Source: Methylophilaceae bacterium
GTDB lineage: Bacteria; Pseudomonadota; Gammaproteobacteria; Burkholderiales; Methylophilaceae
Length of the DNA: 52,935 nt
Direction: 5' to 3'
NCBI GenBank assembly: GCA_028355955.1
Contig: JAOMTQ010000007.1
Span: forward strand, 1 to 52,935
Below the pieces are notes generated by a model that saw only the letters and a program-made list of their open reading frames with translations, searched no databases and was not told the origin of the DNA. Below are positions 1-52,935 of this stretch, piece by piece. Numbering within the stretch: the first letter of the stretch is position 1; every line of letters starts with the position of its first letter. The position numbers and the translations under genes are program-made.

Positions 1-254
1 TTATATTTGAAGAAAAAATTCGTCATACACCTTCCGGGTTTGTTGTACAGGGATTTAAAATTGAACATAAATCTCTCCAAAAAGAAGCGAATTTAGATAA
101 ACAAGTTGGCATTGAAGTGGACGCAGTTTTTATTAATAAACAATTAAGGGAAGAAATTCATATTGGAAAAAAAGGTTTATTTATTGGTTTTATGGATAAA
201 AAATCATTTAAATCAACGCAATTAATTTTCCACGTTACTGAGTTTAAATTTTAG
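1..254 (+). CDS. priB: Primosomal replication protein PriB (3' part)
   Basis: The first 254 bases hold the end of a reading frame that enters from the left edge and stops with TAG. The visible 83 residues match the single-domain OB fold of PriB/primosomal protein N: the strand 'HTPSGFVVQGFKIEH', the 'GIEVDAVFIN' segment and a final 'STQLIFHVTEF' strand. PriB binds single-stranded DNA and helps reload DnaB at stalled forks. The position directly before rpsR and rplI is the usual place for priB in betaproteobacteria (rpsF-priB-rpsR-rplI), so rpsF should lie just outside the window. The gap to rpsR is only 12 nt, so the genes are probably co-transcribed. The start is not visible. The call rests on fold-like sequence plus gene order. 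Confidence 0.8.
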   Translation, partial: IFEEKIRHTPSGFVVQGFKIEHKSLQKEANLDKQVGIEVDAVFINKQLREEIHIGKKGLFIGFMDKKSFKSTQLIFHVTEFKF

Positions 255-266
255 GAGTTTTATATT

Positions 267-494
267 ATGGCAAGAGATATGTATAAGAGAAGGCGATATT
301 GTAGATTTTCTGCTGAAGGAATTAGTGAGGTTGATTATAAGGATGTATCAATTCTCAAAGACTTTATTACTGAAAATGGAAAATTAATTCCTGCTCGTAT
401 TACTGGAACAAAAGCAAGATATCAAAGACAACTTTCAACTGCTGTAAAGCGCGCAAGGTTTTTAGCTTTACTTCCGTTTACTGACAAGCATTAG
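267..494 (+). CDS. rpsR: 30S ribosomal protein S18
   Basis: The 75-residue product is the usual S18 length. It has the conserved core '[34 protein letters not shown]', seen here in two adjoining blocks, followed by the basic tail '[13 protein letters not shown]'. S18 binds the 30S platform together with S6. The start is preceded by 'aggag' at 253-257, and the stop is 8 nt before rplI, which has its own strong 'aggaggg' site. It belongs to the priB-rpsR-rplI operon. Confidence 0.97.
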
Positions 495-502
495 GAGGGA
501 AA

Positions 503-952
503 ATGGAAATTATACTACTTGAAAAAATTGTAAACCTTGGTGAGTTAGGGGATGTGGTAAATGTAAAAGATGGATTTGGAAGAAATTTCTTAATACCACA
601 AGGTAAAGCAAAAAGAGCTACCGCTCAAAATATGGAAGAATTTAAAGTTAAAAAAGCTGAGCTTGAAAAACAACAAGCAGCTCTCGAAAAATTATCTCAA
701 CAGCGTGCTAAAAAGCTTGATGGAGTAAGTATTAAAATATCTCAGAAAGCTGGTGTTGATGGAAAACTTTTTGGATCCGTTAGTAATATTGATATATCTG
801 AAGCACTTATTAAAGAGGGGCATGAGGTAGTAAAGTCTGAAATAAGGCTACCTGAAGGACCACTAAAATCGACTGGTGAGTTTGATGTTACTATTGATCT
901 TCAGCATGAGTCAACAGCTTTAATTAAAGTTACTATTGAAGGCGAAGAGTAA
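503..952 (+). CDS. rplI: 50S ribosomal protein L9
   Basis: The 149-residue protein has the standard L9 layout. The N-terminal RNA-binding domain (about 1-50) carries 'MEIILLEKIVNLGELGD' and the 'VKDGFGRNFLIPQGKA' loop. A long Lys/Glu-rich connecting helix follows (about 45-75). The C-terminal domain (about 80-149) contains 'DGKLFGSVSNIDI' and ends in 'IDLQHESTALIKVTIEGEE'. The start has a strong Shine-Dalgarno (aggaggg, 493-499). It is the last gene of the ribosomal cluster, and a rho-independent terminator follows at about 979. Confidence 0.97.
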   Translation: MEIILLEKIVNLGELGDVVNVKDGFGRNFLIPQGKAKRATAQNMEEFKVKKAELEKQQAALEKLSQQRAKKLDGVSIKISQKAGVDGKLFGSVSNIDISEALIKEGHEVVKSEIRLPEGPLKSTGEFDVTIDLQHESTALIKVTIEGEE

Positions 953-978
953 TTTTTTAAAATAAATTTAATTTATTA

Positions 979-1005
979 GGCTGTCAATGAGGCAGCCTTT
1001 TTTTT
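979..1005 (+). terminator. Rho-independent terminator after rplI
   Basis: A 5-bp GGCTG/CAGCC stem (979-983 with 993-997) is followed by eight T residues (998-1005). It closes the priB-rpsR-rplI unit, 18 nt before dnaB starts. Confidence 0.8.
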
Positions 1006-1011
1006 ATTCGT

Positions 1012-1017
1012 TATAAT
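1012..1017 (+). promoter_or_regulatory. Candidate -10 box of dnaB, near-leaderless
   Basis: A perfect TATAAT lies 5 nt before the dnaB ATG at 1023, directly after the rplI terminator. Transcription would start at or beside the start codon, and no Shine-Dalgarno is visible. No good -35 is seen, so this is a proposal. Confidence 0.4.
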
Positions 1018-1022
1018 GAATT

Positions 1023-2402
1023 ATGGATGAAAATCAAATATCTGCTCTAAAAATACCTCCTCATTCTATTGAGGCAGAACAATCAATATTAGGTGGGCTT
1101 TTGATTGATAATAAAGCTATTGATAGAATTGCTGGTCAAATTTCAGCTTCTGATTTCTATCGAAATGATCATCGAATAATTTTTACTCATATAAGTAAGT
1201 TGATTGATAATAATGATCCTGCAGATATCGTCACAGTTGCAGAATCTTTAGAGCAGAATGCAGAATTAACTAAAGTTGGTGGAGTTGCCTACTTAGGACT
1301 TGTTGCTGAAAATACGCCCACATCATCTAATATTTCAGGCTATGCAAAAATTGTTCGTGAAAGATCGATCATGAGAAATCTTGTTGAGGTTGGCTCAGAC
1401 ATTGTAGAAAGTGCTTTTTCACCTCAAGGAAAAGATGCACAACAATTGCTTGATGAATCTGAATCAAAAATATTTCAAATTGCCGATGCAGGAACTTCGG
1501 AAAAATTAGGTTTTATTGATATTAAAGAACTTTTACCTAAGGCTGCTCAAAGAATTGATGACTTATATCAGTTAGATGACCCTAATGGCGTCACTGGAGT
1601 CCCTTCAGGATATTCAGATTTAGATCAAAAAACAGCGGGTCTCCAACCAGGAGATTTGATTATTATTGCAGGTAGACCGTCTATGGGGAAAACCTCTCTT
1701 GCATTAAATATTGCAGAACATGTAGGAATGGAGGCGGGTTTACCCGTAGCTATCTTTTCAATGGAAATGGGTGCAGCACAACTAACAATGCGTTTACTTG
1801 GTTCTGTAGGTAAATTAGACCAACATAAGATGAGAATTGGGCAATTAGAAGACGAAGACTGGCCTAAATTAACGAATGCTTTAGGCGTGTTAAACGAAGC
1901 CCCAATTTTTATTGATGAGGGATCTGCTTTAAATTCATATGAAGTCCGTGCAAGAGCCAGAAGACTTCACAGGCAACAAGGAAAATTAGGGCTTATTGTG
2001 ATTGACTACATTCAGCTTATGTCATCTGCAAATGAGCAATCTAATGAAAATAGAGCCACAGAAGTTTCTGAAATTTCAAGATCGCTTAAAGCTTTAGCAA
2101 AAGAGCTCAATGTTCCAGTTGTAGCCTTATCTCAACTTAATCGAAGTGTTGAATCAAGGCCTGATAAGAGACCTATGATGTCCGATTTAAGAGAATCTGG
2201 TGCTATTGAGCAGGATGCAGATGTAATTATGTTTATTTATCGAGATGAAGTTTATAATCCAGAAACAGCTGAAAAGGGTGTCGCTGAGATAATTCTATCA
2301 AAACAAAGGAATGGACCAACTGGTACAGTAAAATTAACTTTTCTTGGGCAATATACTCGCTTTGAAAATTACGCGAACCCAGGATATGATCCTAATAAAT
2401 AA
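1023..2402 (+). CDS. dnaB: Replicative DNA helicase DnaB
   Basis: The 459-residue product has the normal DnaB length. The N-terminal domain (about 10-110) begins 'PPHSIEAEQSILGGLLID', the DnaG-interacting collar. A linker follows, then the RecA-like motor: Walker A 'GRPSMGKT' at 217-224, Walker B 'LIVIDYIQLM' near 320, and the 'SDLRESGAIEQDADVI' arginine-finger region near 390. DnaB is the hexameric helicase that unwinds DNA at the fork in the cytoplasm. No intein or insertion is present. The start has no clear Shine-Dalgarno but a TATAAT box lies just upstream. It is followed after 2 nt by alr, an order common in proteobacteria. Confidence 0.98.
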   Translation: MDENQISALKIPPHSIEAEQSILGGLLIDNKAIDRIAGQISASDFYRNDHRIIFTHISKLIDNNDPADIVTVAESLEQNAELTKVGGVAYLGLVAENTPTSSNISGYAKIVRERSIMRNLVEVGSDIVESAFSPQGKDAQQLLDESESKIFQIADAGTSEKLGFIDIKELLPKAAQRIDDLYQLDDPNGVTGVPSGYSDLDQKTAGLQPGDLIIIAGRPSMGKTSLALNIAEHVGMEAGLPVAIFSMEMGAAQLTMRLLGSVGKLDQHKMRIGQLEDEDWPKLTNALGVLNEAPIFIDEGSALNSYEVRARARRLHRQQGKLGLIVIDYIQLMSSANEQSNENRATEVSEISRSLKALAKELNVPVVALSQLNRSVESRPDKRPMMSDLRESGAIEQDADVIMFIYRDEVYNPETAEKGVAEIILSKQRNGPTGTVKLTFLGQYTRFENYANPGYDPNK

Positions 2403-2404
2403 AT

Positions 2405-3481
2405 ATGCGTCCGATTAAAGCTTATATCAATCTAAGCGCACTTACTTTTAATCTTCAGGTAGTAAAAAAAATTGCAAAAAATAGCAAGATAATGGCGGTG
2501 CTCAAAGCCAATGCTTATGGGCATGGCTTGGTGGAGACAGTGAAGGCAATCAAAAGTGTTGAAGGTATCGCAATCTTAACTATTGAAGAAGCGGTTAAAA
2601 TTAGGAAGGCTGGCTTTAAAAATACCATATTACTTCTTGAAGGTTTGTTTGGAGCTGAAGATATTCATGAAGTTGAAAAATTAAATCTTAACTTAGCTTT
2701 ACATAATGATCAGCAAATTGAATACTTAAATGAAGTGACGCTTAAAAATCCGATAAATGTTCATTTAAAAATTAATACAGGAATGAATAGGCTGGGTTTT
2801 CCCCCTGATCAGGTTGATTATTTAATTGAGAATTTAAATGCTAATCCAAATGTATCAGGTATTACTTTAATGACACATTTTGCAACAGCCGATGAAAAAG
2901 AGGGGATTACAAAGCAGTTAGACTGTTTTAATCGTGTTACAAATAACTATAACTTTAGTAGTTCAGTGGCTAATTCGGCGGCTCTTTATAAATTTCCTGA
3001 GGCAAGATTAGACTGGGTTAGGCCGGGTATCTTGTTATACGGAGCGTCTCCATTCGATGATATTTCAGCAAAAAAAATTGCCGTTAAGCCTGTAATGTCT
3101 TTGATTAGTAAAATTATCGCTATTCAGAATATTAAAAAAGCACAAGCTGTTGGTTATGGAAATAATTTTATCGCTAAGGAAGATATGCGTATTGGAATAG
3201 TTGCTTGTGGTTATGGTGATGGCTATCCGAGACACGCCAAGACTGGAACGCCTATTTTTGTTCATAATAAGATCACAAAAACTATTGGTAGAGTTTCAAT
3301 GGATATGCTTTATGTCGATTTGTCTGAAATTGATAAAGCAGAAATAGGTTCAAAAGTGGAAATGTGGGGAAGTCACATCTCTGTGGATGAAGTGGCTAAG
3401 AATTCAGGGACGGTTGGGTATGAATTATTATGTAATATATCCGCTTCAACTCGCGTTCCATTGGAATACGTAGATGGCTAA
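2405..3481 (+). CDS. alr: Alanine racemase
   Basis: The 358-residue protein is a fold-type III PLP enzyme that interconverts L- and D-alanine for peptidoglycan. The PLP lysine is Lys34 in 'AVLKANAYGHG'. The TIM barrel contains 'HLKINTGMNRLGF' and 'MTHFATADE'. The catalytic tyrosine lies in 'AVGYGNNFIA', and the C-terminal domain has 'GYGDGYPRHAKTGTP' and 'GRVSMDMLYVDL'. The start lies 2 nt after the dnaB stop, and the end overlaps radA by 8 nt, so dnaB-alr-radA is one transcription unit. Confidence 0.97.
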   Translation: MRPIKAYINLSALTFNLQVVKKIAKNSKIMAVLKANAYGHGLVETVKAIKSVEGIAILTIEEAVKIRKAGFKNTILLLEGLFGAEDIHEVEKLNLNLALHNDQQIEYLNEVTLKNPINVHLKINTGMNRLGFPPDQVDYLIENLNANPNVSGITLMTHFATADEKEGITKQLDCFNRVTNNYNFSSSVANSAALYKFPEARLDWVRPGILLYGASPFDDISAKKIAVKPVMSLISKIIAIQNIKKAQAVGYGNNFIAKEDMRIGIVACGYGDGYPRHAKTGTPIFVHNKITKTIGRVSMDMLYVDLSEIDKAEIGSKVEMWGSHISVDEVAKNSGTVGYELLCNISASTRVPLEYVDG

Positions 3482-4844
3482 AAATAAAACAGCATATCAG
3501 TGTAGAGAGTGCGGTGGCATTTCATCTAAATGGCAAGGTCAATGCCCACATTGCTTTGTTTGGAATTCTCTTGATGAGATAATTGTTGAATCAAAAACGC
3601 CATCGAGGTTTGCTGCGTTGTCAAAAACGAATGAGCTGACAAAACTTGATGATGTTAAAGCACTTTCCATTCCTAAGCGAAAAACAAATATCTCAGAATT
3701 TGATCGTGTCTTAGGTGGTGGTTTCGTTCCAGGCGGTGTCATTTTAATTGGAGGCGATCCAGGTATAGGTAAGTCCACCATTTTAATTCAAGCATTATCT
3801 AAAATCACTCAAGATCCAAAAGATAATTGCAATGTGATCTATGTCAGTGGTGAGGAGTCCAAGGAACAAATTGCCATGAGAGCAAAAAGGCTTGAGTTAG
3901 AGGTATCTGATATTTCAATATTATCAGAAATCAATCTTGAGAAAATTGTAAGTATTGTTCAAAAAAATAAGCCAAACGTAGTTGTTATTGACTCTATTCA
4001 AACCATTTATTCTGAAGAGATGACTTCGGCACCAGGCTCAGTCACCCAAGTGAGAGAATGCTCTGCTCAACTCACTCGAATTGCCAAACAATTCGATATA
4101 ACGATGTTGCTTGTTGGTCATGTTACAAAGGAGGGCACATTAGCAGGACCCAGAGTGCTAGAACACATCGTGGATACTGTTTTATACTTTGAAGGAGACC
4201 CAAGTTCAAGTTTTAGAATGATCAGAGCATTTAAGAATCGCTTTGGAGCAGTCAATGAATTAGGTGTTTTTGCGATGACGGAAAAGGGGTTAAAAGAAGT
4301 AACTAATCCATCAGCACTTTTTTTATCTCATCACCATAAAGAAGTTAATGGCTCATGTATCACTTGCATTCAAGAGGGGTCAAGACCCATGCTTATTGAA
4401 ATTCAAGCTCTAGTTGATAATTCACATGGACACGCACCCAAAAGGCTCTCAGTAGGTTTAGATCAAAATAGGTTGGCTATGTTACTTGCTTCACTTAATA
4501 GGCACGCTGGCATTGCTTGCTTTGATCAAGATGTTTTTGTGAATGCGGTTGGTGGTGTAAAAATTACAGAGCCTGGGGTAGATTTAGCTATTTTATGTGC
4601 CATTGTTTCATCGTTTACGAATCAACCACTAGATCAAAAAACAGTTATTTTTGGTGAAATAGGTTTAGCAGGAGAAGTTAGACCGGTTCAAAGGGGTCAA
4701 GAGAGGTTAAAAGAGGCTGCAAAATTAGGTTTTACAAAAGCAATTATTCCTAAAGCAAATCAAGCTAAACAAAAAATTAAGGGGATTGAGATATTTCCAG
4801 TCGATAATCTTTCACAAGCCATTAAGTTATTAAAAGATATTTAA
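3474..4844 (+). CDS. radA: DNA repair protein RadA
   Basis: The 456-residue RadA/Sms protein acts in branch migration during homologous recombination. The N-terminal zinc finger is 'CRECGGISSKWQGQCPHC' (about 10-27). The RecA-like ATPase has Walker A 'GGDPGIGKST' near 93-102 and the RadA-specific 'KNRFG' motif near 256. The C-terminal third is the Lon-protease-like domain ('VGGVKITEPGVDLAI', 'GEIGLAGEVRPV'), which lacks the protease dyad in this family. The ATG lies inside the end of alr, so translation is probably coupled. The gene ends 16 nt before the convergent hpnD stop. Confidence 0.97.
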   Translation: MAKNKTAYQCRECGGISSKWQGQCPHCFVWNSLDEIIVESKTPSRFAALSKTNELTKLDDVKALSIPKRKTNISEFDRVLGGGFVPGGVILIGGDPGIGKSTILIQALSKITQDPKDNCNVIYVSGEESKEQIAMRAKRLELEVSDISILSEINLEKIVSIVQKNKPNVVVIDSIQTIYSEEMTSAPGSVTQVRECSAQLTRIAKQFDITMLLVGHVTKEGTLAGPRVLEHIVDTVLYFEGDPSSSFRMIRAFKNRFGAVNELGVFAMTEKGLKEVTNPSALFLSHHHKEVNGSCITCIQEGSRPMLIEIQALVDNSHGHAPKRLSVGLDQNRLAMLLASLNRHAGIACFDQDVFVNAVGGVKITEPGVDLAILCAIVSSFTNQPLDQKTVIFGEIGLAGEVRPVQRGQERLKEAAKLGFTKAIIPKANQAKQKIKGIEIFPVDNLSQAIKLLKDI

Positions 4845-4860
4845 AAAATTCATCTGTAAT

Positions 4861-5715
4861 TTAAGTCTTCTTAATCCATGAAAATCCAAGCATTGTTAGA
4901 ATTGAAATTCTCAATTTCCTAAACCCAGGCAGGATAGTTTTTTGATTAAGAATTTTTTCTGGGTTATCTTTTACAATCTCGTTTAGAAGCACAAAGTAAA
5001 TATTACCCATTATAAGACCTATTTTCTGTGACTTTTTATCTTCTATAGGCAAAGTATTAATAGCTAAGGCATAAAATTGTTTAGCCCTATCTACTTGATT
5101 TTTGACTAAATTTTTAATTTTCTCACTATTTTTAAGTGAAATAATCTCTTCCTCGGATATACCTATTTTTTTTAACTCATCAAGAGGTATATAAATCCTT
5201 CCTCTTCTAGCATCTTCTCCTAGGTCTCTAATAATATTAGTTAACTGCAATGCAATTCCAAGATTTTTAGCAAAGGTGAGGGTATTTTTATTCTTATACC
5301 CGAATATATGTGCAGAGAGAATACCGACACATGAAGCTACTCTGTAGCAATAAAGTTTAAGCTGTTCAAAACTCTCATAACGATTAAATTTTACATCCAT
5401 CTCCATACCATCAATTATTTCAATAAAATAATTCTTTGAGAGATTAAAGTGACCTATGAAAGGATGTAATGCTTTACTGACTGGGTGTTGAGGTTCATCT
5501 TTGAAGAGTCTTTCAATTTCATCTCTCCACCAATTCAATTTCCTACTAGCAATTTCATGATCAAGGCATTCATCAGCAATATCGTCAACCTCCCTACAAA
5601 AAGCATATAAAGCAGTTAGTGCTTCACGCCTTTCTTTTTTTAGAAAAATAAAAGCAGTCAGGAAGCTTGAGTGACTCTCTTTTGTTTTTTGCTTGCAGTA
5701 TTCTTGTGGTGTCAT
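4861..5715 (-). CDS. hpnD: Presqualene diphosphate synthase HpnD
   Basis: The 284-residue protein is a trans-isoprenyl diphosphate synthase of the squalene/phytoene family. Both aspartate-rich motifs are present: 'REVDDIADE' near residue 40 and 'RDLGEDARRGRIYIP' near 165. HpnD joins two farnesyl diphosphates into presqualene diphosphate in the HpnCDE route. Its ATG overlaps the hpnC stop by 4 nt. The 'ARRGRIYIP' form is typical of HpnD, and the pairing with an HpnC-like gene supports HpnD over CrtB; a separate CrtB lies at 21068-21955. No hpnE follows, since radA converges from the other side. Confidence 0.88.
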   Translation of the reverse strand: MTPQEYCKQKTKESHSSFLTAFIFLKKERREALTALYAFCREVDDIADECLDHEIASRKLNWWRDEIERLFKDEPQHPVSKALHPFIGHFNLSKNYFIEIIDGMEMDVKFNRYESFEQLKLYCYRVASCVGILSAHIFGYKNKNTLTFAKNLGIALQLTNIIRDLGEDARRGRIYIPLDELKKIGISEEEIISLKNSEKIKNLVKNQVDRAKQFYALAINTLPIEDKKSQKIGLIMGNIYFVLLNEIVKDNPEKILNQKTILPGFRKLRISILTMLGFSWIKKT

Positions 5716-6560
5716 TTTTTATTTATAATAATTTTGACTAGTAAAATTGACCAATCAAACTTTGAAAGTTCGGGAGGATTCTTAAACCAATCACAATCTT
5801 CTTTTTTTAATCTTTTGACTAACAAATCAGCACCTGCAATTAATATTTTGATTTGCAGTTTTAATCGTCCTGTAACATTTTCACCCAAAGGCCTCCCTTT
5901 ATTAAGTAATAATTCTATTCTTTTTAACCATGAAACTTTAAACATTTTCCAATTGTGATTAAAGGTTTTTGTTTTGATATCAGATTCTTTCAATTTAAAT
6001 TTTTTCATTTCTGTTGACGGTATATAGATTCTGTTTTTAAAGAAGTCCTCTTGAATATCTTGACTCATTCCAATCAAAGCGAGTGCCTGACAGAGGTTGT
6101 TAGAGTAACTTACATTCTTTTTGTTATGCTCACCAAATAGGCTTAAAATCATTTCTCCGGCAGGACATGCTGCCTTATTACAATAATCAATTAAATCATC
6201 AAAATTTATATATGATTTTTTTTCAACATCTTGTTTAAAGGCCGATATAAAACGTTCAAATAATTTAGTATCGAGCGAGTACTGACTTATAACTTTCTCT
6301 AAGTCTCTAAAAAATGGAGTTTGAATTTCTTTTTTACGTTTTATAGTGTTTATATTTATTTCCATTTCTCTTAACAGCTTCTTTCTTTTATTCATTGTTA
6401 ATTCACCTTCATCTGCAATATCATCTGCATTTCTTGCAAATGAATAAAGAATTGTAGCTGCATCTCGATGTGCTTTTGGAAACAACAAAGTAGCCACTGG
6501 AAAATTTTCATAGTGTTTTTTTGTAACTTTTGCTTTTTCGAGGGTAAGATATTGACTCAT
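5712..6560 (-). CDS. hpnC: Hydroxysqualene synthase HpnC
   Basis: The 282-residue homologue of HpnD is translated first in the pair. It has the first aspartate motif 'ARNADDIADEGE' near residue 45 and a second motif 'QDIQEDFFKNRIYIP' near 165, both typical of HpnC. HpnC converts presqualene diphosphate to hydroxysqualene, which HpnE then reduces to squalene. Lys/Asn content is high, as in its neighbours, and there is no sign of transfer. The start is 52 nt from the divergent mtnP-like gene, so the promoters share that gap. Function follows from family and pairing. Confidence 0.87.
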   Translation of the reverse strand: MSQYLTLEKAKVTKKHYENFPVATLLFPKAHRDAATILYSFARNADDIADEGELTMNKRKKLLREMEININTIKRKKEIQTPFFRDLEKVISQYSLDTKLFERFISAFKQDVEKKSYINFDDLIDYCNKAACPAGEMILSLFGEHNKKNVSYSNNLCQALALIGMSQDIQEDFFKNRIYIPSTEMKKFKLKESDIKTKTFNHNWKMFKVSWLKRIELLLNKGRPLGENVTGRLKLQIKILIAGADLLVKRLKKEDCDWFKNPPELSKFDWSILLVKIIINKK

Positions 6561-6612
6561 AATTTAAGTATGCCATAGACTGGCATCAACATTATTTTGA
6601 ATAGGACGCATA

Positions 6613-7359
6613 ATGATCGGTGTAATTGGTGGGACAGGCTTAAGAAAAATTGATGGATTTAATATAATTCGTGAGGAGTTGGTTGATACGCCTTATGGAA
6701 AACCATCCGCTAAAATATTGGTTGGCAAATTAGATGGTCGAGACGTTGCTTTCTTAGCAAGACATGGAGAAGGACATACCATACCTCCGCATTTAATTAA
6801 TTATCGGGCTAATATTTATGCGCTCGAGACTTTAGGTGTAAAGGCTATCCTCGGTATTGCAACTGTTGGCTCAATTCCCTTAGCAATTAAGCCTGGTTCT
6901 ATTGTGTTGCCTCATCAAATTATTGATTACACCTATGGTCGAGAGCATACGTTTTTTGATGGCATTATAAATCCTGTATCACACATTGATTTTACAAATC
7001 CCTATAATCCAAAATTAAGAAAGTTACTATCTAAAAACACTTCATTAGAAAATATTAATTTTGTTACTGAAGGAGTCTATGCTGCAGTACAAGGCCCAAG
7101 ATTAGAGACGGCTGCTGAAATTGATAAATATGAGAAGGATGGAGCATCAATAGTTGGCATGACAGGAATGCCAGAGGCATCTTTAGCTAGGGAACTTGAT
7201 CTACCTTATGCTGCAATTTGCCCTGTTGCTAATTTTGCAGCTGGAAGAGCGAGCAGTAAAAAGGGTATTACACATGAAGAAATAAATAAGCAATCTGAGA
7301 TGATGTCACATAATGTCAGTAAATACTTAATGGTGGTGATTCAAGCTTATGGCAATTAG
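6613..7359 (+). CDS. S-methyl-5'-thioinosine phosphorylase (MTAP family)
   Basis: The 248-residue protein belongs to the PNP/MTAP phosphorylase family. It begins with the phosphate-binding '[12 protein letters not shown]' and has '[19 protein letters not shown]', '[15 protein letters not shown]' and '[20 protein letters not shown]'. Purine-site specificity in this family depends on one residue: Asp prefers 6-amino purines, Asn 6-oxo purines. Here the segment is 'CPVANFAAG', with Asn, as I recall for the Pseudomonas methylthioinosine enzyme, which the whole protein resembles. I therefore call it inosine-type rather than adenosine-type MtnP. It salvages the methylthio by-product of polyamine synthesis. 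It overlaps def by 11 nt. Confidence 0.75.
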
Positions 7360-7864
7360 AGAGATATTAAGGATGGGTAATCCGATCTTGTTAAAAGAAG
7401 CTGAAAAAGTTGAAAAATTCGATACTCCTGAAATTCATGAATTAATTAAGGATATGATTGAAACTATGAAAGATGCACAAGGTGCAGGCCTGGCAGCACC
7501 TCAAGTAGGTGAAAGTATTCAATTAGTTATATTTGGTGTTGATAAAAATGAGCGATACCCAGAGGCAGAAGAAGTGCCATTCACAGTTCTTCTAAATCCT
7601 GTTATAACACCTTTAAATCAAGATAAAGAGGATGATTGGGAAGGGTGTTTATCAGTCCCTGGGATGAGGGGGGTGGTTCCAAGATATAAGGCAATTACTT
7701 ATAAGGGGTTTGATCAATACGGCAATGAAATAAATAGGGATGCTGAGGGTTTTCACGCAAGAGTAGTGCAACATGAGTGTGATCACCTCTTTGGAATTTT
7801 ATATCCAACACGTATCGAAAATATGAAACTCTTTGGTTTCCACGACGAGATATTTGTCGAATAA
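7349..7864 (+). CDS. def: Peptide deformylase
   Basis: The 171-residue metalloenzyme removes the N-formyl group from new proteins. All three signature motifs are present: '[10 protein letters not shown]' near residue 45, 'WEGCLSVPG' near 95 (Cys is a metal ligand), and 'QHECDHLFG' near 140 (two His ligands and the catalytic Glu). The start lies inside the end of the upstream phosphorylase gene. The usual partner fmt is not adjacent; instead tRNA-Ser follows 42 nt downstream. Confidence 0.97.
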
Positions 7865-7867
7865 ATT

Positions 7868-7897
7868 TTGTTTAATGTATTCACGTTATGATAAAAT
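7868..7897 (+). promoter_or_regulatory. Candidate promoter of tRNA-Ser
   Basis: TTGTTT (7868-7873) and TAAAAT (7892-7897) are separated by 18 nt and end 9 nt before the mature tRNA 5' end. This fits a sigma-70 promoter for the tRNA. Confidence 0.45.
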
Positions 7898-7906
7898 TTC
7901 GTTTCT

Positions 7907-7996
7907 GGAAGAGTGGCAGAGCGGTTTAATGCACCGGTCTTGAAAACCGACGTGGGTTCGCGCCCACCGTGAGTTCGAATCTCACCTCTTCCGCCA
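7907..7996 (+). tRNA. tRNA-Ser(UGA)
   Basis: The 90-nt sequence folds as a class II tRNA. The acceptor stem is GGAAGAG/CTCTTCC, the anticodon loop is CTTGAAA with anticodon TGA at 7941-7943, and a long variable arm 'cgtgggttcgcgcccacc' follows. The T arm is 'gtgagttcgaatctcac', the discriminator is G, and CCA is encoded (7994-7996). It reads UCA and wobble-related serine codons. The 3' half of the acceptor stem is the attachment site of the adjoining island, and integration has left the tRNA intact. Confidence 0.97.
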
Positions 7997-8001
7997 TATT
8001 T
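7982..8001 (+). repeat. attL-type direct repeat of the island
   Basis: The 20-mer TCACCTCTTCCGCCATATTT covers the T-arm edge, the acceptor strand, CCA and five further bases of tRNA-Ser. It recurs identically at 15124-15143, beyond the integrase gene. This is the usual core of tRNA-directed tyrosine-recombinase integration. Confidence 0.9.
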
Positions 8002-8064
8002 AATCAGTTATTTCCCTTTAAAATCAATGCTTTACAAGGGTATGACTGTATCTAATTTTAATAA

Positions 8065-8088
8065 AGTATACAGTTTAGTATACAGTTT
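8065..8088 (+). repeat. Tandem 12-bp repeat, putative integrase arm sites (left)
   Basis: AGTATACAGTTT occurs twice head to tail (8065-8076, 8077-8088). The same 12-mer is found inverted at 8362-8373, in part at 8392-8400, and three times next to the integrase start (14964-15005). Position near both att sites suggests arm-type binding sites for the integrase or an excisionase. Confidence 0.65.
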
Positions 8089-8479
8089 AAATTTAAAAAC
8101 CTATGTTTTATAGTATGCGAGAGAAAACTATTAACTAGTTTAATATCCATTTATATACCCTTGATTGTTTAGAGTCTAGACTTTTACTACACCAATTCAA
8201 ACTAGTATTTATGATAAGTTATGTCCTGTGATTGTTAAACTCCACCAATTAACTCCCACCCATACCCCATACTACCATTGAGTTTTGGGACTCCAAGCTC
8301 TACCTATACACTATGATTAAAACAAATGATTCTATACATTCTCAAGTCTAACTATTACTGCAAACTGTATACTCAAAGTACCCCCTATGAAAGTATACAG
8401 GCTGATCAAAAATATATTTCTAGCAAAAATCCTCAAAACCTAATTTGTCCACTCAATTCTCTGGGAGTAAACTGATCTT
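8089..8479. other. Non-coding left end of the island
   Basis: No convincing gene is seen in these 390 bases. They hold an inverted copy of the 12-mer (AAACTGTATACT, 8362-8373) and a partial direct copy (8392-8400). A pyrimidine-rich stretch lies around 8235-8320. The promoter of the cargo operon must lie here, but no clear -35/-10 pair stands out. Confidence 0.5.
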
Positions 8480-8977
8480 ATGAAAAAACTACTTTTCCTA
8501 ATTCTCTTAATACCAGTTTTAAGTTGGGCTGATTGTGGTCCAGAAACTTGGGGAAATTATAAAGACTACTCCCATGGAGGGAAGCCTCTTACTAATGAAA
8601 TGATAGAAGAAAATATAAAAAATCATTGTGAACATCATAGGTGTGCTGCTATCAATAACCTTACACCGACATGCATATGCGAAAATTTAGGTGGAGTAGT
8701 TAGAGAGCCAAATAATCTATTTAGATGTGCTTACAATAAATCAAGTATGGACTTTAACAAGTATTTTTATTCTGGTTATTGGGCAGTAAGGAATAGGGAA
8801 CACTTACAAGAAAAAAACCAAGCTTTAGCTCCAACAAATACAACTTTAGCTCCACCAGCAACTCCAGATCCAACACCCAAAGTCTCAATTGACGATGCTA
8901 AAATACAATGCGAAGATATAGGCTTTAAACCTAAAACAGAGAGGTTTGGCGAATGTGTTTTGGAGCTAAATAAATGA
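8480..8977 (+). CDS. Exported protein with C-terminal two-Cys module, copy 1
   Basis: I do not recognise this 165-residue protein. It starts with a clear signal peptide (basic MKK, then a hydrophobic stretch to 'LSWA', with cleavage before Asp-Cys). The body is cysteine-rich ('CEHHRCAA', 'PTCICENLGG'), which suggests disulfides in the periplasm. A Pro/Thr linker follows (about 115-130). The last 31 residues are the module shared with five other genes here: 'VSIDDAKIQCEDIGF' and 'KTERFGECVLELNK', with two Cys 15 apart. Its 5' 56 bases match those at 9971 with one mismatch, and the body also resembles that protein ('CEAHRCKEE', 'VTCLCKNFGG'). It overlaps the next gene by 4 nt. Confidence 0.85.
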   Translation: MKKLLFLILLIPVLSWADCGPETWGNYKDYSHGGKPLTNEMIEENIKNHCEHHRCAAINNLTPTCICENLGGVVREPNNLFRCAYNKSSMDFNKYFYSGYWAVRNREHLQEKNQALAPTNTTLAPPATPDPTPKVSIDDAKIQCEDIGFKPKTERFGECVLELNK

Positions 8978-9411
8978 GATTATTAATATTATCAAGCTTA
9001 ATTTTTTTAATGTCTTGCACAAGCATATATACAAATCGTCAACAGTATGGCACTTATGAGCCTAATTCAAGTACAAATTACAGGGGTGAGTTATTGTATG
9101 ATGCAACACTTTCACTTTCCAAGGAAGCTCCAATAGAAGTTATGGAAAAATTATGTGCCCCTTATGGTGGATTAGATTTAGCAAGCGTTAGTCATGATGG
9201 AAAAAAATGGGATGAAATCACACGCTACACTTATATTTGTAACAAACACAAAGAAATTGTTCCTTATACAACTCCAACTCCACCAGCAATTCCAGCTCCA
9301 ACAACAACACCCACAGTCTCAATTGACGATGCTAAAATACAATGCGAAGATATAGGTTTTAAAGCAGGCACAGAGAGGTTTGGCGAATGTGTTTTGGAGC
9401 TAAATAAATGA
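8974..9411 (+). CDS. Lipoprotein with C-terminal two-Cys module, copy 2
   Basis: I do not recognise this 145-residue protein. The N-terminus is a lipoprotein signal with lipobox 'FLMSC' (Cys15), so it should be anchored in a membrane. The body has 'LCAPYGGLDLASVSHDGKKW' and 'YTYICNKHKE', followed by a Pro/Thr linker and the shared module 'VSIDDAKIQCEDIGF' to 'GECVLELNK'. The module DNA (9316-9411) is almost identical to that of copy 1 (8882-8977), which points to recent duplication or gene conversion. ATGA overlaps join it to both neighbours. Confidence 0.83.
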   Translation: MRLLILSSLIFLMSCTSIYTNRQQYGTYEPNSSTNYRGELLYDATLSLSKEAPIEVMEKLCAPYGGLDLASVSHDGKKWDEITRYTYICNKHKEIVPYTTPTPPAIPAPTTTPTVSIDDAKIQCEDIGFKAGTERFGECVLELNK

Positions 9412-9962
9412 GATTATTAATTTTACTGTTGATTTCTTTTTCAGTATCGGCGAATGACCTAGAGTCTTATAAGGCTACTTGTGAAGATATAGGCTTTAAA
9501 CCTAAAACAGAGAATTTTGGTGCGTGTGTGTTAAAGCTTCGAAGTAAGAATGCGTCTAACCAAAACACCAATACAAAAGTAATTTCAAATACCAATAATA
9601 TTGAAGAACTCAAGCGTCAGCATCAAGCTTTAGCTCAACAACAATTTGAAGCACTCCAAAAGCAAAATGATTTACTAGAGAGGCAATATCAAAACCAACT
9701 AGCCATGCAAGCCCAACAGAAAAAAGCTGCAGAGGACGCTAAAAGAAAAAGGGTTAGTGTTTACTTAATGAAGTTAGGGGCTGGGATGATGCAAGGACAA
9801 ACAATGGGAGATTCGGCTAGAGCGGCACAAGGACTTCCTCTCATAGATGCACCAAAAAGACCTATCATGCAACCGATGCAGAACTACCGAGTTACCTTAC
9901 CTAATGGCAGTCTTTATACCTGTCGCTATGATGCTAATGTAAGACGAGCTAATTGCTTCTAA
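9408..9962 (+). CDS. Exported coiled-coil protein with N-terminal two-Cys module, copy 3
   Basis: This 184-residue protein has a signal peptide ending near 'SVSA'. In this copy the shared module comes first in the mature protein ('CEDIGFKPKTENFGACVLKL', about 25-44) instead of last. A Gln-rich coiled coil follows (about 65-120, 'LKRQHQALAQQQFEALQKQ'), then a Gly/Met-rich hydrophobic patch 'KLGAGMMQGQTMG'. The C-terminus 'VTLPNGSLYTCRYDANVRR' ends in Cys-Phe and may form a small disulfide hairpin. Function unknown. The reversed module position suggests the module is a free-standing folding unit, perhaps an envelope-binding tag. Confidence 0.8.
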   Translation: MRLLILLLISFSVSANDLESYKATCEDIGFKPKTENFGACVLKLRSKNASNQNTNTKVISNTNNIEELKRQHQALAQQQFEALQKQNDLLERQYQNQLAMQAQQKKAAEDAKRKRVSVYLMKLGAGMMQGQTMGDSARAAQGLPLIDAPKRPIMQPMQNYRVTLPNGSLYTCRYDANVRRANCF

Positions 9963-9970
9963 CTTCCTAG

Positions 9971-10432
9971 ATGAGAAAACTACTTTTCCTAATTCTCTTA
10001 ATACCAGTTTTAAGTTGGGCTGATTGCCGGACAGAAGCTCCTCCAGCCTTCTTTGAAGATGGAACAAGACTACAATATACTCCCGCACAAAATGAATACT
10101 ATGCAAAACTTCATTGTGAAGCACATCGGTGCAAAGAAGAAAATCAGCCTAATGTAACATGCCTGTGTAAGAATTTCGGTGGAGTTAAATTAATTGATCC
10201 AAAATATGGCTTTCAGTGTGATGGAACAGTAAAAAACAATGGTAGTAGAGACCATCATGTTATTAACTATTATACCTCTGACTCTCATTTTTCAATAGAA
10301 CCAACACCAACCCCAGCAACAACAACAACACCAAAAGTCTCAATTGAGGATGCTAAATCACAATGTACTGACATAGGTTTTAAGACTGGTACTGAAAGGT
10401 TTGGTGAGTGTGTATTAGAGTTGATGCAATGA
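9971..10432 (+). CDS. Exported protein with C-terminal two-Cys module, copy 4
   Basis: This 153-residue paralogue of copy 1 has the same signal peptide (56 bases with one mismatch) and the same cysteine pattern in the body ('CEAHRCKEE', 'VTCLCKNFGGVK'). A Thr/Pro linker 'PTPTPATTTTP' precedes the module 'VSIEDAKSQCTDIGF' to 'GECVLELMQ'. It likely forms disulfides in the periplasm. The gap to the previous gene is 8 nt without a clear Shine-Dalgarno, and the end overlaps the next gene by ATGA. Copies 1 and 4 probably arose by duplication of a multi-gene unit. Confidence 0.83.
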   Translation: MRKLLFLILLIPVLSWADCRTEAPPAFFEDGTRLQYTPAQNEYYAKLHCEAHRCKEENQPNVTCLCKNFGGVKLIDPKYGFQCDGTVKNNGSRDHHVINYYTSDSHFSIEPTPTPATTTTPKVSIEDAKSQCTDIGFKTGTERFGECVLELMQ

Positions 10433-11538
10433 GAAAGCTTCTCCTACTCTTATTCTTAATACCTAATCTGGTGATGGGTGGAATGAATCAAAATAAGATA
10501 CCAGAACCTGTTGAAGGAGATCTTTTTGAGATACTTGGGGATACATTAAATATAGATAAAGATTCCAAAGAAGATCAACCTGAGTCTTGGACACCTGAAA
10601 TAAGAGCTGCCCAAGAAAAACTAAAAAAAGAACATCAACCTAAGGCCTATGTAAAAGATTCAATCCCCGATATGTTGCCTATAGCTCAGAAAGCATTAGT
10701 TAATCAAAATACAAAATGGGAACCAGTTCGTTTTTCTATAACTACTCCAGGAGGAACTCCTCCAAATACAATAGCATCTGCTGACTTTACAAAAATGGAA
10801 CGCCTGAAAGACGGCACATTTTTAATTCCTTGGTATTTTGATATGCAAAATGCACCTTTAAATTATGCTCGTGTTGATTGTGATACTAAAGAAGTTGAGG
10901 ACCTTGGGGTTTGGAAAAATAATACTTTCGGCGGGCTTGGTAATTTCAGTCAACAAGATATTGTGCCAGAGAATAGTATTGGCTATTCAATTTTGCCTTT
11001 TGTTTGCGGCTTTAAAATGCCACAGGGACCGAGAGTAGCTAATCTTTTTCTAATGGTTCAAAATAATGAGAAAAATTATTTTACCTACGACTTAAATAGC
11101 ATTAAAAAAATCGATGAAAGTAATTATATTCTCTCTATGGGTGAAGCAGTTACCTACAATGGTAAGATAACGGACTATAGAGAATTACGGCCGAAATATA
11201 ACCCTCTTCAATTTAATTGCGCTGAAAAAAGCTATATGTCACCAGATGAAGATGGCTTAAAATTCTTTATAAAAGATCCAAATGATGGGAAAAATCAAAT
11301 TTATAAATACCCAATAGAAAATGCATGTGAATATATTAGACTTAACCCGAGTGCTATACCTCAGGCCAAGGATGGAGAAATACCAGCTAAATTTTCAAAT
11401 GTAAAAAGTGGCCATGAAGAGTCTGAAATTAATAAACCCAAAGTCTCAATTGAGGATGCTAAATCCCAATGTTCTGACATTGGTTTTAAGAAGGGGACTG
11501 AAAGGTTTGGTGAGTGTGTATTAGAGTTAATGCAGTGA
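10429..11538 (+). CDS. Exported protein with C-terminal two-Cys module, copy 5
   Basis: This 369-residue protein of unknown function has a signal peptide ('MRKLLLLLFLIPNLVMGG'). I chose the ATG at 10429, which overlaps the previous stop as ATGA, over an in-frame ATG 21 nt upstream that lies inside the preceding gene. The middle region (about 80-300) is rich in aromatic residues and strand-like segments ('VRFSITTPGGTPPNTIASAD', 'FLIPWYFDMQ', 'GYSILPFVCGFKMP') with several cysteines. It ends with the shared module 'VSIEDAKSQCSDIGF' to 'GECVLELMQ'. No homologous family comes to mind. Confidence 0.83.
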   Translation: MRKLLLLLFLIPNLVMGGMNQNKIPEPVEGDLFEILGDTLNIDKDSKEDQPESWTPEIRAAQEKLKKEHQPKAYVKDSIPDMLPIAQKALVNQNTKWEPVRFSITTPGGTPPNTIASADFTKMERLKDGTFLIPWYFDMQNAPLNYARVDCDTKEVEDLGVWKNNTFGGLGNFSQQDIVPENSIGYSILPFVCGFKMPQGPRVANLFLMVQNNEKNYFTYDLNSIKKIDESNYILSMGEAVTYNGKITDYRELRPKYNPLQFNCAEKSYMSPDEDGLKFFIKDPNDGKNQIYKYPIENACEYIRLNPSAIPQAKDGEIPAKFSNVKSGHEESEINKPKVSIEDAKSQCSDIGFKKGTERFGECVLELMQ

Positions 11539-12476
11539 AAAAACTACTCCTACTTTTATTGTTGATACCTAATCTGGTGATGGGTATCGAAAAATTTGAT
11601 TACCAACCTAACAAACCCCAGGTTAATCCCGAGAAAGCTTCCTGGCCAGAGTTTGAACCAGAAATTAATAGAATCTTCCAGCAGCAACCTGAATATGGAA
11701 AATATTGTAAAAGCCCAACTGGGAAAGGGGTAGGAGTATTAACAAAATCTGAAGAATGGCTAGCAACAAATCTTAGTAGGCCTTTACTCGTCAAAGATGG
11801 CGATACAGAAATCCAACTTATTGATTTTTTTGTAAAGAATAATGAATTAGAATTTAAAGTCAGATTTTTTAATTCTTATAAACAATTTATAGCCCCCTTA
11901 CAAGCAAAAAAGATACTAAACCATTATGAAGGTATGAACGCTGTAGCAGGTCTCTTGACTAACGTCATAACATTGGGTTTAGTTTACGCAACTGATGAAC
12001 GTTATAGACAGGAAGTGCATGGGTGTACAAACATGGTCAGCATCGGGTTTCATTACGATACTAATAATATGAGGTTTGATAAAATTATTGAGGAGGTAGA
12101 TTTATATTCATCTGCTAATGTAAATATAAGTGTAGAGAATAAAGATTTTAAACTTCAGGTATCAAACGATGGGTATATTTCCTTTATAAACGCTGATGAG
12201 GAAGTCTTTAAAAACCTAATGAAAAATACTCCAGATTCAAAGATTATCAATATTGAAGCAATATGTGATAATTGTACAAAAGGAAATAAAATAACTAAAA
12301 TTTCAAACAAAAAAGATTTAAGTGTGTCCAGAAATTCTACATTAAGCACAACTCAAAAAATACCAGCACCAGCACCCAAAGTCTCAATTGACGATGCTAA
12401 ATTACAATGTAGCGACATTGGTTTCAAGACTGGCACAGAAAGGTTTGGTGAATGTGTATTACAGTTGATGCAATGA
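11535..12476 (+). CDS. Exported protein with C-terminal two-Cys module, copy 6
   Basis: This 313-residue protein of unknown function begins with GTG at 11535, overlapping the previous stop as GTGA. That start gives a signal peptide almost the same as copy 5 ('LLLIPNLVMG'). The body contains 'LIDFFVKNNELEFKVRFFN', a hydrophobic segment 'AVAGLLTNVITLGLVYA' (about 137-153) that might be a membrane helix, and 'AICDNCTKGNK'. The module 'VSIDDAKLQCSDIGF' to 'GECVLQLMQ' closes it. Its stop again overlaps an ATG, which now opens only a 9-residue remnant. Confidence 0.82.
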   Translation: MKKLLLLLLLIPNLVMGIEKFDYQPNKPQVNPEKASWPEFEPEINRIFQQQPEYGKYCKSPTGKGVGVLTKSEEWLATNLSRPLLVKDGDTEIQLIDFFVKNNELEFKVRFFNSYKQFIAPLQAKKILNHYEGMNAVAGLLTNVITLGLVYATDERYRQEVHGCTNMVSIGFHYDTNNMRFDKIIEEVDLYSSANVNISVENKDFKLQVSNDGYISFINADEEVFKNLMKNTPDSKIINIEAICDNCTKGNKITKISNKKDLSVSRNSTLSTTQKIPAPAPKVSIDDAKLQCSDIGFKTGTERFGECVLQLMQ

Positions 12477-12502
12477 AAAAACTATTCCTACTCTTATTAT
12501 AG
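12473..12502 (+). pseudogene. Truncated signal-peptide remnant after copy 6
   Basis: ATGA at 12473 starts a frame of the same kind as the upstream joints, reading MKKLFLLLL and then TAG (12500-12502). It matches the start of the signal peptides at 10429 and 11535. It looks like the joint left when a seventh copy was lost, or the residue of the duplication mechanism. It could also act as a translational bridge to the gene at 12507. Confidence 0.55.
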
Positions 12503-12506
12503 AGAG

Positions 12507-13250
12507 ATGAAAAACTATATAGATTATGTTTTAAGCAAAGATGATTTAACGCTTGATGAGAAAAAAGTTAAGGATTCAATCAATAGAAATATTGGTGTAT
12601 GGAAAGCTTTTTGTGAGAGTGCTTCTATTAACTTCATGAAGCAATATTTAATAGACCCTCAAGTGCGACCAACTGAATATGATGTAAAACAATTCCAAGA
12701 GTTATATATTCGTTCTGCTAAACAAGACACCTTTAAGTCTTCACCTGATGAAGCTAATTGGGACTTAATATATTTAATGGCAGATTTCCATAAGATAAGT
12801 GTAGAGAAAGGTATATCTCTAGATAAAGCTTTTGGTTTAGATAACCCAGTTGGACACCCAGTTAACAATCCTTATGAAGTTCCTGACTATATTGAAAACA
12901 TGGTTTGGGAAATGATTTCATATGATATTAGACAAGCAGAAGCTATTAGGAATGAGATAGGTAACCCAAAGACACTCAATCATTCAGAAGAGCATTATAA
13001 GAATATGATGGGCAGATATAAATGGACTGCTCTTAATGACTTTCTCTATGAAAGATATATAAATGGCGATAAAACTTTGAGTAAAGATGAGATGAGAAGA
13101 ATCAGTAAGAATTGGGAAAAGATTAAAATGCCCGAAACTTTAGAGATATACACAGACTTTATCCAAATGGGAATAGGTAGGTTAGGTGGCAAGGGTAAGT
13201 CTATAAAAGTAAAGAGTGAAGTAATTAAAACTAATAAAAACTTACATTAA
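12507..13250 (+). CDS. Island orphan protein, 247 aa
   Basis: I do not recognise this protein. It has no signal peptide or membrane segment and lacks the two-Cys module, so it is probably cytoplasmic and mostly helical. Recognisable stretches are 'NRNIGVWKAFCESASINFMK', 'DLIYLMADFHKISVEKGISL', 'GHPVNNPYEVPDYIENMVWE' and a basic tail 'GIGRLGGKGKSIKVKSEV'. The start follows 'agagag', 4 nt after the truncated leader peptide. It marks the end of the exported-protein array; the three tiny genes downstream have their own ribosome sites. Confidence 0.78.
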   Translation: MKNYIDYVLSKDDLTLDEKKVKDSINRNIGVWKAFCESASINFMKQYLIDPQVRPTEYDVKQFQELYIRSAKQDTFKSSPDEANWDLIYLMADFHKISVEKGISLDKAFGLDNPVGHPVNNPYEVPDYIENMVWEMISYDIRQAEAIRNEIGNPKTLNHSEEHYKNMMGRYKWTALNDFLYERYINGDKTLSKDEMRRISKNWEKIKMPETLEIYTDFIQMGIGRLGGKGKSIKVKSEVIKTNKNLH

Positions 13251-13266
13251 TTAGGGGAGATATATT

Positions 13267-13365
13267 ATGTTTGGCTTAAGTGATTCGGAATGGTTTACTT
13301 GGGGTATTGTATTTGTATTAATTGTCATTTTGTTTATATATCTTTGGTATACCGACAAGAAATAA
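13267..13365 (+). CDS. Tiny single-pass membrane protein, 32 aa
   Basis: A short frame reads MFGLSDSEWFTWGIVFVLIV and continues to 'LFIYLWYTDKK', one hydrophobic helix with a basic end. It is preceded by 'aggggagatatatt', nearly the same leader as the next two small genes. Its length, strong ribosome site and tandem position argue that it is real. It resembles phage or plasmid membrane micro-proteins only in a general way. Confidence 0.65.
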   Translation: MFGLSDSEWFTWGIVFVLIVILFIYLWYTDKK

Positions 13366-13383
13366 GATTAAAGGAGATATATT

Positions 13384-13515
13384 ATGGATAAAATAAGAGA
13401 ATTTATGTGTAGCCGATTTTTAACTAATATCTTACTGATACTTTTATTTGTTGCCGTAGTGTTTGGCGTATTGGAATTAATTCAGGTAAAGCTAATGATT
13501 ATTTTGGGGCATTAA
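13384..13515 (+). CDS. Tiny single-pass membrane protein, 43 aa
   Basis: The frame encodes MDKIREFMCSRFLTNILLIL followed by 'LFVAVVFGVLELIQVK', a single transmembrane helix with a charged N-terminus. The leader is 'aaaggagatatatt', shared with its neighbours. Function unknown. Confidence 0.65.
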   Translation: MDKIREFMCSRFLTNILLILLFVAVVFGVLELIQVKLMIILGH

Positions 13516-13530
13516 CTAGGGAGATATACT

Positions 13531-13743
13531 ATGGAAGAAGAATTTTTTGGAATAGCAAAAGTATTTTGGTTAATTGGAGGTATTATATTAGGAGTAGTCA
13601 TTTATATTCTTGGTAATAACTGGCATAAAATTTTCCCACCTGAACCAAGAGTTCAATATAAAGACCTAAAGAAATTTAAGGACTACGAACTTACTCATGA
13701 TGATGACTTTAAAAACACTCATGATGATGAGTTTAAAAACTAG
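13531..13743 (+). CDS. Small membrane-anchored protein with acidic repeat tail, 70 aa
   Basis: One transmembrane helix near residues 10-29 ('FWLIGGIILGVVIYILG') is followed by a cytoplasmic-type tail. The tail ends in an internal repeat: 'THDDDFKN' and 'THDDEFKN', identical apart from Asp/Glu. The start follows 'agggagatatact'. The stop at 13743 abuts the convergent integrase stop at 13744. The His/Asp repeat might bind a metal or a partner; that is a guess. Confidence 0.75.
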   Translation: MEEEFFGIAKVFWLIGGIILGVVIYILGNNWHKIFPPEPRVQYKDLKKFKDYELTHDDDFKNTHDDEFKN

Positions 13744-14961
13744 CTATTGCTGATCACACCAATCTGCATAAGCTTGTACAATCTTTCTTCTATCCTCTAA
13801 ATAATCTTCCTTACCCATATAAACCTTTCTAATATCAGTTGAAGTAAATGCATGGGTTAACTGCGATTCTATCTTCTCAATCTCAAACTTATTCATCTTG
13901 GATACCACTATATTAAATAGTGTTCTGAATCCATGAACGGTTGCCTTATCACCTGTTAATCTTTGCAAACATAACCGAGCAGTTGCGTCTGATATCGGCT
14001 TACCTTTATTACCCTCAAAGATATAGTCTGTACTCTTACTATTAAGAAAAGTCCTTAAGGCATTAAGTTTAATCATAGCTTGTTTAGGTAGGGGACATCT
14101 AAAGCCTTGCCTACCTTTCATGAACATACTTGGCACATGCAATGTATTAGTTTTACTATCAAGCCATTTCCATTGGGCATTGGCTAGAGAGCCTGTTCTT
14201 AAACCAGTTACCATAACAACATATAAGAATGTGCGAGTAATTAAGCCTGATTCTCTGTCTCTGTCCAAAGCAGAAATAAACTCACCCACTCTATGTTCTT
14301 CAAGGTGAGAGAAGTGTTTTACTTTGGGAGGGGTAATTAAGCTATTACCTTTTAATTCAAGGGTAGGGTTAGTACCTTTAAATAGCCTTTTCTCTTTCAT
14401 ATGGATAAAGATTTGATTCACTAGGGTCTTAACTTTCATAGCTGAACTAGGTGCTTTGCTATGTACCTTTTCTAATACTGTTAATAGGATTTCATCATTT
14501 ACATCTGCTAGTGGCAGTCTTCCTAGTGGAGTCTTCAAAGAGTTCTTATAAAATTCTTTTGTCCGCTTGATTGTTTTATCTGATAGGTTAGGGACAACCT
14601 TATTATCTAGATACATTTGATATGCTTTCTCAAAGGTCAGATCTGCAAGATCAGTAATGATATGTTTAGCTTTCTTTTTCTCAATAGATGGATCAACACC
14701 TTTTGCCCATAATTTTTTATAGTCATCTCTAATTACTCTAGCTTCTTTTAGGGATATTTCAGGATATGCACCTATACCTCTTTTAGTTTCTTTGCCATTG
14801 TTAACATCTTTACTAAATAGCCTAGCAACCCATGTTTTGCTTCCAGTACTCTCTACCCTTAATAGCAGTCCATTACCGTCAGAGAGCCACTTATATCGCT
14901 TCCCTGATGGGCATTTAGCCTTTTCCACCTTAATATTGCTTAATAAGTTTTGTGTAGCCAT
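13744..14961 (-). CDS. int: Tyrosine-type integrase (P4/DUF4102 family)
   Basis: The 405-residue recombinase has three parts. The N-terminal arm-binding domain of the DUF4102 type spans about 5-90 ('RYKWLSDGNGLLLRV', 'GIGAYPEISLKEAR'). The core-binding domain spans about 105-200 and the catalytic domain about 215-400. The catalytic residues are visible: Arg in 'VTGLRTGSL', Lys in 'FMKGRQGF', 'HGFR' near 347, a later His in 'LTHAF', and Tyr in 'RKVYMGKE'. It should recombine the 20-bp core in tRNA-Ser. The gene lies at the island's right end with its start facing attR, and three copies of the 12-mer sit just upstream of its ATG, so it may repress itself. Confidence 0.93.
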   Translation of the reverse strand: MATQNLLSNIKVEKAKCPSGKRYKWLSDGNGLLLRVESTGSKTWVARLFSKDVNNGKETKRGIGAYPEISLKEARVIRDDYKKLWAKGVDPSIEKKKAKHIITDLADLTFEKAYQMYLDNKVVPNLSDKTIKRTKEFYKNSLKTPLGRLPLADVNDEILLTVLEKVHSKAPSSAMKVKTLVNQIFIHMKEKRLFKGTNPTLELKGNSLITPPKVKHFSHLEEHRVGEFISALDRDRESGLITRTFLYVVMVTGLRTGSLANAQWKWLDSKTNTLHVPSMFMKGRQGFRCPLPKQAMIKLNALRTFLNSKSTDYIFEGNKGKPISDATARLCLQRLTGDKATVHGFRTLFNIVVSKMNKFEIEKIESQLTHAFTSTDIRKVYMGKEDYLEDRRKIVQAYADWCDQQ

Positions 14962-14963
14962 TG

Positions 14964-15005
14964 AGTATACAGTTTTCTTTAAAGTATACAGTTGAGTATA
15001 CAGTA
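14964..15005 (+). repeat. Three 12-bp repeats upstream of int, putative arm/operator sites (right)
   Basis: AGTATACAGTTT at 14964-14975 is exact. Two further copies share 11 and 10 leading bases (14983-14993, 14995-15004) at a 12-bp period. They match the left-end copies at 8065-8088, 8362-8373 and 8392-8400. They start 3 nt upstream of the integrase ATG, so they could serve both recombination and autoregulation. Confidence 0.65.
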
Positions 15006-15021
15006 TTAATATAGATTGTAC

Positions 15022-15105
15022 TAGTATGTATTAGTATGTATGATAGTATAGATGTTATTATATACGGCGTTACAGAGGAGTTTAGTAGATTCTAATAGTA
15101 TGTAT
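15022..15105 (+). repeat. Triplicated 10-mer TAGTATGTAT near attR
   Basis: TAGTATGTAT occurs at 15022-15031, 15032-15041 and 15096-15105, between the 12-mer cluster and attR. It is a second repeat class, possibly for an excisionase or host factor. Confidence 0.45.
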
Positions 15106-15123
15106 TATATTTGACTTCGGAGT

Positions 15124-15143
15124 TCACCTCTTCCGCCATATTT
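15124..15143 (+). repeat. attR-type direct repeat of the island
   Basis: This is an identical copy of the tRNA-Ser 3' end core at 7982-8001. The sequence to its right (about 15146-15170) also resembles the sequence right of the left copy (about 8003-8028), so the duplication may extend beyond the core. Confidence 0.9.
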
Positions 15144-15224
15144 TTATCAATATTTCCATATAAATCAATAATTTAATTAATATATAATGGTCACGGTGCC
15201 GTACCGGTGGTTACTCAGATGTTG

Positions 15225-15254
15225 TTGCTCGAGCCGAGTGGATATTGTTATAAT
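15225..15254 (+). promoter_or_regulatory. Candidate promoter of the GC-rich orphan gene
   Basis: TATAAT at 15249-15254 lies 18 nt after TTGCTC (15225-15230). It would give a leader of about 25 nt carrying the 'aaaggag' ribosome site. Confidence 0.4.
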
Positions 15255-15284
15255 GTCAGTTCATCTAATTTAAAGGAGATAATT

Positions 15285-15587
15285 ATGGAATCGATCGTTG
15301 AATTCACTATGCACGCAAAGCCCGGCAGATATGCGGATGTTCTCGCTGCCTATAGTGAATTTGCCCAGGCTTTCCAAGAGGCAGTACCTGCCGACCGTTT
15401 GATTCTCATCACAGGAGATCCTGCGAGCGGGCTTATCCGGGGTATCGGCGTATTCACTGAAAAGCAAATTGCCGCTGATGTTTACAGCATGCCTTTCTTT
15501 GCAAAATTCAATGACTCAATCTCTGACCTCATTACGGAAACGCCCGAGCGCACAGAGTTGGATTTGATTCACCTTTACCAGGTCTAA
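15285..15587 (+). CDS. GC-rich orphan protein, possible alpha/beta-barrel monooxygenase-like fold, 100 aa
   Basis: I chose the ATG at 15285, with 'aaaggag' 6 nt upstream, over a GTG at 15207 that lacks a ribosome site. The 100-residue product begins 'MESIVEFTMHAKPGRYADVL'. The pattern of strand, helix with 'AYSEFAQAFQE', strand 'RLILITGDP' and a final strand 'LDLIHLYQV' recalls small dimeric ferredoxin-like (ABM/EthD-type) barrels, but I cannot assign it. The gene is close to half GC by eye, clearly above the AT-rich neighbourhood, and lies just outside attR. Recent transfer, independent of the island, is likely. Confidence 0.7.
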   Translation: MESIVEFTMHAKPGRYADVLAAYSEFAQAFQEAVPADRLILITGDPASGLIRGIGVFTEKQIAADVYSMPFFAKFNDSISDLITETPERTELDLIHLYQV

Positions 15588-15868
15588 GCCTAAATTTTCA
15601 AATTTTGAGCATTGCCATTCGAAGCCGTAATAGGCGGCCTGCGCCAGAAAGAGTCTGAGCAGGTCAGGACATCCGGGTCACACGCCCGGGTATCTCGTAA
15701 TTTATGGGGCGTAATCCTGGGATCAAGCCACTGTTCTCGTTCAGGTACGACTTCTTAACACCAAAAACCTTCCTGTATTAGGGGATCAAAGCCTTAACAA
15801 ACTTCTAAAATTCGTTAATACTTAATTTCTATTGTATCAATAGGTTTTTTTTATCTTTTATTCTTGTA
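15588..15868. other. GC-rich non-coding stretch, possibly structured
   Basis: No convincing gene is visible. The first 190 bases keep the high GC of the preceding gene and contain short inverted repeats, for example GCCG/CGGC near 15631 and CCGGG/CCCGG near 15674. The composition then falls back to AT-rich before the Fur box. It may be the tail of the transferred segment or a non-coding RNA, and I do not recognise a family. Confidence 0.4.
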
Positions 15869-15889
15869 ATGCGAATGATTCTCATTTAC
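15869..15889 (+). promoter_or_regulatory. Fur box
   Basis: TGCGAAT-G-ATTCTCA (15870-15884) is a 7-1-7 inverted repeat with 6 of 7 paired positions, matching the Fur consensus TGATAATnATTATCA in form. It lies about 40-50 nt upstream of the next gene. It predicts iron-dependent repression of the 15923-17059 gene pair. Confidence 0.7.
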
Positions 15890-15922
15890 AATAAGATTTA
15901 TTGTTGAAAATGTGAGATTAAA

Positions 15923-16420
15923 TTGGAATCAAAAACTAATACTGAAACAAATTCAAAATCAAAAGATTTTTTAAAGAAAAGTGCACTAAACATATTAGAT
16001 TTAGATACATCAGAGATCATGGTTATCTGGTCTTTACGGCATTGGGCTGCATGCTCTATTACCGGCGAAGATCCTAAAGATTTATTTATAATATGCAGAG
16101 AGCAACACCAACTCCCAGACATCTCAGTACTAATTGAAGAGGTGGTGTATGGAATTGCTGAGGGAACAGATGAAAAGGGACCAATCGGGGGCGAGCTTTG
16201 TGACCATATTCATTACGGAGAATTTAAAATACTCGAAGCAATATGTATGCTGCAAAACGATATGTACGAGGATGCTATGAATTCCTTATTTGGTTGGCTA
16301 AAAAAATATCAGGGAAGGAAGGTATTAAAGTGTTTAAATGCGTTATCGGTATTCCTAGACCAATCAAACCTAATAATCCCACCCCGAGCACAATACAGAA
16401 ATAATCTCATAACACACTAA
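15923..16420 (+). CDS. Putative iron-regulated orphan protein, 165 aa
   Basis: I do not recognise this protein. The only start that preserves the full frame is TTG at 15923; an ATG at 16019 would give a 133-residue protein starting 'MVIWSLRHWAACSITGED'. It has no signal peptide. The sequence looks all-helical, with 'LIEEVVYGIAEGTDEKGPIG' and 'EAICMLQNDMYEDAMNSLFG', and a Cys/His-containing patch 'GGELCDHIHYGE'. A Fur box lies upstream, and the S4-type gene follows after 12 nt, so the two are probably one iron-repressed operon. Confidence 0.7.
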   Translation: MESKTNTETNSKSKDFLKKSALNILDLDTSEIMVIWSLRHWAACSITGEDPKDLFIICREQHQLPDISVLIEEVVYGIAEGTDEKGPIGGELCDHIHYGEFKILEAICMLQNDMYEDAMNSLFGWLKKYQGRKVLKCLNALSVFLDQSNLIIPPRAQYRNNLITH

Positions 16421-16432
16421 AAGAGAAAAAAT

Positions 16433-17059
16433 ATGCTAAGTAGAAATAGAAGGAATCAACCAAAAAATAAATTATCAAGACAGATGGGTGAAAACATTTG
16501 GGGTAGAGAAAATTGCCCAACTAATGTAAGGACATATGGGCCTGGTCAACATGGACCAAAAGGAGTCAGACGGAGAAGCGATTATGGTGTTCAGCTAAGA
16601 GAAAAACAGAAACTTAAGGGCTATTATGGAAATATTGGAGAAAAACAATTTAGAAATATCTTTAAAGAGGCTGCCGCTTCCAAGGGTGATACAAGTGAAA
16701 ACCTCCTTGTCTTGTTGGAATCAAGATTAGATGCCATTGTTTATCGTTCTAATTTTGTACCCACCGTCTTTGCAGCTAGACAATTTATCAATCACAAGCA
16801 TCTAAAGGTCAACGGTAGTGTTGTCAATATATCTTCATATAAATGTAAACCAGGAGATGAGATTCAAGTTAAAGAAAAAAGCAGATCGTTTCCCTTTGTG
16901 ATTGATTCAGTTCAAAAATTAGAGAGAGATCTTCCAGAATATATAAATCTTGATGTTAAAGAATTTAAAGCGACCTACATTAGATACCCATCTTCAGATG
17001 AAATACCATACCCGACTATGATGAGCCCGGGTTCAGTTGTTGAATTTTATAGCCGTTAA
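16433..17059 (+). CDS. rpsD: 30S ribosomal protein S4, divergent (probably second copy)
   Basis: The 208-residue protein has the S4 layout: an N-terminal basic region, 'SDYGVQLREKQKLKGYYGNI', the S4 RNA-binding domain with 'ENLLVLLESRLDAIVYRSNF' and 'ARQFINHKHLKVNGSVVNIS', and the C-terminal 'PGSVVEFYSR'. The N-terminus 'NKLSRQMGENIWGRENCP' differs from the 'GPKCKLSRREG' form of the betaproteobacterial S4 in the rpoA operon and looks more like the alphaproteobacterial type. It is outside any ribosomal operon and follows an orphan gene behind a Fur box. I infer a transferred or alternative S4, perhaps used under iron limitation; whether a standard rpsD exists elsewhere cannot be seen. Confidence 0.85.
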   Translation: MLSRNRRNQPKNKLSRQMGENIWGRENCPTNVRTYGPGQHGPKGVRRRSDYGVQLREKQKLKGYYGNIGEKQFRNIFKEAAASKGDTSENLLVLLESRLDAIVYRSNFVPTVFAARQFINHKHLKVNGSVVNISSYKCKPGDEIQVKEKSRSFPFVIDSVQKLERDLPEYINLDVKEFKATYIRYPSSDEIPYPTMMSPGSVVEFYSR

Positions 17060-17145
17060 TTTTTTAAATAAAAGAACCTTTTTAATTATTGGTAGTCATG
17101 TTAATTAGAAACAAGTTTGAATATACATAATTTGGAGAATACAAA

Positions 17146-17604
17146 ATGTTTTTAAAAAATTTACTTGCCTTAATTTTAACTTTTTCTATTGGAACTGTTA
17201 TGGCAAAAGATCACCAAGTAAAAATGCTAAACGGCAAGGCACCAGATATGTTTGTTTTTGAGCCCGCTGTGATTAAAATCCAAAAAGGAGATACTGTCAC
17301 ATGGTCAGGGGATGCAATGCATAACTCTGCTTCTATCAACAATATGCTCCCCAAGGGTGCGTCACCGTGGGAGGGTAAATTAACGAAAGAGGCAGGTGAG
17401 GTTTCAATATCAGTGAAGTTCGAAACTGAAGGTGTCTATGGCTACAAATGTACACCTCACGAAATGTTCGGTATGGTTGGGTTGGTTTTAGTTGGAGATC
17501 CAAGTTCAAACCTTGACAAGGCTACTTCCGAAGGTAAAAAAATTGAGGGTAAATTTGCAGCAGGTAAGGGTAGATTTTCAGAATACTTTTCTCAAATAAA
17601 ATAG
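17146..17604 (+). CDS. Pseudoazurin (type I copper protein)
   Basis: The 152-residue protein has a signal peptide ending 'GTVMA' (about 20) and a cupredoxin fold. The four copper ligands are in place: His59 ('AMHNSAS'), then Cys102, His105 and Met110 in 'KCTPHEMFGMVG'. The ligand spacing and 'GVYGYKCTPHEMFGMVGLV' identify pseudoazurin rather than azurin or plastocyanin. It should shuttle electrons in the periplasm, possibly from a methanol dehydrogenase cytochrome or to a reductase. A good ribosome site 'ttggag' precedes the start, and it is a single-gene unit. Confidence 0.92.
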   Translation: MFLKNLLALILTFSIGTVMAKDHQVKMLNGKAPDMFVFEPAVIKIQKGDTVTWSGDAMHNSASINNMLPKGASPWEGKLTKEAGEVSISVKFETEGVYGYKCTPHEMFGMVGLVLVGDPSSNLDKATSEGKKIEGKFAAGKGRFSEYFSQIK

Positions 17605-17641
17605 CCTAATTTGTAATTAATAGATTTATACAGGTTCATAT

Positions 17642-17698
17642 GAGGCCGACATTCCAAGTGGCATGGATCATGCAAAATATTCATGTGATGTTGGCCTC
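17642..17698. other. Long imperfect hairpin between pseudoazurin and cryptochrome
   Basis: An 11-bp stem (17642-17652 with 17688-17698, one G-U) encloses a second perfect hairpin GCATG-GAT-CATGC (17661-17673). No T-run follows, so it is not a standard terminator. It may be an mRNA end-processing structure, a small RNA or a binding site. Confidence 0.45.
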
Positions 17699-17711
17699 CT
17701 CCCAAAATATC

Positions 17712-17737
17712 TTTGTACTTACAAACTATCTTATAAT
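17712..17737 (+). promoter_or_regulatory. Candidate operator and -10 of the DASH cryptochrome gene
   Basis: TATAAT at 17732-17737 lies 42 nt before the ATG. Just upstream, TTTGTA-CT-TACAAA (17712-17725) is a perfect 6-bp inverted repeat over the place where the -35 would be, which suggests a regulator site, perhaps light-responsive. Confidence 0.4.
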
Positions 17738-17779
17738 TAGTAATTCCAAAAAAAATAAATTTTATAGTTTTAAGTTCAT

Positions 17780-19054
17780 ATGAAGTCAATATATTGGTTT
17801 AGAAATGATCTGAGAGTAATCGACAATCTCGCATTAAATGAAGCAATTGAATCTTCTGATGAGATTTTTTTTGTGTATGTGCAAGATGTGAAGAGCTTCA
17901 AGGATACTGAGTGGAGGTTCTCCCGCATGGGGCCGCACAGAAAGTTATATTTATCCCAAGGCCTCAATGCTTTGCAAGAAACACTGAGTAATTATGGACA
18001 TTCCTTGAATTATTATTTAGATGACACAGTGGATGGATTGCTTAAGCTTGTAGAAAAATTCCATATTGATCGTATTTACTGTGAATGTATTGATTCTCAT
18101 GAAGAGCTTAATGAAGAAATAAGGTTGAGAGGGCATAAAGTTGATTTATATTCTTATTATCAATCAGGTTTGTTTTTAAATGATCAAATCCCCTTTAACT
18201 TAAACGAGCTCCCCGATGTATTTACAAAGTTCAGAAAAGCAATTGAATCACGAGGGGTTAAGCCTATTAAACCCTCACCAATCAATCAAGGAATAAATGC
18301 AATTAAATCAATTGTTGATGAGGAATCAAATGAAATTGAAATCAAGCAATTAAGCTACCCAAAGAGTTCCTTTCCTATTTCTGAAAATAAATTTTTTGGC
18401 GGGGAGGACAAAGGCTTTGCATTCCTAGAGTCCTATTTTAGCTCAAATAAACCCTCTACTTATAAAAAGACAAGAAATGAATTAATGGGAATAGACTTTT
18501 CAACAAAATTTTCACCATGGTTAGCAAGTGGCTATATTTCATCAAGACAAGTTTATGATTTTTTATCGAGTTACGAATCAAGTGTAATAAAAAATGAGAG
18601 CACCTATTGGATATTTTTTGAATTACTTTGGAGGGAATACTTTAGGCTTATCTTTAAAAAGTATGGAAAAAAAATATTTCATAAGCATGGCCTTGGTTTC
18701 TCAGATGAAAAGGTTAGTCATTATCCTGAAAAATTTGAGTTATGGAAGGAAGGAAGAACAGATAGTGATTTCATTAATGCAGGTATGAGGGAACTAAAGG
18801 AGACAGGTTTTCTTTCTAATAGAATGCGCCAGATTGTTGCAAGCTTTTTAGTTAACGAATTATCATGTGACTGGAGGGCAGGGGCTGCTTGGTTTGAATC
18901 TCAGCTTATTGATTATGATGTTTTCAGTAATCATTGTAACTGGGCTTATATTGCAGGTCATGGAACAGATCCTCGAGGAGGTAGGCATTTTAATATTAAA
19001 AAACAAAAATCTTCTTATGATCCAAACGGCTTATATGAGAGGTTTTGGAGTTAG
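17780..19054 (+). CDS. DASH-type cryptochrome/photolyase
   Basis: The 424-residue flavoprotein has the N-terminal antenna domain starting 'SIYWFRNDLRVIDN' and the FAD domain. DASH hallmarks are 'LPDVFTKFRKAIE' near 150-165, 'SPWLASGYIS', 'LLWREYFRL', and the final 'CNWAYIAGHGTDPRGGRHFN' with 'YDPNGLYERFW'. DASH proteins repair cyclobutane dimers, chiefly in single-stranded DNA, and may signal blue light. It is convergent with blh and overlaps its stop by 4 nt. An inverted repeat in the promoter suggests regulation. Confidence 0.93.
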   Translation: MKSIYWFRNDLRVIDNLALNEAIESSDEIFFVYVQDVKSFKDTEWRFSRMGPHRKLYLSQGLNALQETLSNYGHSLNYYLDDTVDGLLKLVEKFHIDRIYCECIDSHEELNEEIRLRGHKVDLYSYYQSGLFLNDQIPFNLNELPDVFTKFRKAIESRGVKPIKPSPINQGINAIKSIVDEESNEIEIKQLSYPKSSFPISENKFFGGEDKGFAFLESYFSSNKPSTYKKTRNELMGIDFSTKFSPWLASGYISSRQVYDFLSSYESSVIKNESTYWIFFELLWREYFRLIFKKYGKKIFHKHGLGFSDEKVSHYPEKFELWKEGRTDSDFINAGMRELKETGFLSNRMRQIVASFLVNELSCDWRAGAAWFESQLIDYDVFSNHCNWAYIAGHGTDPRGGRHFNIKKQKSSYDPNGLYERFWS

Positions 19055-19944
19055 ATAATTTTGGCTTTGGTGAAGTGCATTATTTTTGGTAAAAGCATGT
19101 GTGCAATTGTTAGGCATGCCAGAATTGGGAACACAATTAAAAAACCTTCAGCACTTAGGTCCAGATTTAAATAAATAATTATTAGGGTAATGGGGGTAGT
19201 AAATAGTAAAAGCCAAAGCGTATCAGAGAAAAAATTAAAATTGTAGTTAATTAGTGCTCTCATTCCATGCAATATACAGAAATAAAACCCAAACCAAACT
19301 AACGGGTGCAGGTAGTATCCTAATAACACCATGATGATCAATTCCCCCACTAGTAGTAAATAAATCTTATCTTTCATTTTAAAAAAATTAAATAGTACAT
19401 AACTAGATAAAAAGATAAGGTTTAAAGAGACTAAGTATTGTAAAAATCCAAGTGAAGAGGGGAGAGTATTACTTTCTGTTAACAAATAAAATATTTCACC
19501 AACACTTGAATGATGAAATAACACTGGCATAAAAGTCATAGCAAAACCCCAACTATATTCTAAATATTTTTTTTTGCTAGCAATGTATGCAAGGTCTGAA
19601 TGACCAAAATGAATAATTGATATGAAGAGCAAAATAAACAGACCTAAGCTGGGAGATAGAACCCATAAGAATAGCCCTAAAAGAGAAATTGATATGTAGA
19701 TAAAATAAAGTATGAAGGAATTTTTCTTACTTCCGTTGTCCCAAATAATTTTCCCATCGAATGCACCGTGACTAATCCCCAATGTACTTATTAAAAGAAA
19801 TGAAATTAAAAGAATGGGGTTTGTATTTGAAAGAAGCTTAAAATCTAAATTTGAATGAGTTGTTGGGATAAGAGAAAAGTATAAGGACAAAAGGACCAGA
19901 CCACTAATAATGACGAATATTTGGTGTTTTAGTACCTTACTCAT
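19051..19944 (-). CDS. blh: Beta-carotene 15,15'-dioxygenase (Brp/Blh family)
   Basis: The 297-residue integral membrane protein has about eight hydrophobic segments. The conserved His clusters are present: 'GISHGAFDGKIIW' near 56, 'SIIHFGHSDL' near 110, and 'ILHGMRALINY' near 220, expected iron ligands. It cleaves beta-carotene into two retinals. It is the last gene of the rhodopsin-crt cluster and overlaps the crtY stop by 4 nt, which fits its role as the final step of retinal supply. Confidence 0.94.
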   Translation of the reverse strand: MSKVLKHQIFVIISGLVLLSLYFSLIPTTHSNLDFKLLSNTNPILLISFLLISTLGISHGAFDGKIIWDNGSKKNSFILYFIYISISLLGLFLWVLSPSLGLFILLFISIIHFGHSDLAYIASKKKYLEYSWGFAMTFMPVLFHHSSVGEIFYLLTESNTLPSSLGFLQYLVSLNLIFLSSYVLFNFFKMKDKIYLLLVGELIIMVLLGYYLHPLVWFGFYFCILHGMRALINYNFNFFSDTLWLLLFTTPITLIIIYLNLDLSAEGFLIVFPILACLTIAHMLLPKIMHFTKAKII

Positions 19945-21068
19945 TTCTTCTTCAAGAGACCCTTCAACATTAATCCTTTTGGCATACTCATGATGATATT
20001 TATAATATCTGTCCGTGATGGTTTATCTGATAAAAATTTAATAAGCGATTTATGATTTGATTTACTAAAAAGATTAATAAATAAATCGGGACTTTTATCC
20101 GGATAATTTTTAATGACTCTAAGGAAAATTTTATCAAAAAAATCAAGCAATGGATTTGGAATATATTTAAAAGATAATAAATTATTTTTCTTTAAAGTTT
20201 TACCCTTATGCATTGAAAGCCAATTTGCAATTTTTCGCATAGAATAACCAGATGAAGCCCTTACCATGCCAGCACTTGTACCTATCTTAAATATCTTTTT
20301 ATTTTTTTTAGCTTCTATTAGCACCATAGGAATAATACCTCTTTCAGTTTTAAGTATTTTATAGGTCCCATATTTTTTTAAATTTTTTGTATGCTTACTT
20401 TGAAGTTTTTTTAAATTTGGATTTTTAGAAAATAAAGTCGTCTCAACAAGAGCTCTTTTTTTAGTGAAAGGGAGTTGATAAATAAATTCTGTTTCAGTTT
20501 TATTTTTTGAAAATGACATTATAGTTGCTTCAAATTTATTAAAATAATTAGAGTTAACTTCAATTTCGTTACCAATAAATGCTTGTTGAATATATTCAGA
20601 TTTAATTTCACTTTTCTCTATCTTAGGCCTACTATCAATGATATATCTAGAGGAGAAATTGCCATTCGAACTGGCTACTTGAATTTTTTTACCCATCTCA
20701 TTTACTCTTTTTACCTTTGTGTTATATAGAGTTTCAACCTGTCCTTTTATTTGTCTTGAAAGTTTCTTTAAGGTGGCATGACCATCATGGTAAACATAAC
20801 GATAAGGCTGGATATCTTTTTTAATTTTCTCCCCATTATTCTCAATTAATATTTTCTCCCATCGATGTTTTGCTCTAAGTTTGAATTGTTTTTCAATATC
20901 AATTAATCCAGGACCCTCCCAAACACAAAAGGACTGGTTATTAGTAATAGACTTTTTTTGCTCTAAAACTAGAACCGATAATTTAGTTTTTTGTTTAAGC
21001 ATCTTGGATAAGAACATAAGGCTAGAGAGACCTGCTCCAATTACGATGATGTCATATTCAGTTTTCAT
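19941..21068 (-). CDS. crtY: Lycopene beta-cyclase
   Basis: The 375-residue FAD-dependent CrtY-type cyclase has the N-terminal dinucleotide fold 'DIIVIGAGLSSLMF'. Family motifs are 'IYQLPFTKKRALVETTLFS' near 200, 'RGIIPM' near 242, and 'GMVRASSGYSMRKIA' near 270. It converts lycopene to beta-carotene. The first base of the ATG is the last base of the crtB stop (TAATG). Lys content is unusually high for the enzyme but similar to its neighbours. Confidence 0.94.
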   Translation of the reverse strand: MKTEYDIIVIGAGLSSLMFLSKMLKQKTKLSVLVLEQKKSITNNQSFCVWEGPGLIDIEKQFKLRAKHRWEKILIENNGEKIKKDIQPYRYVYHDGHATLKKLSRQIKGQVETLYNTKVKRVNEMGKKIQVASSNGNFSSRYIIDSRPKIEKSEIKSEYIQQAFIGNEIEVNSNYFNKFEATIMSFSKNKTETEFIYQLPFTKKRALVETTLFSKNPNLKKLQSKHTKNLKKYGTYKILKTERGIIPMVLIEAKKNKKIFKIGTSAGMVRASSGYSMRKIANWLSMHKGKTLKKNNLLSFKYIPNPLLDFFDKIFLRVIKNYPDKSPDLFINLFSKSNHKSLIKFLSDKPSRTDIINIIMSMPKGLMLKGLLKKK

Positions 21069-21955
21069 TAAAAATTTGTATCCGGGAGATCTTCAAGTGA
21101 AGCATGTAATTTACTTTCATGTAAGGGCTTATCAATGACATTTGAAAGATTAAGTAATGTTTTAATTGTTAGGTTAAGCTTTTCAAATTTACTAAGGAAT
21201 ACCCGCTGTTCATTAAAAGAACAATTTTTTTGTATTATCTTGTGCCCTATACCCTGATAAATATTGGATGCCACCAAAAATGACCTTTTAATTTTTTTTG
21301 GTAGCTGATTGATTCCATATACACCACTTTGATAATACTGATCAGCTAATATGATAAGTTTATCTCTTGCACCATTAATTATCATCAAGTCAGTTTTTGA
21401 TGGAGCTTTATAATTATCTATTTCTAGGGAGGCGGTTTCACTCTTAGGTAAATATATTCGACCAATTTGAGCATCTTCTTTAATATCACGGCATATATTT
21501 GTTAGTTGCATCGCAATGCCAAAATCAATAGCAAAATATCTTAGCTTTGAATTATGTATATCTAAAACATCACATATCATCAGACCAACAACCCCAGCAA
21601 CGCGATAACAATATTTTAAAAGCTGGCCCAGGTCAGCCGGTTGTTTGAAGCCTATATCGCTCAATTGCCCCTTTAGGAACTCATTTATAATTTCTTGTTT
21701 TGGATGTAGCTTGTTATCGATACCCTTAAATTCTTCGAATATTTCTTTATATTGATTATTATTCATAAGCGACATTATTCTAGTTATCTCTTTTTTAGCC
21801 TCAGAGCTTTTTTTTGATGTGTCGACGAGATCATCAAGCCTTCGACACATTGCATAAACGGCAAACAATTTATTTGCTGTGTCTTTATCCAAAAACCAAG
21901 AAGCCCAAAAAAAAGACTTACCATGCTTCTGCATGACTTTTGAGTAATTACTCAT
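21068..21955 (-). CDS. crtB: Phytoene synthase
   Basis: The 295-residue enzyme of the squalene/phytoene synthase family has both Asp motifs: 'CRRLDDLVDTS' near 40 and 'NICRDIKEDAQIGRIYLP' near 150. The N-terminal 'SNYSKVMQKHGKSFFWASWFL' is typical of CrtB. It joins two geranylgeranyl diphosphates to phytoene. It overlaps the crtI stop by 4 nt. It is distinct from HpnC and HpnD of the window and placed by its operon. Confidence 0.95.
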   Translation of the reverse strand: MSNYSKVMQKHGKSFFWASWFLDKDTANKLFAVYAMCRRLDDLVDTSKKSSEAKKEITRIMSLMNNNQYKEIFEEFKGIDNKLHPKQEIINEFLKGQLSDIGFKQPADLGQLLKYCYRVAGVVGLMICDVLDIHNSKLRYFAIDFGIAMQLTNICRDIKEDAQIGRIYLPKSETASLEIDNYKAPSKTDLMIINGARDKLIILADQYYQSGVYGINQLPKKIKRSFLVASNIYQGIGHKIIQKNCSFNEQRVFLSKFEKLNLTIKTLLNLSNVIDKPLHESKLHASLEDLPDTNF

Positions 21956-23418
21956 GGGTATAAAATCTTCTCAACTGCCTTTGCTGAATTAATTACACCA
22001 GGCACACCAGCGCCAGGATGTGTGCCTGCGCCTACATAAAATAAATTTTTATACCTACCATCTTGGTTATGCGTTCGAAACCATGCTGATTGCCTTAAAA
22101 TAGGGGCTATTGAGAAGCCACTTCCAAAGGGTGTTCTATAATTCTTTTGAAAGTCTTTTGGTGTCATCGAAAAGACATCTCGCGCATTTTCTTTTATGCT
22201 CGGCATGATTGTTCTTCCTAAAGCATCAAGGATCTTATTTGAAAACTGCACTTTAATTCTATCCCAATTCTGATTGCCTTTTAGGTTTGGAACGGGGACG
22301 AGTGCGTAATAGCTGTCATGACCTTTAGGTGCAAATGATGAATCAGTACAAGTGGGCCTATGGAGATAAATAGAGAAATCCTCTGCTAGTTTATGGTGAT
22401 CAAAAATATCTTTGAGTAGCCCCTTATATCTTGGCCCCATCCAGATTGTATGATGGGCAACATTTTTATATTGTTTTTTTGATCCAAAAAATAAGACAAA
22501 AAGACCCATAGAGTGCTTAGCAAACTTATTAACGAAGGCATTATGAAGCGATATTTTTTTTCTACCGATGAGCTCGGTTGAGACTTGAATAGGGTCAGCA
22601 TTAGTGATGATAAGATCAAACCTTTGACTTTGACCATTTGTAAAATTAAGCTCTGTAATTTTATTACCTTTAGTTGATAGACGCTCAACATCATGTTGAT
22701 ATTTTATTTTAATACCTTGTCGCAACATCAGTTTTTCAAGTTCCTGAACAAGCTTACCTGTTCCTCCCATACAGAAGTAAATACCCCATTTCTGCTCTAA
22801 AGAGTGAATGAGGGCGTAAATAGAGGAAGTTTGAAATGGATTACCTCCAACTAACAATGGTTGGATTGAGAATGCTTGTCTTAGATTAGGATGTTCTAAA
22901 TATCTTGAAACAAAAGTGTATACGGATTCATACCCCCGCATTTTAATAATTGCAGGTGCGTATTTAATCATTGTCATGATTTTATGGAAGGGGTGCCCAG
23001 CTAATTTTTGATATCCTAATTCAAATATTGCATTTGCCTCTTTAAGCATTTTTAAATAACCATCTACATCTTTCGGCGAAATTTTTTCAATTTGAGCAAG
23101 CATTTCTTCTCGATTAGGACCATAGTCAAATTGTGTTTGATCATGGAAGTTGAATCGGTACCATGGATCTAATGGTCTAAAGTCTAGGTGGTCATCAAGT
23201 TTTTCGTCAAATAATTCAAATAATTCACGGAATAAATAAGGTGCTGTAATAACAGTAGGACCTGCATCATGGATATATCCATTTTTTTTGAATACTTGAG
23301 CGCGACCACCCAACGTATCTAGCCTCTCAAAAAGCGTAACATCAGCACCTCGTGCACGAAGCCTAAGTGCTGCCGCGATTCCACCAAAACCTCCCCCAAT
23401 AATTCCAACCTGTTTCAT
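21952..23418 (-). CDS. crtI: Phytoene desaturase
   Basis: The 488-residue FAD enzyme begins with 'VGIIGGGFGGIAAALRLRARG', the dinucleotide fold, followed by 'ERLDTLGGRAQVF'. The C-terminal 'NLFYVGAGTHPGAGVPGVIN' is the CrtI signature. It makes lycopene from phytoene. It overlaps both crtE and crtB by 4 nt. Confidence 0.96.
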   Translation of the reverse strand: MKQVGIIGGGFGGIAAALRLRARGADVTLFERLDTLGGRAQVFKKNGYIHDAGPTVITAPYLFRELFELFDEKLDDHLDFRPLDPWYRFNFHDQTQFDYGPNREEMLAQIEKISPKDVDGYLKMLKEANAIFELGYQKLAGHPFHKIMTMIKYAPAIIKMRGYESVYTFVSRYLEHPNLRQAFSIQPLLVGGNPFQTSSIYALIHSLEQKWGIYFCMGGTGKLVQELEKLMLRQGIKIKYQHDVERLSTKGNKITELNFTNGQSQRFDLIITNADPIQVSTELIGRKKISLHNAFVNKFAKHSMGLFVLFFGSKKQYKNVAHHTIWMGPRYKGLLKDIFDHHKLAEDFSIYLHRPTCTDSSFAPKGHDSYYALVPVPNLKGNQNWDRIKVQFSNKILDALGRTIMPSIKENARDVFSMTPKDFQKNYRTPFGSGFSIAPILRQSAWFRTHNQDGRYKNLFYVGAGTHPGAGVPGVINSAKAVEKILYP

Positions 23419-24383
23419 TTCCTAACCTTATCCAAATTTTTCATTCTAAAATTAATTTCGTTATAGATTGATACCAATACAGGCTCAATGACTTTAGGCA
23501 CCCTATGAAATTCATCTTTCGCTTCGTTTAATAGACTTTTGATCATATTTTTTTGATTATCAAATGCAATCTCATTTAATTGATTAATAAGAGTGCCAGG
23601 GTCTTTGATAATTTCAATTTTTTTGGATGCGTCTATGTATTGTAAAATATTAATTAACATCCCATTTGGATGATTATTATAAATATCCGTAAATTTATCT
23701 TGATCAACTCCTATTAAATTTTCTAAGTCATTTAGCCATTGATAGGAAAGCCCAAGGATATCTGAAGACTTTTGAAGCCCTTCACATTCTCCTTTTGAGC
23801 ATTCCTTACATTCAAACATCCCCATCATTGGAAGTGAGATAAAAGGTGCTGTTTTATGGGTCGCCATTCTTTTATATTGATCCCATGTCATTTCATAGGG
23901 ATTACTACTTATATCCTTTGATTGTCCAAAAATTATTTCTTTTACCGAGTTAGAAAGTAGCTTCAATAAAATTGTTTGGTGCCAGCCCTGATCAATTTCT
24001 GTTATTTTTCTGAAGGACTCTGCAATTAAATAATCGCCTGTGCAGATAGCAGCAGATATTCCAAACTCTTTCCATAAGCTCGTTTGCCCACGTCTTAAAT
24101 TATCTTGATCACATATATCGTCATGAAGCAGGGATGCGCTATGAATTAACTCACAAACGACTGCCCAGTTGATATAAGTTTGAGATGAAATGCCTAATAA
24201 ACCACCTGTCGCAAGTGCTAATCTGGCCCTTAACCACTTCCCTTGTGAGTCACCATGATGAGATAGCCATGCCGATAAAAATTGATCATCAACTTCAAAG
24301 CTTTTTGCAAAACCAATTTTAACTTTATCTAAAAATTCATCTGCCTCAGGTGGTACAAAAAAATCGTCCCAATGTTTTTTCAT
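23415..24383 (-). CDS. crtE: Geranylgeranyl diphosphate synthase (CrtE-type)
   Basis: The 322-residue polyprenyl synthetase has 'GKWLRARLAL', the first Asp-rich motif 'LLHDDICDQDNLRRGQTSLW' near 96-115, and 'HKTAPFISLP'. The second Asp-rich motif, normally DDxxD, reads 'WLNDLEN' here, so it is partly lost. The operon position before crtI and crtB indicates that it supplies C20 precursor. The degenerate second motif suggests altered kinetics or chain length. It starts 26 nt after the second rhodopsin gene. Confidence 0.88.
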   Translation of the reverse strand: MKKHWDDFFVPPEADEFLDKVKIGFAKSFEVDDQFLSAWLSHHGDSQGKWLRARLALATGGLLGISSQTYINWAVVCELIHSASLLHDDICDQDNLRRGQTSLWKEFGISAAICTGDYLIAESFRKITEIDQGWHQTILLKLLSNSVKEIIFGQSKDISSNPYEMTWDQYKRMATHKTAPFISLPMMGMFECKECSKGECEGLQKSSDILGLSYQWLNDLENLIGVDQDKFTDIYNNHPNGMLINILQYIDASKKIEIIKDPGTLINQLNEIAFDNQKNMIKSLLNEAKDEFHRVPKVIEPVLVSIYNEINFRMKNLDKVRK

Positions 24384-24409
24384 AATTGATTATTTTGTTT
24401 AATTGGCTT

Positions 24410-25147
24410 TTATGCTCCAATATCAGATTTTCTTTGAGCAATTAAATAAATCATAATACCAAATGCGGCGATTGATAAGATATCTGCAACTGTATAGCCA
24501 ACCTGCAGGTTTACATAGGATGTACTTGGTTTAAATATGGGAAGTAAATAAACAACGGGGTATATTGTCCAAGACGTAATGAGTAACCATCTCGAATTAC
24601 TAACTAAGCTCTGAACAATTTTTGGTTGATTTGAAATAGGATTTTTTAGCTTTATGATTAAGTTGTAAAGAATGAATAAAAAAGGGAACATTGCAAGTGA
24701 CCAATAAATCCATCTCTCATGCAATTGATCAGAACCGACTAACCCTTCGCCAGAGTAACCTAAGAGCACCATAATGATTGCAGCAATAGTCAACTTAGCT
24801 CCTAAAGAAAAGGTCTCCTCTCTCTTGAGCCTTATGACTAAGACGAGTTCAAGTAATAGCAATGGAACTGTTAAAAGCCACCCAACATAGCGATAACTTA
24901 CATTTAATTGCCCACCAGTTTCTGTAATTACCCCATTAATAACTATATAAGCTTCATTGAAGCTCTCAAATATTCTTAAATAATGATAGAGCGCGATAAG
25001 GGAAACCAAACCAGCCAAAGTAAGTGCTGTTTTGTAAGCAGGTGCAACCTGTGACCTTTGACAAAAAAAGAAGACAGTGCTCGCACCAAATGTGGCGATT
25101 GCAAAAGATAAAGTGTTGTAGAGTAAATTGTAGTCAGCTACTTGCAT
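24410..25147 (-). CDS. Rhodopsin-like protein without the retinal lysine
   Basis: A seven-helix proteorhodopsin homologue of 245 residues. I chose the ATG at 25147, with GGAG 4 nt upstream; an ATG at 25162 adds five residues but has no ribosome site. Helix C reads 'SYRYVGWLLTVPLLLLELVL': the Arg, Thr and Glu of the pump motif are kept, but the counterion Asp is Gly89. Helix G reads 'YTVADILSIAAFG': the Schiff-base Lys is Ile226 (codon ATC, 24472-24470), while the helix-G Asp222 stays. His55 in 'LYHYLRI' and the helix-F 'SWTIYPVVY' are also kept. It cannot bind retinal covalently at the usual place. It lies in front of crtE on the same strand. It may be a retinal or carotenoid binder, a partner of the pump or a sensor. 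Confidence 0.9.
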   Translation of the reverse strand: MQVADYNLLYNTLSFAIATFGASTVFFFCQRSQVAPAYKTALTLAGLVSLIALYHYLRIFESFNEAYIVINGVITETGGQLNVSYRYVGWLLTVPLLLLELVLVIRLKREETFSLGAKLTIAAIIMVLLGYSGEGLVGSDQLHERWIYWSLAMFPFLFILYNLIIKLKNPISNQPKIVQSLVSNSRWLLITSWTIYPVVYLLPIFKPSTSYVNLQVGYTVADILSIAAFGIMIYLIAQRKSDIGA

Positions 25148-25172
25148 TACACTCCAAATCATAAAAAAGAAT

Positions 25173-25201
25173 TAAAAAAAACGCGCCATAAATGACGCGT
25201 T
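25173..25201 (-). terminator. Rho-independent terminator after proteorhodopsin
   Basis: On the reverse strand a 9-bp stem AACGCGTCA/TGGCGCGTT (one G-U, loop TTTA) is followed by at least eight T. It lies between the pump gene and the second rhodopsin. Most transcripts should end here, leaving reduced read-through into the lysine-less rhodopsin and crt genes. Confidence 0.88.
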
Positions 25202-25228
25202 TTTAATATTACACTACAGATTCAAAAA

Positions 25229-25924
25229 TTACTTGGCTTTTGAACCTGATGTAGCTGCTGCCCATATTACAACACCGAAGGCAATCTTGTTAACAAAGTC
25301 AGCTAAGTTATATACGATGTTTAGAGTACCGGCATCAGCGCTGCCTGTATACCCAAGATAGTAACCAATTGGATAAATAGCCCAACCAACAGTTACAATC
25401 AATCGTAACGCATTAAATGCTTTCTTACTTGCCGCAGTACCTTTGCTTGCACTAATTTGGCTAGCTTCACCTTTAAATACTTCCCAGATGATGTATAACC
25501 ATGCAACCATACCAATCCAGAAACCAGACCATAAGCTACCACCGTCTCCCATTGCACTTACTTCACCAATGTAGCCTGCAACTAACATAACTACAGAAGC
25601 AATAAGTAAACGCCAGAAAACTGAAATAGAGACAACTGCAATCGCAGCAAGAATTAAATAAAACTCTACAATTTGAAGTGGAACTGTGAGTAGCCAATCT
25701 ACGTACCTAAATACAGTAGGCGAACTACCTGTTTCAATCCAAATACCACGCATATAAAAATAGTGAATAGCAGCAATACCTGTAACCATTGCGGCCACTG
25801 TAAGTGAAGTTTTCCATTTACCTACAGCCCTATCTCTCTCAACCCAGAAAAAAAATGTTGCAGCAACCATAGCAGCCGAAAGTAGCCAAAAGGTAACTCC
25901 AACGTAATCTGATGGATTTAACAT
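25229..25924 (-). CDS. Proteorhodopsin, light-driven proton pump, blue-tuned
   Basis: The 231-residue seven-helix protein is a canonical proton pump. Helix C is 'FRYVDWLLTVPLQIVEFYLI': Asp76 (counterion/acceptor), Thr80 and Glu87 (donor), the DTE motif. Gln84 is at the spectral tuning site, where Gln gives blue and Leu green absorption. His54 in 'AIHYFY' pairs with the counterion. Lys213 in 'YNLADFVNKIAFG' forms the Schiff base. It pumps protons outward across the inner membrane. The start has a strong 'aggaggg' site about 10 nt upstream. A terminator follows, so it is probably a highly expressed single-gene unit. Confidence 0.96.
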   Translation of the reverse strand: MLNPSDYVGVTFWLLSAAMVAATFFFWVERDRAVGKWKTSLTVAAMVTGIAAIHYFYMRGIWIETGSSPTVFRYVDWLLTVPLQIVEFYLILAAIAVVSISVFWRLLIASVVMLVAGYIGEVSAMGDGGSLWSGFWIGMVAWLYIIWEVFKGEASQISASKGTAASKKAFNALRLIVTVGWAIYPIGYYLGYTGSADAGTLNIVYNLADFVNKIAFGVVIWAAATSGSKAK

Positions 25925-26092
25925 ATATAAAACCCTCCTATAAAAACGTTAAATAAAATTGTCTTAGCATCATCACCCTTAAAGACTCTTTACGTTTTGA
26001 TTAAAAAAAATGCCTTAAAAAGAGAGCTAATAAACAAAAAAAATAATTTTTATTAGCACACCTGATAAAACAATATTAAATTTACCACAATT

Positions 26093-26121
26093 TTTAAAAA
26101 AATTTTAAAAATTTAAGTCAA
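26093..26121 (-). promoter_or_regulatory. Candidate promoter of proteorhodopsin
   Basis: On the reverse strand TTGACT (26121-26116) and TTTAAA (26098-26093) are 17 nt apart. The leader would be about 160 nt. The remaining 296-base gap between the divergent genes is very AT-rich and holds nothing else I can name. Confidence 0.35.
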
Positions 26122-26204
26122 ATAGACATATTAATTTATATGAAGTTCCATACAATAAAAAATTAAAGTTTACTAACCAGTATTTTGAAACCAACAATCT
26201 AATC

Positions 26205-26210
26205 TATAAT
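26205..26210 (+). promoter_or_regulatory. Candidate -10 of the (6-4) photolyase gene, near-leaderless
   Basis: TATAAT ends 10 nt before the ATG at 26221, and no Shine-Dalgarno is visible. Transcription would begin within a few bases of the start codon. Confidence 0.45.
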
Positions 26211-26220
26211 CAGATTTAAT

Positions 26221-27747
26221 ATGAATAAATTAAGATTAATTTTAGGCGATCAATTAAATATTAACCATTCATGGTTTAAGGAAAATAGTTCTTTAACCAC
26301 TTATGTGATGATGGAGGTTAAAGAAGAAACCAGTTATGTAGTTCATCACGCACAAAAAATAATAGCAACATTTTCAGCGATGCGTTTTTTTGCGAAGCAA
26401 TTACAACAAAAAGGCTTTGAAGTTATTTATTTAAAAATAAACGATAAAGTAAATGAGCAGAGTTTTTACCAAAACATTAATAAAATTATCAAAGAAAGAA
26501 ATATAAGAGAATTACAATATCAAGAACCCGATGAATACAGGTTGTTACTTGAATTAAAAAAACTACAGTCTATCAAAAATATAAAAATTGAATCAGTTGA
26601 CTCAGAACACTTCTTAGTCTCAAAGCTCTATGCTAAAAATTTCTTTTCTGAAAAGAAACATTGGCGAATGGAAGAATTTTATAGAAACATGAGAAAGAAA
26701 TTTTCTATTTTAATGGATGGAGATAAACCTATTGGAGGCAAATGGAATTATGACTCGGATAATAGAAAAAGATGGGATGGTAACCCAAGCACAACAGAAG
26801 ACTTCAGACCATCTCATAATCACGAAAAGCTTCTTTTAGAAATAAATAATGAAAATATCGAGCGCTTTGGTGAACCCCAAGAAACAAATTTTCGTTGGCC
26901 AATAAGCAGGGAAGAGTCTATTAAATTGCTTGATAGTTTCATTGTAAAAGACTTAGTCAACTTCGGTGATTTTCAGGACGCGCTTCATGATGAAAATTGG
27001 AGATTGTTTCATTCTTTCTTATCTTTTTCGCTTAATTCTAAAATGCTTAGCCCTCTTGAGGTGATTAAAAAAGCTGAAGAAGCTTTTTATGAAAAGGATT
27101 TACCACTAGCATCCGTTGAAGGTTTTATTAGGCAGATCTTAGGCTGGCGAGAATATATTAGGGGAATCTATTGGGCAAATATGCCTGGCTATGATCAGCA
27201 TAATTTTTTTGAACACAAAGCTAAGTTACCAGATTGGTACTGGACAGGAAAAACCGACATGCGTTGTTTGTCATTGAGTATTTCTCAATCATTAGAGAAT
27301 GCTTATGCTCACCATATTCAGAGATTAATGATTATAGGTAATTTTAGTTTGTTGGCAGGGTTGGATCCTAAAGAAGTGCACAAATGGTATCTTGGCATTT
27401 ATATTGATGCCTATGAGTGGGTAGAGCTGCCAAATACATTAGGGATGAGTCAGTTTGCAGACGGTGGTTTACTTGCTACGAAGCCTTATGTTTCATCAGC
27501 TGCTTATATAAATAAAATGGGTAATTACTGCTCTGATTGTAAATATAAACCTAAGGAAAAACTCGGGGAAGATGCTTGCCCATTTAATTCACTTTATTGG
27601 AATTTCTTTGATAGGCATCAAGATAAACTCTCAAATAATCCAAGGCTTGGAATAGTTAATAGTCAACTAAAAAAAATGGATAAGCACCAAAAAATTGAAA
27701 TAAATAAGAAAGCTAATTTTTATTTAGACAACATAAATTCACTGTAA
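26221..27747 (+). CDS. phrB: Iron-sulfur (6-4) photolyase (FeS-BCP/PhrB type)
   Basis: The 508-residue photolyase-related protein begins 'LRLILGDQLNINHSWF'. Four cysteines at about 349, 437, 440 and 453 have exactly the spacing (88, 3, 13) that I recall for the 4Fe-4S ligands of Agrobacterium PhrB. The FAD-domain segment 'AYAHHIQRLMIIGNFSLL' carries the conserved His pair. These enzymes repair (6-4) photoproducts using a FAD and a lumazine antenna. It is divergent from the proteorhodopsin gene. Along with DASH it brackets the light cluster. Confidence 0.94.
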   Translation: MNKLRLILGDQLNINHSWFKENSSLTTYVMMEVKEETSYVVHHAQKIIATFSAMRFFAKQLQQKGFEVIYLKINDKVNEQSFYQNINKIIKERNIRELQYQEPDEYRLLLELKKLQSIKNIKIESVDSEHFLVSKLYAKNFFSEKKHWRMEEFYRNMRKKFSILMDGDKPIGGKWNYDSDNRKRWDGNPSTTEDFRPSHNHEKLLLEINNENIERFGEPQETNFRWPISREESIKLLDSFIVKDLVNFGDFQDALHDENWRLFHSFLSFSLNSKMLSPLEVIKKAEEAFYEKDLPLASVEGFIRQILGWREYIRGIYWANMPGYDQHNFFEHKAKLPDWYWTGKTDMRCLSLSISQSLENAYAHHIQRLMIIGNFSLLAGLDPKEVHKWYLGIYIDAYEWVELPNTLGMSQFADGGLLATKPYVSSAAYINKMGNYCSDCKYKPKEKLGEDACPFNSLYWNFFDRHQDKLSNNPRLGIVNSQLKKMDKHQKIEINKKANFYLDNINSL

Positions 27748-27786
27748 AAAATTTTTAATTTTAAAGTCTAAAGAAAAATTATTAGG

Positions 27787-27810
27787 TATAATTTTTACTA
27801 ATGATTCTCA
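27787..27810 (+). promoter_or_regulatory. Candidate -10 and weak Fur-like site at the RND operon start
   Basis: TATAAT (27787-27792) ends 8 nt before the ATG at 27801. A 7-1-7 element TACTAAT-G-ATTCTCA (27796-27810) overlaps the start codon; one half equals the strong Fur box at 15869, the other pairs at only 4 of 7 positions. Confidence 0.35.
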
Positions 27811-29273
27811 TCAAAACTAATACAAAAGCCTGTCTAAAAGCACTTAGCCAATTATTATTTATTTTGTTTTTAGTTTCCTGTAAGGCGGTTGGACCTGACT
27901 ATGAAGGTGCCCCTGAGTTAGAGGTACCTGAAAATTGGGAAAATCAATTAAATAACGAATTTATAGAAGCAAGTGCTAGTGAAACACAATGGTGGATACT
28001 TTTTAATGATCCAGTTTTAAACGATTTAATTAGTAGGGCTGCTGTTGATAATTTAGATGCAAAAATTTCACTCGTAAGAGTAGAGGCTGCTAGAGCTAAT
28101 CTTGGCGTTGCTGAGGGAGCACAGTTACCGGAATTAGATGGTGTAGGAGATGTATCAGAAAAAAGTAGTAGTAAGTCGACTAAGGGCGATAGGGATACTG
28201 ACATCTATTCATCGATAGGTCTTGATATCAGTTGGGAGATTGATATTTTTGGTTATGTTAGGAGGTCAATTGAAGCAGCGGATGCTAAATTAGAACGCTC
28301 TGTTGAACGATATCGTGATGTAATAGTGATTTTGTATGCAGAAATTGCTAATAATTATGTTGCCTTAAGAACCGCACAAGAGCGTCTTCAATATGCACTT
28401 GAAAATGTTAAATCACAAAAAGACACTTTAAAAATTGTAAACGCTCGCTATGAAGCTGAGCTTGTTTCAGAAGTTGATCTTCTTCAATCAGAACAAAACT
28501 TAGCCGCAGCACAATCTAATATTCCTCTTTTTTATGCAAGAATCAATGAGTTATCCAATAGCCTTGCAATTCTATTAGGTAAAAATCCAGGCACTTTAAA
28601 TTCAGAGTTGAGGCAGAGTTATGGCATACCTCATGTGCCAGAAAAAACAGTTGTTCAGGTCCCTAGAGAAATTCTAAGACAACGACCAGACATCAGGGAG
28701 GCGGAGAGATTGTTGGCTCAAGAAACAGCTGAAGTCGGCATTGCAACAGCTGAAGAATATCCTAGATTCAATCTAAACGGTACCTTTGGTTATGATTCAA
28801 AAGAATTTAATAATCAATTTAGCTCTGACTCTAGGTATTGGTCATTTGGTCCAAATTTTAGATGGAACATTTTTGATGGAGGTGCAACACAAGCGGCAAT
28901 TGAGGTTCAGGATGCGCAACTTGAAGAAGCTCGTGTAAACTATGAAAAGAAAGTCTTGAAGGCGTTTGAGGAAGTGGAAAATGCGATCAAGTCTTACAAA
29001 GAAGAGAAGCAAAGAAATGTCTCTTTGAATGTTTCGGTGAGTGCAGCAAAGAAGGTAAACAAGATCACACTTGCTAGATATACCTCTGGTTTAATTGATT
29101 TTCAAGAAGTTCAAGATGCTGAAAGGGTAATCTTTTTTCAAGAGGATGAGTTGGCGAAAAGTAATGGCAATTTAGTGCAATTTATCATTCAATTATATAA
29201 GGCAATGGGTGGCGGTTGGGAAAATACAGAAATCGCAACAGATAAAATCGTTAATGAACAAGTTCAGGAATAA
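27801..29273 (+). CDS. RND efflux outer-membrane lipoprotein (OprM/NodT family)
   Basis: The 490-residue TolC-like channel has a lipoprotein signal with lipobox 'FLVSC' near residue 27. 'KAVGPDYEGAPELEVPENW' follows, the typical NodT-family start, and then two outer-membrane efflux repeats with long helices ('TAQERLQYALENVKSQKDTL', 'RQRPDIREAERLLAQETAEV'). It forms the exit duct of a tripartite pump with the next two genes (gaps of 3 and 13 nt). The substrate is not evident. Confidence 0.93.
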   Translation: MILIKTNTKACLKALSQLLFILFLVSCKAVGPDYEGAPELEVPENWENQLNNEFIEASASETQWWILFNDPVLNDLISRAAVDNLDAKISLVRVEAARANLGVAEGAQLPELDGVGDVSEKSSSKSTKGDRDTDIYSSIGLDISWEIDIFGYVRRSIEAADAKLERSVERYRDVIVILYAEIANNYVALRTAQERLQYALENVKSQKDTLKIVNARYEAELVSEVDLLQSEQNLAAAQSNIPLFYARINELSNSLAILLGKNPGTLNSELRQSYGIPHVPEKTVVQVPREILRQRPDIREAERLLAQETAEVGIATAEEYPRFNLNGTFGYDSKEFNNQFSSDSRYWSFGPNFRWNIFDGGATQAAIEVQDAQLEEARVNYEKKVLKAFEEVENAIKSYKEEKQRNVSLNVSVSAAKKVNKITLARYTSGLIDFQEVQDAERVIFFQEDELAKSNGNLVQFIIQLYKAMGGGWENTEIATDKIVNEQVQE

Positions 29274-29276
29274 CGC

Positions 29277-30329
29277 ATGAAAAACATAATTTTTTTGATA
29301 TTTTTAAGCTTTTTTCTTTCATCTTGTAATGAAGATGAGCCAATCAAAGATACCCCAATTCCCAAGATTGCTTGGATGGAAGTAAGTGTTACCAGTTTAG
29401 AACAATCAAGGAGATTGTCTGGACAACTCAATCCCAGAGAGGGGGCTTCACTAAGTTTTAATAGCGGTGGCTATGTAACAGATGTAAAAGTTGACTTAGG
29501 TAGTAAAGTAAAAAAGGGTCAAGTTTTAGCGAGGTTGAGTCAAAGAGATCCAAAAAGTGTTTACCTCTCCAATCAAGCAGATTTTGTTAATAAAGAGTCA
29601 TATTATAACCGTATGAAAGTTGCACGAGAAAGCAAGGCAGTTTCACAGCAGGATGTGGCAGATGCTAAAACAGAATTGGAGATTGCTGCTTCTAATTTAG
29701 CGATTAGTAAAAAAGGCCTTGAAGACACTGTCCTTAGAGCGCCTTATAATGGAACAATTACCTTTAAAGATGTAGACCCAGCACAACAAGTTTTTATTGG
29801 CGAAACACTTTTTAAAATTGATGGTGGTCAAGGTCTTGAAGTTTCTGTTTATGTCCCAGAAACATTAATAAAGAAATTAATTCAAGATAAGATATATACA
29901 GTCACTTTTCCTGCTGCTAGAAATCTTAAAATGAAAGCAGCTTTAAAAGAAATTGGAACCCAAGCCACTAGAGCAAATTCGTTTCCCGTTGTTTTATATC
30001 TCACTCAACAGTCATCAGAATTACGAGCAGGGATGACAGCAGAGGTTTCATTCGTTTATTTTCAAGATGTTGAAGAAAGTATTTTGATACCAAATTCTGC
30101 TTTGGGTGTTGGTAATGAACAATCAAGCTTTGTTTATGTTTATGATTCAAATACGAGCAGACTTAAGAAAGTTACTGTAAGGCCACTTAATATTACAAAT
30201 AATGATGTTTATGTTCAAGGCAACATAAAATCTGGTGACATTATCGCAGTGGCAGGCATTCCATACCTTCGAGATAATCAAGAAGTTCTTCTTCAAGAGC
30301 AAGACATAGAAATATTTAACTTTAACTGA
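29277..30329 (+). CDS. RND efflux periplasmic adaptor lipoprotein
   Basis: The 350-residue membrane fusion protein has lipobox 'FLSSC' (Cys17). It contains a split lipoyl half-motif 'GGYVTDVKVDLGSKVKKGQVLARL' (in two adjoining parts near 65-88), a short helical hairpin, the second half 'LRAPYNGTITFKDVDPAQQV', and a beta-barrel with 'RAGMTAEVSFVY'. It links the inner-membrane pump to the outer-membrane channel. It lies 3 nt after the channel gene. Confidence 0.93.
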   Translation: MKNIIFLIFLSFFLSSCNEDEPIKDTPIPKIAWMEVSVTSLEQSRRLSGQLNPREGASLSFNSGGYVTDVKVDLGSKVKKGQVLARLSQRDPKSVYLSNQADFVNKESYYNRMKVARESKAVSQQDVADAKTELEIAASNLAISKKGLEDTVLRAPYNGTITFKDVDPAQQVFIGETLFKIDGGQGLEVSVYVPETLIKKLIQDKIYTVTFPAARNLKMKAALKEIGTQATRANSFPVVLYLTQQSSELRAGMTAEVSFVYFQDVEESILIPNSALGVGNEQSSFVYVYDSNTSRLKKVTVRPLNITNNDVYVQGNIKSGDIIAVAGIPYLRDNQEVLLQEQDIEIFNFN

Positions 30330-30342
30330 GGCTAATCTTTTA

Positions 30343-33300
30343 ATGAATATTTCAGAATTAGCTTTTAAATATCAGAAAATATTTTTATTTATTGTTGTAA
30401 GTCTGATGCTCTATGGAGGCATCAGTTATTTTACCTTGCCTTCTCAAGAGGATCCTAATATTGTCAATCGTGAAGCTATTGTTACAACTAAATTCCCAGG
30501 CATGTCTCCACAAAGAGTTGAGCTTCTGATAACTAAAAAATTAGAAGAAAATATTCGTAAAATTCCAGAGATTAAGAAGCTTACGTCAATATCCGAAACA
30601 GGATCCTCAATCATTCATGTAAAGATAGAAGATAAATACTTCAATCTAGACGCTATTTGGCAAAACTTACGAAATAAAGTTAAAGACACAGAAAAAGAGT
30701 TGCCTGAGGGGGCCTCTATCCCAAATGTTAATGATGAATTTGGAGATGTTGCTGTCATAACAATGGCATTAACCTCAGATGGTTTTGATATGAATGATAT
30801 GCATGATATGGCAAAACATATTAGAGATATTATTTATAGTATAAAAGGGATAAAAAAAATTGATTTATTTGGAGTCCAAGACGAAAGAATTTATTTAAAA
30901 ATTGAATCAACAAAGCTTGCAGAATTAGGAATCAATCCCAGTCAGATTTCCTCTGCGCTTAGGTCACAAAACATTATTCTTCCTGGAGGTCAGGTCGATA
31001 CAGGTGCAAGATCATTTGTTTTAGAGCCAACTGGTGACTATAAAGATATAGAAGAGTTAGGCGATACTTTAATTTCAGTGCCCCATTCAAGTTTTAAAAC
31101 AGACACTGAGAACGTCATTTCTCTGAGAGATATCGCAACCATTGAACGCGGATATGTAGATCCACCCAGTAAAACGGCATATTTCAATGGTAAACCGGCT
31201 ATTGTTTTTGGTATCTCTATGCTTGATGGATATAACCTCTTAGAATTTTCACCAAGAGTTTTAAATGTAATCTCTGAAATTCAAGAAACAATGCCCTTTG
31301 GATATCATTTAGATATTGCAACCTTTCAGGCTGATGTCGTTGAGGAAACTATCAATGGAGTATCAATTAATGTTTTGCAAACATTAGTCATTGTCCTTTT
31401 TTCAGTCATTATCTTTCTTGGTTTTAGAACTGGTTTTATTGTTGGCTCAATCGTTCCAACGGTGATGTTGATTACACTCGCGTTAATGAATTTTTATAAT
31501 TTACAACTGGAAAGAATGAGCTTGGCAACCCTTATCATTGCTTTAGGTTTGCTCGTAGATAATGGTATTGTTGTGGCTGAGGATTTTATGAAAAGGTTGG
31601 AGCGCGGTATCTCTAGAATTGAGGCTCTCAAAGGGGTAGGAAAAGAACTGACTATCCCCTTACTTACTTCATCCTTAACAACTATTTTATTTTTTATGCC
31701 GCTTATGCTGGCAGAATCAACAGCAGGAGAATACACAAGATCTCTTTCACTGGTCATAGCAATGGCTTTATTGACGTCATGGATAGCAGGACTTTGTCTA
31801 ACACCTATACTTTGTTATTACTTTTTAAAAATAGATAAGAAAAAAAGTAAAGAAAAAGAAATATCAGGGATTTTTTATAAACTATCGATAGGCTACGGTT
31901 TTTTATTAAAAGGTATTTTAAAGATAAGGTTTCTATTTTTAGCGGCGATGTTTGCTGCATTTGTCTTTTCAATTATGGCAAGTAAAGAAGTTCCAAAACG
32001 TTTTTTCCCAGACTCTGATAGACCTCAAATCTTAGTTTATACACAACTCCCTGCGGGTACCTCTCAAAGAGAAATGACGTTTCAAATGAAAAAGGTCTTT
32101 GTACTTTTAAATGACAGAGAATTATTTCCAAATATTGAATCATACTCAGGCTATGTTGGGTTTGGTGGACCTCGATTTGTTCTATCGCTTGCTCCTGAAG
32201 ATGCTGCAGATAATATGGGCTTTATTATTATCAATATTGAAGATATTGAGTCTCAAGATAGCTCTATTGAAAATTTAAAAAATAATTTAAATGATCAATT
32301 TCCAGGTATGTTTTTTAGGGTTAACAAAATGTTTTTAGGGTCAAGTGATTCAAGTGAAATTAAGCTTCAAGTAGTAGGTCCAGATTCTAATGTTATATAT
32401 GCTAAAGCTCAGCAATTAGTTGATAGATTGTATGAAGTTCCTGGCACGATAGATATAAGGACAGATTGGCAAAATAGAACCTTAAAAATTCTAATTAAAG
32501 TTGATCAGGTAAGAGCAAGAAGGGCGGGTGTTTCTTCAAATGATATCGCACAATCCCTCAATGCATATTTTGAAGGCTCAGAGGTTACTCAATTCCGCGA
32601 AGAAGATAATATCATCCCAATACTTTTCAGAGCAGAGGATGATGAAAGATTTAATATGGATAGGATGAGGACATTAAATGTTTACTCATCAAGTAATAAT
32701 ACTAATGTGCCTTTATTCCAAATAGCAGATTTTGAAGGTGAAAATCAGTTTTCACGCATTGCTAGACAGGATTTATTTAGAACAGTTTCTGTTGAAGCAA
32801 AAAATATGAACGCAACGGCTGAGGACTTTAGAGAGGTATTAGATCCAATTGTTGAAGAGTTAAATGAAGATTTACCATCTAATCATATGATCAGATACGA
32901 TGGCGTTATTAGGGAGTCTAAGGAAGCACAAGATTCACTTTCTGCTAGTGTGCCTTTGGTGATTGGTCTTATTATTATTCTTCTTGTTGCTCAATTCAAT
33001 TCATTTAGACGACCATTAATTATTCTAATTACCATCCCCTTATCCTTTATCGGTGCTGTATTAGGATTGTTAATTTCGGGATCAAACTTTGGATTCATGG
33101 GTACGCTCGGGCTTTATAGTTTAGCAGGCATCATCATTAATAATGCGATTATCTTGATTGATCGAATTGATTTAGAAAGAGAGATGGGTAAGAAAATTTA
33201 CGATGCAATCGTTAGTGCATGCCAGCAAAGATTAAGACCTATTATTATTACCACATTAACTACAACCTTAGGCTTACTGACTTTAATAATTCCTCATGAC

Positions 33301-33432
33301 CCACTCTTTTATGGTCTTGCCAATATTATTGCATATGGCTTGGGTGTAGGAACATTCCTGACATTAGCTGTTGTTCCTGTTTTATATTCCTTGATGTTTA
33401 AAGATAAGAAAATACTTAGAAAGCAAAGTTAA
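30343..33432 (+). CDS. RND efflux permease (HAE-1-like)
   Basis: The 1029-residue proton-driven antiporter has twelve predicted transmembrane segments and two large periplasmic loops. It begins 'AFKYQKIFLFIVVSLMLYGG', and 'LPSQEDPNIVNREAIVTTKFPG' is typical of the family. Helix 4 carries the proton-relay Asp in 'IALGLLVDNGIVVAEDF'; one Asp, not the DD of AcrB. Drugs or small organic compounds are likelier substrates than metals. It is the third gene of the operon, and its stop shares a base with the next ATG. Confidence 0.93.
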   Translation: MNISELAFKYQKIFLFIVVSLMLYGGISYFTLPSQEDPNIVNREAIVTTKFPGMSPQRVELLITKKLEENIRKIPEIKKLTSISETGSSIIHVKIEDKYFNLDAIWQNLRNKVKDTEKELPEGASIPNVNDEFGDVAVITMALTSDGFDMNDMHDMAKHIRDIIYSIKGIKKIDLFGVQDERIYLKIESTKLAELGINPSQISSALRSQNIILPGGQVDTGARSFVLEPTGDYKDIEELGDTLISVPHSSFKTDTENVISLRDIATIERGYVDPPSKTAYFNGKPAIVFGISMLDGYNLLEFSPRVLNVISEIQETMPFGYHLDIATFQADVVEETINGVSINVLQTLVIVLFSVIIFLGFRTGFIVGSIVPTVMLITLALMNFYNLQLERMSLATLIIALGLLVDNGIVVAEDFMKRLERGISRIEALKGVGKELTIPLLTSSLTTILFFMPLMLAESTAGEYTRSLSLVIAMALLTSWIAGLCLTPILCYYFLKIDKKKSKEKEISGIFYKLSIGYGFLLKGILKIRFLFLAAMFAAFVFSIMASKEVPKRFFPDSDRPQILVYTQLPAGTSQREMTFQMKKVFVLLNDRELFPNIESYSGYVGFGGPRFVLSLAPEDAADNMGFIIINIEDIESQDSSIENLKNNLNDQFPGMFFRVNKMFLGSSDSSEIKLQVVGPDSNVIYAKAQQLVDRLYEVPGTIDIRTDWQNRTLKILIKVDQVRARRAGVSSNDIAQSLNAYFEGSEVTQFREEDNIIPILFRAEDDERFNMDRMRTLNVYSSSNNTNVPLFQIADFEGENQFSRIARQDLFRTVSVEAKNMNATAEDFREVLDPIVEELNEDLPSNHMIRYDGVIRESKEAQDSLSASVPLVIGLIIILLVAQFNSFRRPLIILITIPLSFIGAVLGLLISGSNFGFMGTLGLYSLAGIIINNAIILIDRIDLEREMGKKIYDAIVSACQQRLRPIIITTLTTTLGLLTLIIPHDPLFYGLANIIAYGLGVGTFLTLAVVPVLYSLMFKDKKILRKQS

Positions 33433-33899
33433 TGGCTGTTGAAGAAAAAAAAATTCCTAATGTAAACCAAAGAATTGTTAATAATTCTCAAAGATTATTC
33501 TTAGTTTATATCATTTGTATTCTTGTTGATATGACGATTTTAAATATATACGCAGAATTCAGTCACTCAGTTTACGTAGAGTCTTTTTCGATAACTATTT
33601 TTATTGCTATTTTTTTACAGTTATTTATTGTACTAACAAAACAGGTAGAACATAAATTATCAAAGTTTTTTGGAGATAAGAAAAGCTATCTGACAAAAAT
33701 AAAATATTTCTTATCCTTGTGGGCATTATTATTTTTATCAAAAGTTTTGATGCTTCAAGGGGCTAATTTAATTTTTGGGGATAAGATAAATTTTTATGGC
33801 ATGTTTGATGGGTTATTGGCCTTTATAATACTCATTTTTTCTTTCCTTTTAGGTGAATATCTACTCACCCATATTTACCGTCTACTTGAGACTAAATAA
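33432..33899 (+). CDS. Four-helix membrane protein of unknown function
   Basis: This 155-residue protein has about four hydrophobic helices ('RLFLVYIICILVDMTILNIY', 'SITIFIAIFLQLFIVLT', 'YFLSLWALLFLSKVLMLQGA', 'LLAFIILIFSFLLGEYLL'). The start overlaps the RND permease stop by one base (TAATG), so it is the last gene of that operon and may support the pump. I do not recognise a family. It ends 8 nt before a convergent gene. Confidence 0.8.
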   Translation: MAVEEKKIPNVNQRIVNNSQRLFLVYIICILVDMTILNIYAEFSHSVYVESFSITIFIAIFLQLFIVLTKQVEHKLSKFFGDKKSYLTKIKYFLSLWALLFLSKVLMLQGANLIFGDKINFYGMFDGLLAFIILIFSFLLGEYLLTHIYRLLETK

Positions 33900-33907
33900 C
33901 AAAGAAA

Positions 33908-34468
33908 TTAATAATTCAAATTTAATCTTGATTCTTGTAATGTATTTAATAAATCACAATAAGATCCATTTGTAGGATGATTTTTATCTATCTTGAAATC
34001 GTCTATCTCTGAAATTAGCTTTTTTAGAAGGTCTGTATAAATTTCGTTTACATAATAACCCATCGTAACTTTGTCAAATTGGACAACCTTCCAAAGAGAT
34101 ATTTTCATTTTTTTAATAAAGTTGTCTGGGTTTGTCTCATTATTAGATCTTTTTTGATATATCTTTACATGTAAATCACCATATAGAATAGTACTTTGTG
34201 CTTGATAAGATAAAATTGGATTGAGAATAATTATTGCGTCTGTAATATTATTTGTAGTACATTTTTTTACGTTAGAGTATGTCGGTAAATTTTCAATCGC
34301 TTTATCCATCATTGGTGATGGTTGATAGCTGTAGGTAGCATAAGGTGCGGTAAGTGACTGATTGGTTGGTTGATTAACGAAGTACTGAAGGTTTGCAGCA
34401 CATAATAGGCTTGATAAAAAGAGGGTTGAGATGAAAAGTATAATTTTTTTTACAAATGCATTTGTCAT
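33908..34468 (-). CDS. Exported protein of unknown function, 186 aa
   Basis: A signal peptide ('KKIILFISTLFLSSLLCAAN', cleavage near 25) leads into a mature protein I do not recognise. It has two cysteines ('VKKCTTNN', 'GSYCDLL') that may pair, and 'DAIIILNPILSYQAQSTILY' and 'YGDLHVKIYQKRS' strands. A periplasmic location is likely. Its start overlaps the start of the divergent nuclease gene by 38 nt, and both genes encode their signal peptides in this shared DNA. Confidence 0.78.
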   Translation of the reverse strand: MTNAFVKKIILFISTLFLSSLLCAANLQYFVNQPTNQSLTAPYATYSYQPSPMMDKAIENLPTYSNVKKCTTNNITDAIIILNPILSYQAQSTILYGDLHVKIYQKRSNNETNPDNFIKKMKISLWKVVQFDKVTMGYYVNEIYTDLLKKLISEIDDFKIDKNHPTNGSYCDLLNTLQESRLNLNY

Positions 34469-34949
34469 TATATTTACCTTAAATATTTATTATGTAAGAG
34501 CCGATTTTACCGGAAAAGTTCAGCGTGTAGTTGATGGAGATACAATTTATGTTGTTGATAATTTTGGTAAAAAATTTAAAGTAAGACTGACTGGAATTGA
34601 TGCTCCCGAGAAGAATCAATCATATGGATTGGCATCGACATATGAGCTAAACGAAATTTTAATAAATAAGTGGGTTTTGCTTAAATCAAAACCAAGTAAA
34701 GGAAATCCTTATTCCGTCGATCGTTATAATAGAGTTTTAGCTAAGATTATATTGGATGGTATGGATGTGAACTTATTTCAAGTATCAAGAGGGTATGCCT
34801 GGCATTTTAAAAGATATCAAAAACAACAAAGTTCATCAGATAGAGAGGCTTACAAAGATGCTGAGTTAAACGCAAAAAAAAATAAACTTGGTCTTTGGAA
34901 AGAAAAAAAACCAATTGCACCATGGAATTGGCGTAGAATAAAAAATTAA
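34431..34949 (+). CDS. Exported thermonuclease-family nuclease
   Basis: The 172-residue protein has a signal peptide ('SIIFFTNAFVIIFTLNIYYV', about 1-23) and a staphylococcal-nuclease fold: 'VVDGDTIYVV', 'KVRLTGIDAPEKNQSYG' with the catalytic Arg and Asp, 'DRYNRVLAKI' with the second Arg, and 'AKKNKLGLW' at the end. It probably degrades DNA or RNA outside the cytoplasm, for nutrient recovery. The start ATG has 'gagggttg' upstream. It overlaps the divergent gene's start. Confidence 0.9.
   Translation: MKSIIFFTNAFVIIFTLNIYYVRADFTGKVQRVVDGDTIYVVDNFGKKFKVRLTGIDAPEKNQSYGLASTYELNEILINKWVLLKSKPSKGNPYSVDRYNRVLAKIILDGMDVNLFQVSRGYAWHFKRYQKQQSSSDREAYKDAELNAKKNKLGLWKEKKPIAPWNWRRIKN
34452..34465. repeat. 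14-bp perfect palindrome in a divergent gene overlap
   Basis: ACAAATGCATTTGT reads the same on both strands and lies where the two divergent genes overlap. Both proteins therefore contain the same residues TNAFV in their signal peptides. It could be an operator for both genes or chance. Confidence 0.5.
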
Positions 34950-34971
34950 TTTTTTATAACTTTAATTTGAA

Positions 34972-35529
34972 ATGAGGTTTGTTTTGAACAATAATTTAAC
35001 AGCTAATTTTATAACTCTTTTTTTATTTATTTTTTTTACTAGTCCAGTGTATTCTAAATGTATGGATTTTTACGATCAAGATTTAAAGACCTTGCAAGGT
35101 AAGAAGTTTAATTTGTGTGAGTATCAAGATAAACCTATTTTATTTGTCAACACAGCAAGTAAATGTGGTTTTACTTCACAATTCGAAGGCTTAGAGAAAT
35201 TATACAAAGACCATAGCAATGATATGCTAGTGGTTGGTTTTCCTTCGAACGACTTTAATCAAGAGTTTAAAACTGACAAAGAGATTCAGGATTTTTGCAA
35301 ATTGACATATGCTGTTGATTTCCCAATGATGAGCAAATCAAGTGTTGTTGGGCCCAATGTAAACCCTGTATATAAAAATTTAAAACAAATGACTGGCGAA
35401 GCGCCTATGTGGAATTTTTATAAGTTTATCGTAATGCCAAATGCTGAATCAGCTTTTGTTTTTCCTAGTACGGTGGGACCAGAGTCTCAAGACATTATGG
35501 GGCTTCTTGAACCTTACTTCGAAAATTAA
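34972..35529 (+). CDS. Glutathione peroxidase-family protein, exported
   Basis: The family core is clear: 'ILFVNTASKCGFTSQFEGLE' with peroxidatic Cys65, 'VVGFPSNDFNQEF' with the Asn/Gln region, and 'WNFYKFIV' with the catalytic Trp. It reduces hydroperoxides with thiols. A hydrophobic leader ending 'SPVYS' predicts export. The ATG at 34972 has a weak site; a TTG at 34984 with 'gagg' 6 nt upstream is a reasonable alternative and still leaves a signal peptide. It overlaps the convergent ppsR stop by 4 nt. Confidence 0.92.
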   Translation: MRFVLNNNLTANFITLFLFIFFTSPVYSKCMDFYDQDLKTLQGKKFNLCEYQDKPILFVNTASKCGFTSQFEGLEKLYKDHSNDMLVVGFPSNDFNQEFKTDKEIQDFCKLTYAVDFPMMSKSSVVGPNVNPVYKNLKQMTGEAPMWNFYKFIVMPNAESAFVFPSTVGPESQDIMGLLEPYFEN

Positions 35530-36332
35530 TTTTTCATAAATTGTATAATGATTGCAGAAAGCTCTTCAACTGATTTTGATGTAGAGTCTGCTGTGGGTAT
35601 ACCCACTTTTTTCATCAGGTCTTCGGCCTGACCTATCTCATGCCGGCAATTAGATAATGATGCGTAAGTGCTATCTGGCCTTCTTTCGCTTCTCAGTGAA
35701 TGTAGCCTTTCAGATTTAATAGTAAGTCCAAATATTTTATCAAGGTAACCTTCCAAGATAGGAGGTAATTTTCCTCTTTCAAAATCCTCAGGAATCAGAG
35801 GGTAGTTCGCGGCCTTGATACCAAACTGCATTGCAAGATATATGCTGGTAGGCGTTTTACCACTTCTAGAGACCCCTACAAGTATGACTTGTGCTTGATT
35901 TAATCCCGTGTGCGTCATGCCATCATCATGGCCTAATGCAAAATTTATTGCCTCCATTCGTGAACCATATTGATTTGTTTTTATACTGTGAGAAACACCG
36001 GGTCTTGTTAACGCTGGTTCATTAAGCTCAATCCCTAAGGGGTGAATGAATGAATCAAACAAATCAATATAATATGCATCTACAGCTTTTAACTCGTTCC
36101 TTAGGATCTCGTTTCCTATAGACATGATAACGATAGGTCTTGATCCAGTCATCATTTTTGCATTAGCAACTCTTTTTTGAGCATCTTCAACTTTTTCAAT
36201 TGAATCTGTAAAGGGGATTCTAATTTGATCAAATTCAGTTTCTGGAAAATGTGCTAACAGTCCACCCAATGAACCTGCCGTAATACCAGTTCCATCTGAT
36301 ATAAAAAAGGCTGTCCTTTTATTTTTTGCCAT
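35526..36332 (-). CDS. ppsR: PEP synthase regulatory kinase/pyrophosphorylase
   Basis: The 268-residue DUF299-family protein begins 'RTAFFISDGTGITAGSLG' and has the P-loop 'VGVSRSGKTPTSIYLA' near 153-168. It inactivates PEP synthase by ADP-dependent phosphorylation and reactivates it by phosphorolysis. Its ATG immediately follows the ppsA stop (TAAATG), so translation is coupled to its target enzyme, the usual pairing. Confidence 0.95.
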   Translation of the reverse strand: MAKNKRTAFFISDGTGITAGSLGGLLAHFPETEFDQIRIPFTDSIEKVEDAQKRVANAKMMTGSRPIVIMSIGNEILRNELKAVDAYYIDLFDSFIHPLGIELNEPALTRPGVSHSIKTNQYGSRMEAINFALGHDDGMTHTGLNQAQVILVGVSRSGKTPTSIYLAMQFGIKAANYPLIPEDFERGKLPPILEGYLDKIFGLTIKSERLHSLRSERRPDSTYASLSNCRHEIGQAEDLMKKVGIPTADSTSKSVEELSAIIIQFMKN

Positions 36333-38696
36333 TTATTTTTTGCTTAAACTTTTCCATGTGCTTATTACTGTATCAGGGTTTAATGACATCGAATCCATTT
36401 TTTGTTCTAATAGCCATTTAGCAAAATCAGGGTGATCTGATGGACCTTGTCCACAGATACCTATATAACTCTTAGTTGCCTTTGCTCCCTCTATGGCTAA
36501 TTCAATGAGCTTCATAACAGAGGGATCTCTTTCATCAAACCCATCGGCTAGAATTCCTGAATCTCTATCAGTCCCCAATGTAAGCTGAGTTAAGTCATTA
36601 GAACCAATTGAAAATCCATCAAAATATTTTAGAAATTCTTTAGCTAGAATTGCATTTGAGGGGACTTCACACATCATAATAAGTCTTAACCCATTTTCCC
36701 CTCGCTTAAGGCCATTTTGCTCAAGAATATTAATGACTGCTTCAGCTTCTTTAATTGTCCTAACAAAAGGGATCATTAATTCAATATTCGTTAAGCCCAT
36801 TTCATTTCTTGCTTTTAACATAGCCTGACATTCAAGTTTAAAACAATCTTTAAATTGGTTTGAAATATATCTTGCTGCACCCCTAAAACCAATCATTGGA
36901 TTTTCTTCGTCAGGCTCGTAGATGTCCCCTGCAACTAACTTTTTATATTCATTTGATTTGAAATCTGACATCCTTACGATAACTGGCTTCGGATAAAAGG
37001 CAGATGCAATAGTAGCAACCCCTTCAGTCACTTTATTTACATAAAATTCTTTTGGTGATGAATACCCTTTGGACTTATAATCTATTGTTTTTTGTATATC
37101 CTCTGGCATAGCTTCATAATTTAATATGGCTTTTGGATGAATGCCAATCATGTTGTTAATAACAAATTCAAGTCTTGCCAGTCCAACACCATCATTAGGA
37201 ATTTGGGCAAATGTAAAAGCCATATCTGGATTACCAACGTTCATCATGAGTTTTATAGGTATTTTTGGTAAATCACCATCCTCTTGCACTTTAACCTCAA
37301 AATCTAATTCACCTTGATAAACAATCCCTGTTTCACCTTCTGAACATGAAACTGTAACAGTATCTTGTTCTGTAAGAAGCTCTGTTGCATTTACGCTACC
37401 AACAATTGCCGGAATTCCAAGCTCTCTGGCAATTATGGCTGCATGACAAGTTCTACCGCCACGATTTGTAACTAAAGCTGAAGCACGTTTCATAACTGGC
37501 TCCCAATTCGGATCAGTCATATCTGCTACTAGCACGTCACCGGGTTGAACGGTATGCATTTCTGAAGGATCTTTCACTATCCTAACAGGGCCTATACCGA
37601 TTTTTTGAGTTACCGCTCTGCCAGCAACTAGCGCTTTGCTTGATTCTTTTAGTCTATATGTTTCAGTTGTATTTTGATGTTGAGATTTAACAGTTTCAGG
37701 TCTTGCTTGAAGTATATATAACTTGCCATCTAGTCCATTTTTACCCCACTCTATATCCATAGGGCAGCCATAATGGGATTCAATTATCATTGCATAATTA
37801 GCTAATTCTGTAACATCCTCATCTTTAATACTAAATTGATTTGCTATAGCTTCTTCAACATCAATAGTACTAGTACTTAAGCCAGCTTTAGTATTTTCAC
37901 TAAATACCATTTTAATTTTCTTTGAACCGATAGATTTTCTTACAATAGAGTTTTTGCCTAGTTCTAAGAGTGATTTATGGACATAAAATTCATCTGGATT
38001 GACTGATCCCTGAACGACTGTTTCCCCTAATCCATAAGATGAGGTAATGAAAATAACATCTTTGAAACCAGATTCTGTATCAATAGTAAACATGACGCCA
38101 GATGATCCTGTATCACTTCTGACCATCTGTTGAATCCCAGCAGAAATTGCGACATCTGAATGAATAAAATTTTTATGTACCCTATATGAAATCGCACGAT
38201 CATTATAAAGAGAAGCAAATACCTCTTTAATCGCTTGCCTAATATTTTCTAATCCATGAATATTTAAAAAACTCTCTTGTTGGCCAGCAAAAGATGCGTC
38301 TGGCAAATCTTCAGCAGTTGCTGAAGAACGGACTGCAAATGTTGTACCTTTTGGCGATCTTTCAATTAAGTTGTCATAATGATTTTTTATATTATTTTCA
38401 AAGTCATTCGAGAAGGGCGTGTCAAGAATCCATTTTCTTATTTTTTTACCGCTTTGTGCAAGTTTAACAACATCATTAATATCAAGACCAATTAGCTCTT
38501 GTTCAATTCTCTCTCCCAATTGATCTTGAATTAAAAAGTCATTGAAGGCATCTGCAGTTGTTGCGAAACCAGTTGGAACCCTTACACCCTTAGCCTTAAG
38601 TTGAGATATCATTTCACCGAGCGAGGCATTTTTGCCACCAACAATGGCGACATCTTTATTTCTTAGTTCTTCGAAAGAAATTACACTTTGTGTCAT
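36333..38696 (-). CDS. ppsA: Phosphoenolpyruvate synthase
   Basis: The 787-residue enzyme makes PEP from pyruvate and ATP. The N-terminal ATP-binding domain has 'VAIVGGKNASLGEMISQL' and 'FAVRSSATAEDLPDASFAGQ'. The central swivelling domain carries the phospho-His in 'GGRTCHAAIIARELGIPAIV'. The C-terminal barrel has 'DGVGLARLEFVI' and 'SIGSNDLTQLTLGTDRDSG', then 'GICGQGPSDHPDFA' with the catalytic Cys. It feeds gluconeogenesis from RuMP products. The 291-base gap upstream to the divergent tal gene holds the promoters of both. Confidence 0.97.
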   Translation of the reverse strand: MTQSVISFEELRNKDVAIVGGKNASLGEMISQLKAKGVRVPTGFATTADAFNDFLIQDQLGERIEQELIGLDINDVVKLAQSGKKIRKWILDTPFSNDFENNIKNHYDNLIERSPKGTTFAVRSSATAEDLPDASFAGQQESFLNIHGLENIRQAIKEVFASLYNDRAISYRVHKNFIHSDVAISAGIQQMVRSDTGSSGVMFTIDTESGFKDVIFITSSYGLGETVVQGSVNPDEFYVHKSLLELGKNSIVRKSIGSKKIKMVFSENTKAGLSTSTIDVEEAIANQFSIKDEDVTELANYAMIIESHYGCPMDIEWGKNGLDGKLYILQARPETVKSQHQNTTETYRLKESSKALVAGRAVTQKIGIGPVRIVKDPSEMHTVQPGDVLVADMTDPNWEPVMKRASALVTNRGGRTCHAAIIARELGIPAIVGSVNATELLTEQDTVTVSCSEGETGIVYQGELDFEVKVQEDGDLPKIPIKLMMNVGNPDMAFTFAQIPNDGVGLARLEFVINNMIGIHPKAILNYEAMPEDIQKTIDYKSKGYSSPKEFYVNKVTEGVATIASAFYPKPVIVRMSDFKSNEYKKLVAGDIYEPDEENPMIGFRGAARYISNQFKDCFKLECQAMLKARNEMGLTNIELMIPFVRTIKEAEAVINILEQNGLKRGENGLRLIMMCEVPSNAILAKEFLKYFDGFSIGSNDLTQLTLGTDRDSGILADGFDERDPSVMKLIELAIEGAKATKSYIGICGQGPSDHPDFAKWLLEQKMDSMSLNPDTVISTWKSLSKK

Positions 38697-38877
38697 GGGG
38701 TACCTTTGGAGTGAGTTAATATTGAATTGGGCTTATTATTCTAGTAGTTATTTTAATAAAAAACGTAATTTTGCCATATTATACGATTGCTTGTCGACTT
38801 AAACGTTTTGAGTAAATAAATCTTAAAATATAAAAAATTAAATTTTAATTACAAACCACTATCGCATTAAAGAAAAA

Positions 38878-38907
38878 TTGTAGTTATTTGTTAATTTTTG
38901 TTAAAAT
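38878..38907 (+). promoter_or_regulatory. Candidate promoter of tal
   Basis: TTGTAG (38878-38883) and TAAAAT (38902-38907) are 18 nt apart and would give a leader of about 75 nt before tal. On the other strand a TATAAT (38783-38778) may serve ppsA. Confidence 0.4.
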
Positions 38908-38987
38908 GTTCTGCCCAAGTCATTCAGTTTAAAACTAAGACTTTATTGAAAATAATTATACTAATTTAAAAAAATACGGAGAAATCA

Positions 38988-39938
38988 ATGGCTTCATTAC
39001 TTGAACAACTAAAAACAATGACAACAATTGTTGCAGATACGGGAGAAGTAGACGCAATTAAGTCTTTAAAACCTGTCGATGCTACAACCAACCCATCTTT
39101 ACTATTGAAAGCAAGCAAATTGCCACAATGTGAGCCTATGATAGAAGAAGCCATTGCTTATGCCAAAGGTAAAAGCTCTGACAAAGCACAACAAATAGAA
39201 GATGCTGCAGATAAGCTTGCCGTCCTTGTTGGCTTAGAAATTTCAAAGCATATCCCAGGAAGAATATCTACAGAAGTGGATGCTAGCTTATCCTTCAATG
39301 TTGACAAAATGGTTGCTAAGGGAAGAAAGATCATTTCATTATATGAAGAAGCTGGATTAACTAAGGACAGAGTACTGGTTAAATTAGCATCAACATGGGA
39401 AGGTATTAAAGCAGGTGAGATCCTAGAAAAAGAAGGTATTAACTGTAACCTAACATTATTATTTAGCTTTGCTCAAGCGAGAGCTTGTGCCGAGGCAGGT
39501 GTCTTTCTAATATCACCGTTTGTTGGAAGAATTTTAGATTGGTATAAAGCAAGTACAGGCGAGGAATATACCTCCGAAACTGATCCAGGTGTTGTTTCAG
39601 TTAGAAATATTTATAGTTGGTATAAAGAACATGGATTTAAAACGGTAGTAATGGGTGCATCATTCAGAAATATCGGCGAAATTACTGCTTTATCTGGATG
39701 TGATCGCTTAACGATAGGACCATCACTTATTGAGGAGTTGGCAGCAACAGAAGGAGACCTTCCTCAACATCTAAAAGACAATGGTTCCACTAAAGAAAAG
39801 CCTTCTAAACTTGAAGAAGACCAATTTAGATTTGATCATAATGAAGATGCAATGGCAACGGAGAAGCTTTCTGAAGGTATTAGAAACTTTGTGATTGATC
39901 AAAATAAACTAGAGGATGCTTTAAGTCAAAAACTTTAA
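38988..39938 (+). CDS. tal: Transaldolase
   Basis: The 316-residue class I transaldolase matches the TalB length. It has '[14 protein letters not shown]' near 27-40, the Schiff-base lysine in '[20 protein letters not shown]' near 130, '[20 protein letters not shown]' and '[12 protein letters not shown]'. In this setting it takes part in the regeneration phase of the ribulose monophosphate cycle. A ribosome site 'acggag' precedes the start. It is followed by hps, which has its own promoter. Confidence 0.97.
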
Positions 39939-39956
39939 GTGATAGAACTTCATTGA

Positions 39957-39985
39957 TTGACAATATTTAACTGAAGTTATATTAT
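39957..39985 (+). promoter_or_regulatory. Strong sigma-70 promoter of hps
   Basis: TTGACA (39957-39962), a 17-nt spacer, then TATTAT (39980-39985) is close to the ideal promoter. The predicted leader of about 90 nt contains short inverted repeats, and a good 'gggag' site lies before the ATG. Confidence 0.75.
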
Positions 39986-40080
39986 CCTCGGTCTACTCGA
40001 TCTAAATGAGAAAAAAGTTTTACGAGTTTTTAGCGTAGATGTTTATTAATAAAGTAATTTTAAATATGGGAGATTAAACC

Positions 40081-40710
40081 ATGGCATTAACACAAATGGC
40101 ACTAGATTCATTAGATTTTGACGCAACAGTAGCACTAGCAGAAACAGTTGCTCCTCACGTTGACATTCTAGAGATTGGTACACCTTGTATCAAACATAAC
40201 GGTATTAAACTGCTTGAAACACTAAAAGCAAAATTTCCGAACAACCTTATCCTTGTTGACTTAAAAACAATGGATGCTGGTGAGTATGAAGCAGAGCCTT
40301 TCTACAAAGCAGGTGCTGATATCTGTACTGTTCTAGGTGCTTCAGGAATTGCTACAATTAAAGGCGTAATCGCTGCAGCTAAGAAATATGGTAAAGAATG
40401 TCAAGTTGACATGATCAACGTTGATGATAAAGAATCTTTAGCAAAAGAAGCTGTTGCTGCTGGTGCAGATATTATTGGTGTTCACACTGGTCTTGATGCT
40501 CAAGCTGCTGGTCATACTCCTTTTGCTGATCTTGCTGCAATTGCTGCATTAAACACTGGCGCTAAAATTTCAGTTGCTGGTGGTGTTAAAGCTGCTACAG
40601 CTCAAGAAGTTAAAGACGCAGGTGCTGCAATTATTGTTGCTGGTGCTGCCATTTATGGCGCTGCTGATCCTGCTGCAGCTGCTTCAGAAATTACAGCTAT
40701 TGCTCACTAA
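40081..40710 (+). CDS. hps: 3-Hexulose-6-phosphate synthase
   Basis: The 209-residue member of the OMP decarboxylase superfamily condenses formaldehyde with ribulose 5-phosphate. 'DILEIGTPCIKHNGI', the metal-binding 'LVDLKTMDAGEYE' and 'GVHTGLDAQAAGHTPFADL' are typical of Hps. It is the key enzyme of formaldehyde assimilation and normally very abundant. A strong promoter, good ribosome site and terminator around the single gene support high expression, and the Ala/Gly-rich GCT/GGT codon choice looks optimised compared with neighbours. Confidence 0.97.
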   Translation: MALTQMALDSLDFDATVALAETVAPHVDILEIGTPCIKHNGIKLLETLKAKFPNNLILVDLKTMDAGEYEAEPFYKAGADICTVLGASGIATIKGVIAAAKKYGKECQVDMINVDDKESLAKEAVAAGADIIGVHTGLDAQAAGHTPFADLAAIAALNTGAKISVAGGVKAATAQEVKDAGAAIIVAGAAIYGAADPAAAASEITAIAH

Positions 40711-40734
40711 TTAGTAACAATAGAATGTATATTT

Positions 40735-40768
40735 AAAAAACCCGGCTTAAATGCCGGGTTTTTTTTTG
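40735..40768 (+). terminator. Rho-independent terminator after hps
   Basis: AAACCCGGC-TTAAAT-GCCGGGTTT forms a 9-bp stem followed by a long T-run (to 40768). It separates hps from phi. Confidence 0.93.
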
Positions 40769-40813
40769 TTATTATTAATAGAATTAATTAAATGATGAGG
40801 AGTAAAAATTAAT

Positions 40814-41350
40814 ATGGATACACAAAAATTAATCGTTGATAAGATTTCAGCTGTTCTAGATTCAACAGATAAAAATCAATCTGCCGAATTAAAAAAACTA
40901 ATTGACCAAGCAGGTCATATTTTTATTGCAGGTGCTGGAAGATCAAAGCTAGTGTCAAGTTTTTTAGCAATGAGATTGGTTCATTGTGGATATAAAGTAA
41001 GTATGGTTGGAGAAATTGTGACACCAGCATTGAAGGAAGGAGATTTATATATTGTAATTTCTGGTTCTGGTGGAACTAAAACATTGCTTCCTACACTTGA
41101 AACTGCAAAATCTAAAGGTGCTAAAATTGCTGTTGTTTCTATGAAAGCTTCCTCTGCAATGGCTGATTTAGCGGATTTAACGTTAAAAATGGGTAATGAT
41201 GAAGTTTTTGCTCTGACAAAGGGCTTGCCAATGGGTACATCTTTTGAGCTATCAACGCTGGTTTATCTTGAAGCCATTATTGGTGAGATTGTCTTTGATA
41301 AAGACCTTACTGAAGAGGGTATGAGAGGTATCCATGCTAATCTTGAATAG
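40814..41350 (+). CDS. phi: 6-Phospho-3-hexuloisomerase
   Basis: The 178-residue SIS-domain isomerase converts hexulose 6-phosphate to fructose 6-phosphate. Visible are 'HIFIAGAGRSKLVSSFLAMR' near 35-54, 'YIVISGSGGTKTLLPT' near 85-100, and the C-terminal 'MRGIHANLE'. It follows hps but is separated from it by a strong terminator, so it needs read-through or its own promoter. 'gaggag' lies upstream of the start. Confidence 0.96.
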   Translation: MDTQKLIVDKISAVLDSTDKNQSAELKKLIDQAGHIFIAGAGRSKLVSSFLAMRLVHCGYKVSMVGEIVTPALKEGDLYIVISGSGGTKTLLPTLETAKSKGAKIAVVSMKASSAMADLADLTLKMGNDEVFALTKGLPMGTSFELSTLVYLEAIIGEIVFDKDLTEEGMRGIHANLE

Positions 41351-41371
41351 TTATTTTAAGTAGATTTTATT

Positions 41372-41400
41372 AAAAAAAGGCACTTAAGTGCCTTTTTTTT
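41372..41400. terminator. Terminator after phi, symmetrical
   Basis: AAAAAAAGGCACTTAAGTGCC followed by T's is a perfect palindrome with an A-run and a T-run, so it could terminate in both directions. Confidence 0.88.
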
Positions 41401-41437
41401 CTCGTATATAACATGATTTTTGATAGATAATAATTAG

Positions 41438-42802
41438 ATGTTAATTAAGAAAATTCCTTACAATTTTGATACTACAACATACTACGAACAAATTCGTCAC
41501 TTAGATTGGCCTGTTTTTTTCGATAGTTGTTATCAAGCTGACAGGAAAAAAAGTCCCTATGCGCGTTACGACATAATTTCAGCAGACCCTTTCATCAAAA
41601 TTTATTCGGATTCTAATAATATTAATATTCATGAAAAAAATAGGAGCTTTACTTCAGAAGAGGATGGCTTAAAAATAGTAGAAGGATATATTAATCAATA
41701 TTCAAAACCATATTCAGAGATACCATTTATTGGAGGTGCAATAGGTTATTGCTCCTACGAAATGAAGTCTAAGGAGAAAAGTAACTCAGTTTTACCTAAA
41801 CTTTCGATGGGCATTTATGACTGGGCGCTGATAATTGATCACTTTCTTCAAGAAACCTACTTAGTAACAACTAATGTTGATAATGATACAAGTAAAAACT
41901 GGCCGACTTATATTGAATTATTTAGCACATTAAAAGCTAATAAAACAAATGATTTCAATGTAAAAAGTGATGCTGATGATAATTTATCTTTTGAAGCATA
42001 TCGTAAAAAATTTAGTTCAGTGATGGAGTTTTTAAAAGAGGGAGATTGTTATCAAATTAACTTATCTAAACAATATAAAACTATAGTAGATGGCGATAGC
42101 TGGCAATTTTATAAAGTCTTTAGAAATTTAAATAAATCTAGATATATGGCCTTTTTAGATTTTAAAGATTTTGAAATTCTATCAGGCTCTCCTGAGCGAT
42201 TCATTCAAGTAAGAGATAGCGATGTTGTCACTAGACCAATAAAAGGAACGAAAGGAAGAGATAAAGATCCACTCCAGGATCAAAAAAATGCTGAAGCACT
42301 AAAAAAATCAATCAAAGATCAATCGGAAAATTTAATGATAGTTGATCTTTTAAGGAATGATCTAAGCATAAATTGCGATATCGGTTCAATTAAAGTAACT
42401 GAATTATTTGAATTAGAGTCCTATCCTAACGTGCATCATTTGGTTAGCACTATTTCAGGTAAGCTTAAAACTGAGTCGAGCATGATTAAACTTTTTTCAG
42501 ATTCTTTTCCAGGTGGCTCTATTACGGGAGCACCAAAAATTAGAGCGATGGAAATAATAGAAGAACTCGAGGAGCATAATAGGGAGCTTTATTGTGGCTC
42601 TGTAGTTTATTTTAGCTTTAATCGATCTATGGATAGTAATATAGCAATTAGAAGTTTATTTCGTAAAGGGGATGAGTTATATTTTTATTCAGGTGGCGCA
42701 CTAACGATTGCATCAAATGATTATGATGAATATCAAGAAATTGAAGATAAGGTACGCAATATTAAAAAAACCATTAATTTTTTTAAAAGGACACAAGAAT
42801 GA
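41438..42802 (+). CDS. pabB: Aminodeoxychorismate synthase component I
   Basis: The 454-residue chorismate-binding enzyme has 'GSPERFIQVRDSDVVTRPIK' near 250-270, then 'GTKGRDKDP'. The PIKGT form is that of PabB, whereas TrpE has PIAGT. Further motifs are 'LMIVDLLRNDLSINCDIGSI', 'PGGSITGAPKIRAMEIIEEL' and 'YDEYQEIEDKVRNI'. It makes aminodeoxychorismate for folate synthesis. No PabC fusion is present. The stop overlaps the next gene's ATG by 4 nt. Confidence 0.9.
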   Translation: MLIKKIPYNFDTTTYYEQIRHLDWPVFFDSCYQADRKKSPYARYDIISADPFIKIYSDSNNINIHEKNRSFTSEEDGLKIVEGYINQYSKPYSEIPFIGGAIGYCSYEMKSKEKSNSVLPKLSMGIYDWALIIDHFLQETYLVTTNVDNDTSKNWPTYIELFSTLKANKTNDFNVKSDADDNLSFEAYRKKFSSVMEFLKEGDCYQINLSKQYKTIVDGDSWQFYKVFRNLNKSRYMAFLDFKDFEILSGSPERFIQVRDSDVVTRPIKGTKGRDKDPLQDQKNAEALKKSIKDQSENLMIVDLLRNDLSINCDIGSIKVTELFELESYPNVHHLVSTISGKLKTESSMIKLFSDSFPGGSITGAPKIRAMEIIEELEEHNRELYCGSVVYFSFNRSMDSNIAIRSLFRKGDELYFYSGGALTIASNDYDEYQEIEDKVRNIKKTINFFKRTQE

Positions 42803-43089
42803 TAGAAATTTCAGATGGGCTAGATAAAAAACTTAAAGATGAGCTCTTAAATTGGAGTTTGTCAGACAATGGAATTAACCGTTGGATATCAAGAGATGTT
42901 TCAACCAATATAGGAGGAATAGTCAGTCATATATGGGATCTTGCGGAAGATGCTAATCACCATCCAGATATGGTGGTTGGTTATAAAGGCATATCAGTGA
43001 AGATTATGACTCATGATAAGAATGCGATAACAGATAAAGATATCAATCTTGCCCATAAAATTGAGAACTTAATTCTATCTCTGAATTAA
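42799..43089 (+). CDS. phhB: Pterin-4a-carbinolamine dehydratase
   Basis: The 96-residue protein has the family signature 'EDANHHPDMVVGYKGISVKI' and 'MTHDKNAITDKDINLAHKIE'. It recycles pterin cofactor or acts in pterin metabolism. Coupling by ATGA to pabB, a folate gene, suggests a role tied to pterins, and no phenylalanine hydroxylase gene is seen here. The end overlaps the convergent RND gene by 15 nt. Confidence 0.9.
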   Translation: MIEISDGLDKKLKDELLNWSLSDNGINRWISRDVSTNIGGIVSHIWDLAEDANHHPDMVVGYKGISVKIMTHDKNAITDKDINLAHKIENLILSLN

Positions 43090-46000
43090 TTTTTTAAATG
43101 AGCCATAATTTAAAAGTATTGTTGGGAGTATAAGAAGATTCAGGATGGTTGAAGTAAATAAACCTCCAATAATTATCATAGCCATTGGTCCTTCAATTTC
43201 CTTTCCTGGCTGATCAGAACCAAAAGCGATTGGGGTCAATGCTAAACCTGCAACAAGTGCTGTCATTAAAATTGAAGGAAGCCTTTCTTTTGCTCCTCTG
43301 ATACATGTTTCGGTGTTCCATATACAATCCTCTTCATTAACTAAAAATTGATAATGTGATATCAGCATAATTGTATTTCTTAAAGTAATACCGAATAACG
43401 TCACAAATCCAACTAGAGATCCAATAGAAATCCAGCCTCCAGTGAAAGAAGCAGCCAAGACTCCGCCTATCAGAGCGAACGGAAGATTTAAGACGGTCAA
43501 ACATAAATTCGAAAATGAACCAAAGGCAATGTAAAGTAAGAGAAGGACAACACTACCAGCTAACAGAGATTGGGTTATAAGTTCATTTCTTGCTTGCATG
43601 TTTTCTTGAGCTGAGCCTGTAATCTCATAATAGTTACCCTCATTAAGTTTTAATTCCTTTAATCTTTCCTTTAAGTTCTTAGTGAATATATCTATATCAA
43701 CATCACCAATATTAGCGGTTACAGTTTGAACTCTCTTACCGTTTTGATGAAGAATTTTTGACCTTCCATTTTTCTGGGTTATGTCAGCTATTTCAGACAG
43801 CCGTATAATTTGATTTTGAGCATTCATTATGGGTAATTCTCTTATATCTAGTATGTCATCTCTTGATTCTTTGTTAAGAGTTAAAGCGACTGTTGTAGGG
43901 ATAATTCCATTATATATTTTTGTTACTGGATAATTATCATAAGCAGCCCTAATGAATTTTAAAACATCTGCTTTGTTTATTCCAAGAGAACTCATTTTCT
44001 CTGATCTTAGCTTTATGAATACCTCAGGTGAACCAGCAGGTGACTGAAGAGTGATATCTTTTATTCCATTAATGGTATTTAACGTTGAACTTATCAATGC
44101 TGAGTCTTGATCAATAAGATCAAGATTTTCACCGTACAAGTTTATGACCACGGATGCATTATATCCAGAAATAGTTTCTTCAATTCTCTCAGTTAGGAAT
44201 GTATTGATTGCAAAATTAACGCCCACAAACCCAGTATCAAGTTCTTGGGTGTTGTCTCCATGAAGGATAGATTTAATTTGTTCTAAAATCTTATCTTGCT
44301 CTGGACCACCTAACCCTTTATCTAACTCAATTTCAAATTCACTATAGTGTGTGCCGAAAGTATCCGCACCCAAGGGTGATCTACCTACCCATTGAGCGAT
44401 TGATTTTATACCTTCAATTTTTTCTAATTTTTTAGTCACAAGATTACCCACCCTTATTGACTCTTGTTCAGAGGTCCCAGGAAATGAAGTCATGTGCATA
44501 ATAAAATGACCCTCGTGAAGGGGTGGGATAAATTGTGTCTTTAGAAAGGGTAAAAAAGATAAACCAATTGCAATTACAAACAAAGATGAAAAAATAATCA
44601 ACTTAGATTTTTTTTCTATTCCCATTAAAATAATTTCATATTTATTTTTTAAAAATTTAACAACAGGCGAATCGTCAGCCTTAATATCTGAATATCCAAT
44701 CATCAAATAACATAGTGCAGGCGTAATGGTGAGTGCAACAAAGAGTGATGCTGTGATTGATGAAATGTATGCAATTGCTAAGGGGCCGAAGAGCTTTCCA
44801 GCCACTCCAGAAAGAGATAATAATGGAAGAAAAACAAGGACAATTATTACGGTTGCAAACACAACAGATTTTCTTACCTCCATTGAAGAGCTAAAAACAA
44901 CTTGGTAGAGTGGTAGTGGTTGTTTTTTTTGTTTATTTTGTCGCATTCTTCGAAATATATTTTCAACATCAATAATTGCATCATCGACAACTTCACCTAA
45001 TGCAATTGCTAAACCACTAATAACCATTACATTAAGGCCAAAATTGAAATAACTCATTACTGAGATTGCAGATAGTAATGATAAGGGTATTGCAACGGCC
45101 GAGATAAAAGCTGTCTTAAGGTTAAATAGGAAGAGGTAAAGAATAGATATAACAAAAAAAGCACCAATGACAATATCAACACGCAACCCTTTTATAGACG
45201 CATCAATAAAATTTGATGGTTTAAATAAATCTGGAATCAGTTCAATATTTTGATTTTTTAGCAAAGGCTCAATTAATTCAAGAGCAGTTTCTAACTCTTG
45301 GGTAAGCTTATAAGAGTCAGCATTTAATTGACCTTGAACTGATAGATATACGCCAGGATTTCCGTTGATAGAAGCCGCACTAATTGATGGCTCAAAGCCC
45401 TCCCTTACATGAGCAACATCTCTAATCTTAATAACACTATTGTTGATACTTTTAATGGGGGCAACTTCAATTTCTTCTAATGTCCTTGATTGACCATCTG
45501 TATTAATTATTATTCTTTGGTTAGCATTTTCGATATACCCCCCGCCCATGACTAATGTTGAATTCTCTATAGCATGAAGAATTTCTCCTATTGATATATT
45601 ATATTGATAGAGCTTTTTGGGAATAACTTCTATATGAATTTGTTTAACTTTCCCACCGAATCTATTAACATCAGCAACGCCTGATACTGCCATTAATTGA
45701 GGAATTATAAGAGTTTCAGCAACTGTTCGGAGATCAGTTAAAGTCTTACTGTCTGAGTAAATACCAATGCCAAGAACACTTGACGCTGATGAAGTAAGTG
45801 GGGCAATAGTTGGAATAATCCCCGTAGGTAATGACCTCATCAATTTTGAAAGACTTTCAGAAACAGCCTGTCTATTTTTGTGAATGTCTGTATTTTCATC
45901 AAAGATTACAGTCACTACAGAGAGTCCGGGTATAGATTGCGAGCGTGTTTGTTTAATACCAATTGTCCCTGATATCGCTTGTTCTATTGGTTTAGAAATG

Positions 46001-46188
46001 ACTGTCTCAACCAAACCCGAAGAAAAGCCTGGTGCTTCCGTTTGAATAATGACTTGAGTCGGAGAGAATTCAGGAAAAACATTCAGGGGACTCTGTTTTA
46101 TCTGATAAATACCGTAGGCAATGATAATAAAAGCTAATCCAATTATCACCCCAGGGTGGCGAATTGAAAAACGAATAACTGAACCCAT
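43075..46188 (-). CDS. RND permease, CusA/CzcA family
   Basis: The 1037-residue transporter begins 'VIRFSIRHPGVIIGLAFIII' and has the CzcA-like 'FPEFSPTQVIIQTEAPGFSS' and 'VVTVIFDENTDIHKNRQAVS'. Helix 4 reads 'ALGEVVDDAIIDVENIFRRM', with Asp-Asp in the proton relay, a variant of the usual CzcA Asp-Gly. It may export divalent or monovalent metals, but specificity cannot be read. It is the last of three genes in the order channel, adaptor, pump on the reverse strand. Confidence 0.92.
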   Translation of the reverse strand: MGSVIRFSIRHPGVIIGLAFIIIAYGIYQIKQSPLNVFPEFSPTQVIIQTEAPGFSSGLVETVISKPIEQAISGTIGIKQTRSQSIPGLSVVTVIFDENTDIHKNRQAVSESLSKLMRSLPTGIIPTIAPLTSSASSVLGIGIYSDSKTLTDLRTVAETLIIPQLMAVSGVADVNRFGGKVKQIHIEVIPKKLYQYNISIGEILHAIENSTLVMGGGYIENANQRIIINTDGQSRTLEEIEVAPIKSINNSVIKIRDVAHVREGFEPSISAASINGNPGVYLSVQGQLNADSYKLTQELETALELIEPLLKNQNIELIPDLFKPSNFIDASIKGLRVDIVIGAFFVISILYLFLFNLKTAFISAVAIPLSLLSAISVMSYFNFGLNVMVISGLAIALGEVVDDAIIDVENIFRRMRQNKQKKQPLPLYQVVFSSSMEVRKSVVFATVIIVLVFLPLLSLSGVAGKLFGPLAIAYISSITASLFVALTITPALCYLMIGYSDIKADDSPVVKFLKNKYEIILMGIEKKSKLIIFSSLFVIAIGLSFLPFLKTQFIPPLHEGHFIMHMTSFPGTSEQESIRVGNLVTKKLEKIEGIKSIAQWVGRSPLGADTFGTHYSEFEIELDKGLGGPEQDKILEQIKSILHGDNTQELDTGFVGVNFAINTFLTERIEETISGYNASVVINLYGENLDLIDQDSALISSTLNTINGIKDITLQSPAGSPEVFIKLRSEKMSSLGINKADVLKFIRAAYDNYPVTKIYNGIIPTTVALTLNKESRDDILDIRELPIMNAQNQIIRLSEIADITQKNGRSKILHQNGKRVQTVTANIGDVDIDIFTKNLKERLKELKLNEGNYYEITGSAQENMQARNELITQSLLAGSVVLLLLYIAFGSFSNLCLTVLNLPFALIGGVLAASFTGGWISIGSLVGFVTLFGITLRNTIMLISHYQFLVNEEDCIWNTETCIRGAKERLPSILMTALVAGLALTPIAFGSDQPGKEIEGPMAMIIIGGLFTSTILNLLILPTILLNYGSFKKLIQR

Positions 46189-46196
46189 TTTAAAAA

Positions 46197-47279
46197 CTAA
46201 TCCTCGTTTTCGTTTTTGATCTGATACTTAAACTCCTCAGAAAGAAGTAATTGAGCACCGTTTGTGACTATTTCATCATCAATTTTTATTTTATCATCTG
46301 TAACAATCCATCCATTTTCAGATCCATTTTCAGCTTCACGCATACCTTGCAGTGAACGCCTTACAAAATTTCCATTTTCTTTAATTCTTATATATGCCCA
46401 AGGTTGCCCATTACTCCAAACAACTGAGGAGTTTGGGACAAGAATAAAATTTTGCTTGCTATTGGATTTTGAAACATAAGCAGAGATCCTCTCACCTACA
46501 ATCAATTTACTGTTACTTGTAAGATAGAAAAAGTTTTTGCCTACAATTGATTGATTTACGACAGGAGAGGGTGATAGGTAGCTTGCTTTAATCTCTGATG
46601 AGCTTGAGATGGATGGGATAATTACAATATTTTCTGGTGGTAATTTTTCTCTGTCTATTTGAGTTACAGATAAGCTGATGAGTTGATTTTCATTTTTTAA
46701 TAGCTTATTCAAAGGATCATTTTTATTTTTAAGGATACCAATAAATTTCACTCCCCATCGGTGCTTAACTAGGCTAAGCGTGTTAATTTTTTCATTTTCA
46801 TAAATATTTATTTGGTTATTTAAGTCACTTATCTCTGTTTGTTTTTTATTTATGGCAAGATCAGAAATATTTTTATTATCCTCATTCAAAATTATTAGCG
46901 CTTCCAAATGTTTTTTTTCATTTTTAACTTGATTCATTAATTTAGTAATTAAATAATTTACTTTTACAAAATTTGTTTTGGCTTTGATTAGTGATGAAAT
47001 GTCCTGGACTATTCCATAGTTCAGTTTCTTTTGATTGGTTTTAGTTTTTTCAATTTTCCTGAACTGGATATTACTATTTTTTTCTACTGAACCTGGAAGT
47101 TGAATCTGTTTAATGCCATCAACTATGGTTGTATAGTCGACGATAATTTCCTCTTCAGATTCATCATCATCAGAATGATTACTGATAGTATCTTTGTTGA
47201 CTAACAAAACAACAACCCAGATTAAAACAAAAATAATAATAATTTGTGCAATTATGACAATTGTTGTTTTATTTTTCAT
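46197..47279 (-). CDS. RND periplasmic adaptor, divergent
   Basis: The 360-residue protein has an N-terminal membrane anchor ('TIVIIAQIIIIFVLIWVVVL') followed by an acidic 'HSDDDESEEEI' segment (about 34-45) that could bind metal. A Lys/Asn-rich coiled coil (about 100-160, 'KKHLEALIILNEDNKNISDL') and a C-terminal 'PNSSVVWSNGQPWAYIRIKE' with 'DEIVTNGAQLLLSEEF' mark it as a membrane fusion protein. The usual lipoyl motifs are hard to see. Placement between channel and pump (9-nt gap, 4-nt overlap) supports the call. Confidence 0.82.
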   Translation of the reverse strand: MKNKTTIVIIAQIIIIFVLIWVVVLLVNKDTISNHSDDDESEEEIIVDYTTIVDGIKQIQLPGSVEKNSNIQFRKIEKTKTNQKKLNYGIVQDISSLIKAKTNFVKVNYLITKLMNQVKNEKKHLEALIILNEDNKNISDLAINKKQTEISDLNNQINIYENEKINTLSLVKHRWGVKFIGILKNKNDPLNKLLKNENQLISLSVTQIDREKLPPENIVIIPSISSSSEIKASYLSPSPVVNQSIVGKNFFYLTSNSKLIVGERISAYVSKSNSKQNFILVPNSSVVWSNGQPWAYIRIKENGNFVRRSLQGMREAENGSENGWIVTDDKIKIDDEIVTNGAQLLLSEEFKYQIKNENED

Positions 47280-48691
47280 AAGTTATAATTTGTTGATGTT
47301 GGAAATAATTGATTTTGCAGAACACCCTCAGCGACAGCCCCTAATTCAATTGAAGCGTATGTGGCTCGATGAATTTCTAGGTCAATATCAAGTAAAGAAA
47401 ACATTTCTTTTTCAAGCTCCATTCGATCAATCTGCCCCTGATGAAATCTATCCTGAAGTTGTTTAACAATTAAGTCTTTTGACGCTAATGATTGTTTTGC
47501 TGCTAACTCATGCTCTTTGTTTTTTTGAATAGACAAAGATAGCTCCTCTACTTGATTATTAATCTCGAGCTCAAAATTCATTACTTTACTTGCCTCAAGC
47601 TCCCTAAATAACAACGCGCGATCTATGAAAGCTTTATTTCTTTCTGGAGTTTTAAGAATTGTTTGAATACCAAGCCCCCAGACATTATAACCAAAGTCAT
47701 AAATATACGCAGGTGTAAATGTCATATCAGGGTATTGCTTCGCAATTTCAAGCTTTAGTTTTGCCTCAGCAATAGCATAGCGCGCTAGCTTTTGTCTTAA
47801 ATCAATTCTATTGAGCATTGCAGTTGAATGCATTTCACCTTGATCAGTTTTTTCAAAAAATGTTGTTAAGCTTGAAAAGATTTTGTCTCTTGTTTTTTTT
47901 ACATCTATCGCCAATAAGTTGAATTTTTCAAGGGAAAGACCTACTAGGGTAGCCAAATTTTTTGTAATATTTAATTGTAAATTTTGGTGTTTAATTAATT
48001 CCTTTTGTATAGAGTTAAACTTAATTTTTTCTCGCACATAATCAACTTTTGTAACCAGGCCATAATCCAGCCTCTTTTTAACCATATGAACAATGGATTG
48101 TTGAAGGCGGATTTTGTTCTTGAGTATTTGAATTAAGTCTTGGTTCTTAATGTATTTTGTCAAATTAGAAATTAAACTAGACCTCAAATTCCAGTGAATT
48201 AATTCTTTATCAAGCAGCGCTAACTGAGTTTCGTTAAATGCGAGCTCGTACCTTATTAATCTTTTATTGGCTGTTTCATAAGTAAATGTATAGTCAAATT
48301 TAAAAAAGTTATCACTTGGATCTCCAACATCACCTCGTTCATATTTTGCCCCCAATGAGGACAAGGGTCGAAGGGAAGCAATTTTTTCATTGCTTTCTAT
48401 GTATTTTAATTCTAAATCAGCTGTCTTTAGCTGAGGGTTAAAATATCTTTGCGTAATTAAAAGTTCATCAATCCCCCAGCTCTTAAATGGTATATTCTCT
48501 TTATCGAAGTTATTTTCTTCTAAGTAAGCTATGAAATCTAAGTTATTAAAGTTTACTTGTTTATTTTTTTGGTGAACCTCATTAATATCAAGTGGTTTTT
48601 TTTCATAGTCGATAAAGCTGCATGAGGTTAAAAAAATTACAAATAAGACTAATAAATTTATTTTTAAAATTGATGTAATGTCGATATTCAT
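47276..48691 (-). CDS. Outer-membrane efflux channel lipoprotein (TolC-like)
   Basis: The 471-residue protein has lipobox 'FLTSC' near residue 24 and two helical efflux repeats ('FNPQLKTADLELKYIESNEK', 'LRQKLARYAIAEAKLKLEIA', 'QLQDRFHQGQIDRMELEKEM'). It is the exit duct of the CzcA-type operon and the first gene translated. It overlaps the adaptor ATG by 4 nt. Confidence 0.88.
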   Translation of the reverse strand: MNIDITSILKINLLVLFVIFLTSCSFIDYEKKPLDINEVHQKNKQVNFNNLDFIAYLEENNFDKENIPFKSWGIDELLITQRYFNPQLKTADLELKYIESNEKIASLRPLSSLGAKYERGDVGDPSDNFFKFDYTFTYETANKRLIRYELAFNETQLALLDKELIHWNLRSSLISNLTKYIKNQDLIQILKNKIRLQQSIVHMVKKRLDYGLVTKVDYVREKIKFNSIQKELIKHQNLQLNITKNLATLVGLSLEKFNLLAIDVKKTRDKIFSSLTTFFEKTDQGEMHSTAMLNRIDLRQKLARYAIAEAKLKLEIAKQYPDMTFTPAYIYDFGYNVWGLGIQTILKTPERNKAFIDRALLFRELEASKVMNFELEINNQVEELSLSIQKNKEHELAAKQSLASKDLIVKQLQDRFHQGQIDRMELEKEMFSLLDIDLEIHRATYASIELGAVAEGVLQNQLFPTSTNYNL

Positions 48692-48808
48692 TTTTTTAAA
48701 TTTAATTTTGAGCGCGAAATACTAATTATCAATTTTAAAGTAAATATTCAACAACTACCAAGTAATAATTTAGATTGAATTTTTCGGTACCAATTTTGAC
48801 TAAACTGA

Positions 48809-48820
48809 TATAATACGCGC
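48809..48820 (+). promoter_or_regulatory. Candidate -10 of tRNA-Leu with GC-rich discriminator
   Basis: TATAAT (48809-48814) is followed by ACGCGC, the GC-rich discriminator usual for stringently controlled stable RNA promoters. A TTGACT lies only 7 nt upstream, too close to be its -35. Confidence 0.4.
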
Positions 48821-48849
48821 TTATTATAGTTACACGTTTACTAGAACAA

Positions 48850-48934
48850 GCGAGAGTGGCGGAATTGGTAGACGCACTGGTTTTAGGTACCAGCGCCGCA
48901 AGGCGTGAGAGTTCGAGTCTCTCCTTTCGCACCA
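48850..48934 (+). tRNA. tRNA-Leu(UAG)
   Basis: The 85-nt class II tRNA has acceptor stem GCGAGAG/CTTTCGC (one G-U), anticodon stem CTGGT/ACCAG with loop TTTAGGT and anticodon TAG (48884-48886). It has a long variable arm, the T arm 'gagagttcgagtctctc', discriminator A and encoded CCA (48932-48934). It reads CUN leucine codons. tig begins 18 nt downstream, an arrangement usual in related genomes. Confidence 0.96.
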
Positions 48935-48952
48935 ATTTTTAGGAATTTATTA

Positions 48953-50266
48953 ATGGCCCAAGCATTAGAAAAAATAAGCAATATTGAAAGAAGAGTTAAG
49001 GTTACTGTGCCTGTAGCACCCTTACAAGACCAAATCAACCAACGCTTCCAGCAACTTACTAAAACAGCGCGTGTTCAAGGATTTAGACCTGGCAAAGTCC
49101 CTTTAAGTATTATCAAGAGGCAATATGGCCCTGATATTAAAACAGAAGTCTATTCAAAGGCTATAGAAGAAAAGTTTGGAAATGTTATAGAAGAAAATAA
49201 AATCCAGGTTGCAGGAATGCCAGACATACAGCATGAACCTCTATCAAATATCAATGATGATTTTGAGTTTACTGCGACCTTTGAAATATTTCCTGAAGTG
49301 AAAGATATAGATGTAAAAAAAATTAATATTACTGATTACGAGGCTGAAGTAAAAGAAAAAGACGTAAAGAAAACCATTGATACGATTGCTCTACAAAGAT
49401 GTACCTTTACACCTGTTAAAAGGGCTTCCAAGATTGGGGATAAGGTAAATATTAAGATGGAATCTTTTCTTGAGGGTGAAAAAATTGAAGATACCGGCAA
49501 GGAAAACATTGAATTTATTTTGGGTGATCCCAAAAGAGTGAAAGAAATAGATCATCAAATTGTTGGTTTGAAAGAAAATGAAGAAAAAGACTTTGATGTG
49601 AATTATCCGAAAGATCATGAGCCTGCTCAGCTTGCTAATAAAATAGTCAAATATCACATCAAAATGGTGACCGTTTCTGAACCTTTACTACCAAAAATTG
49701 ATGCTGAATTTGCTAAGAGTCTTGGAGTTGAATCTGGCGATATTAAACAGATGAATGAAGAAATTAAGAATTCTCTAAAAGATGAAGTCGGTGTGAGAAA
49801 AAAAGCTGCGCTTAAGAGACAAATTTTTGCTGAATTGGTTAAGCATTCAAAAATAGAGCTTCCTAAGTCTTTGGTTAGCATGGAAATCAATCGTATGATG
49901 CAGACTATGCAACAAAATATTGAAAGGCAAGGAGGAAATGCTAAAGATATTAATTTTCAACCAGAAATGTTTGAAGGGAGAGCAAAAGAGACTTCTACAT
50001 TGCGTCTAGTTTTAGCAAATGTAGTTGATAAAAATAAACTTCATGCAACTGAAGAACAAATTAAAGAAAAAGTTAAAAGTTTTGCAGGTAATTATGATGA
50101 TCCTGAAAAAGCTGTTAAATGGTTTTATGAGGATAAGCAAAGATTAAGCGAACCAGCAGCACTGGCAACAGAAGACAATGTGGTTGATTGGATCTCTTCA
50201 CAATGCAAGAAAACAAAAAAGACTTTATCGCTTGACGAACTAATGGAGCTTCAACCTAATGGTTAA
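48953..50266 (+). CDS. tig: Trigger factor
   Basis: I chose the ATG at 48953 ('aggaa' upstream) because longer frames run into the tRNA. The 437-residue ribosome-bound chaperone has the ribosome-binding signature '[17 protein letters not shown]' near 45-61. The FKBP-like domain spans about 150-240 ('[20 protein letters not shown]') and the helical C-terminal chaperone domain about 250-437. It binds nascent chains at the exit tunnel. It is followed by clpP with an 8-nt overlap. Confidence 0.96.
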
Positions 50267-50897
50267 AACCACAGATTCAATAAGTAAATTTTCTGCAAAT
50301 AATCTTGGGTATATACCCATGGTTGTTGAGCAGAGTGGTCGAGGTGAAAGAGCCTATGACATCTATTCCCGACTCCTCAAGGAAAGAGTAATATTTTTGG
50401 TCGGCCCTATAGATGATATTATGGCTAATGTGGTAGTGGCTCAGCTATTATTTTTAGAGGCAGAAAATCCAGACAAGGACATCTCTCTTTATATCAACTC
50501 ACCAGGTGGATCGGTGACTGCAGGGATGGCTATATATGACACTATGCAATTTATAAAGCCTGACGTAAGTACACTTTGCATTGGTCAAGCAGCTAGCATG
50601 GGCGCATTACTTCTTACTGCCGGTGCCAAAGAAAAACGATTTTGTTTGGCGAACTCACGTGTAATGATTCATCAGCCCCTAGGAGGGTTTCAAGGTCAGG
50701 CATCCGATATCGAGATACATGCGAAAGAAATTCTTTACTTAAAATCTAAGTTAAATGCCATATTAGCGCATCATTCTAAGCAGTCAGTTAAAAAAATATC
50801 TGAAGATACTGATCGTGATAATTTTATGAGTTCAGAGGATGCTGTGGCTTATGGAATTGTGGATAAAGTTATTAATAGCAGGTCAAATTTAAAATAA
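50259..50897 (+). CDS. clpP: ATP-dependent Clp protease proteolytic subunit
   Basis: The 212-residue serine peptidase has catalytic Ser in '[15 protein letters not shown]' near 110 and His in '[20 protein letters not shown]' near 134. '[20 protein letters not shown]' and '[20 protein letters not shown]' are also typical. It forms the two-ring chamber fed by ClpX. The start lies inside the tig end. Confidence 0.98.
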
Positions 50898-50904
50898 TAT
50901 TCAA

Positions 50905-52179
50905 ATGGCTGAAGACTCAAAAGAAAAAACATTATTATGTTCTTTTTGTGGGAAGAACCAAACAGAAGTTAAAAAATTAATTGCTGGCCCATCAGTTTTT
51001 ATCTGCGACGAATGTGTTGATCTATGTAACGATATAATCATTGAAGAAAATGATGTTGAAACAGATGCAATTAATGATAAGAAAGAAAAAAAGCGATACA
51101 CTCCTAAAGAAATTTTTTCCAAACTAAACGAGCATATTATAGGCCAAGATAATGCAAAAAAAAGCTTAGCGGTCGCAGTTTATAATCACTACAAGAGATT
51201 AAGTTCATTTGGACAAGATAACGAAGATCCGGTCGTTATTTCAAAAAGTAACGTCCTTTTTATCGGACCAACGGGCTCAGGTAAAACCCTTCTAGCTCAG
51301 ACCCTCGCGGAGCTTCTTGATGTTCCCTTTGTAATGGCAGATGCAACCACCTTAACAGAGGCTGGCTATGTTGGAGAAGATGTGGAAAATGTAATGCAAA
51401 AACTTTTACAAAAATGTGATTACAATGTTGAAAGGGCGCAAAAAGGTATTATTTATGTAGATGAGGTAGATAAAATCTCAAGAAAGAGTGAAAACCCATC
51501 GATTACTAGAGATGTCTCTGGCGAAGGTGTTCAGCAAGCTTTATTGAAGTTAATTGAGGGAACGGTTGCATCAATTCCCCCGCAAGGTGGAAGAAAACAC
51601 CCTAATCAGGAATTTGTTCAGTTAGATACAACAAATATTCTGTTTATTTGTGGAGGCGCATTTGATGGCTTAGAAAAAATAATACAACAGAGAACAGAAA
51701 AGAATAGTATAGGTTTTGGTGCTGAGGTTCACGGTGAGGATGAAAGCAAAGAAATTGGAAAAATAATTGCTAATGTTGAGCCTGAAGATCTTATAAAGTT
51801 TGGTTTGATCCCTGAATTTATTGGTCGTCTGCCCGTAATAGCCTCACTTCAGTCCTTAGACAAAGAGGCACTTGTTAAGATTCTCACGGAACCTAAAAAT
51901 GCATTAACAAAACAATTCAAAAAATTGTTCCATATGGAGGGCGTTGAGCTTGAATTTCGTCCGGATGCAATTGATGAAATTGCATCACAGGCAATGATAA
52001 GAAGAACTGGAGCAAGAGGATTAAGGTCAATTATGGAAGAGGCGCTCAAAGAAGTAATGTTTGAATTACCCGGGGTAAAAAATTTAAAAACTGTTGTAAT
52101 AGATAGAGCTTCAATTAAAGATAAAACAAAACCTTATTTCGTTTATTCACAAGAAAAGAAAAAGAATAACGCGATTTAA
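50905..52179 (+). CDS. clpX: ATP-dependent Clp protease ATP-binding subunit ClpX
   Basis: The 424-residue AAA+ unfoldase has the N-terminal four-Cys zinc domain ('[14 protein letters not shown]' and '[10 protein letters not shown]'). Walker A is '[12 protein letters not shown]' near 125, Walker B is '[12 protein letters not shown]', the ClpP-binding loop is 'IGFGAE', and sensor 2 is '[14 protein letters not shown]'. It feeds substrates to ClpP, and the start is 7 nt after the clpP stop. Confidence 0.98.
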
Positions 52180-52192
52180 AATAGTCAATTTA

Positions 52193-52221
52193 CTTGATAT
52201 TTTAAAAATCACCACCATAAT
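52193..52221 (+). promoter_or_regulatory. Heat-shock (sigma-32-like) promoter of lon
   Basis: CTTGATA (52193-52199), a 14-nt spacer, then CACCATAA (52214-52221) resembles the RpoH consensus CTTGAAA-N14-CCCCATnT. It lies 33 nt upstream of lon, a classic heat-shock gene. Confidence 0.6.
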
Positions 52222-52254
52222 TTAAATACTCAACAATAAGAGAATAGTAAAATA

Positions 52255-52935
52255 TGAATAAATCATACCCGATGCTTCCTTTAAGAGATGTTGTTGTATA
52301 CCCGCATCTAGTAATTCCACTTTTTGTTGGAAGGGACAAATCAATTTCTGCCATTGAAAAGGCAAATGATGGGGATAAAAAAATACTCCTAGTTGCTCAA
52401 AAATCTGCAAATCAGGATGAACCTAAGGCTAAAGACTTGTTCAACATTGGGACTCTAGCGACAATTATTCAAACACTGAAGTTACCTGATGGAACTGTCA
52501 AAGTTTTAGTAGAAGGGCTTGAAAGAGCAAATATAAAAAAACTCATACAAACAGGCGACTATTGGACAGCACAAGCATCAATCGTTAAAACAAGAGAACC
52601 TAAGGATAAAAATACGAAGGCTTTTATGAGATCTGTTTTTTCTCAGTTTGATCAGTACGTCAAGCTAAATAAAAAAATTCCACCAGAAATATTATCCTCA
52701 CTGACGTCAATTACTGACCCTGGAAGATTAGCTGATTCAATCGCTGCCAATCTTTCATTAAAGCTATCGGAGAAACAAAAAGTACTGGAAACATTTGAAG
52801 TAAAAAAACGCCTTAATTTGCTTTTAGAGCTCATGGAGGCTGAAATTGATATTCTTCAGGTGGAGAAAAAAATTAGAGGCCGAGTGAAAAAGCAAATGGA
52901 AAAGTCACAGAGGGAATATTATTTAAATGAGCAAG
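52255..52935 (+). CDS. lon: Lon protease (5' part)
   Basis: The first 227 residues run to the window edge. They include the substrate-binding N-domain: 'YPMLPLRDVVVYPHLVIPLF', 'VGRDKSISAIEKA', 'LVAQKSANQDEPKAKDLFNI' and 'GTLATIIQTLKLPDGTVKVL', then the start of the helical linker ('LLELMEAEIDILQVEKKIRG', 'RVKKQMEKSQREYYLNEQ'). The AAA+ and protease domains lie outside. I chose the ATG at 52255, the first after the promoter; a second ATG at residue 7 is possible. Confidence 0.96.

Follow-up and report, generated by a model that had tools for sequence, protein, structure and literature searches.

Two rhodopsin genes ahead of the retinal genes

The window, a stretch of 52,935 nucleotides from a Methylophilaceae bacterium, carries two adjacent rhodopsin genes upstream of a set of carotenoid genes and blh (Table 1). 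The first encodes a proteorhodopsin-type pump and the second an opsin in which the residue that should bind retinal is no longer a lysine. This second gene had been predicted to span 24410–25147, and those coordinates are borne out. The ORF lister begins the frame five codons earlier, at 25162, but we favour 25147 because relatives start there and a GGAG lies 4 bases 5' of the ATG. The product matches the Bac_rhodopsin profile (PF01036) with an E-value of 8.7e-32. The name crtI in Table 1 is one that we assume from operon order.

Table 1. Genes and sites of the rhodopsin and retinal region, in window coordinates
Feature	Position	Strand	Basis or remark
blh, beta-carotene 15,15'-dioxygenase, makes retinal	19051–19944	−	within operon
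crtY-like lycopene cyclase	19941–21068	−	profile match
crtB-like phytoene synthase	21068–21955	−	SQS_PSY
crtI-like phytoene desaturase	21952–23418	−	Amino_oxidase
crtE-like polyprenyl synthase	23415–24383	−	26 bases after lysine-less gene; profile match
Lysine-less xanthorhodopsin-like opsin, 245 aa	24410–25147	−	intact frame, PF01036
Codon 226, ATC, Ile at retinal-lysine position	24470–24472	−	Lys in 24/24 full-length lysine-bearing relatives
Codon 89, GGG, Gly at helix-C counterion Asp position	24881–24883	−	Asp in 24/24 full-length lysine-bearing relatives
Intrinsic terminator, 12-pair stem and T run, between pump and lysine-less gene	25177–25204	−	conservation
Proteorhodopsin-type proton pump, Lys and Asp kept, Gln at 105	25229–25924	−	profile match, residue alignment

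The loss of both the retinal lysine and the helix-C aspartate, on which the original prediction rested, is confirmed: the codon at 24472–24470 reads ATC rather than a lysine codon, and the products of the two codons are Ile226 and Gly89. The protein retains Arg86, Trp90, Thr93 and Glu100, together with His55, Trp193, Tyr196, Pro197 and Asp222, so every residue of helices B, C, F and G that had been listed as remaining is present. The predicted structure has seven long helices with a mean pLDDT of 77.4 (47–63 over the first 40 residues). A fold search with this moderate model gave psXR, xanthorhodopsin and Kin4B8 as the best PDB matches, at an rmsd of ∼7, and by sequence the closest proteins of solved structure are Gloeobacter rhodopsin, psXR and xanthorhodopsin. 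The opsin is a type 1 rhodopsin of the xanthorhodopsin/Gloeobacter rhodopsin type, having the PF01036 match and the seven helices and lacking the lysine, the aspartate counterion and the glycine of the carotenoid site.

The surroundings of the operon include several other genes. Photolyase-like genes flank it on both sides, one of DPRP type (26221–27747, + strand) divergent from the pump and a DNA photolyase (17780–19054, + strand) converging on blh. Close photolyase copies in the same frame occur only in the nearest relatives of the window, and some loci of another genus, g15 (L063, L065, L066, L068 and L070), have weaker photolyase-like hits upstream of the pump. A plastocyanin/azurin-family copper protein (17146–17604, + strand) adjoins the photolyase gene, and a phage-type integrase (13744–14961, − strand) is encoded near the operon.

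Distribution and history of the two rhodopsins

Bac_rhodopsin matches were found in 54 of the 187 genomes of the window's family. Within its genus 26 of 31 genomes have a match; in 13 the gene is lysine-less and in 13 it is lysine-bearing, one of these latter copies being a fragment that lacks the helix-C region. Completeness is 59–92% in the five genomes without a match. All 13 lysine-less genomes have the proteorhodopsin, which lies immediately upstream in 12 and is separated by contig ends in G010, and it was not found in any of the 13 lysine-bearing genomes of the genus. In 13 g15 genomes a lysine-bearing second rhodopsin lies beside a pump gene, which is broken in G087, indicating that a second pump does not force lysine loss. 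Two g15 loci, L066 (G087) and L065 (G086), each have one rhodopsin of the pair disrupted or truncated. A protein search across the order, in 399 genomes drawn from a larger group, matched 12, with identities of at least 57% confined to the window's family and the others at 35% or below. Over their full length, lysine-bearing relatives are 54–63% identical to the lysine-less opsin.

In a midpoint-rooted tree of 37 full-length second rhodopsins, the set also used for ω and for the pocket counts once the fragments of G004 and G086 had been dropped, the lysine-less sequences form one clade with support of 100/99. The lysine-bearing members of the genus are adjacent (84/80) and g15 stands apart (100/100). 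Because lysine and aspartate are found in both neighbouring groups, in Gloeobacter rhodopsin and in xanthorhodopsin, both residues were lost in the lysine-less clade, and the tree indicates that all 13 cases are a single evolutionary event. Position 226 is Ile in 12 genomes and Leu in one, and position 89 is Gly in 11 and Ser in two. Chance or sequencing error is rejected by the occurrence of both losses in all 13 genomes with differing synonymous codons, three for Gly89 across 11 genomes and two for Ile226 across 12.

The expectation that the gene is under selection and not a pseudogene is also upheld by dN/dS across relatives. With the best of five kappa values, a codon model gives ω = 0.076 for the lysine-less set (n = 13). 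The corresponding values are 0.061 for the pumps that accompany these genes, 0.067 for the g15 set and 0.035 for the lysine-bearing sister set. The log likelihood of the lysine-less set is −4689.9, and −5275.4 when ω is held at 1, 585 log units worse. The value is about twice that of the sister group and near that of g15. All 13 frames are open, one of them clipped at its start by a contig end, and with this ω we reject a pseudogene.

As the original prediction had it, the opsin gene heads the retinal operon, and a terminator also lies between it and the pump. The exact hairpin pattern (25179–25202) occurs at a single place in the window's genome. It recurs in 21 of the 31 genomes of the genus (13/13 lysine-bearing and 8/13 lysine-less), at one place each and always 3' of the pump, and the remaining five lysine-less genomes have variants at the same place. 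A hairpin of this kind lies between the pump and the lysine-less gene in all 12 genomes where the two are contiguous. The evidence for this terminator is its conservation, since a simple terminator scan performs near chance (2 found, 1.3 expected), as does a simple promoter scan (9 found, 8.3 expected). A terminator follows the working pump in both lineages of the genus, which leaves the lysine-less gene on the biosynthesis side. Its message is probably less abundant than that of the pump.

The lineages differ in what stands ahead of crtE. All 13 sister genomes have a GC-rich hairpin and T run between the lysine-bearing gene and crtE. Of the 13 lysine-less genomes, G020 alone retains a clean terminator ahead of crtE; two others score weakly there, in one case within crtE, and ten have none. 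Decayed remnants of the hairpin are seen in several. The window's own subclade of five has no remnant, and in four of these the gap to crtE is only 24–26 bases. The g15 genomes have the terminator after the pump in 13/13 and lack one ahead of crtE in 13/13. The second rhodopsin of g15 thus also lies beyond a terminator, an arrangement that lysine-less and lysine-bearing forms therefore share. We take the near-identity of the pump terminators in the two lineages of the genus, together with the decayed second hairpin of some lysine-less genomes, as a hint of a tandem duplication in which the new pump took the place of the first copy.

The neighbouring pump itself appears to have a separate origin. 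Position 105 is Gln in all 13 pumps of the lysine-less genomes and Leu in all 12 g15 pumps that cover the site; Gln here we take to mark the blue type, assuming both the numbering and the Gln105 rule. The window pump is 71% identical to that of L102, a genome from another order of the same class, and 56–61% identical to the pumps of g15 and other Methylophilaceae, divergent extra rhodopsin copies (32 and 44%) excepted. A class-wide pump search matched 18 of 369 genomes, the window's own included. Of the 17 others, 11 were used in a first pump tree and five in a second; the divergent L075 and L077 were excluded from both, and L076 and L084 also from the second. In both trees, which carry long-branch warnings, the remaining Methylophilaceae pumps form a clade (100/99) that excludes the window pump. 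The window pump joins L102 (100/97) and six other-order pumps (99/94) in the first tree and L102 (95/89) in the second. When L102 is removed from the second tree no other-order row joins the window pump and three such rows fall with the Methylophilaceae pumps, suggesting that its affinity to other orders depends mainly on L102. The pumps of the lysine-less genomes are monophyletic at 97/87 in the first tree and 84/77 in the second (97/91 without L102). The simplest reading of these results is that the window pump was acquired separately. A short-word BLAST (E 0.001) for a leader common to the new pump and the sister clade's old one gave no match. Two Methylophilaceae genomes also have divergent extra rhodopsins (L077:2550-3167 and L075:1636-2361); in that of L077, Met takes the place of the His, Lys occupies the proton-donor position and the match contains one in-frame TGA.

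The retinal pocket and the possible role of the opsin

For the pocket we used 26 positions that we take, from bacteriorhodopsin structures, to surround the retinal. Apart from the lysine and the aspartate, 22 of 24 are invariant in the 13 lysine-less proteins. The changes relative to the pumps are the replacement of Asp89 and Lys226 and the substitution of Ser for Ala225, which adjoins Ile226, in all 13 proteins, and of His for Tyr56 (57 in bacteriorhodopsin) in 4/13. The six cage positions of Becker 2016, given a mapping of that numbering onto the opsin that we assume to be correct, are still Met, Trp or Tyr in 13/13. With the lysine and aspartate both gone, Arg86 and Asp222 still balance each other, perhaps the reason that the two losses go together.

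A conserved pocket of this kind would suit non-covalent holding of retinal. Excess conservation of the pocket is nevertheless rejected. A first permutation test (0/20000) establishes only that pocket sites vary little, which also holds for the pumps, and we rely instead on a matched test: among sites invariant in the lysine-bearing relatives, 17 of 20 pocket sites are kept compared with 72 of 98 others (p = 0.40). The pocket is kept no better than other core sites and so may be kept for packing alone.

The reading that we prefer, at a probability of somewhat under 40%, is that the opsin is a former pump, superseded and blinded once, and kept as an accessory helper of the retinal and pump system that most likely holds retinal non-covalently. 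The ancestral protein would have been a light-driven proton pump of the xanthorhodopsin/Gloeobacter rhodopsin type. The ancestor of the clade would then have acquired a proteorhodopsin from outside the family, directly upstream, and the new pump would have taken over pumping. The old pump would have lost its lysine and counterion a single time, and with them a buried charge of each sign, and appears to have been held since under strong purifying selection as an accessory protein made from the biosynthesis side of the operon. It would probably still take up retinal without a covalent bond, so that newly made retinal might be held in the membrane and then given up to the pump. In its most specific form, an opsin fold without Schiff-base chemistry but with an intact pocket would reversibly hold the retinal made by blh, be expressed with the biosynthetic enzymes and not the pump, and load the proteorhodopsin that replaced it; we regard this full carrier function as rather unlikely. 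We rank the helper holding retinal first, a subunit of mixed oligomers second and a light-independent receptor third, and the first two are not exclusive.

If it formed mixed oligomers with the adjacent proteorhodopsin as a blind partner, the opsin would tune pumping or stability and need no ligand. This is a tentative alternative that several observations favour. In all 12 contiguous genomes the opsin gene comes directly after the pump (the two are split at contig ends in G010). Ser14 and His55 are conserved in 13/13 even though His55 has lost its aspartate partner; the pair matches Ser46/His87 of Gloeobacter rhodopsin, where, according to excerpts of PMC6677831, this His faces Ser46 of the adjacent protomer, and its retention is compatible with such a contact. 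The helix A–B hairpin is not accelerated whereas helices C–G are: measured against the g15 outgroup, rates in the lysine-less and lysine-bearing sister proteins are 0.208 and 0.222 for the hairpin and 0.419 and 0.357 for C–G. This contrast is suggestive only, because the difference is weak (p = 0.054, or 0.12 without positions 89, 225 and 226). Rhodopsin heterodimers have a precedent in NeoR, as partial accounts describe it, and the authors of the betaproteobacterial Rh-noK speculated on mixed oligomers for their protein in the portion of PMC10308929 concerned. However, a mixed oligomer leaves the retention of the retinal cage unexplained, the terminator between the two genes speaks for unequal amounts, and proteorhodopsins and xanthorhodopsin-type proteins are placed in different oligomer groups by their B–C loop in excerpts of PMC6677831.

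It is improbable that the opsin is a light-independent membrane sensor or structural protein that binds a non-retinal ligand or nothing, like the haloarchaeal and fungal opsin-related proteins. Haloarchaeal lysine-less opsins are expressed and have been proposed as non-light sensors, as stated in part of PMC4915679. Nine residues (Gly135, Gln141, Tyr148, Trp187, Leu189, Leu201, Ser210, Tyr211 and Ser225) are fixed in all 13 lysine-less proteins and absent from the lysine-bearing groups, but this number is not unusual, as counting in the same way yields 8 for the lysine-bearing sister group and 27 for g15. A Pfam scan of ten neighbouring proteins found no transducer, the cage around the retinal is intact, unlike that of the haloarchaeal proteins, and the gene is always found in a retinal operon.

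The remaining explanations fare far worse. A carotenoid bound as antenna or carrier is very unlikely: the protein is of xanthorhodopsin type and its operon contains carotenoid genes, but the glycine that opens the carotenoid site (156 in xanthorhodopsin) is Trp149 in 13/13, and the same Trp is present in Ca. Methylopumilus according to excerpts of PMC6794327. The suggestion in the original prediction that a carotenoid might be held non-covalently thus finds no support at the xanthorhodopsin site. A Schiff base with retinal through another lysine is more improbable still. Schiff-base lysines can be moved by engineering, which counts in its favour, but the search among lysines common to all 13 proteins found no replacement: these (39, 118, 176 and 240) occur also in the lysine-bearing relatives, none is in the pocket list, and 39, 176 and 240 are at helix ends. 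Least probable of all is a decaying remnant awaiting deletion, for although two catalytic residues are gone, the proton-donor Glu has become Gln in 3/13 (and in 1/12 of g15) and ω is double that of the sister group, this ω is far from 1, the frames are open and the gene is kept down to ∼67% identity.

The reason that lysine-less rhodopsins are kept is the question on which this clade is a natural experiment, since, of two sister lineages in one genus that share the gene, one has it as the only rhodopsin found and the other in a blinded form next to a more recent pump. The pocket is conserved and the operon layout defined, so both retinal holding and mixed oligomers become directly testable with matched pairs.

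Comparison with known rhodopsins

Gloeobacter rhodopsin, xanthorhodopsin and psXR all keep the lysine in our alignments, unlike the window's opsin. In the haloarchaeal opsin-related proteins another residue takes its place, a hydrophobic one (Leu or other) in group B, and in this they resemble the window's opsin; as described in part of PMC4915679 (Becker 2016), they have lost most of the retinal cage and many are encoded beside transducers. In contrast, the aromatic cage of the proteins studied here is invariant in 13/13, and the adjacent genes are the pump and crtE, with no transducer. Most freshwater FArhodopsins lack the retinal lysine as well, but in excerpts of PMC10308929 these belong to the proteorhodopsin family and lie beside flotillin. 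The window's opsin is instead of xanthorhodopsin type and lies between pump and crtE, and the Pfam scan of ten neighbouring proteins showed no flotillin.

The xantho-like rhodopsin of Ca. Methylopumilus/OM43 (Salcher 2019) carries the lysine, according to the part of PMC6794327 that describes it. We take the lysine-bearing relatives in this analysis to be rhodopsins of that kind, and the layout in g15 fits the same partial description. They share with the window's opsin a gene ahead of the retinal genes and a Trp at the carotenoid glycine, and differ in keeping both the lysine and the aspartate (24/24), which the window's protein lacks.

As the original prediction had allowed, the class is not new: excerpts of PMC7714340 count about 600 lysine-less rhodopsins among 5,558, and PMC10308929 recounts, in the section available, the Rh-noK of marine betaproteobacteria (Yamauchi 2019, doi 10.1111/php.13114), a xanthorhodopsin-related protein in tandem with proteorhodopsin. 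To this known class the present analysis adds a pump-replacement history, selection figures, a pocket comparison and the terminator layout; the replacement, the terminators and the selection figures are absent from the portions of later accounts of Rh-noK seen, and may be in print already. Rh-noK, as the same section of PMC10308929 reports, bound retinal and pumped once engineering had restored its lysine. Like Rh-noK, it is xanthorhodopsin-related, lacks the retinal lysine and stands in tandem with an intact proteorhodopsin and retinal genes, and, compared by description, it fits the Rh-noK group.
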